The position numbers were made by a program, and so were the translations under genes. Below are positions 1 to 64,000 of a stretch of 64,000 bases of DNA, piece after piece. Numbering within the stretch: position 1 is the first letter of the stretch; each line of letters starts with the position of its first letter. The stretch covers positions 1-64,000 of the forward strand of contig NZ_JABAFO010000004.1 of the NCBI RefSeq assembly GCF_012843675.1, given 5' to 3'. The DNA is from Lactobacillus sp. MRS-253-APC-2B (lineage in GTDB: Bacteria > Bacillota > Bacilli > Lactobacillales > Lactobacillaceae). Below the pieces are notes generated by a model. It was not told where the DNA came from, searched no databases, and was given only the letters and a program-made list of their open reading frames with translations.

Positions 1-258
1 ACGAACTTTTCGCTCAGTTGGTGATGGATATGCTTTAAGCAAGGCTTTCTGTTTTGTGGCTTTGGCAATCCGTCTTGCTTCATACATCTCATTCCACAAA
101 GCAAGTCCTTGGTTAAAGCAGTAGCGGCGATAGTCGCACGCCTCATCCAAAGCCTGTCTCATAACCTTGTTAGGATGCAGCTCATAGACTCTCGTCTGGA
201 TTACCGTAGTAGGTTCTTCCGTTTCTTCTAGTTTCACTTCTTCTGCTTTCGCCGTCAT
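1..258 (-). CDS. tnpB: TnpB-like (IS605/IS607 OrfB) RNA-guided nuclease, N-terminal part only
   Basis: The ATG overlaps the tnpA stop codon (ATGA arrangement), as usual for translationally coupled IS607 genes. The visible 86 residues include the TnpB-type N-terminal region, with 'YRRYCFNQGLALWNEMYEA' followed by a basic stretch. TnpB proteins are compact RuvC-fold nucleases guided by an RNA from the element's end. The catalytic domain lies outside the window, so whether it is intact cannot be judged. The family call is firm; activity is unknown. Confidence 0.75.
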   Translation of the reverse strand, partial: MTAKAEEVKLEETEEPTTVIQTRVYELHPNKVMRQALDEACDYRRYCFNQGLALWNEMYEARRIAKATKQKALLKAYPSPTERKVR

Positions 259-542
259 TTGCTATCACCGCCTTTCAGATTAGGATCTTTCTCAATCTTG
301 GTTTTGTATCTTCTCAAGCCGTATAAGCGGCAAGAGAAGACATGAATTATGCTTACTAGATCGTCAACCAGTTCTTTGTCGGGACTGGTCTTAGGGTTAT
401 TGACGACAACAATCTCGCTTCCATGGCGCTTGCAGAAATTAGCAAACCAATCAAAACCAAACCGCACAAAACGATCTTTGTATGTGACGTAAATTTTGTC
501 AATCTTGCGGTCTTCAACGTCCTGCAGAAGCTGGTTCCACTA
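255..542 (-). pseudogene. tnpA: IS607 TnpA serine recombinase, 5'-truncated
   Basis: The frame encodes the C-terminal half of an IS607 serine resolvase: a 'IDKIYVTYKDR' strand, 'RFGFDWF', and the highly typical 'LVSIIHVFSCRLYGLRRYK' helix. The homology runs in frame upstream of the first ATG (467) to about 542 and stops at a TAG, so the N-terminal catalytic serine and helix-turn-helix region are missing. The protein cannot catalyse transposition. This is a remnant created when the end of the element was lost. Confidence 0.8.
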
Positions 543-549
543 CTAGTCT

Positions 550-1143
550 TTAGCTCTTGATTTTTTCGACCAGAGCAGTTGGCTGTAAAATCCTGACTTG
601 CGAACCTGCACTGAGCAACCAGATCATGGCTCCTTGAATATTGGCCACGTGGGTTTCGATTATCACGCAATCCTCATCATCGGCCAGCTGCTTAAAGTCA
701 AATGATTCTTGTTTTCTGGCATCATAGATTGGCTTAGTGAGATCAGATTCATGATAGACTTTGGCAGCATAGGGAAACTTATCCAAGGCCGGCTCGATGA
801 TGCGACGTGCACAACGAAAAACAATCTTTTCAACCGTACCATTTTGGCTGCCGAACATATTGGCCAGACTATTGATATTGGCACTGCGACTGGTTTCGAT
901 GGCATCAGGATCACAGTCAATTGGCTGGTTGGTCAAGCAGGCCTGCTGAATGCGATCATGCTCGTCAAACGGTTGGACGGTGATCTCCATTGGCGCTAGC
1001 CATTGCTTAATCTTGGTAAAATTCTTGCTGACGGCATCTGCCTTGACACTGGCTGCTGCTTCGATTTCGCTGCTAGTAACCGCACCTTCAGTTAAGAGTT
1101 TAATCAGCATAAAGCGTGCGGCTTTGCCCTTGGTATCGGCCAT
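550..1143 (-). CDS. Putative WYL-type transcriptional regulator (short form)
   Basis: This 197-residue protein starts at an ATG preceded by GGGGGAG. The N-terminal ~60 residues look like a winged helix ('FMLIKLLTEGAVTSSEIEAAA'). The middle resembles a WYL-protein sensor ('ITVQPFDEHDRIQQACLTNQ', 'VEKIVFRCARRIIEPALDKF'). The end ('GAMIWLLSAGSQVRILQPTAL') matches the WCX extension that closes many WYL regulators. It is about 100 residues shorter than usual WYL proteins, and the central W-Y-L strand is not obvious, so it may be a reduced form. Its target is unknown. An IS607 remnant lies immediately downstream. Confidence 0.45.
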   Translation of the reverse strand: MADTKGKAARFMLIKLLTEGAVTSSEIEAAASVKADAVSKNFTKIKQWLAPMEITVQPFDEHDRIQQACLTNQPIDCDPDAIETSRSANINSLANMFGSQNGTVEKIVFRCARRIIEPALDKFPYAAKVYHESDLTKPIYDARKQESFDFKQLADDEDCVIIETHVANIQGAMIWLLSAGSQVRILQPTALVEKIKS

Positions 1144-1384
1144 TGAAAACTCCCCCTTTGATAAAACAAAAATATTATACCAGATTCAAGGTTGGCTGGT
1201 GGTGGAACCGGTTTGAGTGAGATGAGATCAAATGAAAAACAGATTAATAATTAAATAAAAGCCTGCTTGCAGTCTGATCGGTAAAAATAATCTGCTTTAA
1301 GATGGACTGCAATCGCAAACATAGCGTACTAAACTTATTTTAATGAATTTTGTTAGGTAATTTTAATTTAAATTAGAAAATATA

Positions 1385-1413
1385 TTGACATTCTAATTTA
1401 ACTATCATAAACT
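1385..1413 (+). promoter_or_regulatory. Sigma-A-like promoter for the leader ORF / alcohol dehydrogenase transcript
   Basis: TTGACA at 1385-1390, a 17-bp spacer and TAAACT at 1408-1413, in an AT-rich spacer. It lies about 50 bp upstream of a short ORF with its own ribosome site. Confidence 0.45.
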
Positions 1414-1462
1414 AACACCATCAAATCTTGACACGAGCTAAAGCGGAAAGGAGTCGTTTTAA

Positions 1463-1564
1463 ATGGAATCTCAATTCAATGTTCAATTTAATCATCAAAC
1501 GGCTCTTAAATATCAAGCCCTGCTGATGCTGTCAATCAAGGACCCGATTATTATTCAGTACTGA
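1463..1564 (+). CDS. Short leader ORF (33 codons)
   Basis: The ATG is preceded by AAAGGAG at good spacing, so translation is likely. The peptide is Gln/Asn-rich, then hydrophobic, and ends 'LSIKDPIIIQY' with three consecutive ATT (Ile) codons just before the stop. Two hairpins follow directly, the second with a U-rich tail, and the next gene starts 135 bp further on. This is the layout of a ribosome-mediated attenuator. The downstream gene is not a recognised Ile gene, so the amino acid sensed, if any, is open. It could instead be a small free-standing peptide. Confidence 0.45.
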   Translation: MESQFNVQFNHQTALKYQALLMLSIKDPIIIQY

Positions 1565-1577
1565 CTGAAAATAATTT

Positions 1578-1642
1578 GGCCCTTCTTTGACGTGAGGGCC
1601 TTAAAAAAGCTCTCATTCCAAACGAATGGGAGCTTTTGTTTT
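1578..1642 (+). terminator. Two hairpins after the leader ORF, second is a terminator
   Basis: GGCCCT (1578) pairs with AGGGCC (1595). A second stem, AGCTCTCATTC (1608) with GAATGGGAGCT (1624), is followed by TTTTGTTTT. The position between leader ORF and gene suggests conditional termination, but a constitutive terminator of a small RNA is equally possible. Confidence 0.6.
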
Positions 1643-1699
1643 ACCGTTCAGGATTTTGCAAGCTACGCGATATTAGATACATGAAAGAGGGAATCGACC

Positions 1700-2800
1700 A
1701 TGATGTTTTCACAATGTGGACCACAACGTTTTATTTCAACCAATGACGCCTACGACTATCTGCCAACTTATTTTGAAGAAGGCGGCGTAAAAAAGGTACT
1801 GTTGCTGCATGGTGAAAAGTCATGGGCTGCTGCTAAGCCATATATGCCAGAAATGCCAGCCAGCGTTGAGATTGTCGATGTACCATTCAACGGCGAGTGT
1901 TCTTATGAAGAAATCGCCCGCGTTAAAGACATCGCAACGCAAAATCAAGTTGATATGGTAATCGGTCTGGGCGGTGGCAAGTGCCTGGATACCGTTAAGA
2001 GCGTTACTCAAGGTACTCATTTTAAGCTTGGGCTGATTCCAACTTTGGCCAGCAACTGTGCACCATGGTCGGCTTTAAGCGTGCACTATCATGAAAACGG
2101 CGAGCACATCAATCATGAGATCTATCAAGAAACGGCTGACCTCGTGCTGCTTAACCCACAGGTGATCGTGAACTCGCCAATCAACTACTTTGTTGCCGGC
2201 ATTGGCGATACGCTGGCCAAGTACTATGAATCCGAAATGATTTTTGAAAATATGAAGCCCGAACAGTTCAACACACAGCTGACCATCTCGCGGGCCATGG
2301 CGCAAGCATGCCGCGATGACCTGCTGGAAAACTCTGAGCAGGCGATTGCCGACATGAAGAAGGGCGAGGTAACGCCAGTCTTTCGCAAGGTTGTTGAAAC
2401 CGTGATTGTTACGTCTGGTCTGGTAGGTGGTTGGGGGGACTACTTTGCCCGTGCCACTGGTGCCCATTCAGTTCATGACGCTTTGACCGCGTTTTCAGAA
2501 ACCAGCGATTCTTTGCATGGTGAACGGGTTGCCTATGGGATTTTGGTTCTATTGGCGCTTGAGAATCGCGAAGACGAACTGGCTGAACTCTTGCCGCTTT
2601 ATCGCAGTATGGGTCTGCCGGTCAACTTGGAAGATTTGAATCTTGATGGTACCGATCAGGAAGTCGTTGCTCAGATTGCTCGTGACACTTCAGCAGAAGG
2701 CACGCAGATTCATTTCTTGCCAATCGATACGGGCGCTTCAGCCGTTGAAAAGGCCATTATTCGTGTCGAAGAAATTACGACAGGTGAAGCGGTTGCCTAA
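1700..2800 (+). CDS. Iron-containing alcohol / glycerol-dehydrogenase-family oxidoreductase
   Basis: The 366-residue protein has the group III alcohol dehydrogenase fold: the nucleotide-binding 'IGLGGGKCLDTVK', then metal-binding positions in 'GIGDTLAKYYE' (Asp), 'GAHSVHDALT' (His) and 'LHGERVAYGI' (His). The family includes GldA and hydroxycarboxylate dehydrogenases of the YbdH type. These are cytosolic NAD(P)-dependent enzymes that interconvert polyols or 2-hydroxy acids with ketones. The substrate cannot be assigned. Two ATGs are adjacent (1700, 1703) behind GAAAGAGGG. The gene is monocistronic, between the leader hairpins and a strong terminator. Confidence 0.8.
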   Translation: MMFSQCGPQRFISTNDAYDYLPTYFEEGGVKKVLLLHGEKSWAAAKPYMPEMPASVEIVDVPFNGECSYEEIARVKDIATQNQVDMVIGLGGGKCLDTVKSVTQGTHFKLGLIPTLASNCAPWSALSVHYHENGEHINHEIYQETADLVLLNPQVIVNSPINYFVAGIGDTLAKYYESEMIFENMKPEQFNTQLTISRAMAQACRDDLLENSEQAIADMKKGEVTPVFRKVVETVIVTSGLVGGWGDYFARATGAHSVHDALTAFSETSDSLHGERVAYGILVLLALENREDELAELLPLYRSMGLPVNLEDLNLDGTDQEVVAQIARDTSAEGTQIHFLPIDTGASAVEKAIIRVEEITTGEAVA

Positions 2801-2814
2801 TCAAATAAAATTTA

Positions 2815-2859
2815 AACAGCCTCGATCTTGGCATGATGCCGTAGCGAGGCTGTTTTTTT
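2815..2859. terminator. Bidirectional terminator between convergent genes
   Basis: AACAGCCTCG pairs perfectly with CGAGGCTGTT and a run of T follows. It sits between the ends of the dehydrogenase and the minus-strand deacylase gene. Confidence 0.85.
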
Positions 2860-2865
2860 GATGGC

Positions 2866-4026
2866 TTATTTAAGATAGTCCATGGCGATCTGTTTATAAA
2901 TATCGATCATTTTCAAATACAGATCTAGATCAATATATTCATCGATCTTGTGCGCCGTCGCATTCCCGGGACCAAACACCAAAACATCCATATCGCTATT
3001 GGCCTTGCTCATTTCAGAGGCATCCGTACCAAATGCAATACCACGGACGCTAAAGTCCCTCCCCAGCAGTTGGTCGGCAGCGTGTTGGGCAATATTGACG
3101 ATCTCGGCATTGCGATCGGTGGTAACAGCCATCTTGTTGCCTAAAATCTCAAGTGAAAGCTGAGCATGATCCTGATCGTTGACATAATCGATAATGCGCT
3201 TTAAGTGAGCGATGATGTCATCATTGTCGGTTTCGGGGATGGTACGCAGTTTAACAAATAGTTCGGCGTGATCCGGCACGGCATTTAACTGCTCACCGCC
3301 ATTAATTTTGGTAACGACCGGGACAGCTTTGCCCAACACTGGATTTTCATATTGGGTGACCAACTCATGAAAATATTGTTCTTGTTCTTGGTAAAAATGG
3401 ATCAGGGGCGTAATGGCATTAAAGCCCAGGTCCGGTCGTGAGCTGTGGGCCGCCTTGCCAATCGAGTCAATACGATAGGTGATCGATCCTTTATGCGCAT
3501 AGGCGATATCGGCGTTAGTTGGTTCAGCAAAAATCGCGGCCGTGATGTTGTCGACATAGCCGTCTTTGGCAAACTGCTGGGCACCTTGCATGTGATTGAT
3601 CTTAGAGCTTTCTTCGGCAACGGTGCCTAAAAGTTCGAGCTTGCCGTTTAAGGTAACCCCCGCATCCTTTAGCTCAGCCAATGCAATCGCCATGGCCGCT
3701 AAGCCGCCTTTCATATCAGCCGTACCACGTCCATACATGCGGCCGTTTTCAATGTGAGCACTAAATGGTGGGAAATGCCACATGGCGGGATCTTCAGTTT
3801 TTACCACGTCTTGATGACCACAAAATGCGAGTACCTTGCCATTTTTACCCGTGCCAAGCTGGGCGTAAAAGTTACTGCGGCCTGGCATGACCGGCAACAG
3901 ACGACAGCTGATATCATGCTGCTTCATAAACGACTGCAAAACGGTAGCAACGCGGTCCTCAAAACCGCCGGCAGTATCGATTTGAATCAGCTGGCTTAAA
4001 AAGTCGATGCGTGCCTGGTTATCCAT
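2866..4026 (-). CDS. ArgE/DapE-family (M20) deacylase
   Basis: A 386-residue zinc-dependent amidohydrolase. Metal-ligand motifs appear in order: 'FCGHQDVV' (His, Asp), 'GRGTADMKGG' (bridging Asp), 'GTVAEESS' (catalytic and metal Glu), 'AEPTNA', and a C-terminal 'ATAHKIDEYI' His. The dimerisation lid lies in the middle ('GKAAHSSRPDLG'). Lactobacillus members are usually annotated as succinyl-diaminopimelate desuccinylase (lysine/DAP pathway) or acetylornithine deacetylase. No DAP or arginine genes flank it, so a peptidase or general N-acyl amino acid hydrolase is also possible. The start is an ATG behind AAAGGGG. Confidence 0.75.
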   Translation of the reverse strand: MDNQARIDFLSQLIQIDTAGGFEDRVATVLQSFMKQHDISCRLLPVMPGRSNFYAQLGTGKNGKVLAFCGHQDVVKTEDPAMWHFPPFSAHIENGRMYGRGTADMKGGLAAMAIALAELKDAGVTLNGKLELLGTVAEESSKINHMQGAQQFAKDGYVDNITAAIFAEPTNADIAYAHKGSITYRIDSIGKAAHSSRPDLGFNAITPLIHFYQEQEQYFHELVTQYENPVLGKAVPVVTKINGGEQLNAVPDHAELFVKLRTIPETDNDDIIAHLKRIIDYVNDQDHAQLSLEILGNKMAVTTDRNAEIVNIAQHAADQLLGRDFSVRGIAFGTDASEMSKANSDMDVLVFGPGNATAHKIDEYIDLDLYLKMIDIYKQIAMDYLK

Positions 4027-4164
4027 AGAAATGACCCCTTTAAATCCATTTTAGAAACCATCTTAGCGCGCAATCAAGGTCCTGTCTAAAAAATTTTTAA
4101 AAAGCAAAAGGCAACGGCGCCAAGGCATTTCGGTTTATCGATTTCCCAAATTCCCATGGAAGCG

Positions 4165-4225
4165 TTGACAAAATGTGAAAGCGCATTTATTATACTAGGT
4201 GTATCGATAACCTAAAGCGTTTTCA
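4165..4225 (+). promoter_or_regulatory. Gluconate operon promoter with two cre-like sites
   Basis: TTGACA (4165-4170), a 17-bp spacer and TATTAT (4188-4193). TGAAAGCGCATTTA overlaps the spacer and -10 (4175-4188), and CTAAAGCGTTTTCA lies just downstream (4212-4225). Both fit the CcpA cre consensus at 12 of 14 positions. A TATCGATA-type dyad (about 4137 and 4202) may be the LacI-type repressor site. Glucose repression and substrate induction are inferred. Confidence 0.6.
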
Positions 4226-4255
4226 AAAAGAGTTAAAGATAAGGGAGAGTTGAAA

Positions 4256-5779
4256 ATGAACTATTTGATTGGCGTAGACGTCGGCACGACCAGCACCAAA
4301 GCAGTCCTGTTCGACGAAAAAGCACAAGTCATTGATTCATACAAAGAACTGTATCAGCTATATCGTGATGGCAATGGGATGGCCGAACAAAATCCGGATG
4401 ATCTGGTGGCCGCCGTTGAAAAAGTGATTCATGACGCGACTGATCGGGCAGCGGCTTTGAATGGCAAAGTATTGGCAGTTTCATTTTCCAATGCCAACCA
4501 AAGCGTGATTCTACTGGACGAAAATCATCAACGGCTGACTCGGGCCATGACCTGGGCTGATACGCGGGCACGCGATATCGCTGTGCGTTTAAAGGCAACA
4601 CCGGATGGAGCTAAAATCTATGCTCAGACTGGGACACCGATTCATCCAATGTCGCCATTGACCAAACTGATGTGGCTTAAGCAGACTGAACCAGAAAAGA
4701 TTGCTGCTACAGCTTATGTCGCCGATATCAAGTCATACTTGTTCTGGAAGCTGTTTGGCACGTTTAAAGTCGACATCTCAACCGCCAGCTGCACGGGACT
4801 GTTCAACATGCACACACAAGACTGGGACGATGAGATCCTTAAACTTGCCGGTATTACGCGGACGCAGCTGCCAGAAATCGTGGATGGTACGACCCAAGCA
4901 CGTGGTCTGACCCCTAAAGCAAAGCAGGCAACCGGGTTAACCGATGAGACGCCATTTGTTTACGGTGCTTTTGATGGAGCACTTTCCAATCTCGGTGTGG
5001 GGGCAACGCGGCAAGATACGGTTGCGATTACAATTGGTACTTCGGCAGCCGTGCGGGTTGCGACCGATCATCCAGTTGTCGATCCTGAACAGCGGTTGTT
5101 TTGCTACTCGATTGATCGACAGCGCTGGGTAGTTGGCGGACCACTGAACAACGGTGGCGATGTCTTTCAATGGGCAGCCAATCACTTGGTTGACAGCTCA
5201 GCGGCCAAAAGCGAGGACAAATCAGTCTATGATATTGCCAATGACGTAATTGCCAGCGTACCAGCGGGGGCTCACGGACTGTTGTTCCATCCATTTTTAG
5301 GTGGCGAACGCGCGCCACTGTGGGATGCCAACGCGCGCGGCAGCTTCTTTGGTCTGAATCCGCTACATACCCGAGCCGACATGCTGCGGGCGGTGATGGA
5401 AGGCATCTGCATGAACATTGCCACGGTCTATGACGCGGTTTGTGATCTGGTTGGCCGTCCAGCCAGCGTCACGGCAACAGGTGGTTTTGCCAGGTCTGAA
5501 GTTTGGAAACAGATGCTGGCTGATGTCTTAGACGTCGCAGTTAACATTCCTGAATCCTATGAATCGGGTTGCTTAGGTGCGATCACCATGGCGATGAAGA
5601 GTCTGGGCATGGTTGATGATCTGGATGCGGTGCAAGACTTCATTGGCAGCGTTGGCGCCTATCAGCCAGATACAGCCACGGTCCAGGTATATCAAAAGTA
5701 TCTGCCATTGTTTAAACAGGTTGAAGGATTGCTCAAGCCGGCCTACTCAACGATTGCTCGGCTGCAGCAGGAAAATTAA
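4256..5779 (+). CDS. gntK: Gluconate kinase (FGGY family)
   Basis: A 507-residue carbohydrate kinase that phosphorylates gluconate to 6-phosphogluconate, the entry to the phosphoketolase pathway. FGGY features: 'LIGVDVGTTSTKAVLFD' (phosphate loop), 'TWADTRA', 'GAFDGALSNLGVGA', 'ITIGTSAAVRV' and the C-terminal 'VTATGGFARSEVWKQMLAD' (adenosine motif). ATG 4256 is chosen because GGGAG lies about 8 bp upstream; the in-frame TTG at 4250 is too close to it. The gluconate permease follows after 18 bp and a LacI-type regulator is nearby, which makes gluconate more likely than xylulose. Confidence 0.85.
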   Translation: MNYLIGVDVGTTSTKAVLFDEKAQVIDSYKELYQLYRDGNGMAEQNPDDLVAAVEKVIHDATDRAAALNGKVLAVSFSNANQSVILLDENHQRLTRAMTWADTRARDIAVRLKATPDGAKIYAQTGTPIHPMSPLTKLMWLKQTEPEKIAATAYVADIKSYLFWKLFGTFKVDISTASCTGLFNMHTQDWDDEILKLAGITRTQLPEIVDGTTQARGLTPKAKQATGLTDETPFVYGAFDGALSNLGVGATRQDTVAITIGTSAAVRVATDHPVVDPEQRLFCYSIDRQRWVVGGPLNNGGDVFQWAANHLVDSSAAKSEDKSVYDIANDVIASVPAGAHGLLFHPFLGGERAPLWDANARGSFFGLNPLHTRADMLRAVMEGICMNIATVYDAVCDLVGRPASVTATGGFARSEVWKQMLADVLDVAVNIPESYESGCLGAITMAMKSLGMVDDLDAVQDFIGSVGAYQPDTATVQVYQKYLPLFKQVEGLLKPAYSTIARLQQEN

Positions 5780-5797
5780 TCTCAAGGGGGAAGTATT

Positions 5798-7138
5798 ATG
5801 CCACTGCTTATTGTCTTACTAGGGGTTTTGATTCTGATCTTTTTGATCGTTAAATTGAAGCTCAATACGTTCGTTTCACTGGTCGTTACCTCATTTATCA
5901 TTGCACTGTGTCTGCAGATTCCGGTTGCCAAGATACCAACGGCAATTGAAACCGGGATCGGCGGTCAGCTGGGCCACTTAGCAATTATTTTCGGATTTGG
6001 TTCCATGCTAGGTCAGCTAGTCTCTGATGCTGGTGGTGGCTACCGAATCGCTACGACATTGATCAACAAGTTTGGTCGGCGCTGGATTCAAGTGGCCGTA
6101 ATCCTGGCTTCGTTTATCATTGGGCTGGCTCTGTTCTTTGAAGTTGGTCTGGTTGTTGTCTTGCCAATCATCTTCATTATTGCCCGTGAACTGGACATGC
6201 CATTGATGTACCTGGGGATTCCAATGGCCGCTACGCTGAACGTCTGCCACGCCTTCTTGCCACCACACCCGGCACCCACGGCGATTACCGAAATGCTCGG
6301 TGCCAACCTTGGTCACGTGCTGCTTTTGGGGATCGTGGTTGCCATTCCAACGATCATTATCTCTGGTCCAGTCTTCAACTACTTCCTGCACAAGCTTTAC
6401 CCATCTGTTTACCGCAAAGACGTTGATATCTCCGTCTTAGGCGAATACAAGGAATTTAATCTGGAAGAAACGCCTGGCTTTGGCATTTCCGTTTTGACGG
6501 CCATGATGCCAGTTATTCTGATTGCCGTTGCTACGATCTGCTCATTTGTCCTTCCCAAGACCAATCCAGTCAACGAATTTATTCAATTTGTCGGTGCTCC
6601 TGACGCTGCCATGCTGCTGTCATTGCTGTTTGCAGTCTGGACGATGGGGCTGGCTCGCAAGGCAAAGATGAGCGAAATCTCCAATTCAATGAGCACTTCC
6701 GTTAAGCAGATTGCCATGATGCTTTTGATCATCGGTGGTGGTGGTGCCTTTAAGGAAGTTCTGGTTGAAGGTGGCATTTCCAAGTACGTTTCAACGCTGT
6801 TCTCAGGTACCAATATCTCACCAATTCTGGCAGCCTGGCTGATTACGGCACTGCTGCGGGTATCGCTTGGTTCCTCAACCGTTTCCTCAATGACGGCAGC
6901 CGGCCTGATTGCACCAATGACGGCCCACATGTCACCAACGATGAGTGCCTTGATGGTTCTTTCGATCGGTGCCGGTTCAGTCTTTTGTGATCACGTCAAC
7001 GATGCTGGTTTCTGGATGATCAAGGAATACTTCGGCCTTTCCTTAAAAGAAACGCTGCTTTCCTGGTCGACTTTGACTTCAGTACTTTCGGTTGCCGGCT
7101 TGGCCAGTGTTTGGGTACTGTCCTTGATTATCGCCTAG
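5798..7138 (+). CDS. gntP: Gluconate:H+ symporter (GntP family)
   Basis: A 446-residue integral membrane protein with about 12 hydrophobic helices. Family signatures are 'GFGSMLGQLVSDAGGGYRIA', 'FFEVGLVVVLPI', 'LPPHPAPTAI' and the C-terminal 'GAGSVFCDHVNDAGFWM'. It imports gluconate or related sugar acids for the kinase encoded 18 bp upstream; AAGGGGGAAG forms the ribosome site. The two genes form one operon closed by a hairpin at 7168. Confidence 0.9.
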   Translation: MPLLIVLLGVLILIFLIVKLKLNTFVSLVVTSFIIALCLQIPVAKIPTAIETGIGGQLGHLAIIFGFGSMLGQLVSDAGGGYRIATTLINKFGRRWIQVAVILASFIIGLALFFEVGLVVVLPIIFIIARELDMPLMYLGIPMAATLNVCHAFLPPHPAPTAITEMLGANLGHVLLLGIVVAIPTIIISGPVFNYFLHKLYPSVYRKDVDISVLGEYKEFNLEETPGFGISVLTAMMPVILIAVATICSFVLPKTNPVNEFIQFVGAPDAAMLLSLLFAVWTMGLARKAKMSEISNSMSTSVKQIAMMLLIIGGGGAFKEVLVEGGISKYVSTLFSGTNISPILAAWLITALLRVSLGSSTVSSMTAAGLIAPMTAHMSPTMSALMVLSIGAGSVFCDHVNDAGFWMIKEYFGLSLKETLLSWSTLTSVLSVAGLASVWVLSLIIA

Positions 7139-7167
7139 AAAATCTCCTTAGTTAAAGATTCACTCGT

Positions 7168-7205
7168 AAAAAGCATGCGCCGATTTTGGTCGCGTGCTTT
7201 TTTAA
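7168..7205 (+). terminator. Terminator of the gntKP operon
   Basis: AAGCATGCG pairs with CGCGTGCTT across an 11-base loop, followed by TTTTTT. Confidence 0.85.
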
Positions 7206-7266
7206 TTGGTGCGTGGTTATGGTAAAATAAACGTTACTAAGCAAACAGTCTAAAAGGAAGAATATT

Positions 7267-8274
7267 ATGTCACAGCATGTAACAATCAGCGATGTTGCCA
7301 AGGCAGCGGGGGTTTCGGTAACCACGGTATCGCGCTATTTGAATGGTCGCTATCAAAAAATGAGTGCGCAAACCAGAGAGCGGATCGATGCTACAATCAA
7401 AGAGCTTCACTATGTACCGGCAGCCTCGGCCAGACGACTGCGACAGACGCAGAGCCATCTGGTTGGCGTCTTGGTTGGGGATATTTCAAACCATTTCTCG
7501 TCGCTGCTCAGTAAGGGAATCTACGACGTCTTGCAACCAGCTGGCTATGACGTACTCCTGATGAACACCAACAACTCGCAGGAAATGGAGAAAAAAGCCT
7601 TAAACGATCTTTATCAGCAGCGTGTTGACGGCATCATCGTTCAGCCAAACTCACGCAGCTTTGCTCAATATCAATCAGTTCTGCGCAATCAGATTCCACT
7701 GGTGCTGGTTGACCGGGAAGTCGATGATCAGCCATTGACGGTGGGGAAGGTAACCAGTGCTAACTTTGATGCCAGCTATCGGTTGGGACGCAAGCTGGGA
7801 TCGCGCGGGTATCAAAACGTAATCACCGTTAGTTCACGCTTTGCCGAGGCGTCCGGTCAGCATCCACGAATCAAGGGCTTTCAGCTGGCGGCTGCCGAAA
7901 CTGGCTTGACCTACCGTAACATCGAAATCAAAGGGCATGATGATGATTGGCTGGCAAGGGAATTGACGCGCGTGATGGGACAGCTTAGCAGCAGAACGGT
8001 CGTCATTTCTTTGATGGGGCCGACTCTGTTTACATTGCTCAAGATCTTCAAGCATGAAAAAGTGACCTTCCCCAAAGATCTGGGCTTGATCAGCTTTGAT
8101 GATTGGAGCTGGTCGCAATATGTTGGTGAGGATGGCATCTTCTTGCTGCGCCAGGATATGGAACTGATGGGCAATCTAGCGGCGCAAAAACTGCTAAACC
8201 AGATTGAGAGTCACTCTATGATCAGCGATACGTCGATTTTACCGGTAACCATTGATGAGCATGCCTCGATTTAA
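7267..8274 (+). CDS. LacI-family repressor, probable gluconate operon regulator
   Basis: 335 residues. The N-terminal helix-turn-helix is 'ISDVAKAAGVSVTTVSRYLNG' and the hinge is 'ASARRLRQTQSHLVGVLVGD'. A periplasmic-binding-like sensor domain follows, resembling KdgR-type regulators ('QQRVDGIIVQP', 'ISFDDWSWSQYVG'). It lies directly after the gntKP terminator with its own ribosome site (AAAGGAAG), so it probably controls the adjacent operon with a sugar acid or its phosphate as effector. That assignment rests on context only. Confidence 0.8.
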   Translation: MSQHVTISDVAKAAGVSVTTVSRYLNGRYQKMSAQTRERIDATIKELHYVPAASARRLRQTQSHLVGVLVGDISNHFSSLLSKGIYDVLQPAGYDVLLMNTNNSQEMEKKALNDLYQQRVDGIIVQPNSRSFAQYQSVLRNQIPLVLVDREVDDQPLTVGKVTSANFDASYRLGRKLGSRGYQNVITVSSRFAEASGQHPRIKGFQLAAAETGLTYRNIEIKGHDDDWLARELTRVMGQLSSRTVVISLMGPTLFTLLKIFKHEKVTFPKDLGLISFDDWSWSQYVGEDGIFLLRQDMELMGNLAAQKLLNQIESHSMISDTSILPVTIDEHASI

Positions 8275-8286
8275 AAATATATAAGC

Positions 8287-8317
8287 AACGGCTGACCAGA
8301 CTGGTTGGCTGTTTTTT
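8287..8317 (+). terminator. Terminator after the LacI-family gene
   Basis: AACGGCTGACCA pairs, with some G-U pairs, with TGGTTGGCTGTT around a 3-base loop; a T run follows. Confidence 0.75.
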
Positions 8318-8387
8318 AATTAAGCGGTAATATTTCTTGATAAATCCCTTAAAATATAAGAAAAGCTTTCTGATAGGGGATGATCAA

Positions 8388-9089
8388 ATGGCACTGATCG
8401 AGGTTTCAAACAATACCAAGATTTATCAAACCGGCAGCAACAAGCTCTATGCCAATCGCGACATTAGCTTTTCCATTGAAAAAGGCGAGCTCGTGATTAT
8501 TTTGGGGGCATCAGGGGCAGGCAAGTCAACCCTGCTCAACATTTTGGGCGGAATGGACACCAATACCAGCGGTTCGGTAATTGTGGCCGGCCACGACATT
8601 GCTCAATACGATCGGCGGCAGTTGACTACGTATCGACGCTTGAATGTAGGCTTTGTCTTCCAGTTTTACAACTTGATCCCTAATTTAACGGCCAAAGAAA
8701 ACGTTGAGCTGGCCTCTGAAATCGTACCCGATGCTCTGGATGCCGCTGAAGCCTTGCGTGCGGTCGGCTTGGCTGAACATGTTGATAAATTTCCGGCTCA
8801 GCTGTCAGGTGGTGAACAGCAGCGAGTGGCGATTGCCCGGGCCGTAGCTAAAAATCCCAAGCTTTTACTCTGTGATGAGCCAACGGGAGCCTTAGACTAC
8901 GAAACTGGCAAGCAGGTGCTTAAGATTTTACAGGATATGAGCAAAAAACATGGCTCAACGGTCATCATTGTGACGCATAATGCTGCATTGGCGCCAATTG
9001 GTAATCAAGTACTGCACATTCATGATGGTCGGTTGGTCAAACAAGAACGCAATGCGCATCCAGCTGATATCGCAACGATTGAATGGTAG
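8388..9089 (+). CDS. ABC transporter ATPase (LolD/MacB type)
   Basis: A 233-residue nucleotide-binding subunit with Walker A 'GASGAGKST', Q-loop '[13 protein letters not shown]', signature '[14 protein letters not shown]', Walker B '[12 protein letters not shown]' and H-loop 'IIVTHN'. ATG 8388 is chosen over upstream in-frame starts because AGGGGATG precedes it. It is followed immediately by its FtsX-type permease. Such pairs export lipids or peptides or give antimicrobial peptide resistance; the substrate here is unknown. Confidence 0.85.
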
Positions 9090-9098
9090 GTGAGCGTC

Positions 9099-11678
9099 TT
9101 GAGCAAGCGGATTTTATGGAAAGATGCCTGGCAAGCCATTACGCGTTCATTTGGTCGCTTCGTGGCGATTTTTCTTTTGATGGCCGTCAGTGCACTGGCT
9201 TTGATTGGTCTTAAGATTACTGGACCAGACATGCGGCAGAGTGCCACCAGCTTTTTTGCCCAGCATCAGTTGGCTGATACCACCATCACTTCAAATTATG
9301 GCTTGGACAAACAGGATCAAAAAATCATTCGCCAGCAAAACGGCGTTAAAAAAGTTGATTTTGGCTATCTACAGGACAGTACGATCAAGCAGACCAATCA
9401 GACGCTGCGCATTTTTTCTAAAACCAATGGTATCTCAAGCTGGCAACTGGTCGGTGGTCATTTACCACGACACGATAATGAGATTACCATTAGCTATCTG
9501 TTAAAAGGCAGGTATCATCGTGGACAATGGATTACGCTTAAGCAGTCGGGATCTCTGAGTCATCGTCGGTTTAAGATTGTAGGCTTTGTGCGTTCCAGCG
9601 AGTATCTGGATCGCACCGACATTGGACAGGCGACCGTGGGAACCGGCCAGTTAAACGGGGTAGCCGTGGTAAAGGAATCAGCGTTTAAAACCGGTACTGC
9701 TTATACGATTGCGCGCATCACGTATCGTAGGACAGCAAAGATGAATCCTTATTCAACCAGCTACCGTGATGATGTTGAAACTAAGCAAAATCAGCTTAAA
9801 AAGGTTCTGGATCGGCATGGTAGGGTGAAATATCAATCAATGAAACAACAGCTTGCCTTGGCTGATCAACAGCTGCAAACGGCTAAAAATCAGCTCTCAG
9901 CCGCTCAACAAATGGGTTTGGCCACTGATGCCGATGCTGGACAGCTTGAGCAACAAACTACCGGATTGGCTCAAAAGCACCGCCAACTCAAGCAGCTTGG
10001 TCAGCCTTCATATACCGTTAATGACCGTACCAGCAATCCAGGCTATGCAATTTACCAATCCAATGCCGAACGAGTCGACATCTTGGCCAACGTTTTTCCG
10101 GTCCTGCTGTTTGCAATTGCGGCATTGGTTAGTCTGACGACGATGACACGGTTTGTTGAAGAAGAGCGTATCAAAATCGGGACCTTAAAGGCGCTTGGCT
10201 ATTCCAACCTGGATACGGCCAAAAAATTTACGCTGTTCAGCCTTTTGTCCAGTTCACTGGGAGTCATTGTCGGCGCAGCAGGGGGCTTTTTCGTATTGCC
10301 CAAGATTATTTTTCAAGCTTATGCTGCCAACTCAACGCTCAGCAGCTTTTACGAGCAATTTTCCTGGCCATTGTTGCTGACGACCTGGCTGATTGCAATT
10401 CTTTGTACGACTGGGGCGGCACTGTGGGCATTGCATCGTGACTTAAAGGCTCAGCCGGCTGCCTTGCTATTACCCAAGCCGCCCAAGGGAGGTTCGCGGA
10501 TTTTATTGGAACATTGGCACTGGCTTTGGAGTCAACTCAGCTTCAACTGCAAGGTCACGATGCGCAATCTGTTTCGATATAAGAGTCGCGCTTTGATGAC
10601 GATCTTTGGCGTGGCAGGCTGTACTGGGCTGTTGGTGATGGGCTTTGGCATTCGCGACTCACTCAGTGGTATCAGCAATATTGAATACAGCCGCATCATC
10701 AAGTATGATCTGGTTGCTGTACAAAACAATGCCGCAGCTGCCCAATCAAAGCAGCGGCTGCAGACCGTTTTGAATGATAAGAACGTCAAGGGACATACCG
10801 GCGTCTATTATCAGCAGCTGACCAAAAAGGCGGGTGAAGACCATGCCGTTCAGCAGATCTCAATGATTGTGCCGCAAAATAAAAAGTCATTCAGTAGGTA
10901 TTTTGCCATTAAGAATCGGCAGACGCAAAAGTCACTGCCGTTAAACGATCATGGCGTTGTCATCTCAGAAAAGCTGGCGCGGCTCTTAAACGCAAAAGTT
11001 GGCAGTACCATCAGACTCAAAGACGATGCTGGAAACTGGCACTCAATGAAGGTATCCGGCATCATGGAAATGTATATTGGTCATTATGTCGTCATGAGTC
11101 CACAAGCCTATCAGCATATCTTTGGTCAAAAATATCAAGTCAATGCCCAGCTGATTACGCTTAAAAAGACCAATGATCTGCAGCAAATATCGCGCCAATT
11201 GATCCAGACCGGGGCAGTTTTGGGAATCAATCAAAACGTCAATAACCAGCGGACAATCGACAATACCATGGGCAGTCTCAACCGTGTCATGATCATCTTA
11301 ATTGGAATGGCGGCACTGCTGGCACTGGTGGTCATCTATAATCTTTCCAACATCAACGTTGAAGAGCGTATGCGCGAACTCTCGACGATCAAGGTGCTGG
11401 GTTTTTATGATCAAGAAGTTACGCTCTATATCTACCGAGAAACGGTGATTCTGTCATTAATCGGCATTTTATTTGGCTATCTGGTTGGTATTGGGCTGCA
11501 TCGTTTCATTATCTTAAGTCTGCCGCCAGCCAACGCAATGTTTGACCCAACGATGACGCTGGCTAACTTTATTGCCTTGGCTTTGATTCCAGCAGTTATT
11601 ACCGCGGGCGTGGCAATGATGATGCACCGTAAGATCAGAAACGTTGATATGCTGGATGCGTTAAGCTCGGTTGACTAG
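9099..11678 (+). CDS. FtsX-family ABC transporter permease
   Basis: About 860 residues. A first transmembrane helix lies near residues 20-40, followed by a large extracellular domain with a Gln-rich coiled-coil-like stretch (about residues 240-300) and three helices carrying an FtsX repeat ('ALVSLTTMTRFVEEERIKIG'). Then come a further helix, a second extracellular domain, and a final FtsX repeat ('VVIYNLSNINVEERMRELS') with three helices. The likely start is TTG 9099, five bases after an AGGTGA; GTG 9090 directly after the ATPase stop is the alternative. It couples to the upstream ATPase as a mechanotransmission-type exporter. Substrate unknown. Confidence 0.8.
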   Translation: MSKRILWKDAWQAITRSFGRFVAIFLLMAVSALALIGLKITGPDMRQSATSFFAQHQLADTTITSNYGLDKQDQKIIRQQNGVKKVDFGYLQDSTIKQTNQTLRIFSKTNGISSWQLVGGHLPRHDNEITISYLLKGRYHRGQWITLKQSGSLSHRRFKIVGFVRSSEYLDRTDIGQATVGTGQLNGVAVVKESAFKTGTAYTIARITYRRTAKMNPYSTSYRDDVETKQNQLKKVLDRHGRVKYQSMKQQLALADQQLQTAKNQLSAAQQMGLATDADAGQLEQQTTGLAQKHRQLKQLGQPSYTVNDRTSNPGYAIYQSNAERVDILANVFPVLLFAIAALVSLTTMTRFVEEERIKIGTLKALGYSNLDTAKKFTLFSLLSSSLGVIVGAAGGFFVLPKIIFQAYAANSTLSSFYEQFSWPLLLTTWLIAILCTTGAALWALHRDLKAQPAALLLPKPPKGGSRILLEHWHWLWSQLSFNCKVTMRNLFRYKSRALMTIFGVAGCTGLLVMGFGIRDSLSGISNIEYSRIIKYDLVAVQNNAAAAQSKQRLQTVLNDKNVKGHTGVYYQQLTKKAGEDHAVQQISMIVPQNKKSFSRYFAIKNRQTQKSLPLNDHGVVISEKLARLLNAKVGSTIRLKDDAGNWHSMKVSGIMEMYIGHYVVMSPQAYQHIFGQKYQVNAQLITLKKTNDLQQISRQLIQTGAVLGINQNVNNQRTIDNTMGSLNRVMIILIGMAALLALVVIYNLSNINVEERMRELSTIKVLGFYDQEVTLYIYRETVILSLIGILFGYLVGIGLHRFIILSLPPANAMFDPTMTLANFIALALIPAVITAGVAMMMHRKIRNVDMLDALSSVD

Positions 11679-11691
11679 TAGTTGAACCGTA

Positions 11692-11721
11692 AAGTCTGTC
11701 TCATTTGAGATGGACTTTTTT
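11692..11721 (+). terminator. Terminator of the ABC exporter operon
   Basis: AAGTCTGTCTC pairs with GAGATGGACTT around ATTT, followed by TTTTT. The remaining spacer to 11957 is AT-rich with no other recognisable element. Confidence 0.85.
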
Positions 11722-11957
11722 AAATGACTAAATGAAAAAATCAATTTGCATTGAAGAGAAAATATCCGGATGCAGCCGTGATTTTAAATTTGCAAATCCA
11801 TTTGACAGCCTTATTTAGCGAATCCAGCGTTTGATAAAAACATAAAAGTTAATGGTTTAGACCACAGATGATTAATAAATTGCACAATTATTAGAATATT
11901 ATTAAACAATCGCCGTGCAGCTGTTATGATTGTCAGCACCAACTAAAAAAGGGGCTG

Positions 11958-12875
11958 ATGAATTTGTTGAGTACATTGATTTTTGCTTTGATTCCAATTT
12001 TTGTAACGATTGGGCTTGGCTATCTGGCGGCCAGACGTGGGATTTTTAACGACCAGGACAGTAAAAAGTTCGTCAAGCTGGTTTTGACGTTCATGCTGCC
12101 ACTGCACGTGTTTGGCGGTTTATGGGGGACCTCGCGCCAGATTCTGGTTGAAAATGTGCCTTTGATGGGCTGGTTGGTGCTTTCTATGACGGTCTGCTAC
12201 CTGGTTATGATTCTGGTTTATCGATTTGGGTTTAAAAACTCGCGCCAACTGGTTACGCTGCGCGCCATGTCGATTGCCAATCCGTCCGTGCCGTTTATTG
12301 GTTCGGCTGTTTTGCCATTATTATTCAGTGCCAGCAATAGTGCCATTACGATTGGGATCTGCTCTTTAACGGTCAATATCATCATGCTGCCAATTGCTTT
12401 TGATTCATTGAGCAGTGATCATTCAGCGATTAAACGACTAACCGATACGTTTAAAAAGCCATTGGTGATTGCAGCTGTTTTGGGATTTTTGCTGACGCTG
12501 TGTGGATCTCAGATGCCAACTCAATTAACCAGTACGTTTGATTTGCTGGGTAAAGGAGCTGGTGGGGTGGCGATCTTTGCTGCCGGTATTGTTTTAGGGA
12601 CGCGTCATCTGTCATTTGACAAAACGATTCTGACCACCGTGATGATGAAAAACATCGTCTTCCCGTTGGTTGTCTTGCTGATCATGATGGCTGCTGGCGT
12701 ATCGCATGACCTTATTCGGTTGGTAGTGATTGCCCTGGCCATTCCAACCGCAACAATGCCATCGACTTTGGCCATCCAATTCAACGTTAACGAAAAAGAG
12801 CTGGCCTCAACCCAGTTCTGGAGCACGGCTTGTTCATTGATCACGCTGTCGGCATTTGTTTTGGCACTGGCTTAG
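11958..12875 (+). CDS. AEC-family transporter (auxin efflux carrier / malate permease type)
   Basis: A 305-residue membrane protein with about ten hydrophobic helices. AEC features include 'LIPIFVTIGLGYLAARRGIF' at the start, 'FVKLVLTFMLPLHVFGGLW' and 'ANPSVPFIGSAVLPLLF'. Lactic acid bacterial members carry malate or other organic acids, or amino acids. The ATG follows AAAAGGGGCTG. It has no operon partner before it; the gap after it leads into the leader of the epimerase/isocitrate dehydrogenase operon. Confidence 0.8.
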   Translation: MNLLSTLIFALIPIFVTIGLGYLAARRGIFNDQDSKKFVKLVLTFMLPLHVFGGLWGTSRQILVENVPLMGWLVLSMTVCYLVMILVYRFGFKNSRQLVTLRAMSIANPSVPFIGSAVLPLLFSASNSAITIGICSLTVNIIMLPIAFDSLSSDHSAIKRLTDTFKKPLVIAAVLGFLLTLCGSQMPTQLTSTFDLLGKGAGGVAIFAAGIVLGTRHLSFDKTILTTVMMKNIVFPLVVLLIMMAAGVSHDLIRLVVIALAIPTATMPSTLAIQFNVNEKELASTQFWSTACSLITLSAFVLALA

Positions 12876-12879
12876 CAAA

Positions 12880-13335
12880 AATTTACAAAAGAGAAACATG
12901 CATGTGATCTATTTCTTTACAATTATTGACTATGCTTAATCATGGAAACAGAAAAACACCTCGGCTTGATACGCTGACCAATCGGGATTTCATTCGTGTG
13001 ATTCCTCGCCTATTTTGAGTCGCCTTAGGGGTCTGGCTGACTCAGATCATAAATTTCGATTGTTGATCATGCGTCAATTCGAAATCTGTTCGTTTTGCTG
13101 TTTCCAAGGCAAGTCAAGAAAGTTCCTAGAATTAGACAAAAACGTACCATATTCTTAACCTGAGCACGCATGCTTCTCCCAGCAGATGCGTGCTTTTATT
13201 TTTTAAATCGACCGATGAATACGTTTGTTTAAAAGACGATTTAAGCTGGTTGTGTATTGTTGATGAATCAGGGTCATGATAAGCTTGAGCCAAACCATCA
13301 CAGTATATTTTAATGAAATCAAGGAAGGCGAAAGC
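12880..13335 (+). promoter_or_regulatory. Long structured leader upstream of the epimerase/isocitrate dehydrogenase operon
   Basis: This 456-bp non-coding stretch contains GAGTC...GACTC (about 13017-13044), an ATTTCGATTG...CAATTCGAAAT stem (about 13051-13085) and a strong terminator (13163-13206). The terminator lies 130 bp before the first gene of the operon. The arrangement suggests either an attenuated 5' leader or a separate small RNA. No T-box motif, recognised riboswitch core or convincing leader peptide was found. Confidence 0.4.
13163..13206 (+). terminator. Terminator inside the leader of the epimerase operon
   Basis: AGCACGCAT pairs perfectly with ATGCGTGCT, followed by TTTATTTTTT. 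Confidence 0.8.
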
Positions 13336-14688
13336 ATGGTTTGGGAAAATACACAAGGCGATCAGCTGGTGGCCAAGAATCGACACAATATTGCCAAAAC
13401 GCAGTTAGTTCCTTATTTTAATCTGGTTGTGAAGTCAGCGCGAGGATCGATCGTAACCGATGTTGAAGGCAAGCGCTATATTGATCTATTGGCAACTGAT
13501 TCGGCAATGAACGTTGGGCACAATCATCCCCGTGTGATTACAGCAATGAAAAGACAGATTGATGAGTTTATCAGCTACGATACAGGATACTTTACCAATC
13601 CCACCACGATCAGATTAGGTGAACGGCTGGCAAAACTAGCGCCCAATCCAGGTCATAATAAGGTTGCATTTGGCACGTCTGGATCTGATGCGACTGAAGC
13701 GATGATTAAATTTGCTCGCGCCTATACGCACCGTCAGTATATCGTTTCGTTTGAAGGTGCCTATCATGGAACGACGTATGGGTCGCTGAGTATGAGTGCC
13801 TGCAATGTGGATATGGCTCGCGGAATTGGCCCAATGCTGCCGGGGATCGTTCATGTACCGTTTCCCAATACCTACCATTGTCGACCTGGTGAAACTGAAC
13901 ATGAAACAGCGCAGCGTGCATTTGCTGACTTTAAGCGTCCGTTTGCCGAATTTTTACCGCCTGAAGAAACGGCTACCGTGATTTTGGAGCCGATTCAAGG
14001 GGATGCCGGCATTATTGTACCGCCGCGTGAGTATATGGAGGCAGTCGATCGATTTTGTCATCGCCATGGCATTCTGATTGGGGTCGATGAGGTCAATCAA
14101 GGATTGGGCAGAACGGGCAAACTATGGTCATATCAGCACTTTGGTCTGCATCCGGATCTGATTGCCACGGCCAAGTCCTTGGCATCAGGTCTGCCACTCA
14201 GCGCGGTGATTGGCTCAGCCACGATTATGGATGCACCTGGAACCTCAGCCTATTGCTTTACTGGTGGGGGCAACCCAGTCAATGCTGCGGCGGCTCTGGC
14301 GACGCTGGACGTTTTGCATGATGAGCATTTGATCGAAAAATCGGCCGTTGATGGCGAATATGCCAAAGAAAAATTCATACAGCTGGCGCAAAAACATCCA
14401 TGCATCGGTGACGTACGCATGCTGGGACTCAATGGCGGCATTGAGATTGTTAAGAATCGCCAGACCAAAGAGCGTGACTCACTGACGGCGGCTAAGATCA
14501 TCTATCATGCTTTTCAAAAAGGTCTGATCATGGCCAAGTTGGGAGGCAACGTTTTGCGTTTTCAGCCACCATTGACGATCTCACGCAATCTGATTGATGA
14601 GGCACTGCTGATATTGGACCAGGTAATCAAAGATGTTGAAGAAAATCAAGTTGAGCTGCCAGACGAATTACGGCACGATGGCTGGTAG
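13336..14688 (+). CDS. Isoleucine 2-epimerase-like class III PLP enzyme
   Basis: 450 residues of the class III aminotransferase fold. PLP motifs: 'FGTSGSDATEAMIKFARAY', 'VILEPIQGDAGI', 'IGVDEVNQGLGRTGK' and the Schiff-base Lys in 'ATAKSLASGLPLSAVIG'. From memory, sequence and C-terminus ('...DGW') closely resemble the branched-chain amino acid 2-epimerase of Lactobacillus buchneri/otakiensis, which racemises L-Ile to D-allo-Ile. That is stronger than the resemblance to acetylornithine or GABA transaminases. ATG 13336 has AAGGAAGG upstream; earlier in-frame starts lack a site. Isocitrate dehydrogenase follows after 21 bp. Confidence 0.7.
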   Translation: MVWENTQGDQLVAKNRHNIAKTQLVPYFNLVVKSARGSIVTDVEGKRYIDLLATDSAMNVGHNHPRVITAMKRQIDEFISYDTGYFTNPTTIRLGERLAKLAPNPGHNKVAFGTSGSDATEAMIKFARAYTHRQYIVSFEGAYHGTTYGSLSMSACNVDMARGIGPMLPGIVHVPFPNTYHCRPGETEHETAQRAFADFKRPFAEFLPPEETATVILEPIQGDAGIIVPPREYMEAVDRFCHRHGILIGVDEVNQGLGRTGKLWSYQHFGLHPDLIATAKSLASGLPLSAVIGSATIMDAPGTSAYCFTGGGNPVNAAAALATLDVLHDEHLIEKSAVDGEYAKEKFIQLAQKHPCIGDVRMLGLNGGIEIVKNRQTKERDSLTAAKIIYHAFQKGLIMAKLGGNVLRFQPPLTISRNLIDEALLILDQVIKDVEENQVELPDELRHDGW

Positions 14689-14709
14689 AACTAACAAGGA
14701 GTGATTTTT

Positions 14710-15969
14710 TTGAGTGAACTGATAAAAATGAAAAATGGGCAGCTGCGGGTTCCGGATAATCCAGAAATTCCCTACCTGCAAGGTGACGGAATCGGTCCAG
14801 AGATCTGGCAGACTGCTCAGCCGGTCTTTGATGCGGCTGTTTTGCACGCCTACCATGGCCGGCGTGAGATTGAATGGCTGCCGTTGCTGGCTGGTGAACG
14901 AGCCTATGAGCTGACTGGAGAATGGCTGCCAGAAGAAACACTGGCAGAATTGAAAAGACATCTGGTTGCTATTAAGGGACCCACGACGACACCGGTTGGT
15001 CAAGGACACCGCTCGATTAACGTTGCCTTGCGTCAGACACTGGATTTGTATGCGTGCTGGCGACCTGTTCGCTATTTTAAAGGAGCCCCTTCACCGGTCA
15101 GACATCCGGAACGAGTGAACATCGATGTTTTTCGAGAGAATACCGAGGACATCTATGCGGGTATTGAGGCACCAGCTGGATCAGATATGGCCAAGGCATT
15201 GGAGAATCTGCTGCAAGAAACTGGTCAGCTGAGTCGCGTTCGTTTTCCAGCTACTTCGGCATTTGGCATTAAGCCGATTTCAAAAGAGGGCTCACAGCGT
15301 TTGGTTCAAGCTGCGGTTGAGTATGCCTTGAAGAATCATCGCCATACCTTAACACTGGTTCACAAGGGCAACATCATGAAAGAAACTGAAGGCGGCTTCA
15401 AGCGCTGGGGATATGAGCTGATCGAACAGAATTATGCTGAGCAGGCCTTTACGATGGCACAGTTTGCCAGGATCAAAAAAGAGCATGGTCAAAAGCTGGC
15501 TGAGCAATCATTGAATCAGGCTCGTAAACAAGGAATGCTGATCGTTAATGATGTCATCTGTGATAATTTCTTTCAACAGATCCTGCTTTTTCCTGAGCAC
15601 TTTGAGGTTGTGGCTACGATGAACCTAAATGGTGACTATCTGTCAGACGCCCTGGCGGCTCAGGTTGGTGGTTTGGGAATTGCGCCAGGAAGCAATATCA
15701 ACTACCAAACGGGGCATGCGATCTTTGAAGCCACGCATGGGACGGCACCGCAGTTGGCAGGTAAAAATCTGGCTAATCCAACCTCTCTGATTCTATCGGG
15801 AGCCATGATGATGGAGTATCTAGGTTGGCAGCAAGCCGCGGAGATAATTTTCAAGGCAGTTGGTCAGGCGATTGCCAATCAAAAGGCGACGCCAGATCTG
15901 GCACCATCAAAAACTGCGCTGTCAACCAGTGAATATGGTCGCTTATTGGTCGCTCTTATCAATTCTTAA
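14710..15969 (+). CDS. icd: Isocitrate dehydrogenase, probably NAD-dependent
   Basis: 419 residues aligning over their length with bacterial isocitrate dehydrogenases such as B. subtilis CitC. Substrate residues are kept ('GHRSINVALRQTLDLYACWRP', 'FRENTEDIYAGIE', 'GNIMKETEGGFKRWGY', 'NDVICDN', 'NLNGDYLSDALAAQVGG'). The cofactor site is changed: E. coli Lys344-Tyr345 read Gln-Leu ('TAPQLAGKN'), Val351 reads Ala, and the Tyr391/Arg395 segment ('ATPDLAP') lacks both. The enzyme makes 2-oxoglutarate, presumably for glutamate synthesis. The start is TTG 14710, eight bases after AAGGAG. Confidence 0.85.
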   Translation: MSELIKMKNGQLRVPDNPEIPYLQGDGIGPEIWQTAQPVFDAAVLHAYHGRREIEWLPLLAGERAYELTGEWLPEETLAELKRHLVAIKGPTTTPVGQGHRSINVALRQTLDLYACWRPVRYFKGAPSPVRHPERVNIDVFRENTEDIYAGIEAPAGSDMAKALENLLQETGQLSRVRFPATSAFGIKPISKEGSQRLVQAAVEYALKNHRHTLTLVHKGNIMKETEGGFKRWGYELIEQNYAEQAFTMAQFARIKKEHGQKLAEQSLNQARKQGMLIVNDVICDNFFQQILLFPEHFEVVATMNLNGDYLSDALAAQVGGLGIAPGSNINYQTGHAIFEATHGTAPQLAGKNLANPTSLILSGAMMMEYLGWQQAAEIIFKAVGQAIANQKATPDLAPSKTALSTSEYGRLLVALINS

Positions 15970-15989
15970 TCCAAATTCCAGTTGGTAAA

Positions 15990-16132
15990 AGCTGCGATAA
16001 TTGAGGATCAAGAGAAGAACAGAAATTGTAAATGAGTGAAAACCCGAACAATGATTAGAGCATTTTCGATAAGTTTCTTGATAAAAATAAATAATTTTAA
16101 AAAATTAAAAAAACTGCGGATTATTTTATCTA
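15990..16132 (+). other. AT-rich spacer
   Basis: Between icd and the first small-RNA-like repeat. No ORF and no clear terminator for icd was found. Confidence 0.5.
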
Positions 16133-16172
16133 TTTTAAATTTGAAAATAAATTCGCAAATTTAAAAATGTGG

Positions 16173-16201
16173 TTGACATCAATCAAACAGAGGATTATTA
16201 T
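16173..16201 (+). promoter_or_regulatory. Promoter of RNA copy 1
   Basis: TTGACA, a 17-bp spacer and TATTAT; the same in copy 2. Confidence 0.7.
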
Positions 16202-16207
16202 AATAGT

Positions 16208-16388
16208 CGTAAATTAAAAGTTGATAAGAAACAAAGCATCCTTAACGGAAAAGATTCGCTTAAAACTGCAATCCTGTAGGCATTAAGGGTCCATCTTATC
16301 AGGTCTTAATTCTTCGTTAAAACTGCGCATAATCTTAACGATCGCGTACGAAAAAACGCCAGTGGCTTTTGGGTCACTGGCATTTTTG
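16208..16388 (+). ncRNA. Putative small RNA, copy 1
   Basis: No ORF with a ribosome site. GATAAG (about 16222) can pair with CTTATC (about 16295), enclosing CCTTAA paired with TTAAGG. A second element has GTTAA...TTAAC. It ends in the GCCAGTG/CACTGGC terminator at 16358-16381 followed by TTTTT. It resembles no RNA I can name; 6S RNA was considered but not supported. Confidence 0.6.
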
Positions 16389-16507
16389 TTTGGTCGCAAA
16401 TAGAGATGTGAGTACCGCTTTATTAAAGATTTAAAATATATTAAAAGAACTACTCAAAATTTAATAATTTTAAATTTGAAAATGAATTTACAAATTTAAA
16501 AATATGG

Positions 16508-16536
16508 TTGACATCAATCAAACAGAGGATTATTAT
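16508..16536 (+). promoter_or_regulatory. Promoter of RNA copy 2
   Basis: TTGACA at 16508, a 17-bp spacer and TATTAT at 16531; the sequence between is the same as in copy 1. Confidence 0.7.
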
Positions 16537-16542
16537 AATAAT

Positions 16543-16730
16543 CGTAAATTAAAAGTTGATAAGAAACAAAGCATCCTTAACGGAAAAGATTCGCTTAAAA
16601 TTGCAATCCTGTAGGCATTAAGGGTCCATCTTATCAGGTCTTAATCTTCCACAAAAAACTGCGCATAATCTTTAACGATCGCGTACGAAAAAACGTCAGT
16701 GGCTTTTGGGTCACTGGCGCTTTTGTTTTT
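16543..16730 (+). ncRNA. Putative small RNA, copy 2
   Basis: Nearly identical to copy 1. The outer long-range stems are unchanged. Differences fall at one base in the loop region, in the linker before the second element, and in the terminator. There a C-to-T change in the 5' arm leaves a G-U pair, and an outer C-G pair is added. The terminator is CGTCAGTG/CACTGGCG at 16694-16719, then TTTTGTTTTT. Confidence 0.6.
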
Positions 16731-16795
16731 CATCAATATTTGAATGCAAAAAAATCCCCACCTTATAGATTGGGGATTTGATCAGTTATGCTTGA

Positions 16796-17794
16796 TTAAT
16801 AGCGAATCTCGTTGCGGGAACGGCCGCCATTGGCAATCGTGATGGCATCGTTGGAGGCGATTTGAACCATATTGCGAGCCGCCGTTTCGGTAAAGAAGGC
16901 AACGTGGGGAGTAATTACCACGTTTGGCATGGTCGCCAGTTCCTTGTAGTCGCTTGGAACGTCTTGTGCAGCAACGTTGGTTTGGCCAAAGAAGGTGGTT
17001 TCATCAGCCAGCGTATCCAGACCGGCCCCGGCAATCTCGCCATCCTTTAAGGCTTTAATCAATGCCGGCGTGTCAATCAAGGCACCACGCGCTACATTGA
17101 TCAAGTAGGCGGTGTTCTTCATCTTTTTGAACTCTTTTTCACCAATCATACCGCGCGTACTTGGCAAAAGCGGTGTGTGCAGTGAGATGATGTCAGATTC
17201 CTTAAAGATGGTCTCACGATCAACATATTCGGCAAATGGCTCCAGAGCAGGATCGTAGGCAATATCGTTGACCAAAACGCGGGCACCCAAAGCTTTGTAG
17301 ATCTGGGCGGTAGCTGTACCAATGTGACCAGCACCGATCAGGCCAACCGTGCAGTTGTAGATTTCATTACTGATGAGGGTTTCATTCCAGCTAAAGTCGT
17401 GATCTTGATTCATCCGGGCGTCAAAAATGCCGATCCGCCGCAGCAGGTACATTGCTTGGGCGACTCCCATTTCGGCAATGGCGCGTGGTGAGTAGCTGGC
17501 AACATTGGTAACGATCAGGTGGTTGGCTTTGGCGGCGTCTAAGTCAACCATGTCAACCCCAACCATGCGACAGCTGATCTGCTTGATACCGAAGCTGGCT
17601 AATTTTTCATAGACTTTGGCACTGCCCATTGAACCCGTCTGTAAAACGGTGATGGCATCAAAGTCTTTTGCCAGATCAACCGTATCATCGTTGAGTGGTT
17701 CTTCAATCATCTTGAGTTCAGTTTGTGTCTGTTCGGCCCATTTTTCAGCATAAGGCTTTTCATATGGGTGCGTACTGTACATTAGTACTTTCAT
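16796..17794 (-). CDS. ldhD: D-lactate dehydrogenase (D-2-hydroxyacid dehydrogenase family)
   Basis: 332 residues. NAD-binding 'GLIGAGHIGTATAQIYKALG', catalytic Arg in 'LINVARGALIDT', acid in 'GAGLDTLADET', and catalytic His in 'VITPHVAFFTETA'. Length and the aromatic C-terminal segment match lactobacillar D-LDH, which reduces pyruvate to D-lactate. Start: ATG after GGAGGG. The 310-bp upstream spacer is very AT-rich and carries the promoters of this gene and the divergent shikimate-kinase-like gene. Confidence 0.85.
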   Translation of the reverse strand: MKVLMYSTHPYEKPYAEKWAEQTQTELKMIEEPLNDDTVDLAKDFDAITVLQTGSMGSAKVYEKLASFGIKQISCRMVGVDMVDLDAAKANHLIVTNVASYSPRAIAEMGVAQAMYLLRRIGIFDARMNQDHDFSWNETLISNEIYNCTVGLIGAGHIGTATAQIYKALGARVLVNDIAYDPALEPFAEYVDRETIFKESDIISLHTPLLPSTRGMIGEKEFKKMKNTAYLINVARGALIDTPALIKALKDGEIAGAGLDTLADETTFFGQTNVAAQDVPSDYKELATMPNVVITPHVAFFTETAARNMVQIASNDAITIANGGRSRNEIRY

Positions 17795-18046
17795 TTTAGT
17801 AATTCCCTCCTGAAATTATCCATAAAACGACTAATATTATCATATCACGAGTTAAAGCGAATAATTAAAATGAATTGAAAAAGGTAATGAAAATAAGCGG
17901 TTTACGTGATTTGATTAACAAAAACATGAGGGAAATTAACAAACATCAAATTTTAATTGCCCGACCTAATTTTATTAAAATTAAGCCGATATTTACATAG
18001 TGATGAAGATGATTTATTTAATTTTGCAAAGAACCAATTTAAATGA

Positions 18047-18075
18047 TTGACATTTTATAATGAGTAAATTAATAT
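18047..18075 (+). promoter_or_regulatory. Promoter of the shikimate-kinase-like gene
   Basis: TTGACA, a 17-bp spacer and TAATAT, with an overlapping TATAAT three bases further on. The ATG is about 45 bp downstream. Confidence 0.6.
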
Positions 18076-18122
18076 AATGGCAATTAAATTAGAAAATCAT
18101 TAAAGAAATGGAGGCATTCATT

Positions 18123-18569
18123 ATGGATTTAGTCGTTGTAAATTTCATGGAAGATAACCAAGCAGGTGTCAGCCGACTGATTAGCGAATTTCTGCATCGT
18201 CCCGTCACGGATCTGAATCAAGAAATCGTCAATTTAAGTGGGCAGACGATGGATCAACTGACGATGAGCCGTGGTGAAGCCGACCTCCGTCAAATCGAGC
18301 ACGATGTCTTTGGTGCCAAGTTGGCTGAACATAACGTGGTACTGACTGCGCCAAGCCATGTCCTGACCCGTTTTGAAAATCTCAAGATGCTGCAGGAAAC
18401 CGGTGCGTTTGTGGTCGTCTTAAAAGATCAAAAAGCTGCGGACAAACCGTTTGAAGCGATGCTGGAACAAAGCTTTGGGCATGATCGGATGATTGACGCG
18501 GCTAATCTTTCAACTAGAGAAGCTGTTCGACGTGTTGCTGCTTGTTGGAGTACTCAAAAGGCTGCCTAG
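18123..18569 (+). CDS. Shikimate-kinase-like protein lacking the P-loop
   Basis: 148 residues; ATG 18123 follows TGGAGG. The layout follows AroK: a first strand, then 'VTDLNQEIVNLSGQTMDQL' (shikimate-binding Asp segment), 'RGEADLRQIEHDVF' (the GE..FR..E motif), and a segment matching the GGG loop. The P-loop that should follow the first strand reads 'VVNFMEDNQAGVS' with no GKS/T, and the GGG loop reads 'LTAPSHVL'. ATP-dependent kinase activity therefore looks lost, though the frame is open and the promoter is good. It is probably a repurposed binding or regulatory protein. No aromatic pathway genes are nearby. Confidence 0.6.
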   Translation: MDLVVVNFMEDNQAGVSRLISEFLHRPVTDLNQEIVNLSGQTMDQLTMSRGEADLRQIEHDVFGAKLAEHNVVLTAPSHVLTRFENLKMLQETGAFVVVLKDQKAADKPFEAMLEQSFGHDRMIDAANLSTREAVRRVAACWSTQKAA

Positions 18570-18589
18570 CGAAATAACTCGATTTCTAA

Positions 18590-18626
18590 AAAAGACTGAT
18601 CAGTAAAAAGCTGGTCAGTCTTTTTC
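18590..18626. terminator. Terminator between convergent genes
   Basis: AAGACTGATCAG pairs with CTGGTCAGTCTT, with A runs before and T runs after; usable on both strands. Confidence 0.8.
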
Positions 18627-18627
18627 T

Positions 18628-20142
18628 TTAGTATTCATCGTTATTGATTTCCAAGACTTCTGGGAAAAGCGAGAGCAGGTATTCGCGCGGCCCAATCTGG
18701 TAGTCAAACGTAACATGGATGGGGAAGATCTCTTCATGATCCTTAAGTTTCAAATGCAAGTGGCGTTGGTCAAGCCGTACTTTGATGCCCAGCTCCACGG
18801 CTTCACGCAACAAAGACTGCAGACTGGTAGAGCATTTGCCTTTCAGTGCTGCCAACGGCTCGGTATATTCAGCAATCCGTTTGCGATCGGCCATAGCGGT
18901 TGCTAAGCCAAATTCTAAAAGATCGCCTTGCGGACTGATGTGATCAAGTAATTGGCCACTTAGCGTCAATAGAGGATTTTCCAAACGTTGTTCAGCCAGT
19001 TTAAGACTCTTGGTGTATTTATCCGGCAAGGCTAGTTCGGAAGCAGTAGCGTGCATCTGCTCAAGCAGCGGGGTGGCCAACGTTTTGACCCAGGCAAACA
19101 TTTCGGCGGGATGCTGCAAGGCGATTTGTTCATTGCGCTGGTCAGCAAGTCTTAATTGTTCAGAAAGTTTTTCAGGAAGCGGCTGCAACAGAGCATTGAT
19201 TAAAAAGAGTTCCAAGAAATTCAATGCCGCTGGACTGACGCGGGCGGGGGAAAATGGATCCAGGTCAAACGAGCGGAATTCCAATCGTTCGGCACCATTT
19301 TTTCGCAGGTCGTCCAAACTGTCGCCACGTCCCTTTAAGCGAACGGGACCATAAAATTCATGCGGTGAGAAAAATTGATGGTGATCGATGCGTTCCTCTA
19401 GCTGAGCAAGCTGTTCTTCAAACGAGTCATACGTGATCGTTTCGTCTTTTTGATTGGCATAGCCATATGAGCTGCTGCGAAGGCTGCGGACGGGGAACAG
19501 CAGATCTTGCGGCAGATTGCTTGGCAGATTGCCAGCAACCGGACTGGCCCCAAAAAAGTAGGTAAACAGCCAGCGCCACAACACAAAACTCTGGGCCAGC
19601 TTGAAGTTTAAAGCATTCTTAAAGTCGGCCAACGTGGCGAAGTCCTCATTAAAACCATGGTCCCACAGTGATTGCACCAGGGTTTGGTTGATGCTGTAGT
19701 TGACGTGGACACCGGTAAAAATCTCACGGGCCGTCCCATATTTTTGCTGCAGATAGTCGTGGTATTCAGCCATCCAAAAACGGGTGTTGAATGAACCGGC
19801 AAAGTCTAGGTCATCTTTAGAAAAGACAGGCGCAATGCTTAGTGGCCAGATAATCTCGTCTGCTTGGAGATGATCAGTGACCAGCTGCTGGAGCATTTCA
19901 AGATTGGCTAGATTCTCATTGGTGCCCTGTGTTGGTGTTCCAGCGAGCTCCAGCATGTTGTCGGCAAAATCAGTTTTTAAATATGGATTATGTCGCCTTG
20001 ACAAAAAATCGGCTGGGTAAGGGTAGCGGCTGATGCGACCGTCCTTTAGCAGGCGATGTTCTTCCAGCTCTAATCCCATGTAGTTTTTCGCTAACAGACT
20101 GCTTAGCTCGTTTTCGGCGATGATTTGACTTAACTTGCTCAT
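18628..20142 (-). CDS. gshA: Glutamate-cysteine ligase
   Basis: 504 residues matching the glutamate-cysteine ligase half of Gram-positive GshAB/GshA. Family segments include 'GLELEEHRLLKDGRISRYPYP', 'TDFADNMLELAGTP', 'WPLSIAPVF', 'GVHVNYS' and 'LEFRSFDLDPFSP'. It joins L-Glu and L-Cys to gamma-glutamylcysteine with ATP in the cytosol. The ATP-grasp glutathione synthetase domain found in GshAB fusions (about 750 residues) is absent. The product may therefore be gamma-glutamylcysteine itself unless a separate synthetase exists outside the window. Start: ATG after GGGGGAAGC. Confidence 0.85.
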   Translation of the reverse strand: MSKLSQIIAENELSSLLAKNYMGLELEEHRLLKDGRISRYPYPADFLSRRHNPYLKTDFADNMLELAGTPTQGTNENLANLEMLQQLVTDHLQADEIIWPLSIAPVFSKDDLDFAGSFNTRFWMAEYHDYLQQKYGTAREIFTGVHVNYSINQTLVQSLWDHGFNEDFATLADFKNALNFKLAQSFVLWRWLFTYFFGASPVAGNLPSNLPQDLLFPVRSLRSSSYGYANQKDETITYDSFEEQLAQLEERIDHHQFFSPHEFYGPVRLKGRGDSLDDLRKNGAERLEFRSFDLDPFSPARVSPAALNFLELFLINALLQPLPEKLSEQLRLADQRNEQIALQHPAEMFAWVKTLATPLLEQMHATASELALPDKYTKSLKLAEQRLENPLLTLSGQLLDHISPQGDLLEFGLATAMADRKRIAEYTEPLAALKGKCSTSLQSLLREAVELGIKVRLDQRHLHLKLKDHEEIFPIHVTFDYQIGPREYLLSLFPEVLEINNDEY

Positions 20143-20261
20143 AATGCTTCCCCCATATCAATAAATGGATGTTCGGAGATATTATAACGAAAAAACCGAT
20201 TCTGTCTAATTATTTATTCATCATATTTTAAATAAATTGGTTGGCTGCGATGAACGACAAA

Positions 20262-21248
20262 CTAAGCTGTCTTGCCATTACAGATCGTGACAGGCAACAC
20301 GACGGATTTAACGTCTTGACCATTGATGCGCGCCTGCAGCAGCTGAACCGCCAGATCAGCCATTTCATCGATCGGTTGCTGAATCGTGGTCAGTCCCGGT
20401 AAAAGCAGGCGCGTAACGTTGCCGCCATCGTAGCCGACAATCTTTAGGTCTTCAGGGATTCGCTTACCGTATTCACTTGCCAGATTAATGATGGTGCTGG
20501 CATCCGTATCGTTAGCGGCAAAAATACCATCGACTTCGGGATGCTCTTCAAAGATGCGGCGGAAAACCCGTTCCTTATCAATGGTACTGATATTAAAGTC
20601 CAAATGGTAGGTAATAGCCGGCAGATTGTTTTTGGCCATCAGATGCTCATATGCTTCGCGTCGTTTTTGTGTTGGCGTGTCCAATCCAAGCGGGCCATTG
20701 GTGTGGATGATATGGCGACAGCCGTCATCCAATAGGCGCTGGGTAGCAAGCAGACCGCCCTGGTAGTTGTCTGAAGAAACCACTGGAATATTTTTGCCGA
20801 CGACCTGATCAATGGCCACGACTGGCAGATCGGCATGCTGATAGCCGATCAGGCCACGATTTTGAGTTCCAACGATCAGACCATCGACTTGGTGCGTCAA
20901 TAACTGTTGGAGATAGTTTTCTTCTTTAGCGGGGTCGTTTTGACTGTTGCCGATCAAAACCTTATAGCCATTGCGATAAAGCTGACGTTCCATTTCCGCT
21001 TCCAGCTGACTGAAAAAAGGATTGTCAACGGTAGGAAAAATCATGCCGACCAGATCCGTTCGCTGCTTATATAGCTGACGAGCGATGATATTGGGACGAT
21101 AATCCAATTCATGCATCGCTTTTTGGACCTTGGCAATTGTTTTTTCGCTTAAGTAGCCGCGATGATTCAAGACGCGCGAGACAGTGGTCTTGGAAACGCC
21201 CGCCGCGGCAGCTACGTCTTCTAATTTAGGCCGATGATTGGTTTCCAT
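20262..21248 (-). CDS. scrR: LacI-family repressor, probable sucrose/fructokinase regulator
   Basis: 328 residues. HTH 'LEDVAAAAGVSKTTVSRVLNH', hinge 'NIIARQLYKQRTDLVGMIFP', and a sugar-binding-type sensor domain ('VDGLIVGTQN', 'IVGYDGGNVTRLLLPGLTTI') as in ScrR. ATG 21248 is preferred over 21257 because TGGAGG lies nine bases upstream; the upstream ATG sits on the site itself. It is divergent from the fructokinase gene, so it probably represses that gene and itself through the operators between them. Confidence 0.75.
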   Translation of the reverse strand: METNHRPKLEDVAAAAGVSKTTVSRVLNHRGYLSEKTIAKVQKAMHELDYRPNIIARQLYKQRTDLVGMIFPTVDNPFFSQLEAEMERQLYRNGYKVLIGNSQNDPAKEENYLQQLLTHQVDGLIVGTQNRGLIGYQHADLPVVAIDQVVGKNIPVVSSDNYQGGLLATQRLLDDGCRHIIHTNGPLGLDTPTQKRREAYEHLMAKNNLPAITYHLDFNISTIDKERVFRRIFEEHPEVDGIFAANDTDASTIINLASEYGKRIPEDLKIVGYDGGNVTRLLLPGLTTIQQPIDEMADLAVQLLQARINGQDVKSVVLPVTICNGKTA

Positions 21249-21369
21249 ATTAGGCATTCCTCCATTATTCGTAAAATCGCTTAATGTTCATGTTACACGT
21301 TTTCATGAATAAAAGCCATTCGCGAGCGGATATTTGCGATCGGCCAATTAAATAATTACTGACAACCGG

Positions 21370-21427
21370 TTGACAGTAGTAACGGTAAGCGTTAACATGA
21401 TAAAGAACAAAAGGGTGAAAACGCTTA
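21370..21427 (+). promoter_or_regulatory. Fructokinase promoter with LacI/CcpA-type operators
   Basis: TTGACA (21370), a 17-bp spacer and TAACAT (21393). GGTAAGCGTTAACA covers the end of the spacer and the -10, and TGAAAACGCTTA lies at 21416. Both are CG-centred dyads as bound by LacI/GalR regulators or CcpA. Confidence 0.55.
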
Positions 21428-21464
21428 AAAATAACATTCAACAAGGATTCAGAGGTGACCATTT

Positions 21465-22340
21465 ATGTTGTTGGGAAGCATTGAGGCTGGCGGGACAAAG
21501 TTTGTATGTGCAGTGGGGAACGAAGACTATCGCATCGTGGACAGTACCAAGTTTCCGACGACGACGCCCGCGAAAACCCTGCAAAAATGTATTGACTACT
21601 TTAAGCAATTTGATGATCTGCAGGCGATTTCGATTGCTTCGTTTGGCCCTATCGAGATTCGGCGCAATTCGCCAAAGTACGGCTATATTACCAACACGCC
21701 CAAATCAGGCTGGGCCAATACTGATTTTGTTGGGACGCTGAAAAAAGTCTTTAACGTACCAATTGCCTGGACGACTGACGTCAACGGATCAGCATATGGC
21801 GAATACGTCCTATCAACGCTTTTTAACCAGCGGCTGCGTTCTTTAGTCTACTTTACGATTGGAACCGGTGTTGGCGGCGGGGCAGTTGTGGATGGTCATT
21901 TTCTTGGCGATCTTGGACATCCAGAAATGGGGCACATTCGCGTCAAACGCCATCCTGATGATCTTGATTTTAAGGGCATCTGTCCGTTCCATGGCGACTG
22001 TCTGGAAGGTCTGGTCAGTGGGCCGACCTTTGAGGCACGAACTGGAAAAAAGGGTCAAGACGTGCCGCTTGATGACCATGTCTGGGACATTATGGCATAT
22101 TACGTGGCGCAGGCTGCTCTTGATACGACTTTGATGATGCGGCCAGGTAAGATCATTTTTGGTGGTGGTGTGGTCAGTGAGCCATTCCTGGGAAAGGTGC
22201 GGGATCAATTCGCCAAGCTTTTGGATAATTACGTTGAAGTAGGCGATCTAAAGGACTACATCACGATGCCATTAGCAAAGAACAATGGCTCAGCGACGAT
22301 TGGCAACTTTGCGCTGGCATTGAAGGCCATTCTTGAATAA
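21465..22340 (+). CDS. scrK: Fructokinase (ROK family)
   Basis: 291 residues. N-terminal ATP-binding 'SIEAGGTKFVCAVG', catalytic Asp in 'TDVNGSAYGEY', 'FTIGTGVGGGAVVDG', and a zinc motif 'GHPEMGHIRVKRHPDD...CPFHGDCLEGLVSG' with the His/Cys ligands of ROK sugar kinases. It makes fructose 6-phosphate from fructose released by sucrose hydrolysis. It stands alone, without a sucrose transporter or hydrolase gene next to it, and is controlled by the divergent LacI-type gene. Confidence 0.85.
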   Translation: MLLGSIEAGGTKFVCAVGNEDYRIVDSTKFPTTTPAKTLQKCIDYFKQFDDLQAISIASFGPIEIRRNSPKYGYITNTPKSGWANTDFVGTLKKVFNVPIAWTTDVNGSAYGEYVLSTLFNQRLRSLVYFTIGTGVGGGAVVDGHFLGDLGHPEMGHIRVKRHPDDLDFKGICPFHGDCLEGLVSGPTFEARTGKKGQDVPLDDHVWDIMAYYVAQAALDTTLMMRPGKIIFGGGVVSEPFLGKVRDQFAKLLDNYVEVGDLKDYITMPLAKNNGSATIGNFALALKAILE

Positions 22341-22362
22341 ATAAACATAACGTTTCGTAAAG

Positions 22363-22399
22363 ATACTCCAGCAACCCTGAATGTTGGAGTATTTTTGTT
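22363..22399 (+). terminator. Terminator after scrK
   Basis: ATACTCCAGCA pairs with TGTTGGAGTAT, followed by TTTTGTTTTTT. Confidence 0.85.
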
Positions 22400-22474
22400 T
22401 TTTCGAAAATCCAATAATGATATTATTACTCATTAGAAAGGTTGAAAAGGTTTAAAGGACGGAGGAAACGTTGA

Positions 22475-23260
22475 ATGAAAAAAATAATTGTTCGTGCTGA
22501 CGATCTAGGATACTCATGTGCCGTCAACTACGGAATCTATGAGGCAACGCATCGTGGCATCGTTAATAACGTCTCGCTGATGGTCAATCTACCATTCAGC
22601 GAGCATGGCTGGGAGCTGTTAAAAAACGAACCAGACACTGATGTTGGCCTCCATGTCGTAATCTGTGCGGGGAAACCGTTGAGCGATCCAAAACTGGTAT
22701 CGAGTCTGGTGCAGGAAGATGGGAGCTTTAAGCGTTCGCAGGTCTATCACGATGCTTTTGAACAGGGAAAAGATATTGTTGATTACGAAGACGCGGTCAG
22801 AGAAGTCGAGGCTCAATACGAATGTTTCGTGGAAATGACCAAGCGTGAGCCGGACTATCTGGCAGGTCACACGGTACTAAGCCTTAATTTTATTCGAGCG
22901 CTGCGTGACGTGGCCAGTGAGCATCAGATTCCATATTTAAGCTTTGACGTTGAGCATGAGGTTGAATTTCAAGGCCAGAAACTGACGCCGTTTATGGAAG
23001 ATTTCAGTTTGGACTATGATCCAGTGGCAACGCTGGCGCACGTGCTTTCGGCAGCTGATAAGCGTCCACATGTGATCCCTGAACTGATTTTGCACCCTGG
23101 TTTTTTGGATCAGTTTATTCTGCAGCATTCACATCTGGTCTATCCAAGAACGCTGGATGTTGAGATGGCAACCAGTGGTCAGGCAATCGAAATGATCGAG
23201 CGCCATGACGTGCAATTGGTACGTTATTCCGAGTTGGCAGACTCAGCCAAGCATGATTAG
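22475..23260 (+). CDS. ChbG/HpnK (YdjC)-family carbohydrate deacetylase
   Basis: 261 residues. Metal-binding motifs: 'IVRADDLGYSCAVNYGI' (Asp pair), 'VGLHVVI' (His), and 'LAGHTVLSLNF', replacing the more usual DxHxH. Members remove acetyl groups from chito- or other oligosaccharides. The ATG follows ACGGAGGAAACG. The gene has its own terminators on both sides and no chitobiose transporter next to it, so the natural substrate is open. Confidence 0.75.
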   Translation: MKKIIVRADDLGYSCAVNYGIYEATHRGIVNNVSLMVNLPFSEHGWELLKNEPDTDVGLHVVICAGKPLSDPKLVSSLVQEDGSFKRSQVYHDAFEQGKDIVDYEDAVREVEAQYECFVEMTKREPDYLAGHTVLSLNFIRALRDVASEHQIPYLSFDVEHEVEFQGQKLTPFMEDFSLDYDPVATLAHVLSAADKRPHVIPELILHPGFLDQFILQHSHLVYPRTLDVEMATSGQAIEMIERHDVQLVRYSELADSAKHD

Positions 23261-23276
23261 GCCAAAAATGATATTA

Positions 23277-23312
23277 AAAGGCCAGCAGGCAAATCAGCTT
23301 GCTGGCCTTTGT
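23277..23312. terminator. Terminator after the deacetylase gene
   Basis: AAAGGCCAGCAGGC pairs with GCTTGCTGGCCTTT. The ndk gene converges from the other side. Confidence 0.85.
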
Positions 23313-23367
23313 TATTTGAAATCAAAAAATCCCGACCCTAAAATCGGATCAAGATTGACTCAATTAT

Positions 23368-23799
23368 CTAGAACTTGAATTCAGGGAACCAGATCCCGAT
23401 TTCGCGAGTAGCACCTTCAACAGTGTCAGACGTGTGAATGACGTTACGTAAAACGCCATCAGGCCATTCGCGACCAAAGTCACCACGAATCGTTCCCCAT
23501 TCGGCTTGCCCAGGGTTGGTAGCCCCAGCCATGTTGTGGATAGCCTCAACGACATTGGTTCCGGAAACCACCATACCAACGATTGGTCCTTCCATCATGT
23601 AGGTCAGGATTTCAGGCCAGAATGGCTTATCGGTCTTGTCGTAATAGTGACGCTCCAACTCGTCTTTAGTAGCATTGATCATCTTCAACGCTTCAATCCG
23701 GTAGCCTTTGCGTTCAATTCGCGTGATGATGTCGCCAATGTGACGCGTCTTGACGCCATCGGGTTTTACTAAAACCAAAGTGTATTCATCTTCGACCAT
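23368..23799 (-). CDS. ndk: Nucleoside diphosphate kinase
   Basis: 143 residues, normal length. 'TLVLVKPDGVKTRHIGDIITRIERKG' at the N-terminus and the catalytic phospho-His in 'LRNVIHTSDTVEGATREIGIWF'. The common NxxHGSDS is NVIHTSDT here. It transfers the gamma-phosphate from ATP to nucleoside diphosphates. Monocistronic, with a promoter at 23833-23860 on the minus strand. Confidence 0.9.
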   Translation of the reverse strand: MVEDEYTLVLVKPDGVKTRHIGDIITRIERKGYRIEALKMINATKDELERHYYDKTDKPFWPEILTYMMEGPIVGMVVSGTNVVEAIHNMAGATNPGQAEWGTIRGDFGREWPDGVLRNVIHTSDTVEGATREIGIWFPEFKF

Positions 23800-23832
23800 G
23801 TTAGCGGCCTCCCTTTAACAATGTATGCTATT

Positions 23833-23860
23833 AGGATATCATATTGACTATTTTTGTCAA
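23833..23860 (-). promoter_or_regulatory. ndk promoter
   Basis: On the minus strand, TTGACA, a 16-bp spacer and TATCCT, with the start codon about 35 bp downstream. Confidence 0.5.
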
Positions 23861-23863
23861 GAA

Positions 23864-24385
23864 ATCGTTTTCAAAACAAATAATTGGCGATAATTCATAA
23901 AATGATGATAACTATTTGATATAAAGAACCCGATTTCATAAAGCCAAGCCTAAATCCTTGCAAAAAACAATGGAATCAGTAAAATTAAACCGACATAGTT
24001 AGTTAGAGAAGCTTAACCAATTCGGCAAATTGGTTATTAAATGATTAGATGATTGGTACAAGAGAGTTAAGATAAGGCGCTAGCGGCAGTATGATTGCCG
24101 ACGTATTGAGGATCCGACGTTCAAAAGCAGAGCGTGGGATCCTTTTATTTTGTAGTTCAGTAAATCGTAAAAAACATTATCGCTAAATAATTTGCCAGCC
24201 TAAAAATCTGATTGGAGCTGATCAAATATTCATCATTAGCTTGGCATGCTTAACGGCTAACTGTTTGAATTCTTAAGCAGGAATGAGCAAGCAGCTGTTT
24301 TTTTGCAGATTTTTGGCAGAATTGATATGATCCGCAACCAATGTTATCAACTATAATAAAAGTAAACCATGCGGAAGGTGAGACT
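23864..24385 (+). other. Intergenic region with hairpins
   Basis: No ORF with a ribosome site. AACCAATT/AATTGGTT forms a perfect short hairpin near 24013-24034. Further on are CGGCA/TGCCG and a strong terminator (24109-24150). The last part is listed separately as a possible small RNA. Confidence 0.5.
24060..24150 (+). ncRNA. Possible small RNA with strong terminator
   Basis: A strong hairpin (AGGATCC...GGATCCT with inner ACG/CGT pairs) is followed by TTTATTTT at 24109-24150, with no gene ending upstream on this strand. Something must be transcribed into it. Upstream hairpins make a short structured RNA plausible, but no convincing promoter was located. Confidence 0.35.
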
Positions 24386-25234
24386 ATGACAAATATATTG
24401 ATGATGTCTGACGGCTGGGGGCTGTTTTGCCTTTTAGTCCTGGGATTATTTTTAATGCTGACGGTTGGCTTTATGTGGGGCGATTTTTGTCGGCGCATGC
24501 GTCGTCATCGTCTTGACGTACTGTCACAGCGCCATCCGATTTCTTGGCGGATTCTGCCTTTGGATTCACCCGAAGCGCTGCGGGGTCTGCGAATCTTCAA
24601 TGGCTTTCATAAAACGCTTGAGTCGGCTAGCGAGTATCTGGCCCATAACAACCGCGATGCTGCTAAAGGGGTGATGGATCAGTACATGACGCCGCTGGAA
24701 GCAAAGGCCTTTTTGCAAGAATGCGAACAGCGTGTGTATGAAAGTCGGCGTGAATTGGATATGCAATTGGACCTGATTCGCTGTCGTGAGGTTAAGCTGG
24801 AAGGACAGCGGACGATTTTTGAGCTGACCACGCGCCAAAACGGTCATGAGCAGCGTCCTGATGGCAAGCCGGTCGCAGTTAGCTATGAACGAGTTGATAC
24901 GTTCGTTTGGGATGAGACACATGAAAAAATGCTGCGAATCTGGCGTGGGGGAGCGACTGGTCAGGAGCTGGAAGTCTGGATTTCGCAATTCGTCTATCCA
25001 TATGGCAAGTACTGGCGGAATATGCGCAATGCAGCGCTGGCTGTTGCCGTACTGCTGATCGTAGCAGCGTTTGCGATTGGCGTATGCTTTGGCAGCTGGC
25101 CGATCAAGAGCTGGGAGCCGATTGTCTGGGCGTGCATCATGCTTTACGTTGGCTTAGGCTTGCTGTTCTCGCCACTGATCAGCTCTGATCGTGATGCCGC
25201 AGCCGAAGAGTATGTACGTTACCTAAAACGATAG
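24386..25234 (+). CDS. Membrane protein of unknown function
   Basis: 282 residues; ATG 24386 follows GGAAGGTGAG. One hydrophobic helix lies at residues 10-32, then a basic segment ('RRMRRHRLDVL'), a hydrophilic cytosolic-type domain of about 170 residues, and two C-terminal helices (about 215-235 and 245-265). No catalytic motif is recognised. The plan suggests a membrane-anchored accessory protein. Monocistronic. Confidence 0.65.
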   Translation: MTNILMMSDGWGLFCLLVLGLFLMLTVGFMWGDFCRRMRRHRLDVLSQRHPISWRILPLDSPEALRGLRIFNGFHKTLESASEYLAHNNRDAAKGVMDQYMTPLEAKAFLQECEQRVYESRRELDMQLDLIRCREVKLEGQRTIFELTTRQNGHEQRPDGKPVAVSYERVDTFVWDETHEKMLRIWRGGATGQELEVWISQFVYPYGKYWRNMRNAALAVAVLLIVAAFAIGVCFGSWPIKSWEPIVWACIMLYVGLGLLFSPLISSDRDAAAEEYVRYLKR

Positions 25235-25334
25235 TAATAAATAACTATACAATTTGTTAGGTAATGTTAAATAAATAGATGATTGGTTTCGATTTGTCCT
25301 TAAATATCGTATAATTGTCAAAACTGGTAGTCAG

Positions 25335-25527
25335 TTGACAATGTCAAAAAAGAGGCTGGGAATTAACCCAACCTCTTAACTATTTTATGGATAATAATGC
25401 CTCAGCGCAGTAGCTGGCTGGCAGGTTAAATGCTGATAAATCAGTATTTGACCGACCTAGCCATCCTTGCGGAGGTTCGAAGACAAACTCCGAAAATCGG
25501 TCGCAAGCTGATTTTCGGAGTTTTTTC
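25335..25527. repeat. Hairpin-rich intergenic element with two terminator-like stems
   Basis: AAGAGGCTGGG/CCCAACCTCTT (25350-25377) is followed by about 100 bp with smaller inverted segments. The element ends in a long stem, AACTCCGAAAATCGG/CTGATTTTCGGAGTT, with TTTTTT (25486-25527). Similar 'AGAGGCTGGG' hairpins recur between genes in lactobacilli, to my recollection. It could be a dispersed repeat, a small RNA, or the terminator for fetB in part. Confidence 0.5.
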
Positions 25528-25538
25528 TCACTCTCTTT

Positions 25539-26327
25539 TTACTTGGTTTCATTTTCCTGTGCCAGACGATCAATCAGCTGCAGATCATCAGAAAAGAAGC
25601 GCTGATAAGCGATATAGCATGAGCAGACTGATCCCAGACTGGTTGCTGATAGTAGCATGAAAACAACCATAATCTGATATTTAATGGCATAGACTGGATC
25701 GACCCCAGCAAAAATCAGTCCTGACATCATCCCTGGCAGACTGACGATGCCATAAGTCTTGGCTGAGTCGATGGTTGGCTGCATACCGGTTTTGATACAG
25801 GCCCTAACGATATCGCCGCTGGCTTGAAATGCCGTTGCCCCTAAGGCAAGACGCTCCTCAACAGCTTGGTGCATGTCGTGAAACTTGGTCTTCATTTGGC
25901 GGTAGCAAAGCCCGATGGCAACCATTGAATTGGAGGCAATCATTCCAGAAATTGGCACAATCTGTGAAGGGATAAACTTAATGGCACCTGACCAGACTAG
26001 TCCACCCATGGTAACGCCGGTACTGATCAAAATTGCCAAAAACGAAGGCCAGAATAGATTGGGGATGCCACTGCCACGTCCAGCAGCGTTACGGGCAGCA
26101 TTGAAAATAATGATTAAAACCATGGCGCCGGTAACCCAGACGTTATCCAGGGCAAAGATGTACTTTAGAATATAGCCGACAATCGTTAGCTGTACGATTG
26201 CCCGGACAACGCTGATGATCATGTCACGATTCAATCCCAGCTTTTGGCGATACGAGATAAGCAGGGCGATTAACACCAGTCCGGCTGCATAAAGCAGGCT
26301 GACGTTATTGACGTGAACGCTATTCAT
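25539..26327 (-). CDS. fetB: FetB-type ABC permease (iron export)
   Basis: 262 residues, UPF0014 family, with about six hydrophobic helices. Family segments are 'SVVRAIVQLTIVGYILKYIF', 'FNAARNAAGRGSGIPNLF', 'VEERLALGATAFQA' and 'GIVSLPGMMSGLIFAGVDP'. ATG 26327 follows GGAGGT and overlaps the fetA stop by 8 bp, so the two are translationally coupled. FetAB lowers cytosolic iron in E. coli and helps peroxide resistance; the role here is inferred from that. Confidence 0.8.
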   Translation of the reverse strand: MNSVHVNNVSLLYAAGLVLIALLISYRQKLGLNRDMIISVVRAIVQLTIVGYILKYIFALDNVWVTGAMVLIIIFNAARNAAGRGSGIPNLFWPSFLAILISTGVTMGGLVWSGAIKFIPSQIVPISGMIASNSMVAIGLCYRQMKTKFHDMHQAVEERLALGATAFQASGDIVRACIKTGMQPTIDSAKTYGIVSLPGMMSGLIFAGVDPVYAIKYQIMVVFMLLSATSLGSVCSCYIAYQRFFSDDLQLIDRLAQENETK

Positions 26328-26958
26328 GAATTTGACCTCCCTTGATCGTAACGATTTTTTCAGCTTGTGCCAGTTCTTCTTGATCGTGCGTGATCGCCAG
26401 AATAGTTCCTTTTTGGCGATAATTATCAATTAATCGATGGACGATCTGCTTGTTTTCGGCATCCAAGCCAGTTGTTACCTCATCCAAAAGCAAGACGTCT
26501 GGTTCAAACATCAAATTGCGAATCAAGGCAATCCGCTGTTTTTCACCGCCAGACAGGCTGGCTATATTTTTTGAAAGGTAGTCGGCAGGCAGGTTGACCT
26601 GATCTAAAAGTGCGTGTTGCCTTTCTTGATCAGGTACTTGATTGCGAATCTGGAAAGGAAAATTCAAATTATCAGCAACCGTTTCGCCAAATAAGACCGG
26701 TTGCTGAAAACAATAGGAAACGTGGCGTCGATAATCCTGGGGTGGAATTAAAAAGGCATCGCGTTCGTTGTATAAGAGCTTGCCGCTGCTGGGCGTCAAA
26801 AGGCGAGCACAGATTTTAAGAATAGTACTTTTCCCTGCACCAGATGGTCCGGCCAAAGTGATGAAGGATCCCTTAGGAATGCTGAGATTAATATCCTTTA
26901 ACAGTGTTTTTCCCCGGATGATCAGACTGATCTGATGCAGCGTTAAAACATCGGTCAT
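26320..26958 (-). CDS. fetA: FetA-type ABC ATPase
   Basis: 212 residues. Walker A 'GPSGAGKSTI', Q-loop 'YCFQQPVLFG', signature 'LSGGEKQRIALIRNL', Walker B 'VLLLDEVTTGLD' and H-loop 'AITHDQ'. It is the short ATPase partner of the UPF0014 permease encoded immediately downstream. Start: ATG after a weak GAGGTG. Confidence 0.8.
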   Translation of the reverse strand: MTDVLTLHQISLIIRGKTLLKDINLSIPKGSFITLAGPSGAGKSTILKICARLLTPSSGKLLYNERDAFLIPPQDYRRHVSYCFQQPVLFGETVADNLNFPFQIRNQVPDQERQHALLDQVNLPADYLSKNIASLSGGEKQRIALIRNLMFEPDVLLLDEVTTGLDAENKQIVHRLIDNYRQKGTILAITHDQEELAQAEKIVTIKGGQIHE

Positions 26959-27100
26959 TATAGTTCACCTCAACTGTTAATTAAGTATGGTTTCATTTTA
27001 ACGGTTCGCACTTAGCCGCTCAATAAATTGAACCTGTAGGCGCTGTCAGTTTTCTGATATAATGAAAGACAAACGACAGATAAAGCTTTGGGGGAGAATC

Positions 27101-27499
27101 ATGCGAAAAACAATCAATAAGAGTACCGGCGAAATGCCGATCAGTCTCAATCAAAAGCCTTTGGGACCATTGCAGGAGCTGGACCATGATCCTAGCGGCT
27201 ATGATCATGTCTACGTGCGGGCATTTTCTGGTATCGAATTTGTTATTTTAATCAGCGTCATTATCTTATGCCTGTTTTATCGCTTTGGGCTGGCGCTGGC
27301 CGTATTGCTTGGTGGCTTGCTGTTTTATCAAAAGGTCGGCATTCGCGATCCCAAAACCGGTCAGTCATGGGTGGTTTCGCGTCGGCAGTGGCACCAGTAC
27401 TGTCAATATAATGGCATCGACTGGAAAAGATGGCGTGAACAGAGCCAGGCTGCGTCGGTTGCCAAACATATTAAGCAACGTCAATCAGAGCAGCAATAG
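27101..27499 (+). CDS. Small membrane protein of unknown function, paralog A
   Basis: 132 residues; ATG 27101 follows GGGGGAG. The hydrophilic N-terminus is followed by a hydrophobic hairpin (about residues 45-80), then 'VGIRDPKTGQSWVVSRRQW' and 'YCQYNGID', ending in a basic tail. The region 28066-28401 encodes a shorter paralog with the same IRDPKTG-SW-R-W-YC-YN pattern. No known domain is recognised. A VOC-type gene follows after 17 bp and is probably co-transcribed. Confidence 0.65.
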   Translation: MRKTINKSTGEMPISLNQKPLGPLQELDHDPSGYDHVYVRAFSGIEFVILISVIILCLFYRFGLALAVLLGGLLFYQKVGIRDPKTGQSWVVSRRQWHQYCQYNGIDWKRWREQSQAASVAKHIKQRQSEQQ

Positions 27500-27516
27500 T
27501 GAGATGAGGTGTTAGA

Positions 27517-27891
27517 ATGCTGCAGTCAATGAACGTAATGGTTTATGTTGATGATGTCGAAAAAGTAGCGGCCTTTTTTGAACAAGCTGCTGGGACACCA
27601 CGGGCTGATGAAAAAACGCTGATTGATGGTTCAAAGACGATCACGGTCCCAATTCTGCCGGAAGCCAGCCTCCAGTTTTACAGTCGCGCCTTCATTCAAA
27701 AATACTCGCCAGAAGTGATGCTCAATTCGCCTTCTATCATGTTTTATGTTGATGATCTGGCCTCAGCCCATGCAAGGTTGCTGCAGATGGGGGCTACGGT
27801 CAATGAAATCGTTTTGGTCGGTAATCAGCAAACGTTTAATTTTGCTGATCCAGAAGGCAACTGGTATGCTGTCGCCGAAAAAAACGTCTAG
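27517..27891 (+). CDS. VOC-superfamily (glyoxalase-like) protein
   Basis: 124 residues of paired beta-alpha-beta-beta-beta modules: 'VMVYVDDVEKVAAFFEQAAG' and 'IMFYVDDLASAHARLLQMGA', ending 'FADPEGNWYAVAEK'. Members include glyoxalases, dioxygenases and antibiotic-binding proteins. Most metal ligands of glyoxalase I are not obvious, so a binding role is as likely as catalysis. GATGAGGTG precedes the ATG. Confidence 0.75.
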   Translation: MLQSMNVMVYVDDVEKVAAFFEQAAGTPRADEKTLIDGSKTITVPILPEASLQFYSRAFIQKYSPEVMLNSPSIMFYVDDLASAHARLLQMGATVNEIVLVGNQQTFNFADPEGNWYAVAEKNV

Positions 27892-28065
27892 TGGGCTGTC
27901 GAAAAATTGATGGCAGTTTTTCAGAAAGCGGACTTTGCTAGACAGAATTGATGGTCAGCAGATTTAATCAAGCAATGCAGTTTCATTTTTTAAAACAATT
28001 CATCCGTACAAATATTTATCCGCTGCGTTATAATTAAAGTACTAATTAATATAGGGGATGGAGAC

Positions 28066-28401
28066 ATGGGAAAAAATAAGCTGCCGCTGCAAAGCGAGGC
28101 TACAATGGAATATGATCGAGTATTTGAACGCTTGATACCAGTTGGGTAGTTCTTCTTTTTAATGCTGGCGATTGCATTTGCACTGTTCATGCAGTTTGCA
28201 TTAGCCGCCGTACTGTTGGTGCTGGGATTATTATGTGGCATTCGCATTTCAATTCGCGATCCTAAGACAGGCAGATCATGGAGCGTACCGCGCCAAAATT
28301 GGCAGCATTATTGTGAATATAATCAAATCGGTCACAGTCTCAAACAACAAATGAATATATCGGCAATTGCTGCAGCGATTAAGCAGCGTCAAACACGTTA
28401 A
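28066..28401 (+). pseudogene. Paralog B of the small membrane protein, interrupted by amber codon
   Basis: A frame starts at ATG 28066 after GGGGATGGAG and reads 27 codons to TAG at 28147-28149. It continues in the same frame as a homolog of paralog A: a hydrophobic hairpin, then 'SIRDPKTGRSWSVPRQNW', 'YCEYNQI' and a basic tail, to 28401. A single in-frame stop inside otherwise conserved sequence marks a recent nonsense mutation (or a sequencing error). Restart at ATG 28162 without a good ribosome site is possible. Confidence 0.7.
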
Positions 28402-28403
28402 GT

Positions 28404-28446
28404 AAAAAATCGCATCGACTAATAGCCGGTGCGATTTTATTTTATC
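28404..28446. terminator. Terminator after paralog B
   Basis: AAAAATCGCA...TGCGATTTTATTTTAT, with extra pairs inside. The small gene from 28600 ends just beyond on the other strand. Confidence 0.75.
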
Positions 28447-28459
28447 CGTATCTATTTAA

Positions 28460-28600
28460 TCAAGAATGCCTATGGGACTGCTTTTTGGGTGGCAGCAGCC
28501 AGCAGATCAGATTCATCACGACAATGATTGCTAATACGATAATCAGACCAATCCAAAATGCCTTGGCCGGGTGAAATGCACTTAACAGAATCGTCAGCAT
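28460..28600 (-). CDS. 46-residue single-pass membrane peptide next to mgtA
   Basis: The ATG at 28600 is preceded by AAGGAAGGTG at ideal spacing. The peptide has a short N-terminus ('MLTILLSAFHPAKAFW'), a strong hydrophobic helix ('IGLIIVLAIIVVMNLICWLL') and a basic His/Lys/Arg tail. It begins 14 bp after the end of the mgtA region, in the same direction, so it is likely co-transcribed. Small membrane peptides such as MgtS, MgtR and KdpF attend P-type ATPases in other bacteria; a similar role here is inferred from position only. Confidence 0.6.
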   Translation of the reverse strand: MLTILLSAFHPAKAFWIGLIIVLAIIVVMNLICWLLPPKKQSHRHS

Positions 28601-28614
28601 GATAATCACCTTCC

Positions 28615-31345
28615 TTAAAGCAGCTCGCCAAAGTGACGAATATAAGCTTTTTTAATACTGGTAGCCAGAATCATATAGCACAGCACGCATGGAATCAGAT
28701 ACCAGAAATAGCTGCCTGGTAAAGCAACAAATCCCAATGCCCGACCAATCGCAGTAAATGGAATCAAGGTAGCTAAGGCGATGCCGATCGTAGAGAGCAA
28801 AATCAGCTCAGCTGAGGCGCGACTCTGAATAAATGGAATCTTGGGTGTCCGAATCATATGGATAACCATGGTCTGACTCCACATCGATTCAACGAACCAG
28901 CCGGCCTGAAACATTCCCACGTATTTAAGCTGCATGGCTGCCAGAGCCGCACCGGTAAAGTGGGCGGGCAGATCGGTATATAAAATGCCATGTGAAACAA
29001 ATAATGGACAAAAGACAAAGTACATAAACAGATAAGTCGTCAAGTCAAAGACAGAGCTGGTTGGTCCCATCCAGATCATGAAGCTGCCGATTGAAGAAGC
29101 ATCCCATTCACGCGGTACTTTTAGATAGTCGGCATCAACATTGTCCCATGGGATCGCCGTGCAGCAGCAGATGAATGCTTTTCATCGGTAAGAATGGCAG
29201 GAGGGCTGCAGCAATTAAAACGGAGAAGATGTTCCCAAAGTTGGAAGAAGCAGTCATCTTGATGTATTTAATCATGTTGGCATACGTCTTGCGACCTTCT
29301 ACGATTCCGCGTTCCAAAATCATCAAGTCTTTTTGCAGCAAGATGACATCAGCTGATTCCTTGGCCACGTCAACGGCATTGTCGACCGAGATACCAATAT
29401 CGGCGGCTTTCATGGCTTCAGCGTCATTGATACCATCGCCCATGTAGGCAACAGTATGCCCCTTAGCACGTAAAGTAGAAACAATGCGCGACTTCTGATC
29501 GGGAGTCAGCTTGGCAAAAACCTGTGTTTGTTCAACTTGATCAGCCAGTTCTTGATCCGACATTTTGACTAAATCCTCGCCCAACAATAGGTGTGATACG
29601 GACATGCCGACTTCTTGACAGACCGTGGCCGTAACCTTGTCGTTGTCACCAGTTAGAATTTTGGTTGTTACGCCATGTTCCAAAAGGGCTTTTAAGGCAC
29701 GACCCGTTGATTCCTTAGGTGGATCGAGAAAGGCCAGATAGCCCATCAGTACCATGTCTTTTTCATCCTTGGCGCTCAAGACGTCGACCGGTGCCGGATC
29801 AGTCTTTTGGGCCAGAATCAAAACACGAAAGCCCTTGTTGTTCAGTCGATCTACCATGTCCATGACTTGTTTTTGCAACGCTGGCGTCAGTGGCTGAATA
29901 CCGGCTTTGGTTTCGGCATAGCTGCAGATAGAAAGCATTTCTTCAACCGCGCCTTTGGTTACCATCTGGCGCTTGCCATTGGGATCTTTGACAACGATGC
30001 TGAGTCGGCGCCGCTTAAAATCAAACGGAATCTCATCGACCTTAACGTAGTCATCTTCCAGATCCTGCAGCTCGGGATGTGATTCGGTATCCTCAGCCTT
30101 GGCGATGATGGCTTTGTCCATGACGTTTTTATAACCGGTTTGAAAATAGCTGTTTAAAAAAGCATGTCTTAAAATACGATCATCGGATTGACCATCGATA
30201 TTCCAGTAACAGTCCAAAACGATCTTATCCTGCGTCAACGTCCCAGTTTTATCGGTACAAAGAATATCGGCAGCCCCGAAATCTTGAATCGAATTGAGAT
30301 TCTTGACGATCGTCTTCTTTTGGCTCATGGCAATTGCGCCCTTGGCCAGGCAGGTGGTAACGATCATTGGCAGCATTTCCGGCGTTAGACCGACTGCTGT
30401 CGAGATCCCAAACAAGAAAGCCTCCAGCCAGTCATGCTTGGTTAGACCGTTGATGAAAAATACCAATGGCACCATGACCAGCATGAAACGAATCAGTACC
30501 CAGCTGACGGAATTAACGCCTTTGGTAAAGTTGGTTTCGATCTTTTCTTTAGAAACGGCGCCAGCCATTGAGCCAAACATGGTATTAGAGCCGACCTCAA
30601 TTACCAGCCCAAGACCGCTGCCGGAAATGACATTGCTGCCCATCAAGGCGATATTTTCATAATCGGTAATCTGCGGTTTTTTCACCTCATCGGCCGCGCT
30701 TTTTTCTACGGGACGACTCTCGCCAGTCAGCTCAGATCGATTAACGAATAAGTCGGTATTTTCCAAGATTCTTAAATCAGCCGGAATCATGTTGCCCGCG
30801 GAAAGATGGACGATATCGCCAACCACGACGTCATTGAGATCGATGTCTTTTTCTTGACCATTGCGCGTTACGGTGCAGGTAGTCTTGATCATTGCCAAAA
30901 GCTTGGCCGTTGCATTGCCGCTGCGGTATTCCTGAACAAAGCGCAGTATACCGGAGATCATGATCATCGTAACGATAATAACGACCGTCGCACAGCTGAA
31001 GTTGGCCGGCTTGCTCCCAAATAATGAAAAATAGGGAAAGATCATGTCGGTAAACGTTGAGACAATGGCCAAAATCAAGAGAATGGCCGTAAATGGATTG
31101 ACAAAGGCGCTGATCAGCCGCTTGCCGATTGACTGCTGCTTTTGCTGCTGGACTTTGTTGGCACCAAATTGCTTACGGCTTTGGGTTACCTGTGAGTCGC
31201 TCAAGCCTTGCCTACTGGTGTTGAAATGTTTTAAAAGCTCAGCTGCCGAGTGCGTGGCGGCGTAGTCAACGCGGACCTGGCGAGCTTTTTGTGCCGCAGC
31301 TTGCTGTTGGTCAGCTACAGTCTGCTGTTTTTGACTGCTCATCAT
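28615..31345 (-). pseudogene. mgtA: Mg2+-transporting P-type ATPase MgtA, broken by deletion and frameshift
   Basis: Residues 1 to ~735 (31345-29135) form a normal P-type IIIB ATPase: 'ELTGESRP', phosphorylation site '[13 protein letters not shown]', 'KGAVEEML', 'LTGDN' and '[12 protein letters not shown]'. After '[14 protein letters not shown]' the frame shifts and stops within eight codons. The family continuation ('[18 protein letters not shown]', then helices M7-M10) resumes in another frame and runs to 28615. The M6 segment normally reading QNLLYDISQ is missing, about 28 nt. Since M6 carries ion-binding residues, transport is presumably lost. ATG 31345 follows AAGGGGG. Confidence 0.8.
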
Positions 31346-31610
31346 TAAAACCCCCTTGTTTAATGAAGATCCTGCACATCCCATTTCGTCTTCATTTTAG
31401 CGCAATTTTAGCAAGCGGTTTCAATCGAAAATGAATAAATAGACAGTTATGCCAGATTGTATCGCTTTATTCATGACTGCTGGTTGCTAGATAATTTGAT
31501 TTTGTCAATCATGATCAAAAAAGCACAGCTGATGAATTTATGGCAGCGCTATATTTGCCAGTATGGGTCTGGTAAAATTAAAGAAAATCTTAAGAAAGCA
31601 GGGGAAGTCA

Positions 31611-33401
31611 ATGAAAAAGCAGCTGACTTGGCTGATGGGAGTCATGGCCTTGATGATCATGATTTTGATACCGATCCAGGGGCTTGCGGACGGTGATTTT
31701 AACATTAAGCAGTATCAGGTCAACGTCGATGTGCTAAAAAATGGGGATGTGGATCTGACGCAAAAGATCACCTATGAGTTTAATGGCGACTTTCATGGTG
31801 TATATTACAACCAGGATCTAAAAGGAATCGGCAAGGCTGATCAGATTGCGGCTGCCGTTGAGCAAAACGGCCATTTAACCAAGCTGCCAATCAGTCAATC
31901 GGGGCAAAATGATACTGTAAAAACCACCCAAACCAATGATTGGCTCAAGCTTAAGGTCTATCATCAAATTAGTGATGCGGAGGCTACGTTTATTTATCAT
32001 TATCGACTGCATAACGTGATTACCAGCTATCAAGATACGGCCGAATTAAATTGGAAAATTATTGGCACCGGCTGGGATGAGCCACTGCACAACGTTTCAA
32101 TTGTGATCCAGCTGCCCGGCAAAAACGTTGACTCGCTCAAGGCCTTTACGCATGGTCCGCTGAATGGCAAGACGGTAGTTTTAAAAAAGCAGGGTCGCGT
32201 CAGGATGACAGTTGACCGCGTTTCTGCGCATCAGTTTGTTGAAAGTCATCTATTGTTTGACAATGCCGTTGTCCCCAATAATACCAATCACGTAGATAAA
32301 AAGGTATTGGCTGCTAAGCTTAAAGAGGAACAAGAACTGGCGAAAAAAGCCAATGCCAAACGGGCGCAACAACGGCATCGCTTGCGAATCATCAAGCTTG
32401 GCTACAGTGCCGTAAGTATTTTGGGGATCTTGGCATATGGCTGGTGGTTTATCAAAAAGCAGCCAACAATGTCTAAACAGCGCCCCTTGGTTCATTCATT
32501 TGAGATTCCGCCTTATCCCGTCGAGCAGGCCTTTGCAATCGATAAAAATCAGCAGCCCAATGCCCGCGTACTCAGCGGTTATTTGATGCAGCTAGCGGGT
32601 GAGTACAAGATCGAGATTCAAAAAACAACAGCTGATGATTATCGTTTTACCGTTAAAAAACCAGCCGTCCTGGCAGAAAATTCACTGCTGTCGATGATGT
32701 TTGAAAAATGTGGCGATGGTCAAAGTTTTACGCTCAGTCAGCTTAAAAAATGGAGCAAAAAGCGCCAGCATGCCAAAAAACTTGCTCAAGCCTTTGATCA
32801 ATGGGCTCAGGACAGTCTTGAACAAGCGCGCCAGACCGGTTATTACGATGAAAATGCAGATCACTTTAAGCAGCTCAATGTTTTCTTGCTGATTATGGTG
32901 GCATTGCTGATTTTTGGGATGATCTTTGTTGTCGATGGTTTGATATTAAAGATCGTAATCGGCGTGCTGTTTGTACTGACACTGGGATGGGGCGCATGGT
33001 ACAGCCATCGTCTTTTGCCGTACACACCTAAAGGACAGCAGATGAAATACGATCTGGACTGTTTTATTTTGATGCTCAAAGACATTGGCGACTTCAAGCT
33101 TAAAGAAGTCGGCGACATTATCTTATGGGAGCAGATTTTGCCTTATGCAACGGCATTTGGACTGGCCAAAAAAGTCATCAATGAACTACGGCTATCGTTT
33201 ACTGATGCTGAGCTCAATGACAGCATTTTAATCAGCTATCCGTGGATCTTTGCCAGCGATCCTTGGACGGGGACGTTTGAGAGTACTTTTGAAAAAGCTC
33301 TTGATCTCGGTAATTCGTCTTCAACATCTGGCGGCTCAGGTGGCTTTTCAGCCGGCAGTTCAGGTGGTTTTGGCGGTGGCTCGGGCGGTGGCGCCTTTTA
33401 A
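31611..33401 (+). CDS. DUF2207-type membrane protein
   Basis: 596 residues; ATG 31611 follows CAGGGGAAG. A signal-like N-terminal helix ends 'PIQGLADG'. An extracellular beta-rich domain follows ('VDLTQKITYEF', 'FHGVYYNQDL', 'YRLHNVITSYQDTAELNWKIIG'), typical of DUF2207. A helix lies near residue 270, a cytosolic domain comes next, then two helices near 430-470, and it ends in a Gly/Ser-rich tail (SGGFGGGSGGG). Such proteins are common and uncharacterised in Firmicutes. Monocistronic, divergent from mgtA. No terminator was seen after it. Confidence 0.8.
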   Translation: MKKQLTWLMGVMALMIMILIPIQGLADGDFNIKQYQVNVDVLKNGDVDLTQKITYEFNGDFHGVYYNQDLKGIGKADQIAAAVEQNGHLTKLPISQSGQNDTVKTTQTNDWLKLKVYHQISDAEATFIYHYRLHNVITSYQDTAELNWKIIGTGWDEPLHNVSIVIQLPGKNVDSLKAFTHGPLNGKTVVLKKQGRVRMTVDRVSAHQFVESHLLFDNAVVPNNTNHVDKKVLAAKLKEEQELAKKANAKRAQQRHRLRIIKLGYSAVSILGILAYGWWFIKKQPTMSKQRPLVHSFEIPPYPVEQAFAIDKNQQPNARVLSGYLMQLAGEYKIEIQKTTADDYRFTVKKPAVLAENSLLSMMFEKCGDGQSFTLSQLKKWSKKRQHAKKLAQAFDQWAQDSLEQARQTGYYDENADHFKQLNVFLLIMVALLIFGMIFVVDGLILKIVIGVLFVLTLGWGAWYSHRLLPYTPKGQQMKYDLDCFILMLKDIGDFKLKEVGDIILWEQILPYATAFGLAKKVINELRLSFTDAELNDSILISYPWIFASDPWTGTFESTFEKALDLGNSSSTSGGSGGFSAGSSGGFGGGSGGGAF

Positions 33402-33558
33402 GCGATATACAATTGGATGCATCAAAAAAGGTCCGTTTCAAACCTGTGGATCAGATCAAGTAATGTGCGACCGATAATAATTTGAGCCAACGAAACGATC
33501 TAAAGGTGCTAAAATGTAGCCATCGTAAAGTGGATTGACTAAGGAAGAAGGAATCATT

Positions 33559-34548
33559 TTGAAAAAGATCGAAGGACACATCCATTTGATTCGTGCCATG
33601 GCCGGTTCAAAGGGGCAGGGACGCTTGAGTCCGCTGGGTAACGGCTATGGCATCTGGGATGACGGCGAGATCATTCATTTGTTGCCAAAAGGTTGGGGCG
33701 ATGATGATTTTTTGGCAGAGAAGTACCTACCGATCATGGATGCTGAAAATATTGAAAAAGCCGTTTTATTGCAGGGAACCCTGAATGGCTATCAAAACTA
33801 CTATACGTATCAGGTCGTCAAAAAATATCCGGATCGCTTTATCGGTGCCTTTGCCGTTGATCCATACGTTGATCGGGCCATGGCAATCGTCAAGCGTCAC
33901 GTTGAGCAGCTGGGTTTTCGTGCCATTAAGTTTGAAATCAGCCAAGGTGGCGGGCTGCATGGCTTCCATACGCCGTTTCGACTGGATGAGGATGCCAAAG
34001 TCAGCCAGATCATGCATTACCTGGCTGATTATCCCGGATTTGTCGTGACGGTAGACTATGGGGATTATACGCAGACCAGTTATCAGCCAGAGGCCATCGT
34101 AAACTTGGCGCAGCGTTATCCAACAATGGATTTTGTAGTCTGCCATCTATCATTTCCCAACGCTGATCACCTAGCTCGCCTTGACAACGTGCTGCAACAG
34201 TTTGCGCCGTTTGAAAATATTTATCTGGATATTTCGGCGATCCAGGATATTGATGGAGAAGGGACCCATGATTTTCCATATCCCCGCTGTCAAAAAACGG
34301 TTGCGCTGGCCAAGAAGATTGTGGGCGCCCAGCGCTTGATCTGGGGAACCGATTCGCCGTGGTCGGCTACATTCAATACCTATCATCAGCTGGCGACCTG
34401 GTTGGAGCATACCGATTTGTTTACGCCTGATGAATTGGCAGACGTCATGTACAATAATGCCAACCGCGTTTACTTTAAACCAGCCAACGTAGCCGCCGCT
34501 AAAGCTGCGGAAGATCCAGTCGTTGCTCGATTTAAAGAATCACACTAA
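33559..34548 (+). CDS. Amidohydrolase-family protein (Amidohydro_2 / decarboxylase type)
   Basis: About 330 residues of TIM-barrel metal-dependent hydrolase. It opens 'KIEGHIHLIRA' (HxH), then 'VDPYVDRAM', 'GFRAIKFEIS', 'VVCHLSFPN' (His) and 'RLIWGTDSPWSATF' (Asp), ending 'NANRVYF'. This family holds gamma-resorcylate decarboxylase and related hydrolases of lactones or aromatic acids. TTG 33559 is the probable start, with AAGGAAGAAGG upstream; the in-frame TTG 33535 lacks a site. The natural substrate is not predictable. Confidence 0.75.
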   Translation: MKKIEGHIHLIRAMAGSKGQGRLSPLGNGYGIWDDGEIIHLLPKGWGDDDFLAEKYLPIMDAENIEKAVLLQGTLNGYQNYYTYQVVKKYPDRFIGAFAVDPYVDRAMAIVKRHVEQLGFRAIKFEISQGGGLHGFHTPFRLDEDAKVSQIMHYLADYPGFVVTVDYGDYTQTSYQPEAIVNLAQRYPTMDFVVCHLSFPNADHLARLDNVLQQFAPFENIYLDISAIQDIDGEGTHDFPYPRCQKTVALAKKIVGAQRLIWGTDSPWSATFNTYHQLATWLEHTDLFTPDELADVMYNNANRVYFKPANVAAAKAAEDPVVARFKESH

Positions 34549-34551
34549 AAT

Positions 34552-34596
34552 AAAAACGCGTTATCAGGCTGTTAAGCTGATGGCGCGTTTCTTTTA
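34552..34596. terminator. Terminator between convergent genes
   Basis: AAACGCG...CGCGTTT with an inner TATCAG/CTGATG stem, then CTTTT. Confidence 0.75.
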
Positions 34597-34644
34597 GTTA
34601 TGGATAATAAGCAGATTGCTGATTTTTGATTGTCAATTATTTAG

Positions 34645-35583
34645 TCAATGCTCTGGCTGATTGACGTTCCACTGCGGCTTTTGGCCATTCAGTACCCGCA
34701 CGACTTCGCTGGCGGCGTCTACAGCCATGCGATCCATACATTCCTTAGTATTGCCAGCAAAATGCGGCGTCAATAAGACATTTGGCGTGCTCAGCCAAGG
34801 ATCGTCTTTAGGTAGGGGTTCATCGTCAAAAACATCCACGGCGGCCGCAGCAATTGAGCCGGTCTTAAGAGCAGTTTGCATTGCTTCTTGATCAACCAGG
34901 GCAGCGCGCCCAAAATTAAGCAGGACGGCCGAATTTTTCATCATGTCGAATTCACGCTTGCCAACGCTTCTGGTGGTTTCAGGCGTTACCAGCATGTTCA
35001 ATGAAATAATGTCGGCTTCTTTAAAGACGGTGTCACGATCGACCATCTCGGCATTGCCATCGGAACGATTTGATGGCGTATAGGCAATGATTTTCATATC
35101 AAATGCACTGGCCTTTTTGGCAATCATACGACCGATTCGTCCATAGCCGATGATGCCAAGTGTCTTGCCAGCTAAATCAAAGCCTGGGTGCGCAAACGTC
35201 CAGCCCCAGTCACCTTGACGCATATGTTCAGTAGCCGGCACTAGATTTTTAGAAATTGCCATCATGGCTGCTAGCGTGGTTTCGGCGACCGTTGAGGCAT
35301 TGGCGTTTTTGGCAATGGTGACCCAGACGCCCTGCTTAGCCCAAAATTCAGTGTCAACGTTGTCATAGCCAACGCCATGACGAGCAATCACCTTTAGCTT
35401 AGGCAGCTGCTTGGCCAGACGGTTGGGAAATGGCTCAGTCATCAAGATGATGCCGTCTGCATCGGCTGCTTCTTTAGCCAAGACATCGGCACGCTGGCTC
35501 TTGGTTTCGATTAATTCAAAGCCGCGGCTGGTCAGATAATCCTTGCCAGCTTGCGACATAATGCTTGGTACGGCAACTTTCAT
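34645..35583 (-). CDS. D-isomer-specific 2-hydroxyacid dehydrogenase (phosphoglycerate dehydrogenase-like)
   Basis: 312 residues. 'IARHGVGYDNVD', NAD-binding 'GIIGYGRIGRMIAKKA', 'LNFGRAALVD' (catalytic Arg), 'AVDVFDDEPLP' (Glu) and 'LLTPHFAGNT' (His). The pattern is closer to phosphoglycerate/hydroxypyruvate dehydrogenases than to the D-LDH at 16.8 kb. There is no ACT domain and no serine pathway genes nearby, so it may reduce branched or other 2-keto acids. ATG 35583 has only a weak upstream purine run. Confidence 0.8.
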   Translation of the reverse strand: MKVAVPSIMSQAGKDYLTSRGFELIETKSQRADVLAKEAADADGIILMTEPFPNRLAKQLPKLKVIARHGVGYDNVDTEFWAKQGVWVTIAKNANASTVAETTLAAMMAISKNLVPATEHMRQGDWGWTFAHPGFDLAGKTLGIIGYGRIGRMIAKKASAFDMKIIAYTPSNRSDGNAEMVDRDTVFKEADIISLNMLVTPETTRSVGKREFDMMKNSAVLLNFGRAALVDQEAMQTALKTGSIAAAAVDVFDDEPLPKDDPWLSTPNVLLTPHFAGNTKECMDRMAVDAASEVVRVLNGQKPQWNVNQPEH

Positions 35584-35844
35584 AGTTTTTCACTCTTTTC
35601 GTGGTTTTAGGGCAATTGACGACCGTAAAAGACGATCAATGCTTGCGTAAATCTTAAGTAAGATCAAGTAAAAAGTCAATTGGTGGATTTTAGACAAACG
35701 GGTCGTTTAATAGCGAAAAACTTGGAAAAATTTACGTAAATGATACCAAAAAATGAGTGAACCTTTACAAAACATTGTTAATCTAAATAACGTTGAGAAA
35801 GCTTTTAGCGGTCTTAAAATCCATTCAGGTTCTCTCTAAACTGC

Positions 35845-35876
35845 AAAGTCTCGCCTTGGTCAGCGGGACTTTTTTA
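35845..35876 (+). terminator. Terminator with no gene upstream on its strand
   Basis: AAGTCTCGC pairs with GCGGGACTT (one mismatch), followed by TTTT. It may end a small RNA. Confidence 0.6.
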
Positions 35877-35889
35877 GTATCGATAATAC

Positions 35890-35927
35890 AAAATCGTCGC
35901 TGTTTGGGCTGCAGCGGCGATTTTTTG
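35890..35927. terminator. Terminator at the end of the small hypothetical gene
   Basis: AATCGTCGCTG pairs with CAGCGGCGATT (one G-U pair). T runs lie on both sides, so it can also end the minus-strand gene at 35942. Confidence 0.75.
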
Positions 35928-35941
35928 ATAGAGACATGGAT

Positions 35942-36283
35942 TTATAGTGCAAGTGGCATGGCACTGTCTAATGCCATCACCGCATCATAAATTTTATCGC
36001 GATCGGATTTAGTGTAAGAGTGATTTTTCAGCTTTTCATCGACTAATTGGCGAAACAGCTTGGCTTGTTCTAAAAACTTTACGTACTGAGCGGCGTTTTC
36101 AACCTCACTGGTATGATACATAAATTCATTCATCGTATTGACGTTGCGCTGAAAAGCATCCAGATGAGCCCAGAGCCGTTCCTTAACGCCGGTTGACTTC
36201 ATGGCATCAACGAACAGCCGCTGCACGTTGACGGCTTCTTGATAGGCCAAGCGCATGTAGTCGCGAATATAGTTTTCAGTCAT
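35942..36283 (-). CDS. Hypothetical helical protein
   Basis: 113 residues, predicted mostly alpha-helical and soluble ('YIRDYMRLAYQEAVNVQRLF', 'LEQAKLFRQLVDEKLKNHSY'). ATG 36283 follows CGGAGGCAG, a strong site. No domain recognised. It sits upstream of the Mrr gene on the opposite strand, at the border of the accessory island, and may or may not belong to it. Confidence 0.55.
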   Translation of the reverse strand: MTENYIRDYMRLAYQEAVNVQRLFVDAMKSTGVKERLWAHLDAFQRNVNTMNEFMYHTSEVENAAQYVKFLEQAKLFRQLVDEKLKNHSYTKSDRDKIYDAVMALDSAMPLAL

Positions 36284-36529
36284 GATCTGCCTCCGATAGA
36301 TGATCTTATTTTTTATGATAGCAGTTTTTGGCGAATAATGGTCTAAATCGGATGGAAAAATGATTCAATTAGGCTCAAGATAGCTGCATTACAAGGTGAG
36401 CTTACGTTTGAACGTCAATTTGAATAGATTTTATCCGAGATATTTGCCGTCAACTATGTCAAGCCTGGCAGATTTCAGTTAAAATTGGTATATGTATATT
36501 TATTTTTAGTAAAAGGTCGGATCGGTTTG

Positions 36530-37372
36530 ATGTATCAGAAAAGATATGTAGATAAAGCAATCTTAATGGCACTGCAAGATCTGGGAGGTTCAGCCAGTCG
36601 CGAGATGATTCGCAAAACGATTGCTGAAAATCAGTATGACGGGCTGCGCTATGAGGATGTTTACGCAGGTAAAGATGAGCATCGCCATACACCGTTTATG
36701 GAGGATTTTACCGCTGCAATTCAAGACCTGTATGAGTTTGGGTATATTGAGCAGCCCCGAGTCGGTGAAGATATCGTCACAACGGATCTGGGTAGACGTC
36801 AAAATCTGGCTGACTATGAAGCTAAGCATGATTTGAAACGGCATCCTCATCAGCAGCCGAAACAAATAACGATTACGCGAGCTTCTGAGGCACAGGACCT
36901 GCGAAACGCGGATTGGAAAGCGGATCTGCTTAAGTGTTTGATGCAATTTAGTCCAGCCAAGTTTGAAAGCTTTTCGCGACTGCTGATTTCTAAGATGGGC
37001 GTCAAACTGGATAAAGAGCGCGGCATCAAGCTAACTGGCGATCATGGTATTGACGGATTTGGCTATTTCATGGCGGATGATTTTCGTACCAGCCGTGTCG
37101 CTATCCAATGTAAACGCTATGGCAAACAGCCGGTTTCAGAACCAGAAATCGATAAGTTCAAAGGCGTGATGGCAAGTTTTAACGCGGATTACGGCATCTT
37201 TATCACGACCAGTCATTTTACCGCTCAGGCCGAGTTCAAAGCTTATCAAGGCAGTAATACGGTTACCTTGATTGATGGACAGCAGCTGGCAGAATTGGTC
37301 GAAAAATACCAACTGCATATTAAGCCGGTTAAGACATACGTACTTGACGATTACTATTATCAATTCAAATAA
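36530..37372 (+). CDS. mrr: Mrr-family restriction endonuclease
   Basis: 280 residues. The N-terminal ~90 form an Mrr_N-type winged helix ('KAILMALQDLGGSASREMI', 'FTAAIQDLYEFGYIEQPR', 'VTTDLGRR'). The C-terminal domain is PD-(D/E)xK: 'FSRLLISKMGV', Asp in 'GDHGIDGFG' and Q-x-K in 'VAIQCKRYGK', then 'FITTSHFTAQA'. Mrr enzymes cut DNA with foreign methylation (type IV restriction). The start is the ATG at 36530; its ribosome site is weak. A hairpin separates it from the GHKL operon 180 bp downstream, so co-function is plausible but co-transcription is not certain. Confidence 0.85.
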   Translation: MYQKRYVDKAILMALQDLGGSASREMIRKTIAENQYDGLRYEDVYAGKDEHRHTPFMEDFTAAIQDLYEFGYIEQPRVGEDIVTTDLGRRQNLADYEAKHDLKRHPHQQPKQITITRASEAQDLRNADWKADLLKCLMQFSPAKFESFSRLLISKMGVKLDKERGIKLTGDHGIDGFGYFMADDFRTSRVAIQCKRYGKQPVSEPEIDKFKGVMASFNADYGIFITTSHFTAQAEFKAYQGSNTVTLIDGQQLAELVEKYQLHIKPVKTYVLDDYYYQFK

Positions 37373-37407
37373 AAAAGGCACCTCATCGCTGAGACGCCTT
37401 GAAAAAA
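37371..37407. terminator. Hairpin after mrr
   Basis: AAGGC/GCCTT and CTCA/TGAG stems with A runs before and after. It would be a better terminator on the minus strand; on plus the tail is GAAAAAA, so read-through from mrr to the GHKL gene is possible. Confidence 0.4.
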
Positions 37408-37551
37408 TGATCCTTGCAGCCGGTTTAAACGCCGCCGTTAAAATCAGTCAACAAGAAAATTGAATAATAAAACTTGCTGACGCCTTGATTATAGCATTGC
37501 AAAAACAGTCTGGCTAAATCAGCTGCAATAAAAAGAATCGAGGGAATGAGT

Positions 37552-39516
37552 ATGGGATTATTTTCTAGTCATAATCAACCAAAAATGAATCCTGATCAAT
37601 GGTACTTCCCATATGGTCAAGATCTGCAGATGGAATCAGGATCCAATGCGTCTTTGGAAATGTTTCGCGACCAACCATTGGATTCATTGGCTCGCGAGAT
37701 ATGTCAAAACTCGCTTGATGCAGCAGCCGGCCAGGAGCCGGTAAAAGTTGCATTTCAATATTTCGATCTGCCTACTGAACAGCTGCCAAACGTTAAGCAA
37801 CTACGTGACGATATCCTGCCAGCCGCGCAAAAAGAGTGGACTCAAGAGAAAAAGACGCAACAGATGCTTAAACGGATGGCAGAAACACTGAGTCAGCCAA
37901 CGATTCCGGTATTAAAAATCAGTGACTACCAAACGACGGGGCTGTTGAATAAAAACTGGCAATCGCTGATTGAACAGGCGGGGTCGTCAATCAAAAAAGA
38001 CGATTCTTCGGCTGGTTCATTTGGAATCGGTAAGGGAGCACCATTTGCCGTCAGTGATCTGCGAATGGTTGGCTATAACTCATTGGCAGCTGATGGGCAT
38101 CGTTCAATCTGTGTGATGAAATTCGTTTCCTATAAGCTGCGGGAGGCCAAACAAAATATTACTCAGGGTACGGGTTATTTTGGCGCGTGCGGTAAACAGC
38201 CTTTTGATACCGATCTGCCATTTGATCAAAAACACCCTCGTCAAGAAACCGGTACGGACATCTACGTTCTTGGCTTTAACCGCAGTCTGCTGAGTGACTG
38301 GCAGACACAGATCAAGCGTTCGATCGTCGACAACTTCTTATTCTCGCTCTATAAGAATCGGCTGGTGGTTGAAGTTGATGGCGAAACGATTGACTATCCG
38401 GCTGCTAAGATGATTCTGGATGATCTGCAGCAAGATAAACGACTGGCTAAGAAGTATCGAGATGCCTTCTGTTATTTAAATGTTTTGGAAGATCCCGACC
38501 ACTGTGAGTTTTCGCTTCAAGGATTGACAGACTACGGGGTACCGGATGGCGATGCGGTGCTGCTGACTTCGAACTGCTCGCAGGCTAACAATCGTCGAGT
38601 CTTGATGACGCGTGAAGTTGGGATGAAAATATATGAACAGAATCGAATCAGTTCCACGCTTCAATTTTCAGGTATATTTTGGGCCAATGGCGAAAAAATC
38701 AATCAGCTGTTGAAGGAATTGGAAAATCCTAATCACGACAAATGGTCCGAAAAGCGAGCCGCGGATCCAAAGAAAATGGGTAAGTTTTTAAGAAGTATTC
38801 GTCGTTTTATCAGTACCACGATTAAAAATCAATATGAGCAAAAGATCGAAGAACAGGTTGATGCGTTTGGTGTCAGCAGCTTTTTGCCGGATGATCTAAA
38901 TGCTTTTAAAGGTGCCAAGGCGCAGCTGAAACAAAAAGGCAGCAATCGTCCCAAAGTTAAACTAGAAGCCCAGCCACAGACAAGCGATCAAAGTCCAGTG
39001 CGGGCCAGCGAGACTGAGTTTAGTGATGATCTGGATGAATTTGGTGCTACTGGCGTTCAGGATGGTGAAACCAGCGGCTCAGGATATGATGGCGGTGAAG
39101 GAGGCGGCATTGGCGGTTCAAACGATACCGCATTTGGCAATCGGCCCGGCAGTCATGCTCCTGATAAAGACAATGATCAGTATGCTAAAATCAATGTAAA
39201 ACGGCAGCTGATCGGCAATGTTACCTATCGCTGTATTGAAGCAGACTATCATCAAGGTCGCTATAATCTGCTGATTAATCCTGGCCAGTCACTTGACCAG
39301 GTACGGATTGGGATCAATGTGGTGGGCGATTCAGGCAATAAAGACATTGTACGTGTAAAAGCCGCCACCTTAGCAGATGGCACACCGCTAGGAACCAGCT
39401 TTAACAGTGTTTATCTTGATCAGCTGGCAAAAGGGCAGTGGCACCGGATTGAAATGATTTTGAATCGGAATTCGCGCTTGAAACTGGAGGTGGAAGTCTA
39501 TGCGCATTGTGAATAG
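37552..39516 (+). CDS. GHKL ATPase of MORC/MutL type, putative defence protein
   Basis: 654 residues. The Bergerat ATP-binding motifs are complete: N-box E49/N53/D56 in 'REICQNSLDAA', G1 D125...G130 in 'ISDYQTTGL', and G2 'GSFGIGKGAPF' (155-165). The architecture (N-terminal ATPase, middle domain, no His-kinase phosphoacceptor) fits MORC-like bacterial GHKL proteins found near nucleases rather than sensor kinases. An acidic, Gly-rich linker (about 490-555) leads to a beta-rich C-terminal domain of about 100 residues. ATG 37552 is preferred over 37546 because GAGGGA lies six bases upstream. It overlaps the next gene by 17 bp. Confidence 0.75.
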   Translation: MGLFSSHNQPKMNPDQWYFPYGQDLQMESGSNASLEMFRDQPLDSLAREICQNSLDAAAGQEPVKVAFQYFDLPTEQLPNVKQLRDDILPAAQKEWTQEKKTQQMLKRMAETLSQPTIPVLKISDYQTTGLLNKNWQSLIEQAGSSIKKDDSSAGSFGIGKGAPFAVSDLRMVGYNSLAADGHRSICVMKFVSYKLREAKQNITQGTGYFGACGKQPFDTDLPFDQKHPRQETGTDIYVLGFNRSLLSDWQTQIKRSIVDNFLFSLYKNRLVVEVDGETIDYPAAKMILDDLQQDKRLAKKYRDAFCYLNVLEDPDHCEFSLQGLTDYGVPDGDAVLLTSNCSQANNRRVLMTREVGMKIYEQNRISSTLQFSGIFWANGEKINQLLKELENPNHDKWSEKRAADPKKMGKFLRSIRRFISTTIKNQYEQKIEEQVDAFGVSSFLPDDLNAFKGAKAQLKQKGSNRPKVKLEAQPQTSDQSPVRASETEFSDDLDEFGATGVQDGETSGSGYDGGEGGGIGGSNDTAFGNRPGSHAPDKDNDQYAKINVKRQLIGNVTYRCIEADYHQGRYNLLINPGQSLDQVRIGINVVGDSGNKDIVRVKAATLADGTPLGTSFNSVYLDQLAKGQWHRIEMILNRNSRLKLEVEVYAHCE

Positions 39517-40363
39517 CATCTATCCTTACCCAGTCTTGTCAATCAACGATCCAGACTACCAGGCTGATTCAAGCTTTATCGTGCACTACCGTCTTGAGGA
39601 TGCAACACCTTTTAAAAATGCAGTCTTATATGCGGATTTTGAGCTGCATGATCAGGTGCTGAATGAGCAGATTGAACTGGATAAAGCCGGTTTTTATCTG
39701 CATATTGAAAATTCACGTGCGGCTTTTCGGCGGCTGATTCCGGTTGAGCCTGGCAAAACACAGATTGCATTTGAGATTGATCCGCGTTATTTGCGTCAAA
39801 AAGTGGAAATTACCGGATTTTTATTGGCTAAGGATACAATCATCGGCTTGCGGAATGCCAGCGTAAATCCTGATTTGTACGGGCCGGGCTATGTTTTTCC
39901 GGATTTGGAGCCGGGCGACCCATTGGCGGTATCATTTACGATCAACTTGGACGTATCTGATATTGACAGTTTCCAAAACATCTCTTCAATCATGAAGGTA
40001 ACCTCGCATAAAGATAAAGAAATGAAAGTCAATAATGACGGGGATGTCGTTTATATCTATCTGCCAGAAAAGATCTACCAACAGTATGTTCGGGATCAGG
40101 ATCTTCCCAATACCTCGCTGAGTATCGTGATTATGCCGGCATTGCTGCAGCTGCTGAACTTTATGGCCCAGCCGGGAGCTGAGGAATTGTCTGACAAGCG
40201 CTGGTATCAGGTGATTGAAAAAAAGATGCAGGCTAATGATTTTGAAGTCGAGGATCTGTACAAAGATCCCAGTCTATCGCTAAAAGTTGCGCAGGTGCTA
40301 CTCGAAATGCCGTTGGATCGTGCGTTTGACGAAATAGAAAGGTTGACGACGGATGAAGACTAA
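39500..40363 (+). CDS. Unrecognised protein, second gene of GHKL operon
   Basis: 287 residues. ATG 39500 lies inside the GHKL gene end, with GGAGG eight bases upstream, so it is coupled. The first ~170 residues are rich in strand-like segments ('SSFIVHYRLEDATPF', 'NAVLYADFELHD', 'TQIAFEIDPRYL'), like a beta-sandwich. The rest is mixed, with 'SLSIVIMPALLQLLNFM' and a helical acidic tail. No membrane helix, nuclease or known domain is seen. It probably forms a complex with the GHKL protein, whose C-terminal domain is also beta-rich. Confidence 0.6.
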   Translation: MRIVNSIYPYPVLSINDPDYQADSSFIVHYRLEDATPFKNAVLYADFELHDQVLNEQIELDKAGFYLHIENSRAAFRRLIPVEPGKTQIAFEIDPRYLRQKVEITGFLLAKDTIIGLRNASVNPDLYGPGYVFPDLEPGDPLAVSFTINLDVSDIDSFQNISSIMKVTSHKDKEMKVNNDGDVVYIYLPEKIYQQYVRDQDLPNTSLSIVIMPALLQLLNFMAQPGAEELSDKRWYQVIEKKMQANDFEVEDLYKDPSLSLKVAQVLLEMPLDRAFDEIERLTTDED

Positions 40364-41129
40364 GCTGCGAATGTGTACGAACGAATTTTTAGAAGCATTC
40401 AAACGCGATTTTGATGAAAAATACCTAGACCTTTATCGCAATTTTGATCGAGCAGCAATTCAAAAGCTGTTTGAAAATGATGAAGTATACGAGATCAACC
40501 ATGAATTTGAATACCAGTTGTTAAAGCCAGGCGACGAGGTCCATAATACCATTGCCGTCTATAGTGCGCTGAATTGGCTGACGCCGGTTCAGGCCACCCA
40601 GGAAGAAATGTGGTTTACGATGCTTAACACGGTCTACCTTGATTACTTATTGGCCAGTCTTAAGCAGGTGGCCAATCATCAAAATTTTGATCAGCACATC
40701 AAAAATTATCTATTCTTTTATGGCAGTACCATTCGGGCGCAGCTTACACAACGACTTTCAAAATACTGGTGGGTAGGCAAGCGACTGTATGATGAGCAGA
40801 ATGTGGATACTGATCCTTACTGGCTGATTCGTTTCTTTTGCGAGTTGGATATATCAGGCAAGGCAATTAGTTTCTTTGCCAGCAAGTTGACTAACAATCA
40901 AGATATCGCGTTGGGAATCGTGGAAGGCATCTATGCCCGACGCGATAGGGTAAAAAACGTTAAGGAGACCTATTCCTATATCAATAAGCACTTTAACATG
41001 ATCGGCGGTGTCAAGGTGTTGGACATCATGACGCGTGCTCAAGTCAAGCAGGAGACGATGGACTTTATTGATTACTTCACTGCTAACCCTCACACTCTGC
41101 CGGCCAAGAATCGCCATATCCTAATTTAA
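40353..41129 (+). CDS. Unrecognised helical protein, third gene of GHKL operon
   Basis: 258 residues, overlapping the previous gene by 11 bp. Mostly helical: 'EFLEAFKRDFDEKYLDLYRNF', 'TMLNTVYLDYLLASLKQV', and a conserved-looking 'LSKYWWVGKRLYDEQ' near residue 140 that recalls the uncharacterised DUF6339 proteins (from memory, unverified). No catalytic motif was recognised. It ends the operon before a strong terminator. Its fixed place after a GHKL ATPase suggests an adaptor or effector subunit. Confidence 0.6.
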   Translation: MKTKLRMCTNEFLEAFKRDFDEKYLDLYRNFDRAAIQKLFENDEVYEINHEFEYQLLKPGDEVHNTIAVYSALNWLTPVQATQEEMWFTMLNTVYLDYLLASLKQVANHQNFDQHIKNYLFFYGSTIRAQLTQRLSKYWWVGKRLYDEQNVDTDPYWLIRFFCELDISGKAISFFASKLTNNQDIALGIVEGIYARRDRVKNVKETYSYINKHFNMIGGVKVLDIMTRAQVKQETMDFIDYFTANPHTLPAKNRHILI

Positions 41130-41206
41130 GCTTTTTTGGTCTGTGATAACAGAGAGACATCGATACTGGAACCAGTAAACAGTCCAGTTTATGCTGCTGA
41201 CAAATA

Positions 41207-41246
41207 AAACCCGTTGCCAAGCATTTTGCTTAGCAACGGGTTTTTG
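41207..41246. terminator. Terminator of the GHKL operon
   Basis: AAACCCGTTGC pairs perfectly with GCAACGGGTTT; T runs on both strands serve the convergent gene as well. Confidence 0.85.
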
Positions 41247-41247
41247 A

Positions 41248-41511
41248 TTAGCGTGCCTTGGCCAGGCTTTGGCAAACCGTGGTCGTTTCTTTTTCAACCA
41301 GCGGCAGAATATCCATGGCCATGCAGTCGTCAATATGCAGCTTGACTTGGTAGTCGCGGTCGTTAGGGAAGAAAGCATGATCTTGAACGTAGACGATCGC
41401 GCTTTGTACGGAATCCAAATGCCGCCGCTCGATTACTTCCGACAGTTCAACTGCCAGACGTTCGATCATTTTTTGATTATGGTGATATTTGAAAAAGCTG
41501 CGCAAAGTCAC
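41248..41511 (-). CDS. Small hypothetical protein
   Basis: 87 residues with a GTG start after TAGGAGG. Soluble and mixed charge, with a core 'VIERRHLDSVQSAIVYVQDH'. Not recognised. Convergent with the GHKL operon. Confidence 0.55.
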   Translation of the reverse strand: MTLRSFFKYHHNQKMIERLAVELSEVIERRHLDSVQSAIVYVQDHAFFPNDRDYQVKLHIDDCMAMDILPLVEKETTTVCQSLAKAR

Positions 41512-41717
41512 GTTTCATGCCTCCTAAAATTTATTAAAGCGAAAGAAGCTTTTTTCGATTACTCACGAGATAGTATTTTATCTGAATAGATCTAAAAATC
41601 AAGCCTTTTAACACGAAAAAATTATTATATTTTGATGGGAAATCGAACTGTTGAAAAGCCTTGTTAAATCAAGGATTCTTTGACTTTCAAAGCAAATTTT
41701 AAAAATTAAATTGGGGA

Positions 41718-41769
41718 TTTGAAGTCATTAGGTAAAATGTTATACTAGTTTTATTGATGAAAACGCTTT
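41718..41769 (+). promoter_or_regulatory. Nucleoside hydrolase promoter and cre-like site
   Basis: TTGAAG (41718), a 16-bp spacer and TATACT (41740). TGAAAACGCTTTAT (41756-41769) lies just downstream, placed to block elongation when CcpA binds. Confidence 0.55.
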
Positions 41770-41796
41770 ATTGGATATGGAAAGGCAGGAAAATTT

Positions 41797-42735
41797 ATGA
41801 CGAAAAAAATCATCCTTGATTGCGATCCTGGTCATGATGATGCTTTGGCAATGATGCTGGCGGTGGCCTCGCCTAAAATTGAGCTGCTGGCCGTTACTAC
41901 CTCAGCTGGCAATCAAACGCCTGATAAGACACTCAATAACGCCATGCGGATGCTTAAGCTGTTAGGTCGAGAAGACATTCCGATTGCTGGCGGGAATCGG
42001 ACGCCGTTGGTCAAGCCACTGGAAACTGCCGGTGAGGTGCATGGTGAAAGCGGTCTGGACGGCTATCCGCTGCCTGAGCCGGATTTTCAGCCAGTTGATC
42101 TAACTGCAATTGAATTGATTGCCAAAACGCTTAATGAAAGTTCAATGCCGGTGACACTGGTAGTCACGGGTCCAATGACCAACGCGGCGCTTTTTTTGCG
42201 AGTGTATCCTGAGTTGGCCAAGGCAAAGATTGATCAGATCGTCTACATGGGTGGAGCCATGGGGCTTGGAAACTGGCAGCCCAGCGTAGAATTCAACATT
42301 TTTGTTGATCCTGAGGCGGCCAAGATTGTCATGAATTTCGGGATTCCATTGGTGATGGCACCATTAAACGTTACGCACCAGGCACAGATTCTAAAACCAG
42401 AAATCGAGGCATTAAAACAGATTAAGAATCCGGTTGGCCAGGCATTTTATGGGCTGCTGAGCTTTTTTGAGCGCTATCATGAAAATCCGAAGTGGGGCTT
42501 TCAAGGCGCGCCGCTGCATGATCCTTGCACGATTGCCTGGTTGATTGAACCAGAAATGTTCCAAACCGAAAAAATGAACGTTGACGTTGAAACGACCGGT
42601 GAACTGACGCGCGGCGAAACGGTCTGCGACTACTATCAGCTGACCAGCAAACCGCAAAATACCGAGGTTATGCTGGGCATCAATCGACAGCGTTTTATTG
42701 AAATGATTATGGAAGCATTGCATAGTTTTGACTAA
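41797..42735 (+). CDS. rihA: Ribonucleoside hydrolase (IUNH family)
   Basis: 312 residues. The family opens with the calcium-binding 'IILDCDPGHDDALAMMLA' and continues with 'LLAVTTSAGNQ', 'TLVVTGPMTNAALFL', 'VYMGGAMG', 'EFNIFVDPEAA' and 'LHDPCTIAWLI' (last calcium Asp). It splits nucleosides to base and ribose for salvage or as carbon source. RihA/RihB-type pyrimidine preference is likely but not certain. Monocistronic with a cre-like site, consistent with use of ribose under carbon limitation. Confidence 0.85.
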   Translation: MTKKIILDCDPGHDDALAMMLAVASPKIELLAVTTSAGNQTPDKTLNNAMRMLKLLGREDIPIAGGNRTPLVKPLETAGEVHGESGLDGYPLPEPDFQPVDLTAIELIAKTLNESSMPVTLVVTGPMTNAALFLRVYPELAKAKIDQIVYMGGAMGLGNWQPSVEFNIFVDPEAAKIVMNFGIPLVMAPLNVTHQAQILKPEIEALKQIKNPVGQAFYGLLSFFERYHENPKWGFQGAPLHDPCTIAWLIEPEMFQTEKMNVDVETTGELTRGETVCDYYQLTSKPQNTEVMLGINRQRFIEMIMEALHSFD

Positions 42736-42740
42736 TTAAT

Positions 42741-42781
42741 AAAACTGACATCGGTTTTTGCCAATGTCAGTTTTATTTTTG
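42741..42781 (+). terminator. Terminator after the nucleoside hydrolase gene
   Basis: AAAACTGACATCGG pairs with CCAATGTCAGTTTT, then TATTTTT. Confidence 0.85.
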
Positions 42782-42790
42782 GTTTTTTGG

Positions 42791-42819
42791 TTGACAACTT
42801 ATTTTTAGTAAGTTATCAT
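42791..42819 (+). promoter_or_regulatory. Promoter of the cysteine leader / ABC transporter operon
   Basis: TTGACA, a 17-bp spacer and TATCAT. The spacer holds the dyad AACTTA/TAAGTT, which could be an operator. Confidence 0.7.
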
Positions 42820-42853
42820 ACAATTACTAACTTTTTCAAAGGAGAAATTGGCA

Positions 42854-42946
42854 ATGGCAAATTTTAATTCACTGACCAACCATCTGTGTTGCAGCGGACC
42901 GCGCTTAGGCTGTCCGCTCTTTGTCGTTGCTCAGTTAATCGACTGA
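42854..42946 (+). CDS. 30-codon cysteine-rich leader peptide
   Basis: The ATG follows AAAGGAG at ideal spacing. The peptide includes 'HLCCSGPRLGCPLF': three Cys in 30 codons (two adjacent TGT TGC, one TGT), against none in the 742 residues of the three downstream transporter proteins. The Cys codons overlap one arm of a hairpin, and an intrinsic terminator lies 22 bp past the stop, before the first structural gene. This is the classic layout of transcription attenuation by ribosome stalling at scarce cysteine. Confidence 0.7.
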   Translation: MANFNSLTNHLCCSGPRLGCPLFVVAQLID

Positions 42947-43001
42947 ATGCGACTGGACCAGCATTTGCGCAGCCAGGAAAATCCCGACTGCGCTTTTTTA
43001 A
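42893..43001 (+). terminator. Attenuator: hairpin over Cys codons plus intrinsic terminator
   Basis: AGCGGAC (42893) pairs with GTCCGCT (42912) inside the leader ORF. GCGCAG (42968) pairs with CTGCGC (42989), followed by TTTTTT. CTGG (about 42954) can pair with CCAG (42974), competing with the terminator stem. The exact antiterminator is not resolved. Confidence 0.6.
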
Positions 43002-43048
43002 TAGACTGGTAGCAACATTTTTAAAATAATGACTCAAGGAGGAATAAT

Positions 43049-43744
43049 ATGTGGCATACGATTCAAGGTTCGCTGCCAGAACTATTGGCAGCTGGCTTTA
43101 AATATACGATTCCGTTGGCACTGGTGTCGTTTTTCTTTGGCTTGATCATCGCACTGCTGGTGGCATTGATTCGTCTATCCAGGCAAAAAGGCGCGTTTAA
43201 GATTCTCAAAGGGATCGCAGTCTTCTATGTCTGGCTGTTTCGCTCGACGCCTTTATTGGTGCAGTTGTTCATTGTTTTCTTCGGCTTGCCGCACCTGGTC
43301 ATTCCAGGAGCCTTTCCAGATGGTATCCAGCTCAAGCCATTCACGGCCGGCGTAATTACGTTTTCGCTTAATACTGGTGCCTACGCATCTGAAACGATTC
43401 GGGCAGCGATTGCCTCCGTTCCCCAGGGTCAATGGGAGGCAGCGGAATCAATCGGCATGACACGCGTGCAGGTACTGTGGCGCATCATCTTGCCACAGGC
43501 ATTACGGGTTGCCTTACCGCCACTGGCCAACTCGTTTATCAGTCTGGTTAAGGATACGTCGTTGGCTGCTTCAATCACGATTGCCGAAATGTTTTCCGTG
43601 GCGCAGCAGATTACGGCCGAAAACTATGAGCCACTTTTGATGTACATCATTGTGGCCCTGATCTATGCACTGTTTACGACCGTACTGTCTCAACTACAGG
43701 CCTGGATGGAAAAAACGCTGGCCAAAACGACCCCAGATCAATAG
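43049..43744 (+). CDS. Amino acid ABC transporter permease, probably cyst(e)ine
   Basis: 231 residues, HisM/GlnP type with about five helices. Family segments are 'WLFRSTPLLVQLFIVFFGLP', 'FSLNTGAYASETIRAAIASV' and the coupling loop 'EAAESIGMTRVQVLWRIILPQALR'. GGAGGA precedes the ATG. It is the single permease of a three-gene importer and presumably dimerises. It contains no cysteine. The substrate is inferred from the cysteine leader upstream. Confidence 0.85.
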   Translation: MWHTIQGSLPELLAAGFKYTIPLALVSFFFGLIIALLVALIRLSRQKGAFKILKGIAVFYVWLFRSTPLLVQLFIVFFGLPHLVIPGAFPDGIQLKPFTAGVITFSLNTGAYASETIRAAIASVPQGQWEAAESIGMTRVQVLWRIILPQALRVALPPLANSFISLVKDTSLAASITIAEMFSVAQQITAENYEPLLMYIIVALIYALFTTVLSQLQAWMEKTLAKTTPDQ

Positions 43745-43753
43745 GAGGCATGT

Positions 43754-44506
43754 ATGAAAATTGAAAAGATCAACAAGTGGTTTGGCGACAAGCATGTTTT
43801 AAAAGACATTGATCTGGAATTTCCGGCTGGACAGACAACGGTTTTGGTTGGCCCTTCTGGATCAGGCAAGTCAACGATTCTGCGCTCGCTGAATTTACTA
43901 GAGCAGCCTAACAGCGGAACCTATGATTTTGACGAGCTGCATCTTGATTTTGAAAGAAATGTCAGTCGCAAGCAAAAACTGGCGCTGCGGCAAAAAACGG
44001 GAATGGTCTTTCAAGACTACAATCTATTTCCGCACTTGACGGTTCTACAAAATATAACGGAAGGTCCTAGACAAGTATTAAAGCTGCCTAAAGAAACAGC
44101 TGAGCAGACAGCCATGGAATTATTGGCAAAAGTCGGCCTTAAAGATTTTGCCAATGCCTATCCAGCACAGCTCTCTGGCGGTCAGGCCCAGCGAGTCGCA
44201 ATCGCTCGTGCCTTGGCAATGAAGCCGGCCTACGTTTTGTTGGATGAGCCAACCTCAGCACTTGACCCGGAACTGGAGCTGGAGGTTTTGCGGGTCTTGC
44301 TTAAGCTGGCACAAGAGAATCAGTCGCTGATCATCGTAACGCATAATATGGTCTTTGCCAGACGCGTTGCCGATAAGATTGTTTTTGTTGAAGATGGCAC
44401 GATTAAATACGACGGTGATCCAGCAGGCTTTTTTGCGCCGAATAATCCAGATGAGCGGATCCGCCACTTTATTGCGGCGATGACGATGGAAGAATTGGAA
44501 GAATAA
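43754..44506 (+). CDS. Amino acid ABC transporter ATPase
   Basis: 250 residues. Walker A 'GPSGSGKST', Q-loop 'MVFQDYNLFPHLTVLQN', signature '[16 protein letters not shown]', Walker B 'YVLLDEPTSALDPELE' and H-loop 'IIVTHN', as in GlnQ/HisP/TcyC. It begins 10 bp after the permease with AGGAGG. It contains no cysteine residue. Confidence 0.9.
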   Translation: MKIEKINKWFGDKHVLKDIDLEFPAGQTTVLVGPSGSGKSTILRSLNLLEQPNSGTYDFDELHLDFERNVSRKQKLALRQKTGMVFQDYNLFPHLTVLQNITEGPRQVLKLPKETAEQTAMELLAKVGLKDFANAYPAQLSGGQAQRVAIARALAMKPAYVLLDEPTSALDPELELEVLRVLLKLAQENQSLIIVTHNMVFARRVADKIVFVEDGTIKYDGDPAGFFAPNNPDERIRHFIAAMTMEELEE

Positions 44507-44531
44507 CAAAAAGAAAGAGTAGGGATTTAAT

Positions 44532-45317
44532 ATGAAAATTTTGAAAAAGATTGCCTTAATGGCAGCTACTTTGGTATTCGGAACTGCAGTTGGAGCAACG
44601 ATTGGCCATGCTGATTCAGTAAAATCAGAATTAAAAACGCCTGATACGCTGACGATTGGTCTGGAAGGTACCTATGCGCCGTTTTCATATCGTAAGGACG
44701 GCAAGCTGCAAGGATTTGAAGTAGAGATTGGCAAAGCCGTTGCCAAAGAAATGGGCTTAAAGGCCAAGTTCGTGCCAACCAAGTGGGATTCTTTGATTGC
44801 CGGTTTGGGGGCCAAGAAGTTTGACGTTGTAATGAACAACATTGCGCAAACGCCAGAACGTCAAAAGAAGTACCTTTTCTCGGATCCATATATCTCATCG
44901 CATTTTGTACTGATTGTAAAAAAAGACAGCTCACTTAAAAACCTCAAGTCAATCAAGGGCCACAAAATGGCTGCCGGGGTCGGTACCAACAACGCTACAC
45001 TGGTTAAAAAGTTTGGCGGGACTACGGTTGACAGCAGCGACTTTACCAGCAGTCTGGATATGGTTAAACAAGGTCGTGTTGATGGAATGATCAACAGTCG
45101 TGAAGCTTGGTACGTCTACGCTAAAAAGCACAGCACCAAGGGATTGAAGATGATTGATGTGTCTGATGAGGCTAAGCCGGTTAAGGTTTCAGCCATGTTC
45201 AATAAGAAGTCAACGGCACTGCAGAAGCAATATAATAAGGCCTTAGAAAAGCTGCAAAAGGATGGCACGGTCAAGAAGCTTTCGCAAAAGTACTTTGGTG
45301 CTGACATTACCAAATAA
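44532..45317 (+). CDS. Extracellular amino acid-binding protein, probably cyst(e)ine
   Basis: 261 residues of SBP family 3: 'LTIGLEGTYAPFSYRKDGKLQGFEVEIGKAVAKEMG', 'KWDSLIAGLGAKKFDVVMNNIAQTPERQKKYLFSDPYI'. The Sec signal ends 'GATIGHADS' with no lipobox Cys, unlike most Gram-positive binding proteins, so it may be secreted or held by an uncleaved helix. No cysteine is present at all. Closest in pattern to TcyA-type cystine binders, by memory. Terminator directly after. Confidence 0.8.
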   Translation: MKILKKIALMAATLVFGTAVGATIGHADSVKSELKTPDTLTIGLEGTYAPFSYRKDGKLQGFEVEIGKAVAKEMGLKAKFVPTKWDSLIAGLGAKKFDVVMNNIAQTPERQKKYLFSDPYISSHFVLIVKKDSSLKNLKSIKGHKMAAGVGTNNATLVKKFGGTTVDSSDFTSSLDMVKQGRVDGMINSREAWYVYAKKHSTKGLKMIDVSDEAKPVKVSAMFNKKSTALQKQYNKALEKLQKDGTVKKLSQKYFGADITK

Positions 45318-45324
45318 ACAACGC

Positions 45325-45363
45325 AAAAAGCATGATCTGGAATGTTCCGGGTCATGCTTTTTA
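45325..45363 (+). terminator. Terminator of the ABC importer operon
   Basis: AAAAAGCATGATCTGG pairs with CCGGGTCATGCTTTTT. Confidence 0.85.
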
Positions 45364-45546
45364 GTTGGCAAATACTTTGAATGCCATCATAATTTAGACA
45401 GGACCGTTTAAAAATATCAATATTATGCGGATTTGAATTGGTTTAATCAAGCATAGATACATAGTAATAACAAATTCTTGTTAAGTCTATCACTAAGGAT
45501 GTGGTATATTAAGTTACTGGATGAGCAAGATTTAAGGAGTGAATTT

Positions 45547-47340
45547 ATGGGAGAACTAGCTTTTCTAACGGCTGAGCGTGTGGGACTGATTGTTCTGCTG
45601 GCCTTCATCCTGGTCAATATACGTCCCTTCCGCAAATTGCTGTTGGAATCGACACCCGCCGATCGCTTCAAGCTGACCTTGATCTTTTCGGCGTTTGCAA
45701 TTATCTCAAACATGCTGGGTATCCAAATTGATCCCAATAATCATATTATGCGCGAAACCATTCTCTGGCACGTGATTCCAGGTTACTCAGTGGTCAACGT
45801 CCGTATTCTGGCGGTTACAGTCGCCGGTATCGTTGGTGGGCCAAGCGTTGGCGGCATCACGGGTCTGGTTGCGGGTGCGCACCGGACGATGATGGAAGGC
45901 TGGGCAAGTGATGCATGGTTTTACATTATCAGCTCGACTCTGATCGGGGTTTTGTCAGGGATGCTTTATCGCAAGGATCGGCGGCATTTTGTCGTGATGC
46001 CGCCTTGGCAAGGTTTCTTGATCAGTTTAATAATGGAGTCAATTCAGATGGTGTTTGTTGGTTTGTTTAGTCCAACACACTTGAAGCTGGTTAGTTTTAT
46101 CGCCTTGCCAATGATCGTGATCAGCTCTGTTGGGACGGCATTTTTCTTGATGATCTTATCACTTTATTTTCGTCAAGAAGTCGACACGCGGGCTGTTCAG
46201 ACACGTTCGGTGATGAAACTGGCCGTTAGAACCTTACCGGCATTTCGTCACGGTTTGCAGCCAGAGTCGGCCAAACAAGTGGCTAGATTAATTTTGGCAT
46301 ATACTGATTTTGATGCGGTCGGTATCGGCAACGGTGAAAAAACGCTCGCCTTTGCAGGAGCCGGCAGCGACCATCATCGCCAAGACATGCCGAAAGATAA
46401 CGTACCGAATTTCGTTAAGCGAGCTTTACGAGAAAAACAGACGCAGCTGGTTTATAATACCGCTCAGATCGGCTGTCAAAATTTGCGCTGCCCATTACAG
46501 GCAGGAATGGCGATTCCGATGATGCTTGGTGGTCGAGTCTTAGGTGTTTTGACCTTGTACTTTACGGAAAACTGGAAATTAACGCCGGTTGAGATTCAAA
46601 CCGGTGAGGGCCTGGGTGAAATTTTGGCCACTCAGATCGTTTTGGGCGAAAAAGAGCGCCAAGCCGGTTTGCTTAGGGATGCCGAGCTTAAATCATTACA
46701 AGCTCAGATCAGTCCACACTTTTTTTTCAATTCGATCAATACGATTATTGCAATTTCTCGGTTTGATAGTGAAAAGGCGCGCTTTTTGCTGCGTGAGCTG
46801 AGTACGTTTTTCCGCTCCAATCTGTTGGGTGCCAATCAGTCCAAAATTCCGCTCAAGCAAGAAGAAGCTCATGTTAAGGCCTATTTAAACCTGGAACAGA
46901 CGCGCTTTCCCGATAAGTATGACGTGGAATTCTTTAGCAGCGTTGATGATCAGGTATTGGTACCGCCATTTGCAATTCAAGTACTGGTTGAAAATGCAAT
47001 TCACCATGCATTCGGCAACCGCAAGACCGGTAACATCATCAATATTTGGATTACCAGGTCAGGCAGATATCTAGAGATTCGGGTGACCGATAATGGTGAG
47101 GGTATCGATCCTAACGTGATTGATAAGCTGGGTAAAGAAAAAATTAATTCCAAGCACGGCAGCGGTACGGCCTTGCAGAACCTAAACGCGCGGCTAAAAG
47201 GTCTGTATGGCGATAGTGCCAAAGTGCAGATCATTACCGGAAAAACGGGTACTTCAATCTCGCTTTTGATCCCTTATGCACAAACTGAACAAAAACCCAA
47301 TCTGAAAGGAGTGGCGACCGATGAAAGTACTGATTGTTGA
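45547..47340 (+). CDS. lytS: LytS-family sensor histidine kinase
   Basis: 597 residues; ATG 45547 follows AAGGAG. The N-terminal 5TM-LYT sensor has six or so helices ('VNVRILAVTVAGIVGGPSVGG', 'GLVAGAHRTMMEG'). A GAF-like domain follows, then the His kinase ('LKSLQAQISPHFFFNSINTI', phospho-His) and HATPase ('QVLVENAIHHAF', 'VTDNGEGIDP', 'GSGTALQNLNARL'). In B. subtilis and S. mutans this kinase responds to pyruvate. It overlaps lytR by 20 bp. Confidence 0.9.
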   Translation: MGELAFLTAERVGLIVLLAFILVNIRPFRKLLLESTPADRFKLTLIFSAFAIISNMLGIQIDPNNHIMRETILWHVIPGYSVVNVRILAVTVAGIVGGPSVGGITGLVAGAHRTMMEGWASDAWFYIISSTLIGVLSGMLYRKDRRHFVVMPPWQGFLISLIMESIQMVFVGLFSPTHLKLVSFIALPMIVISSVGTAFFLMILSLYFRQEVDTRAVQTRSVMKLAVRTLPAFRHGLQPESAKQVARLILAYTDFDAVGIGNGEKTLAFAGAGSDHHRQDMPKDNVPNFVKRALREKQTQLVYNTAQIGCQNLRCPLQAGMAIPMMLGGRVLGVLTLYFTENWKLTPVEIQTGEGLGEILATQIVLGEKERQAGLLRDAELKSLQAQISPHFFFNSINTIIAISRFDSEKARFLLRELSTFFRSNLLGANQSKIPLKQEEAHVKAYLNLEQTRFPDKYDVEFFSSVDDQVLVPPFAIQVLVENAIHHAFGNRKTGNIINIWITRSGRYLEIRVTDNGEGIDPNVIDKLGKEKINSKHGSGTALQNLNARLKGLYGDSAKVQIITGKTGTSISLLIPYAQTEQKPNLKGVATDESTDC

Positions 47341-48058
47341 CGATGAGCCGTTAGCCAGAAATGAACTGCATTATTTATTGAAGGAAAATGTGCTGATCAA
47401 TGAGATTGACGAGGCCAATGGGGTAATGATGGCAGATCAAAAGGTCAATGCCAATCAGCCTGATCTGGTATTTTTGGATATCAAGCTGGATGACGGCAAT
47501 GGGATGGCGCTGGCTAGACGTTGGAAAAAGCTGCCGCAGCCGCCAGCAATCGTTTTTGCAACCGCCTATGACAATTATGCGGTCGATGCCTTTAATGAGG
47601 CTGCCGTTGACTATATTCTCAAGCCGTTTGACCCCGAGCGCATCAACGAGGCCGTTGCCCGGGTTGCCAAGATTCGAGGAATCGCCGACCAAGCAGAAAA
47701 TGTTGCTGAACAGGCAGCCTGGCAAAATCCAAGACTGTCGATCACGATTGATGACAAAACAATGGTGATCCAAAAACGTGACATCATGTACATCGAAACC
47801 CAGGGAGGCTATACGCATCTGCATCTTAGAAACGACAAGCTGTTGATCAGCCGCCAGACCTTGACGAGTATCGCCCAATTGCTGAATCCAAGGCATTTTA
47901 TGCGGATACACCGGGGATTTATCGTCAATTTGGATGAAATTGATGAGATGCAGCCAAGTTTTAATCACACCTACGAATTAACGTTAAAAGACGGCAGCAA
48001 AATTCCAGTCAGTAGGTCATATGTGGCTAAAACCAAGAAGGCAATCGGACTGCAGTAA
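47321..48058 (+). CDS. lytR: LytTR-family response regulator
   Basis: 245 residues. Receiver domain with 'IVDDEPLARNEL', phospho-Asp in 'LVFLDIKLDDGNG', switch 'FATAYDNYA' and Lys in 'YILKPFD'. The C-terminal LytTR DNA-binding domain includes 'IMYIETQGGYTHLHLR', 'FMRIHRGFIVNLDEI' and 'KIPVSRSYV'. It is the partner of LytS and likely activates lrgAB 275 bp downstream. Confidence 0.9.
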   Translation: MKVLIVDDEPLARNELHYLLKENVLINEIDEANGVMMADQKVNANQPDLVFLDIKLDDGNGMALARRWKKLPQPPAIVFATAYDNYAVDAFNEAAVDYILKPFDPERINEAVARVAKIRGIADQAENVAEQAAWQNPRLSITIDDKTMVIQKRDIMYIETQGGYTHLHLRNDKLLISRQTLTSIAQLLNPRHFMRIHRGFIVNLDEIDEMQPSFNHTYELTLKDGSKIPVSRSYVAKTKKAIGLQ

Positions 48059-48081
48059 CTCGAATTGTCTAATATTTGCAC

Positions 48082-48125
48082 AAGCATTGAATGTTAAGAT
48101 AATGCATTCAGTGCTTTTTATTTTG
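48082..48125 (+). terminator. Terminator after lytSR
   Basis: AAGCATTGAATG pairs with CATTCAGTGCTT, then TTTATTTTG. Confidence 0.8.
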
Positions 48126-48167
48126 TCAAAAAAGAATCCTCAGGGCATCTCAGCGGCTGATAAAGGC

Positions 48168-48211
48168 ATTTCACGGTGAAATTGGGTCAATCAATGTGAA
48201 ATTTAACACAA
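48168..48211 (+). promoter_or_regulatory. Candidate LytR and Rex sites upstream of lrgAB-ldh
   Basis: A perfect dyad, ATTTCACGGTGAAAT (48168-48182), shares GTGAAAT with a second copy at 48196, 20 bp on. That is about two helical turns, as LytTR regulators require. The second copy lies in TGTGAAATTTAACACA (48195-48210), which also resembles a Rex redox operator. Function is inferred. Confidence 0.4.
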
Positions 48212-48333
48212 AATCACCAAAGTTAACTACAATACATTGTGTAATCGATATCAAAGGTGGCCATCTTAAATAAGATTAACTGCAATTATTTTTTATGATA
48301 TTTTCGGATTGATTTGAGGGAAGGAAAAGTAAC

Positions 48334-48795
48334 ATGGATAAGAAAGCAAAGCAGACTGCGACCAAGCAAGAAGAAAAAAAGGCCGCACCAATTTTGGTTC
48401 AAATGGGTATCTTTGGTACCATCCTGTTTGTGTCACAATTCATTTCGGATCTGTTTCCAGCCAGCTTCGTAGTACCAACGCCACTGATTGGGATGGTATT
48501 GCTCTACATTCTGTTGGCAGCTCATATCGTTAAACTGGAGCAGGTTGAAAAATTTGGTGACTTTATGATCAGCTTGATCGCATTCCTGTTCGTTCCATCT
48601 GGCGTTCAGCTGGCAGGCAGTCTGGGTCTGATGAGAAAAGAAGGTCTGCAAGACATCTGCGTGATCATCATCTCAACGATCATTTTGCTGGTCGTAATTG
48701 CTTACGTTGGTAACTTCTTCGTTAAGCTGCATGGACGCTTGAGTAAGAAATCAGATGCGCCAGTAAAAAACGCCTCACAAAAATTAGCTCACTAA
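48334..48795 (+). CDS. lrgA: LrgA/PftA-type membrane protein, pyruvate facilitator subunit
   Basis: 153 residues with four hydrophobic helices; CidA/LrgA signatures 'GTILFVSQFISDLFPASF', 'PTPLIGMVLLYILL' and 'FVPSGVQL'. The charged N-terminus is Lys-rich. LrgA was first seen as a holin-like regulator of murein hydrolases; with LrgB it acts as a pyruvate transporter in B. subtilis (PftAB) and S. mutans. The neighbours here (ldh, pdh) favour the pyruvate role. Confidence 0.85.
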   Translation: MDKKAKQTATKQEEKKAAPILVQMGIFGTILFVSQFISDLFPASFVVPTPLIGMVLLYILLAAHIVKLEQVEKFGDFMISLIAFLFVPSGVQLAGSLGLMRKEGLQDICVIIISTIILLVVIAYVGNFFVKLHGRLSKKSDAPVKNASQKLAH

Positions 48796-48828
48796 ACGCT
48801 ATAAAATAGGAAAGGAAATGTTTTAAGC

Positions 48829-49563
48829 ATGTTCACTCAATCACTAATGCTACCATATACTGGTATCTTTATTTCGCTTGTTGGCTATCTGCTGGGAATG
48901 TGGCTGTTTAAGATCAGTCATGGGTTCTTCTTGTTCACGCCGCTTTTGGTCGGCATGGTCTTTGGGATTGCGGTTTTGGCAATCTGGGCCAAGGGAATCG
49001 GTTCTACGACGGCTGCCGTTTACACGAAGTACTACCTGCCGGGTGGGAATATCATCTTCTGGTTCTTAAATCCTGCTACGGTGGCATTTGCCATTCCACT
49101 TTACCGGCGTAACGATATCTTTAAGAAGTACTGGCTCGATATCGTTTTGACGCTGTTTGTCGGTGGCTTCATCTCACTGTTTGGGATTCAAATGGTTTCC
49201 AAGCTGTTTGGTCTGTCACGAGTTTCAACGGCTGCAATGATGCCACAAGCTGCTACGACCGCCGTTGCCATGCCAATTGCTAAAGGTGTCGGTGGTGATC
49301 CTGCCATCACGGCCATGGCATGTATCATCAACGCCGTTATCATTTACGCTTTGGCCAACTTCTTAATCAAGGTCTTCCGCCTTAACAAGACGTCACGGGT
49401 CGGCAATGGTCTGGCACTGGGTTCAGCCGGTCACGCGGTTGGTACTGCCAAGGCTTTGCAACTGGGTTCGATTGAAGGTGCCATGGCTTCAGTTGCCGTC
49501 GTTGTCGTATCACTGGCAATGGACATCTTAGTGCCACTGTATGTCAACCTGTTCATGAAATAA
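48829..49563 (+). CDS. lrgB: LrgB/PftB-type membrane protein
   Basis: 244 residues with about seven helices. LrgB signatures: 'FKISHGFFLFTPLLVGMVFG', 'YLPGGNIIFWFLNPATVAFA', 'MMPQAATTAVAMPIAKGVGG' and 'GLALGSAGHAVGTAKA'. AGGAAAGG precedes the ATG. It forms the transporter with LrgA and is followed after 18 bp by ldh. Confidence 0.9.
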   Translation: MFTQSLMLPYTGIFISLVGYLLGMWLFKISHGFFLFTPLLVGMVFGIAVLAIWAKGIGSTTAAVYTKYYLPGGNIIFWFLNPATVAFAIPLYRRNDIFKKYWLDIVLTLFVGGFISLFGIQMVSKLFGLSRVSTAAMMPQAATTAVAMPIAKGVGGDPAITAMACIINAVIIYALANFLIKVFRLNKTSRVGNGLALGSAGHAVGTAKALQLGSIEGAMASVAVVVVSLAMDILVPLYVNLFMK

Positions 49564-50608
<1,045 letters not shown>

Positions 50609-50614
50609 AAAATC

Positions 50615-50662
50615 AACGAGGAAAACGTTTCCAGAAATGGAGAAAGTTTCCCTCGTTTTTTT
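50615..50662 (+). terminator. Terminator of lrgAB-ldh
   Basis: AACGAGGAAAAC pairs with GTTTCCCTCGTT (one mismatch), followed by TTTTTT. A cre-like TGTAAGCGTTTCA, one base shorter than consensus, lies at about 50709 ahead of pdhA. Confidence 0.8.
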
Positions 50663-50746
50663 CGAAAAAAGACTTGATTTTTAAATAAAATGGTTTAAAA
50701 CTATATTTGTAAGCGTTTCATTGTTTATTAAAGGAGGTTGTTCTAG

Positions 50747-51838
50747 ATGAAAAAGTTGGATTTTGAGGAATTGAAACACAATCCCGAAATCAAGCCGCTT
50801 CAAGTTCTGGACGAGGATGGCAAAGTTGTCAATTCTAATTTGATGCCTGACCTGAGTGATGATGAATTGGTTGAATTGTTTGAGCAAATGGTTTGGTCAC
50901 GAGTTTTAGGCGACCGGACCATGAAGCTTTGTCGGCAAGGTCGGCTGGGCTTCTTTGCCCCAACTGCCGGTGAGGAAGCCAGTCAAATGGGCTCCAACTT
51001 TGCGATGAGCAAGGATGACTTTCTGCTGGGCGGCTATCGTGACGTGCCACAATTGGTTAAGCACGGTCTGCCAATGTGGAAAGGCTTCTTGTGGAGCAAG
51101 GGACATGTCAACGGCAACAAATACCCCGAAGAATTAAACGCGGTTCCACCTCAGATCATTATCGGTGCTCAATATGCGCAAACAGCTGGGGTTGCGCTCG
51201 GAATCAAGAAGAAGGGTGAAAAGAACGTTGCCTACACCTACACTGGTGATGGTGGTACTTCACAGGGTGACTTTTATGAAGGCGTCAACTTTGCCAGTGC
51301 CTTTAAAGCACCAGCCCTGTTCTTCGTACAAAACAATCTGTATGCTATTTCAGTTCCAAGAAAGGCGCAGACGGCGGCCCCAACCTTGGCACAAAAAGCC
51401 GTTGCCTGTGGGATTCCTGGACTGCAGGTTGATGGGATGGACGCCTTGGCAGTCTACAGCGTTGCCAAGCAGGCTCGTGACTGGATCACGGCCGGTAATG
51501 GTCCAGTGCTGATTGAAACGCTGTGCTACCGTTACGGACCACACACCACGGCCGGTGACGTACCTCGTCGTTACCGTTCTGAAGAAGAAGAAGATGTCTG
51601 GCTGAAGAAGGACCCACTGATTCGGATGCGTAAGTTCCTAGAGAGCAAGGGCCTTTGGGATGAAGACAAGGAAAAGGCTTGTGTTGAAGCAGCCAACAAA
51701 GAAGTCGATGACGCAATGCAGGAAGTTGAATCACAACCAACGCAGACCGTTACCGAACTGATGCAAAACGAATATGTGGTTACACCACCAGCTATTCAAA
51801 AAGAGTTGGATGCATATCAAGCAAAGGAGGCTAAGTAA
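50747..51838 (+). CDS. pdhA: Pyruvate dehydrogenase E1 alpha subunit
   Basis: 363 residues. Thiamine diphosphate motif '[32 protein letters not shown]', and '[21 protein letters not shown]' near the regulatory loop. With PdhB it decarboxylates pyruvate and reductively acetylates lipoyl E2. A very strong AAAGGAGG starts the pdhABCD-lplA operon. Confidence 0.95.
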
Positions 51839-51840
51839 TC

Positions 51841-52818
51841 ATGGCTAAGATGACAATGATCAAAGCAATTACAGCTGCCATGGACGAAGAGCTTGCTCAT
51901 GACGATAAGGTAATGATCTTTGGTGAAGACGTTGGTAAAAACGGTGGGGTCTTTCGGGCAACTGATGGCCTGCAAGAAAAATTCGGTGAAGATCGAGTAT
52001 TTGACACGCCACTGGCTGAATCAGGCATTATCGGCTTGGCCAATGGGATGGCGCTGAAAGGATTCCGTCCGGTACCTGAACTGCAGTTTATGGGCTTTAT
52101 CTATGAAGCCTTTGATGAACTGGCCGGTCAAATGGCACGTTACCGCTTCCGGATGGGTGGCTCGCGCAAATTCCCAATTACGGTGCGTGCTCCGTTTGGT
52201 GGCGGTGTTCACACGCCAGAACTGCACTCGGACAGCTTTGAGGGCCTGCTGACTCAAGTTCCTGGCCTGCGCGTGGTTGCGCCAAGTGGTCCATATGATG
52301 CCAAGGGACTTTTGATCTCTGCTATTCGCTCCGACGATCCGGTCTTCTACTGTGAACACATGAAACTGTACCGTTCCATCAAGGAAGAAGTGCCTGATGA
52401 AGCCTACACCATTCCTTTGGACAAAGCGGCCGTCAAGCGTGAAGGCACTGATGTATCGATTATTACGTACGGCTACATGGTTCAAGAAAGTCTGGCTGCT
52501 GCTGAAGAACTGGCAAAAGACGGTATCAATGCGGAAGTCGTTGATCTACGGACGTTGGCACCGCTTGACGAAGACACGATTTTGGCATCCGTTAAGAAGA
52601 CGGGTCGCGTTGTTTTAGTTCAAGAAGCCCAAAAACAAGCCGGCGTTGGTGGTCAAGTCGCCTCATTGATTGGTGAGAAGGGTGTTTTATACCTGGATGC
52701 GCCAATTGCACGGGTAGCTGCTCCTGACACGCCATACCCATTCAGTGATGCCGAAGAAGTATGGTTGCCTAACAAGCAAGATATCGTTGACAAAGTTAAG
52801 GAAACTGTCAACTTTTAA
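51841..52818 (+). CDS. pdhB: Pyruvate dehydrogenase E1 beta subunit
   Basis: 325 residues, starting two bases after pdhA. Family segments: '[20 protein letters not shown]', '[19 protein letters not shown]', '[17 protein letters not shown]' and '[13 protein letters not shown]'. Forms the E1 heterotetramer with PdhA. Confidence 0.95.
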
Positions 52819-52836
52819 TCGCGAGGTGGAAGATCA

Positions 52837-54528
52837 ATGAGCAAATATGAATTCAAAATGCCAGAACTTGGTGAAGGGATGGCAGAAGGCACGATTGGTG
52901 AATGGCATGTTAAGGTTGGCGACACCATTCAAAAAGACGCCGATATGGTTGAAATCGAGAATGACAAGTCAACCTCTGAAATTCCATCACCAGTTGACGG
53001 CAAGGTAACTAAGATCAATTTTGAAAAGGGCGACGATGTTACCGTTGGCCAAGTCTTGATCGAATTTGAAGTTGCTGAAGGGCAAGGCAATGTTGATGGC
53101 AGTGCCGAAGCGAAAAACGACGCCAGTGATGCGTCAGAGGAAAGTTCCGCCCCTGAGACCAGTGCTGCTCCTGCTGCATCAAATCCTGCCCCAGCTGCTC
53201 CGGCTGGCGGTGCTGAAATCTATCAGTTCAAGATGCCAGAACTGGGCGAAGGGATGGCAGAAGGTACGATTGGCGAATGGCACGTCAAGGTCGGCGATAC
53301 GATTGCCAAGGATGCTGACATGGTTGAAATTGAAAACGACAAATCAACTTCAGAAATTCCTTCTCCAGTTGACGGTACGGTTACTAAGATCAACTTTGAA
53401 AAGGGCGATGACGTCAAGGTTGGCCAAGTTCTGGTTGAACTGCAGGTTGCAGCCGGTCAAGGCAACGTTGAAGGCGACACGGCGCCTGCTCCTGCACAAG
53501 AACCTGTTCCGGCTCCTGCTAAAGCCGCTCCAGTTGCTACCGCTCCAGTTCCAGCAGCTGCAGACCATTCACTGCCAGTACTGGCAATGCCAGCCGTACG
53601 TCGTTATGCTCGTGAAAAGGGTGCTGACTTGACCAAGATTGCTGGTACCGGTCACCATGGCCAGATTCTTAAGGCGGACGTTGATGCCTTCTTGGCTGGT
53701 GGTGCCAAAGCTGCTCCAGCTGCTAGTGTTGCACCTGCCGCAGCCGCTGCTTCTGAAACGCCAAAGGCTAAACCAGCCGTTGCAGTTTCCGTAGAACAGC
53801 CGGCACTGCCTAAGGCTACGCCAGCATGGCCAGAGCATGAAGAAAAGATGACGCCGGTACGTCGTGCTACGGCTAAGGCCATGATTCGCTCCGTACAACA
53901 AGCCCCAATGATCACGGTCTTTGAAGACGTTGTAGTTGACAAGCTCTGGGATCACCGCAAGAAGTACAAGGAACTGGCTAAGGACCATGGTGTTCATCTG
54001 ACGTTCATGGCTTACATGACCAAGGCACTGGCGGTTATCTTAAAGGAATTCCCAATCTTTAACTCTATGGTTGACATGGCTGATGAAAAGATCGTCTACC
54101 GTGACTACATCAACGTTGGGATTGCTACCGACACTGATCGCGGCCTGTTCGTACCAAACATCAAGCATGCTGATTCCATGAGCCTGTTTGACATTGCCAA
54201 GCAGATTTCTGCTAATACGGCAAAGGCCAAGGACGGCAAGCTGTCGGGTGACGACATGAGCCATACCAGCATGTCCATTACCAATATCGGCTCAATCGGC
54301 GGTGGCTTCTTTACCCCAATTGTTAACTGGCCAGAAGTAGCCATCCTGGGTATGGGCAAGATCGTTCAGGAACCGGTTGTTGAAGATGGCGAAATCAAGG
54401 TTGCTCGGGTTCTAAAGCTTTCGTTGACCTGCGACCACCGAGTAATTGATGGTGGGACGGCGCAACGGGCTATGAACCGTCTGCACGAGCTGTTGAGCGA
54501 CCCAGAACTGCTTTTAATGGAAGGATGA
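52837..54528 (+). CDS. pdhC: Dihydrolipoamide acetyltransferase (E2) with two lipoyl domains
   Basis: 563 residues. Two near-identical lipoyl domains (about 1-80 and 128-208), each with the lipoylated Lys in '[14 protein letters not shown]', joined by Ala/Pro linkers. A peripheral-subunit-binding domain follows ('[19 protein letters not shown]'), then the catalytic domain ending in '[16 protein letters not shown]' (catalytic His). It forms the PDH core and makes acetyl-CoA. Start ATG after CGAGGTGG. Confidence 0.95.
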
Positions 54529-54534
54529 TCACGA

Positions 54535-55938
54535 ATGGTTGTTGGAGATTTCCCAATTGATTTGGATACCATTGTCGTTGGTGCGGGCCCTGGCGGCTAT
54601 GTGGCTGCCGTTCACGCTGCCGAAATGGGACAAAAGGTTGCAGTTGTCGAAAGTACCTATCTTGGCGGCGTCTGCTTAAACGTCGGTTGTATTCCATCAA
54701 AGGCTTTGATTCAAGTCGGTCATAACTATCAAACGGCCAAGAACTCAGCTGATCAAGGTATTGAGGTTACTGATGCCAAACTTGACTTTGAAAAGGTTCA
54801 AGCGTTTAAAAACAGTGTCGTTAAGCGGATGACCAATGGGGTTGGCTTCCTGTTTAAGGAGCACAAGATTGACGTGATCTGGGGCTCAGCTTATTTGAAG
54901 AACGACCACAGCCTGCGTGTTATCAATGATCAGCATGGTCAGACCTACACGTTCAAGCACTTAATTTTGGCGATGGGCAGTCATCCAATCGAGATTCCAG
55001 GCTTTAAGTTTGAGGGCCGCGTATTGGATTCCACGGGCGCTCTGGCCTTAAAGGAAGTACCAAAGGATCTGGTCATCATCGGTGGTGGCTACATCGGCAG
55101 TGAGCTGGCCAATGCCTTTGCCAACTTTGGCGCTCACGTAACGATTCTGGAAGGTACCAAGTCGATTCTGGGCAACTATGAGCCTGATCTGGTCAAGGTT
55201 GCTTTAAAGGACTTCAAGGCCAAGGGGATTGACGTAATTACCAATGCGATGGCCAAGAAGGCAGAACAGACTGAAAATGGTGTCAAGGTTACCTATGCTG
55301 TGGGCGATGAAGAACACACGCTGGATGCCGATTACGTCGTTGTCTCAGTTGGTCGTCGTCCCAACACCAAGGAAATGGGACTGGAACAAGCCGGGATCAA
55401 GCTTGATAAGCGTGGCTTGATTGAAGTTGATGCCCAGGGTCAGACCAGCGTTAAGAACATTTACGCAATCGGTGATATCGTGGCTGGAGCTGCCTTGGCA
55501 CATAAAGCCAGCTACGAAGGCAAAGTAGCAGCTGAGGCGATCGCTGGTAAGCCAACAACCGTCGACTATCACGCAATGCCGGCTGTCTGCTACCTGGACA
55601 ATGAGATTGCTACCACGGGACTGACCGAGGCACAAGCCAAGGAAAAGGGCCTGGACGTCAAAACCGCCAAGTTCCCATTCATGGCTAATGGCCGAGCCGT
55701 ATCCATGAAGGCAACGGAAGGCTTTGTTCGGCTGGTATTCATGAAGGATACGCATGTCATGGTCGGTGCTCAGATCGTGGGGCCGGATGCTTCTGATCTG
55801 ATCAGCGAGCTGACCTTGGCAATCGAATCAGGAAATGAGATTGATGACATTGCATTGACGATTCATCCGCACCCAACACTGTCAGAAACGCTGATGGATG
55901 CTGCAGATGTGGGTCTTGGAATGCCAACCAATATTTAA
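54535..55938 (+). CDS. pdhD: Dihydrolipoamide dehydrogenase (E3)
   Basis: 467 residues. FAD motif 'VVGAGPGGYVAAVHAAEMG', redox disulphide 'GGVCLNVGCIPSKAL', NAD motif 'IIGGGYIGSELANAF', and the C-terminal His-Glu pair in 'HPHPTLSETLMDAA'. Reoxidises E2 dihydrolipoyl groups with NAD. Starts 6 bp after pdhC; GGAAGGATG serves as ribosome site. Confidence 0.95.
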   Translation: MVVGDFPIDLDTIVVGAGPGGYVAAVHAAEMGQKVAVVESTYLGGVCLNVGCIPSKALIQVGHNYQTAKNSADQGIEVTDAKLDFEKVQAFKNSVVKRMTNGVGFLFKEHKIDVIWGSAYLKNDHSLRVINDQHGQTYTFKHLILAMGSHPIEIPGFKFEGRVLDSTGALALKEVPKDLVIIGGGYIGSELANAFANFGAHVTILEGTKSILGNYEPDLVKVALKDFKAKGIDVITNAMAKKAEQTENGVKVTYAVGDEEHTLDADYVVVSVGRRPNTKEMGLEQAGIKLDKRGLIEVDAQGQTSVKNIYAIGDIVAGAALAHKASYEGKVAAEAIAGKPTTVDYHAMPAVCYLDNEIATTGLTEAQAKEKGLDVKTAKFPFMANGRAVSMKATEGFVRLVFMKDTHVMVGAQIVGPDASDLISELTLAIESGNEIDDIALTIHPHPTLSETLMDAADVGLGMPTNI

Positions 55939-55965
55939 ATTGGATGAAGGGAACAGTGGTGTCGA

Positions 55966-56985
55966 ATGCAATATTTAGCAATGCCTAGTGAGGATATCCG
56001 TCGCAATCTGGCAACCGAGCAGTATCTGATGAACAGCGACAAGCTGAAGCTGCCATTCATGCTGTTTTATATCGAAAAGCCTTGCATTATCGTGGGACGC
56101 AATCAAAACACGATGGAAGAAATTAATGCCGAGTACTGTCGTGAACATAACATTACGATTACACGGCGTCTGTCGGGTGGCGGCGCGATGTATCAGGATC
56201 TGGGCAATATGTGCTTTAGCTTTGTCGTTCCTGCCGATGAGATTCGATTCGGCGACTTTAAGGACCTGGTTAAGCCGATTGTTGATGCACTGCATGACAT
56301 GGGCGCAACTGGGGCTGAAACTACTGGTCGCAACGATATCGTGATTGATGGCAAGAAGTTCTCCGGCAATGCCATGTATACCCGTAATGGCCGCACCTTC
56401 TCGCATGGGACGTTGATGTATGACGTTGATACCAGCGCGGTTGCTTCTGCATTGCACGTCCCAAAAGATAAAATTGAGTCAAAAGGCATTAAATCAGTTC
56501 GGGCGCGCGTTACCAACGTTAAGCCATATTTGAAACCCGAATTCCAGAATCTGACGACGCAGCAGTTTAGAGATGAATTAATCAAACGTATCTGGCATGT
56601 CGATTCGATCGAGGAGGCCAAGCAGTTTGAATATCAGCTGACGCCTGAAGATGAAGCGGCGATTTCTGAATTGGAAAAACGCTATTATGACAATTGGGAC
56701 TGGGTATATGGCAAGTCACCAAAGTTCTCAGTCAAAAAACGTCAGCATTTCGATGGCGGAACCATTGATGCTCGTTTCCTAGTTGAAGACGGCAAGATTA
56801 ATGATGTTAAGATCTATGGCGACTTCTTTGGCACTGGTGACGTAAAAGACGTTCAAGATGCCTTAAAGGGTCAGCCATATGATCAGGAGGCCATGCAGCA
56901 GGCATTGGCAAAACTTGATCTGCAACGCTACTTTGTGGGGATTGATCCCAAAGACGTTGTCGATCTGCTGACCAAGCAGCATTAA
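55966..56985 (+). CDS. lplA: Lipoate-protein ligase
   Basis: 339 residues. N-terminal catalytic domain with 'IEKPCIIVGRNQNTMEEIN', 'TRRLSGGGAMYQDLGN' (lipoyl-AMP site) and 'DIVIDGKKFSGNAM' (catalytic Lys), plus the C-terminal LplA accessory domain. It attaches scavenged lipoate to the two E2 lipoyl domains encoded upstream. ATG 55966 follows AAGGGA at long spacing, so expression may be modest. Last gene of the pdh operon. Confidence 0.9.
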   Translation: MQYLAMPSEDIRRNLATEQYLMNSDKLKLPFMLFYIEKPCIIVGRNQNTMEEINAEYCREHNITITRRLSGGGAMYQDLGNMCFSFVVPADEIRFGDFKDLVKPIVDALHDMGATGAETTGRNDIVIDGKKFSGNAMYTRNGRTFSHGTLMYDVDTSAVASALHVPKDKIESKGIKSVRARVTNVKPYLKPEFQNLTTQQFRDELIKRIWHVDSIEEAKQFEYQLTPEDEAAISELEKRYYDNWDWVYGKSPKFSVKKRQHFDGGTIDARFLVEDGKINDVKIYGDFFGTGDVKDVQDALKGQPYDQEAMQQALAKLDLQRYFVGIDPKDVVDLLTKQH

Positions 56986-57056
56986 AATTTCCAGCACCCA
57001 AACGACTGCTTCTCAACAGCTTTGAACGATAATTTAGCAGTCCTTGGTCAGCAGGT

Positions 57057-57090
57057 AGGGACCGGCGTGTTATAGCGTCGGCCCTTTTTT
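57057..57090 (+). terminator. Terminator of pdhABCD-lplA
   Basis: AGGGACCGGCG pairs with CGTCGGCCCT (one bulge), followed by TTTTTT; the T run touches the ribosome site region of the next gene. Confidence 0.8.
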
Positions 57091-57111
57091 ATGAAGAAAG
57101 GAGGCCAGCAA

Positions 57112-58233
57112 ATGGGATGGCAGATTGCTTACAGCCGCTTACCACATGACTTCAGTGGGCTGCCTTTTAAAATGAAAAAACTGACGCAATTAATCAAGAT
57201 TACACCCCAGGTCAGCGGCGGTGGATTGCGCTTGCAGCTACATAACCACTTTGGAGATGAGCCACTGGTTTTTGATCGACTTGAAGTCAGCGACAATGAA
57301 AAAATGCAAGGTGCCAAAATGATTACACGTGGCGGTCAAACACGAATCGTCATCGCCAGTCATGGTACGGCGCAAACCGATACCTTGCCGTTTCAGGTTA
57401 CTGCTGGCCAGCCGCTTTATTTTAGGATGTGTGCAACGTGTAACCAGTCATATGTTGATTTTAGCTGTGTTTATGATGAGACGTTTTATAATGCCATCAA
57501 TAGCAATTCGACAACGGCAACGCCTCGTCTCCCGCATAACTGGCAGGCACGCAAAGGCTGGTTTTGCATAAGCTGCCTAGAGGTCTGGACAGCTGAAAAA
57601 ATGCCAATTATTGAGCTGACGGGTGATTCATTGGCCGAAACGGGGATGATTGAGACCGGACTGATTAAGCAGCTTTTAGGACAGGGCGTGGTAGTCAATA
57701 CGGGAATCTCCGGCAATCGGCTGCTGCATGATGCTCCGCAAGACGGTCCGCTTTATCAAACGTTTGGTCAGGCCCTGGAAAAAAGAGCCAAGGAAATAGC
57801 CTATCAAGGTTCGCATCCAGTCATTGCCATGATTGGCAGTAATGATCTGGTATTGCCGTTAATTGACGCAGAGTCGACGCATGAGCTGATCACGCCCGCT
57901 GAGTATTTGGCGGGCGTCAAGCACTTGAAAGAAATTTTTGATGCGCAACATTGTCCATTGATTATGACCACGATTCCGCCATTCAATCCACGCGTCGCCA
58001 AGGAGCAAAATAGAATTCTGCAAGACGCGCAGGCTAAACGGTTGTTAATCAATCAAGAGTTGCGAAAATTTGACTGGGTGGCTGATCTGGATCCAGTACT
58101 GCTTGATCATCATGGTGGCTTAAAAGCGGAATATGATTTTGGTGATCATCTGCACTTTAATGCGGCTGGTGGGATGGTGGTTGCAAGCAAGATTCTGGAA
58201 AAACTAATGCCACAAAGCAAGCAGTCGGGATAA
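57112..58233 (+). CDS. SGNH/GDSL-family hydrolase
   Basis: 373 residues. ATG 57112 is preferred because AAAGGAGG lies just before it; the ATG at 57091 is upstream of that site. An N-terminal beta-rich domain (about 1-150) precedes the SGNH domain: Ser in 'ELTGDSLAETGM', Gly in 'NTGISGNRLL', Asn in 'AMIGSNDLVLP', and the Asp/His pair in 'DFGDHLHFNAAGG'. No signal peptide, so cytosolic. Related proteins deacetylate or de-esterify sugars; substrate unknown. Confidence 0.8.
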   Translation: MGWQIAYSRLPHDFSGLPFKMKKLTQLIKITPQVSGGGLRLQLHNHFGDEPLVFDRLEVSDNEKMQGAKMITRGGQTRIVIASHGTAQTDTLPFQVTAGQPLYFRMCATCNQSYVDFSCVYDETFYNAINSNSTTATPRLPHNWQARKGWFCISCLEVWTAEKMPIIELTGDSLAETGMIETGLIKQLLGQGVVVNTGISGNRLLHDAPQDGPLYQTFGQALEKRAKEIAYQGSHPVIAMIGSNDLVLPLIDAESTHELITPAEYLAGVKHLKEIFDAQHCPLIMTTIPPFNPRVAKEQNRILQDAQAKRLLINQELRKFDWVADLDPVLLDHHGGLKAEYDFGDHLHFNAAGGMVVASKILEKLMPQSKQSG

Positions 58234-58237
58234 GTAT

Positions 58238-58283
58238 AAATGGCGCCATATCAAGCTTTTACGCTTGATATGACGCCATTTTA
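58238..58283. terminator. Terminator after the SGNH hydrolase gene
   Basis: AATGGCGCCATATCAAGC pairs with GCTTGATATGACGCCATT (one mismatch), followed by TTAG. Confidence 0.85.
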
Positions 58284-58659
58284 GTTGTTTTTCAGTGGCT
58301 GCCATATTAGCAGTCATTGGTTTGGAAAGTAAGATTTCAGTATCAATTGCCAGTTGATCGGCATTGATATATGACTACGCTAAGTCAGCACAGCACCAAG
58401 GCTAAGGCATCGCCCGTGATAATTGTAAAGAACATAGATGATCAGCATCGCGATTGTATTCGCAATACTGATATTTGATTATCATTCCTCGGTTTCTGAT
58501 GTATTCAGATAGTTTAAAGACATTTTATTTAAATCTGTCTATCTGATTTTAAATTACTCATTAATGATATGCAATCACAACTGTATAAATCAGATTTGAA
58601 AAAGCGATTACCTACTTTTCTTAAAAAGCAATGTATAGTAGGTAAAATAAAATGTATTG
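58284..58659 (+). other. Gene-poor, AT-rich stretch before the IS remnant
   Basis: Only short frames without ribosome sites or recognisable products; probably degraded sequence left by past insertions. Confidence 0.4.
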
Positions 58660-59262
58660 TGAAGTGCAAGACAAAATCCGGACAAACTTTTAAAATTAAG
58701 CTGCCAGTTGTTCATTCCGATATTCAACCGAACTCAGACCATCTGTTTTAAAAAAATACGAATCTTATTGAAGAAGTTGATATATCCGTTTACCAGGCGC
58801 TTGAATTCCTCAATGTTGCGAGTGAGCGGACGTCCATTAAGCAGTTCAGTCTTTAGGAGATGGAAGAAGCTTTCTACAGGAGCGTTGTCGAGGCAGTTAG
58901 CCTTTCGCGACATACTCTGGATAAAATGATGATCAGCTAGTTTTTGGGTACAGTAAGCAACTGGTAATGCCACCCTTGATCGGAATGAATGATAGGATGG
59001 GCATTATCAGGCAAATTCAGTACTGAATCTGTGCTTACCTTGTTGAGAGACGATTTTACCGCGCAGTCGATAGTCGCGAATCCAATCGCTAACCCGTCGA
59101 GGATCGATGTTGTGTTGTCTGCTTAGTTCACTGATACTGATTTCATCTTTTCGAGTAAGATACTCATTAATGATTTCTCGTTTCAATTCCGGACTGTATC
59201 TATTCATAAAATGACCCCTTATAATCATTAAACTTCTTGTCCGGAAATTATAGGTCACTTCA
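58660..59262 (-). mobile_element. Decayed IS3-family element
   Basis: The ends carry imperfect inverted repeats: TGAAGTGC...TCCGGACAA at 58660 and its match TGAAGTGA...TTCCGGACAA read from 59262 on the other strand. The element is only about 0.6 kb; IS3/IS150-type elements usually exceed 1.2 kb. The centre (rest of orfA, DD-rich part of orfB) is deleted. Confidence 0.75.
58696..59207 (-). pseudogene. IS3-family transposase, fused remnants of OrfA and OrfB
   Basis: OrfA N-terminus (from 59207, 'MNRYSPELKREIINEYL', 'ELSRQHNIDPRRVSDWI') runs to a stop at 59007. It is followed by an out-of-frame OrfB C-terminus: 'HSDQGWHYQ', then after a frameshift 'LADHHFIQSMSRKANCLDNA' and 'ESFFHLLKTELL' (catalytic Glu region). 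A second shift in a T-run precedes 'LSSVEYRNEQLAA'. It is inactive: a large internal deletion and two frameshifts. Confidence 0.8.
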
Positions 59263-59471
59263 GCATGAGCCTGTTGCCAAACTGGACTGACAGATTCGAT
59301 CGCTTCGTTTATTATCCAGTTGGTTTAATGCCACTTGTCACTTGCTAACTTTCTAATTATTACTACAAGGCAAAAGCAGGCTTTGATGGATTTAATTATA
59401 ACCACGCTATCTTAAGTTTGAAGCGGCCCCTTAGTTGTTATCCGCCTTACTGATTCTCGTTCTATTATGAT
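59263..59471. other. Short spacer, possible gene fragment
   Basis: A plus-strand frame reads 'LLPNWTDRFDRFVYYPVG' and a few more residues before a stop, like the tail of a lost gene. No start, no ribosome site and no convincing family. Confidence 0.25.
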
Positions 59472-60551
59472 TTAAACTTCAGCCGGCATCTCAATCTGCA
59501 GGTCATCAGCGATTTCTCGCATCTGCTCGATCGTCTTGGCATCAATGTCAACGCCGCGCTTTTGATTTTCAGCCAGGTTCTTGTATTCGCGGTCGCCTGG
59601 TACCCAAATCGTCTTGCCTGGAACATGGTTAAGATGACGAATTCGGTCAAGCATGCTGGTAGCATTGGCCTTAAGCGTTTCAACGTCACCAAAGAAGGCT
59701 GGATCAAAAGCAAAGACAAACTGGCTAAAGTCGTGCTTGCCCGTGTTGGTATCAGCTGAAATGGAACCTTGGGCTAAAATACCGGTTAGAATCTCAACGA
59801 CGATGGAGTTGCCCATGCCCTTGTAGTTGGAGTTGACCTCACTGCCGCCCAGTGTCAAGAGACCGCCGCCTTTTTGCTCTTCTTCAAAGGCCGCGGTTGC
59901 CAAGATGCTTTCAGCTTCTTTAGGATCCTTGACGACTTGACGATTTTTATCAACGACCCAGTTGCCTGGCAGCTCAATACCTTTTTTGTCTGCCAGCTGA
60001 ATCTTGCCGCCAGCAACTACGGATGTAGCTCCATCAAAAACAAATGGATGTGGCGAGGCGGGGAAGCCGAAAGCAAAGGCGTTCGATCCTAGGAATGCTT
60101 CAGTGGCATTGGTTGGCACTACCAATGGCCGCGTGTTGGTCAAAGCAATTCCGGAAAGGCCAGCATCCAGTGCTTTACGAACGTAGTAGCCGGCAATTCC
60201 AAAGTGGTTGGAGTTGCGTACGACCCCAATACCGACTCCAATCTGCTTGGCTTTTTCAATTACTTTGTCCATAGCCAGGCTGGCTGCCAGATGCCCCATA
60301 TTTTGATTGGCATCAACTAAAACGGCGCCAGGCAGTTCTTTTAAAATTTTGGCGTGGTTTTGTGGAACGATGATGCCATCATTGATCATACTGCGGTACC
60401 AGTAGAGTCGTTGGATCCCGTGTGAGGAGATTCCCCGCAGATCAGCATCAACCAGCGTATCAGCAATTAAGGCGCCATCCTCTTTTCTAAAGCCTAATTT
60501 ATCAAAAACGGTTTGAATGTATTTACGTTCATCTTCAGCATTGATTCGCAT
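59472..60551 (-). CDS. Ldh_2-family (malate/L-lactate-type) 2-hydroxyacid dehydrogenase
   Basis: 359 residues of the MDH/LDH type-2 family, unrelated to classical LDH. 'DLRGISSHGIQRLYWY' (catalytic His), 'VVRNSNHFGIAGYYVRKA' and 'ALTNTRPLVVPTNATEAFLGSNAFAF'-type substrate and cofactor segments, then 'GGLLTLGGSEVNSNYKG'. Members reduce various 2-keto acids (malate, sulfolactate, ureidoglycolate). ATG 60551 follows AAAGGATG. It is preceded by a T-box whose specifier reads AUG, so regulation by uncharged tRNA-Met is predicted. That points to a methionine-related 2-keto acid. Confidence 0.8.
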   Translation of the reverse strand: MRINAEDERKYIQTVFDKLGFRKEDGALIADTLVDADLRGISSHGIQRLYWYRSMINDGIIVPQNHAKILKELPGAVLVDANQNMGHLAASLAMDKVIEKAKQIGVGIGVVRNSNHFGIAGYYVRKALDAGLSGIALTNTRPLVVPTNATEAFLGSNAFAFGFPASPHPFVFDGATSVVAGGKIQLADKKGIELPGNWVVDKNRQVVKDPKEAESILATAAFEEEQKGGGLLTLGGSEVNSNYKGMGNSIVVEILTGILAQGSISADTNTGKHDFSQFVFAFDPAFFGDVETLKANATSMLDRIRHLNHVPGKTIWVPGDREYKNLAENQKRGVDIDAKTIEQMREIADDLQIEMPAEV

Positions 60552-60562
60552 TGTTATTTCAT

Positions 60563-60815
60563 CCTTTCATAATAAAAAACGCCCCTGAGTTGAAAGCTCA
60601 AGGGCGTTTTAATGCGCTGTACCACCTTGGTTCGTCATTGAAAATCAATGACCTCCACGACTGATAACGGTGGTCAACCGGGAACGTAGCTTGCACCCGC
60701 TCCATTTAACAATGAGTTCATTTCGCCATATTTGCCAATGCGTGCTTGCACCAGATCACGCTCGCTAAAATTAGAAAAGACGGCTACTACTCTCACTAAC
60801 TTTTCATTATTTTGA
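60563..60815 (-). promoter_or_regulatory. T-box leader, predicted methionine-specific
   Basis: On the minus strand, Stem I has AGUGAG pairing CUCAUU below and GCCGU pairing AUGGC above a specifier loop with AGUAGUA on one side and GAAAUGAA on the other. The GGUGCAAG distal motif is present. The T-box sequence AAGGUGGUACAGCGC (60616-60630) contains UGGU, pairing with NCCA ends whose discriminator is A, as in tRNA-Met. A terminator follows (60574-60610). The AUG specifier after GAA fits the usual position. Confidence 0.8.
60574..60610 (-). terminator. T-box-controlled terminator
   Basis: On the minus strand ACGCCC-TTGAG...CTCA-GGGGCGT followed by TTTTTT; its 5' arm overlaps the antiterminator partner region. 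Confidence 0.85.
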
Positions 60816-60988
60816 TTAAGATCATTTTAGAAACAGATTGTTAATTTGTCAACCGGATCTGCTGAATAATTTTAAGTATTGCTGAGAGATGGGACGCATA
60901 AAAAGTAATACATCGGAATGTGCAAACGCTTGCTCAAAAACTGAAAGGGTTTTATAATAGAGCTAATCAAAATTCTGGAGGCACTAAA

Positions 60989-61507
60989 ATGCAAAAATTT
61001 TCCGTACGACATCCTTTACTAGCTGGCTATATCGTAACCTTGATTACTGTTATGGTATTTTTAGCGCTGCGCAGTGTCGTTGGAACTGATCTGTTAAACC
61101 TGTTGGGGATGATCGCACTGGTCGGCCTGGCGTTTTATTGGAATACGATGAACTCATACGCCAAGCTGGCCTGTGAAAAATACGATCTGCATTTTAACCT
61201 TGGTCAAAAAGAGCGGCATAATCCCCACTGGCCGCTGTACTTTAATACGGTCCTGTTTGCCGTAGCTGCTGTAACGATTCTGTTTTTAAATATTTCGTTT
61301 TATGGTGCGCGGATCATCGGGGTCGTAATGGCCATTATTGCCGTTAATGCCTTTATTCCATTGCCAACGCGTAAACTAGCACAAAATCATGAAATCAGAG
61401 AACTGGTCAATCAACTGAACGCCAAACGTAAGGCAGAATTTTACGGTACGACCAAGGATCAGCAGACTATGCGGACGATTTCCAAGCTGGCTAAGTCTGA
61501 AAAATAG
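60989..61507 (+). CDS. Small membrane protein of unknown function
   Basis: 172 residues; ATG 60989 follows CTGGAGG. Four hydrophobic helices arranged as two hairpins (about 10-60 and 80-125), then a basic cytosolic tail ('NQLNAKRKAEFYGTTKDQQ'). No known domain. Monocistronic, divergent from the T-box gene. Confidence 0.65.
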   Translation: MQKFSVRHPLLAGYIVTLITVMVFLALRSVVGTDLLNLLGMIALVGLAFYWNTMNSYAKLACEKYDLHFNLGQKERHNPHWPLYFNTVLFAVAAVTILFLNISFYGARIIGVVMAIIAVNAFIPLPTRKLAQNHEIRELVNQLNAKRKAEFYGTTKDQQTMRTISKLAKSEK

Positions 61508-61526
61508 CAAGTTAAGATAATTGACT

Positions 61527-61565
61527 TAAAACGTCATCGGGTAATAATCCTGATGGCGTTTTCTT
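61527..61565 (+). terminator. Terminator after the small membrane protein gene
   Basis: AAAACGTCATCGGG pairs with CCTGATGGCGTTTT (bulge and one G-U pair), T-rich tail. Confidence 0.75.
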
Positions 61566-61668
61566 ATTTTATTAGCCAACCAGCTTAACATAACAGTACA
61601 AATTTACCTTAACCAAAATCCCTAAACAAAAAACAAACAAATATCACGATCAAAAAAATTGTCAATAG

Positions 61669-61700
61669 AAAACCCCAACCGGATTTAATCCGATCAGGGC
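61669..61700 (-). terminator. Terminator after thrC
   Basis: On the minus strand CCCTGATCGGAT pairs with ATCCGGTTGGGG, then TTTTC. Confidence 0.75.
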
Positions 61701-61715
61701 ATCTCATACAGATGG

Positions 61716-63209
61716 TTACTTCAGCTCCAGAACCTCAGCAATCAGTTTTTCCATTTCATCAGGTACAACCAATGATTCCTTGCGTGGCTGATGATCAAAC
61801 AGTTCCTTGACTCCAGCCGTTAATTCACCGCCCACCAGGTCATGCAGCTGTTTGATGGCAGGCATGCCTTGCTGGTCAGTATCGCGACCAGTCAGCGCAT
61901 GGTAGACGGTTTCTGGGAACTTGTAGGGGCTGGCCGTTGAAACAATGATCATTGGCGTCTGATCACCAGTTTCTTTTTGATAGCTGCGCGCTACAAATGA
62001 GCCAACCGCAGTGTGCGGATCAATCAGATAGCCGCTGGTTTCATAGACATATTTGATTTCGCCCGCAACCTGAGTCTGCGTTGCAAAACCAGCTGCAAAC
62101 GCTTGATCCAGCTTTTCTTTAGCAGAAGAAGCGACCTGGTAAAAGCCATCGTTTTGCAGTTGTTCCATCAAATTCTTAACGGCTGGCGCATCTTCATCAT
62201 AAACATCAAACAAGAGTCGTTCCAGGTTGCTAGAAACCAGAATGTCCATGGCTGGTGCAGAGGTCAGGTGGAACTCCCGGCGCCGGTCGTATTTACCAGT
62301 TGTGAAGAAATCCGTCAAGACTTTGTTTTCATTTGAAGCACAGATCAGCTTATTGACAGGTAAGCCAAGCTTTTTAGCATACCAGCCGGCTAGAATATCA
62401 CCGAAGTTCCCAGTTGGCACGGTGAAGTTGATTGCATCACCAAGTTTAATCTGGCCTTGTTCAACTAGCTGACCATAAGCGGCAAAGTAGTAGACAATCT
62501 GTGGGATCAGCCGGCCAATGTTCATTGAGTTGGCGGAAGAAAACTGGTAGCCATTGTCAATCAAGCGCTGGTTAAAGGCATGGTCGTTAAAGATATGCTT
62601 AACCTCAGTTTGGGCATCGTCAAAATTACCTTTAACGGCAACAGCAGTCAGATTTTGACCTGGTTGGCTGAGCATCTGCTTAAGCTGAACGGGGCTGACA
62701 CCACCATCAGGATAAAAAACAATGACCTGGGTGCCATCAACATTGGAAAAGCCGCGCATTGAAGCCGTTCCAGTGTCACCAGACGTTGCAGTTAGGATTA
62801 CGATATCACGATTAACCCCATTGAGCTTAACGGCCTTAGTCATTAATTGGGGCAGCATCTGCAGGGCAATATCCTTGAAGGCCAGGGTTGGACCATGATA
62901 AAGCTCCAGATAGTTAAAGCCGGCTTTTTCACGACTCAATGGCGCGATTGAATCGTCATCCCATTGACTGGCATAGGCCTTGGTTGTACCATCAGCCAGC
63001 TGGTCTTCAGGATAGTCATCAAAAAACCATTGCAGGATCGTCTTTGCCAGTTGCTGATAGGGCAGCTGGATTAATTTCTCCAAATCGTACGCTGGTTTGG
63101 GAAAGTCAACCGGAACGTACAATCCGCCATCTGGGGCCAGTCCTTGAACAACGGCGTCACTTGATTTTAATGCATCTTTAACATTACCACGCGTACTGCG
63201 ATAGTTCAT
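61716..63209 (-). CDS. thrC: Threonine synthase
   Basis: 497 residues, the long form. It opens 'MNYRSTRGNVKDALKSSDAV'; PLP Lys in 'GPTLAFKDIALQMLPQL'; phosphate loop segments 'ATSGDTGTASMRGF' and 'VPTGNFGDILAGWYAKKLG'. It converts O-phosphohomoserine to threonine. Start ATG after GGAGGATC. Divergent from hom, the two sharing a 130-bp promoter region. Confidence 0.95.
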   Translation of the reverse strand: MNYRSTRGNVKDALKSSDAVVQGLAPDGGLYVPVDFPKPAYDLEKLIQLPYQQLAKTILQWFFDDYPEDQLADGTTKAYASQWDDDSIAPLSREKAGFNYLELYHGPTLAFKDIALQMLPQLMTKAVKLNGVNRDIVILTATSGDTGTASMRGFSNVDGTQVIVFYPDGGVSPVQLKQMLSQPGQNLTAVAVKGNFDDAQTEVKHIFNDHAFNQRLIDNGYQFSSANSMNIGRLIPQIVYYFAAYGQLVEQGQIKLGDAINFTVPTGNFGDILAGWYAKKLGLPVNKLICASNENKVLTDFFTTGKYDRRREFHLTSAPAMDILVSSNLERLLFDVYDEDAPAVKNLMEQLQNDGFYQVASSAKEKLDQAFAAGFATQTQVAGEIKYVYETSGYLIDPHTAVGSFVARSYQKETGDQTPMIIVSTASPYKFPETVYHALTGRDTDQQGMPAIKQLHDLVGGELTAGVKELFDHQPRKESLVVPDEMEKLIAEVLELK

Positions 63210-63339
63210 TGTGATCCTCCATTCTTAATACGGTAGTGGTTTGGTAGAATTCTTTTAAATATTGTAGCCTATGGATAGTCCATGTTACAATCATAAATAT
63301 GAAGATTTAATTAAAAACTACAGAGAATGGAGTAGCGCT

Positions 63340-64000
63340 ATGGAAACTGTCAAACTGGGAATACTGGGGCTGGGTACGGTCGGCTCTGGTGTTTTAGAAA
63401 TGATTGAAAACAACGAGAGTAAGATTCGCAATATTATTGGTCGTGAACTATCAGTTAAAACAGTTGTGGTTCGTCATCCAGAAAAGCACCAAAATGCAGC
63501 TGCTGACATCAAACTAACAACTGAATTTGAAGAAGTGCTTAATGATAATGAGATTCAAATCGTCGTTGAGCTGATTGGGGGAATTCATCCTGCCAAAGAA
63601 TATATCGAGCGTCTGTTAAAGGCACATAAAAGCGTTGTAACTGCAAACAAAGACTTGATTGCTTCATACGGTCCGGAACTAGCCGCTCTAGCTTACGAGA
63701 ATCACTGTGACTTGATGTATGAAGCCAGTGTAGCTGGGGGGATTCCAATCCTGCGTACGATCGTCAACAGCTTTGCAGCCGACAACATTCTAGAGGTTAA
63801 AGGGATCGTTAATGGTACGACCAACTATATTTTGACCCAGATGAACCAAAAGCACTGGACATATGATGAGGCACTAAAGAAGGCGCAAGAGCTTGGTTTT
63901 GCTGAAGCAGATCCGACCAATGACGTCACTGGTAAAGACGCGGCCTACAAGATGATCATCTTGAGCTACTTTGCTTTTGGGACGCAGCTTAAGATTGATG
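63340..64000 (+). CDS. hom: Homoserine dehydrogenase, N-terminal 220 residues
   Basis: Open to the window edge. Rossmann motif 'LGILGLGTVGSGVLEMIE', then 'VVELIGGIHPAKEYI', 'VVTANKDLIA' (catalytic Lys region), 'YEASVAGGIPILRTI', 'GIVNGTTNYIL' and 'FAEADPTNDVTGKDAAYKM'. It reduces aspartate semialdehyde to homoserine, feeding threonine synthesis through the divergent thrC, and methionine. Starts with ATG 63340 behind GAATGGAG. Confidence 0.95.
   Translation, partial: METVKLGILGLGTVGSGVLEMIENNESKIRNIIGRELSVKTVVVRHPEKHQNAAADIKLTTEFEEVLNDNEIQIVVELIGGIHPAKEYIERLLKAHKSVVTANKDLIASYGPELAALAYENHCDLMYEASVAGGIPILRTIVNSFAADNILEVKGIVNGTTNYILTQMNQKHWTYDEALKKAQELGFAEADPTNDVTGKDAAYKMIILSYFAFGTQLKID

Follow-up and report, generated by a model that had tools for sequence, protein, structure and literature searches.

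What is encoded by the two near-identical segments that separate icd from a D-lactate dehydrogenase-like gene (ldhD) in Lactobacillus sp. MRS-253-APC-2B? The original prediction, made on 64,000 nucleotides of contig NZ_JABAFO010000004.1 (here termed the window, to which all unprefixed coordinates refer), took them for tandemly duplicated small-RNA genes. We examined whether the segments have the parts of such genes, how far they are conserved, and which other readings of the locus are tenable.

Two tandem gene units between icd and ldhD

The upstream neighbor of the repeated segments is icd (14701 to 15969, forward strand), which encodes an NADP-dependent isocitrate dehydrogenase (NF005425, 547.6 bits against a cutoff of 490) and lies on the same strand as the repeats. 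Downstream is the ldhD-like gene (16796 to 17794, reverse strand), which scored 264 and 258 bits with PRK12480 and PRK08605, respectively, values below the model cutoffs. Because this next gene is convergent and no same-strand gene follows directly, a leader role for the repeated RNA is unlikely. As predicted, the intergenic region contains two tandem copies about 335 bp apart (start-to-start spacing of 335 to 337 bp), which align as direct repeats of 186 nt at 95% identity plus 57 nt of the 3' part, also at 95%. The candidate small-RNA genes occupy 16207 to 16391 (copy 1, ∼185 nt, with the start placed from the promoter) and 16542 to 16728 (copy 2, ∼187 nt), both on the forward strand, and are 94.6% identical.

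Each copy is preceded by a forward-strand promoter of the form TTGACA-17-TATTAT, at 16173 to 16201 and 16508 to 16536, matching the consensus at 11 of 12 positions with the expected 17-bp spacer. These were the two highest scoring of 10 sites in the region (4.1 expected from shuffled sequences). Each copy also ends in a strong forward-strand intrinsic terminator: in copy 1 (16358 to 16391), a 10-pair stem (16358 to 16381) with a 4-nt loop and a T tract, and in copy 2 (16694 to 16728), an 11-pair stem (16694 to 16719) with a 4-nt loop and a T-rich tail. The stems differ by a C-G to U-G change and one extra pair, so that pairing is retained, as had been proposed. With these elements, each copy would form an independent transcription unit, started by a sigma-70-type promoter and ended by a terminator of its own, with an RNA product of ∼185 nt. 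One correction concerns the left border: the conserved unit begins before the promoter, at a palindrome (16133 to 16166).

Several other genes in the vicinity were annotated in passing. Upstream of icd are an AEC-type carrier gene (11958 to 12875) and an aminotransferase gene (13276 to 14688). A small protein encoded at 18108 to 18569 weakly resembles shikimate kinase models (E value of 5e-8, well below the cutoff). A glutamate-cysteine ligase-like gene (18628 to 20142, 504 amino acids) aligns with the bifunctional GshAB model over the N-terminal part only and with a score below the cutoff. A second gene start resembling this ligase-like gene lies near position 22553 of contig C11.

Distribution and timing of the duplication

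By DNA search, the element was found in 3 of 50 Limosilactobacillus genomes: the present one, L. mucosae DSM 13345 (G027), and a close relative (G003). A covariance model search of the genus yielded no further carrier that survived inspection; with this model (R1), copy 1 scored 227.8 bits, as a member of its training set. The element is thus conserved beyond this strain, in three genomes of the genus only. Both relatives carry a single copy at the same position between icd and a convergent ldhD-like gene. The icd gene itself is rare, being found at an E value of 1e-80 in 4 of the 50 genomes, and the RNA is absent from the only other icd-bearing genome, G013, where icd is immediately preceded by an AEC-type carrier gene (L031).

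Outside the genus, no homologue survived inspection in a sample of the family (397 genomes by DNA, 394 by model). Weak model matches were not taken as homologues because opposite-strand matches at the locus itself reach 32 bits. Among the candidates rejected, L179 covers the tail of an obgE-like gene, together with its terminator, in a different genus, and L009 to L011 have in common only a terminator-like 3' part.

The genome contains no other copy, the sole match being that of the palindrome to its own opposite strand; this disposes of a trivial dispersed repeat. Two copies with sharp borders could also be produced by a mobile repeat inserted twice. Viral contigs and plasmids gave no match, however, and phages gave only a 30-base AT-rich match; synteny in the relatives and uniqueness in the genome already refute this explanation, to which we assign a negligible probability. 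Some bases are common to copies 1 and 2 but missing from L. mucosae, which probably places the tandem duplication after the split from L. mucosae.

Local conservation of the RNA unit and its promoter

Compared with L. mucosae DSM 13345, the RNA is 94.1% (copy 1) and 90.8% (copy 2) identical, whereas identity is 62% from icd to the palindrome and 46% downstream of the RNA; the neighboring genes are 74% (icd) and 84% (ldhD) identical. Within the conserved block, the -35 and -10 hexamers are invariant and the spacer matches at 9 of 16 positions (at most 56%, gaps allowed). This alternation of conserved box, variable spacer, and conserved box is consistent with a functional promoter, and a recombination tract would not readily produce it.

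The contrast is one of locality. Genes of this genome and of G003 have a median identity of 85.8% (95th percentile, 94.4%), and 20 other intergenic segments, 6S included, have a best match to G003 of at least 150 nt and at least 94% identity in the part compared, which amounts to 34% of the G003 genome. The conservation of the RNA thus stands out locally and not genome-wide, and it is at the local scale that selection on the RNA unit is visible.

A palindrome upstream of both promoters

The 34-bp palindrome at 16133 to 16166, TTTTAAATTTG-N12-CAAATTTAAAA, lies upstream of promoter 1 and is identical to L. mucosae at 34 of 34 positions, compared with 62% for the preceding 163 bp. Its counterpart upstream of copy 2 (16468 to 16501) has unchanged arms and three changes in the 12-bp center. 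In the 1.906 Mb searched (96% of the genome), the perfect 11-bp arms occur only at the two copies, and the next best site has three mismatches, with none having fewer. This confinement suggests a dedicated operator. The palindrome is therefore treated as a putative regulator site, which probably binds a transcription regulator upstream of each promoter. Its resemblance to an ARG box was also considered and rejected as weak and of a kind common in the AT-rich DNA of this genome.

Within the Lactobacillales, the streptococcal csRNAs are a precedent for a multimember sRNA set under one regulator, CiaR (PMC3091779). The palindrome of the present locus, with its two 11-bp arms around N12, sets it apart from these csRNAs, with the relation judged by Rfam scan alone.

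A 36-codon frame without the signature of coding

The original prediction described the units as free of open reading frames. This part does not stand as worded: a 36-codon frame (16169 to 16279 and 16504 to 16614) enters the RNA from the promoter. The frame is open in every copy, with its stop codon (TAG or TAA) at the same position, as would be the case for a small protein gene (VDINQTEDYYNSRKLKVDKKQSILNGKDSLKTAIL) or an RNA with two functions. The pattern of changes is not that of a coding sequence, however. Downstream of the -10 box, only 1 of 22 degenerate codons for the same amino acid differs (52% in icd), as do 0 of 9 fourfold sites (92 of 159 in icd); constraint therefore acts on nucleotides and not on codons. 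The frame also spans the promoter, where the spacer alters four successive residues; it starts upstream of the predicted transcript start, its start codon is absent in L. mucosae, and conservation extends ∼110 nt beyond its stop. The RNA is thus probably not peptide coding, and a protein or dual-function product is highly improbable.

Predicted fold of the RNA

The RNAalifold consensus for copy 1 (16213 to 16312, forward strand) consists of a closing stem, P1 (AAATTAAAAGTTGATAAGA/TCTTATCAGGTCTTAATT), and an inner stem, P2 (ATCCTTAA/TTAAGGGT). The GATAAG/CTTATC and CCTTAA/TTAAGG stems seen in the original prediction are identical in both copies. From 5' to 3', the predicted RNA first has the closing stem, which encloses the inner stem and unpaired loops that are conserved. 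A linker, likewise conserved and with a small hairpin, follows and leads to the terminator. Fold energies are moderately better than those of dinucleotide shuffles (z scores of -2.7 and -2.4). In P1, 15 of 16 pairs never vary, and in P2, one compensatory C-G to U-A pair fits the inner stem. Because only three distinct sequences are available, covariation is limited to this one pair and is not significant against shuffles (176/500).

Comparison with known RNA families

The family was described at the outset as unfamiliar, and Rfam bears this out: no family matched the RNA copies at the gathering cutoff, and matches at E values up to 10 were chance matches only. One alternative is that the RNA titrates RNA polymerase as a divergent member of the 6S or Lacto-usp type. 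The length of ∼185 nt and the long closing stem resemble those of the 6S RNAs of lactic acid bacteria, and a published survey of these bacteria discarded its L. mucosae 6S candidate (PMC8414754). RF00013 (6S) had no match at the gathering score in the window, and the generic Rfam 6S model found nothing in this genome, although it also misses many genomes of the genus. A genus model built from ten genus sequences, by contrast, retrieved one 6S each from this genome, G003, and G027 (161 to 164 bits). That of the present genome (C1:71517-71705, L076; 163.8 bits) is 98.4% identical to the G003 6S and unrelated to the duplicated RNA. A separate 6S in this genome and in both relatives already refutes the 6S reading, which we regard as having next to no chance of being correct. 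The 6S sequences of the relatives (L077 and L078) are clear with the genus-trained model, the discarded L. mucosae candidate of the survey notwithstanding. Lacto-usp (RF01710) had no match in the window or genome, where the genome search gave no match in any control genome either.

The Qrr sRNAs of Vibrio have sigma-54 promoters and depend on Hfq. The original prediction likened the locus to them; the duplication of sRNA genes is supported, and the likeness to Qrr is not supported beyond copy number. Here, the promoters are sigma-70-like (TTGACA-17-TATTAT) with conserved boxes, unlike sigma-54 elements (-24/-12); no Qrr model matched at the Rfam gathering score or appeared among the matches at E values up to 10; and two copies are present in one of three genomes.

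With respect to copy number and common control, the closest functional counterpart is LhrC1-5 of Listeria monocytogenes, several near-identical Gram-positive sRNA genes that are controlled together at transcription (PMC4132741). Loops and a single-stranded stretch ahead of the terminator are further similarities. In contrast, LhrC RNAs are 111 to 114 nt with redundant UCCC motifs (PMC4132741), while the present RNAs are ∼185 nt and neither copy contains a UCCC motif; no sequence relation is claimed.

Candidate modes of action

Each unit has its own promoter and terminator and appears, from sequence evidence, to be noncoding, the features of a trans-acting sRNA gene. For a structured, noncoding RNA with independent promotion and termination, regulation in trans is the preferred reading; most likely, unpaired loop or linker bases would pair with mRNAs. 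Duplex energies gave no signal above shuffled RNAs, either across 1,736 gene starts or, for three of four RNA segments, in 623 ortholog pairs; we therefore propose no target, and pairing in trans is put forward by analogy.

The same null result also favors an RNA that binds a protein, as a sponge or scaffold, and not mRNAs. High conservation of the whole 185-nt fold, stems included, is compatible with this view. The linker and loops are, however, conserved to the same degree as the stems; we noticed no recurring protein-binding motif, and no model of a known protein-binding RNA matches. We consider protein binding unlikely. A further alternative, in which the locus is a relic or an antisense element that targets icd, draws on the 5' arm of the RNA, which is complementary to the icd stop region at 15 of 17 positions (inverted repeats I3 and I4). 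By eye, this match is weaker in L. mucosae, where the RNA arm itself is unchanged, and an action on icd is accordingly rated improbable.

We thus favor, with somewhat better than even confidence, a stand-alone structured noncoding RNA gene that is specific to the L. mucosae clade, was tandemly duplicated after the split, and acts in trans. Duplicated small-RNA genes, the central claim of the original prediction, are supported by the promoters and terminators of each copy and by cross-species conservation. The two copies may provide more dosage or allow divergence of the linkers. A fuller reading, in which the regulatory RNA family is new, restricted to this lineage, equipped with a dedicated palindromic operator, and linked to a rare icd locus, and in which a fresh tandem duplicate is starting to specialize through linker changes, is offered tentatively and is rather doubtful as a whole.

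Significance

A literature search retrieved neither a description of an sRNA in L. mucosae nor an sRNA study of this gut lactobacillus group. The RNA has the look of a conventional regulatory sRNA that has so far gone undescribed. We would place it in a new family, of a kind already known, which adds a family and not a new principle. If transcribed, the two genes would represent an undescribed sRNA gene family in the gut lactobacillus group. The uniquely placed palindrome may serve as a handle on the regulator, and the single-copy relative, together with the recent duplicate, would make dosage and specialization testable.
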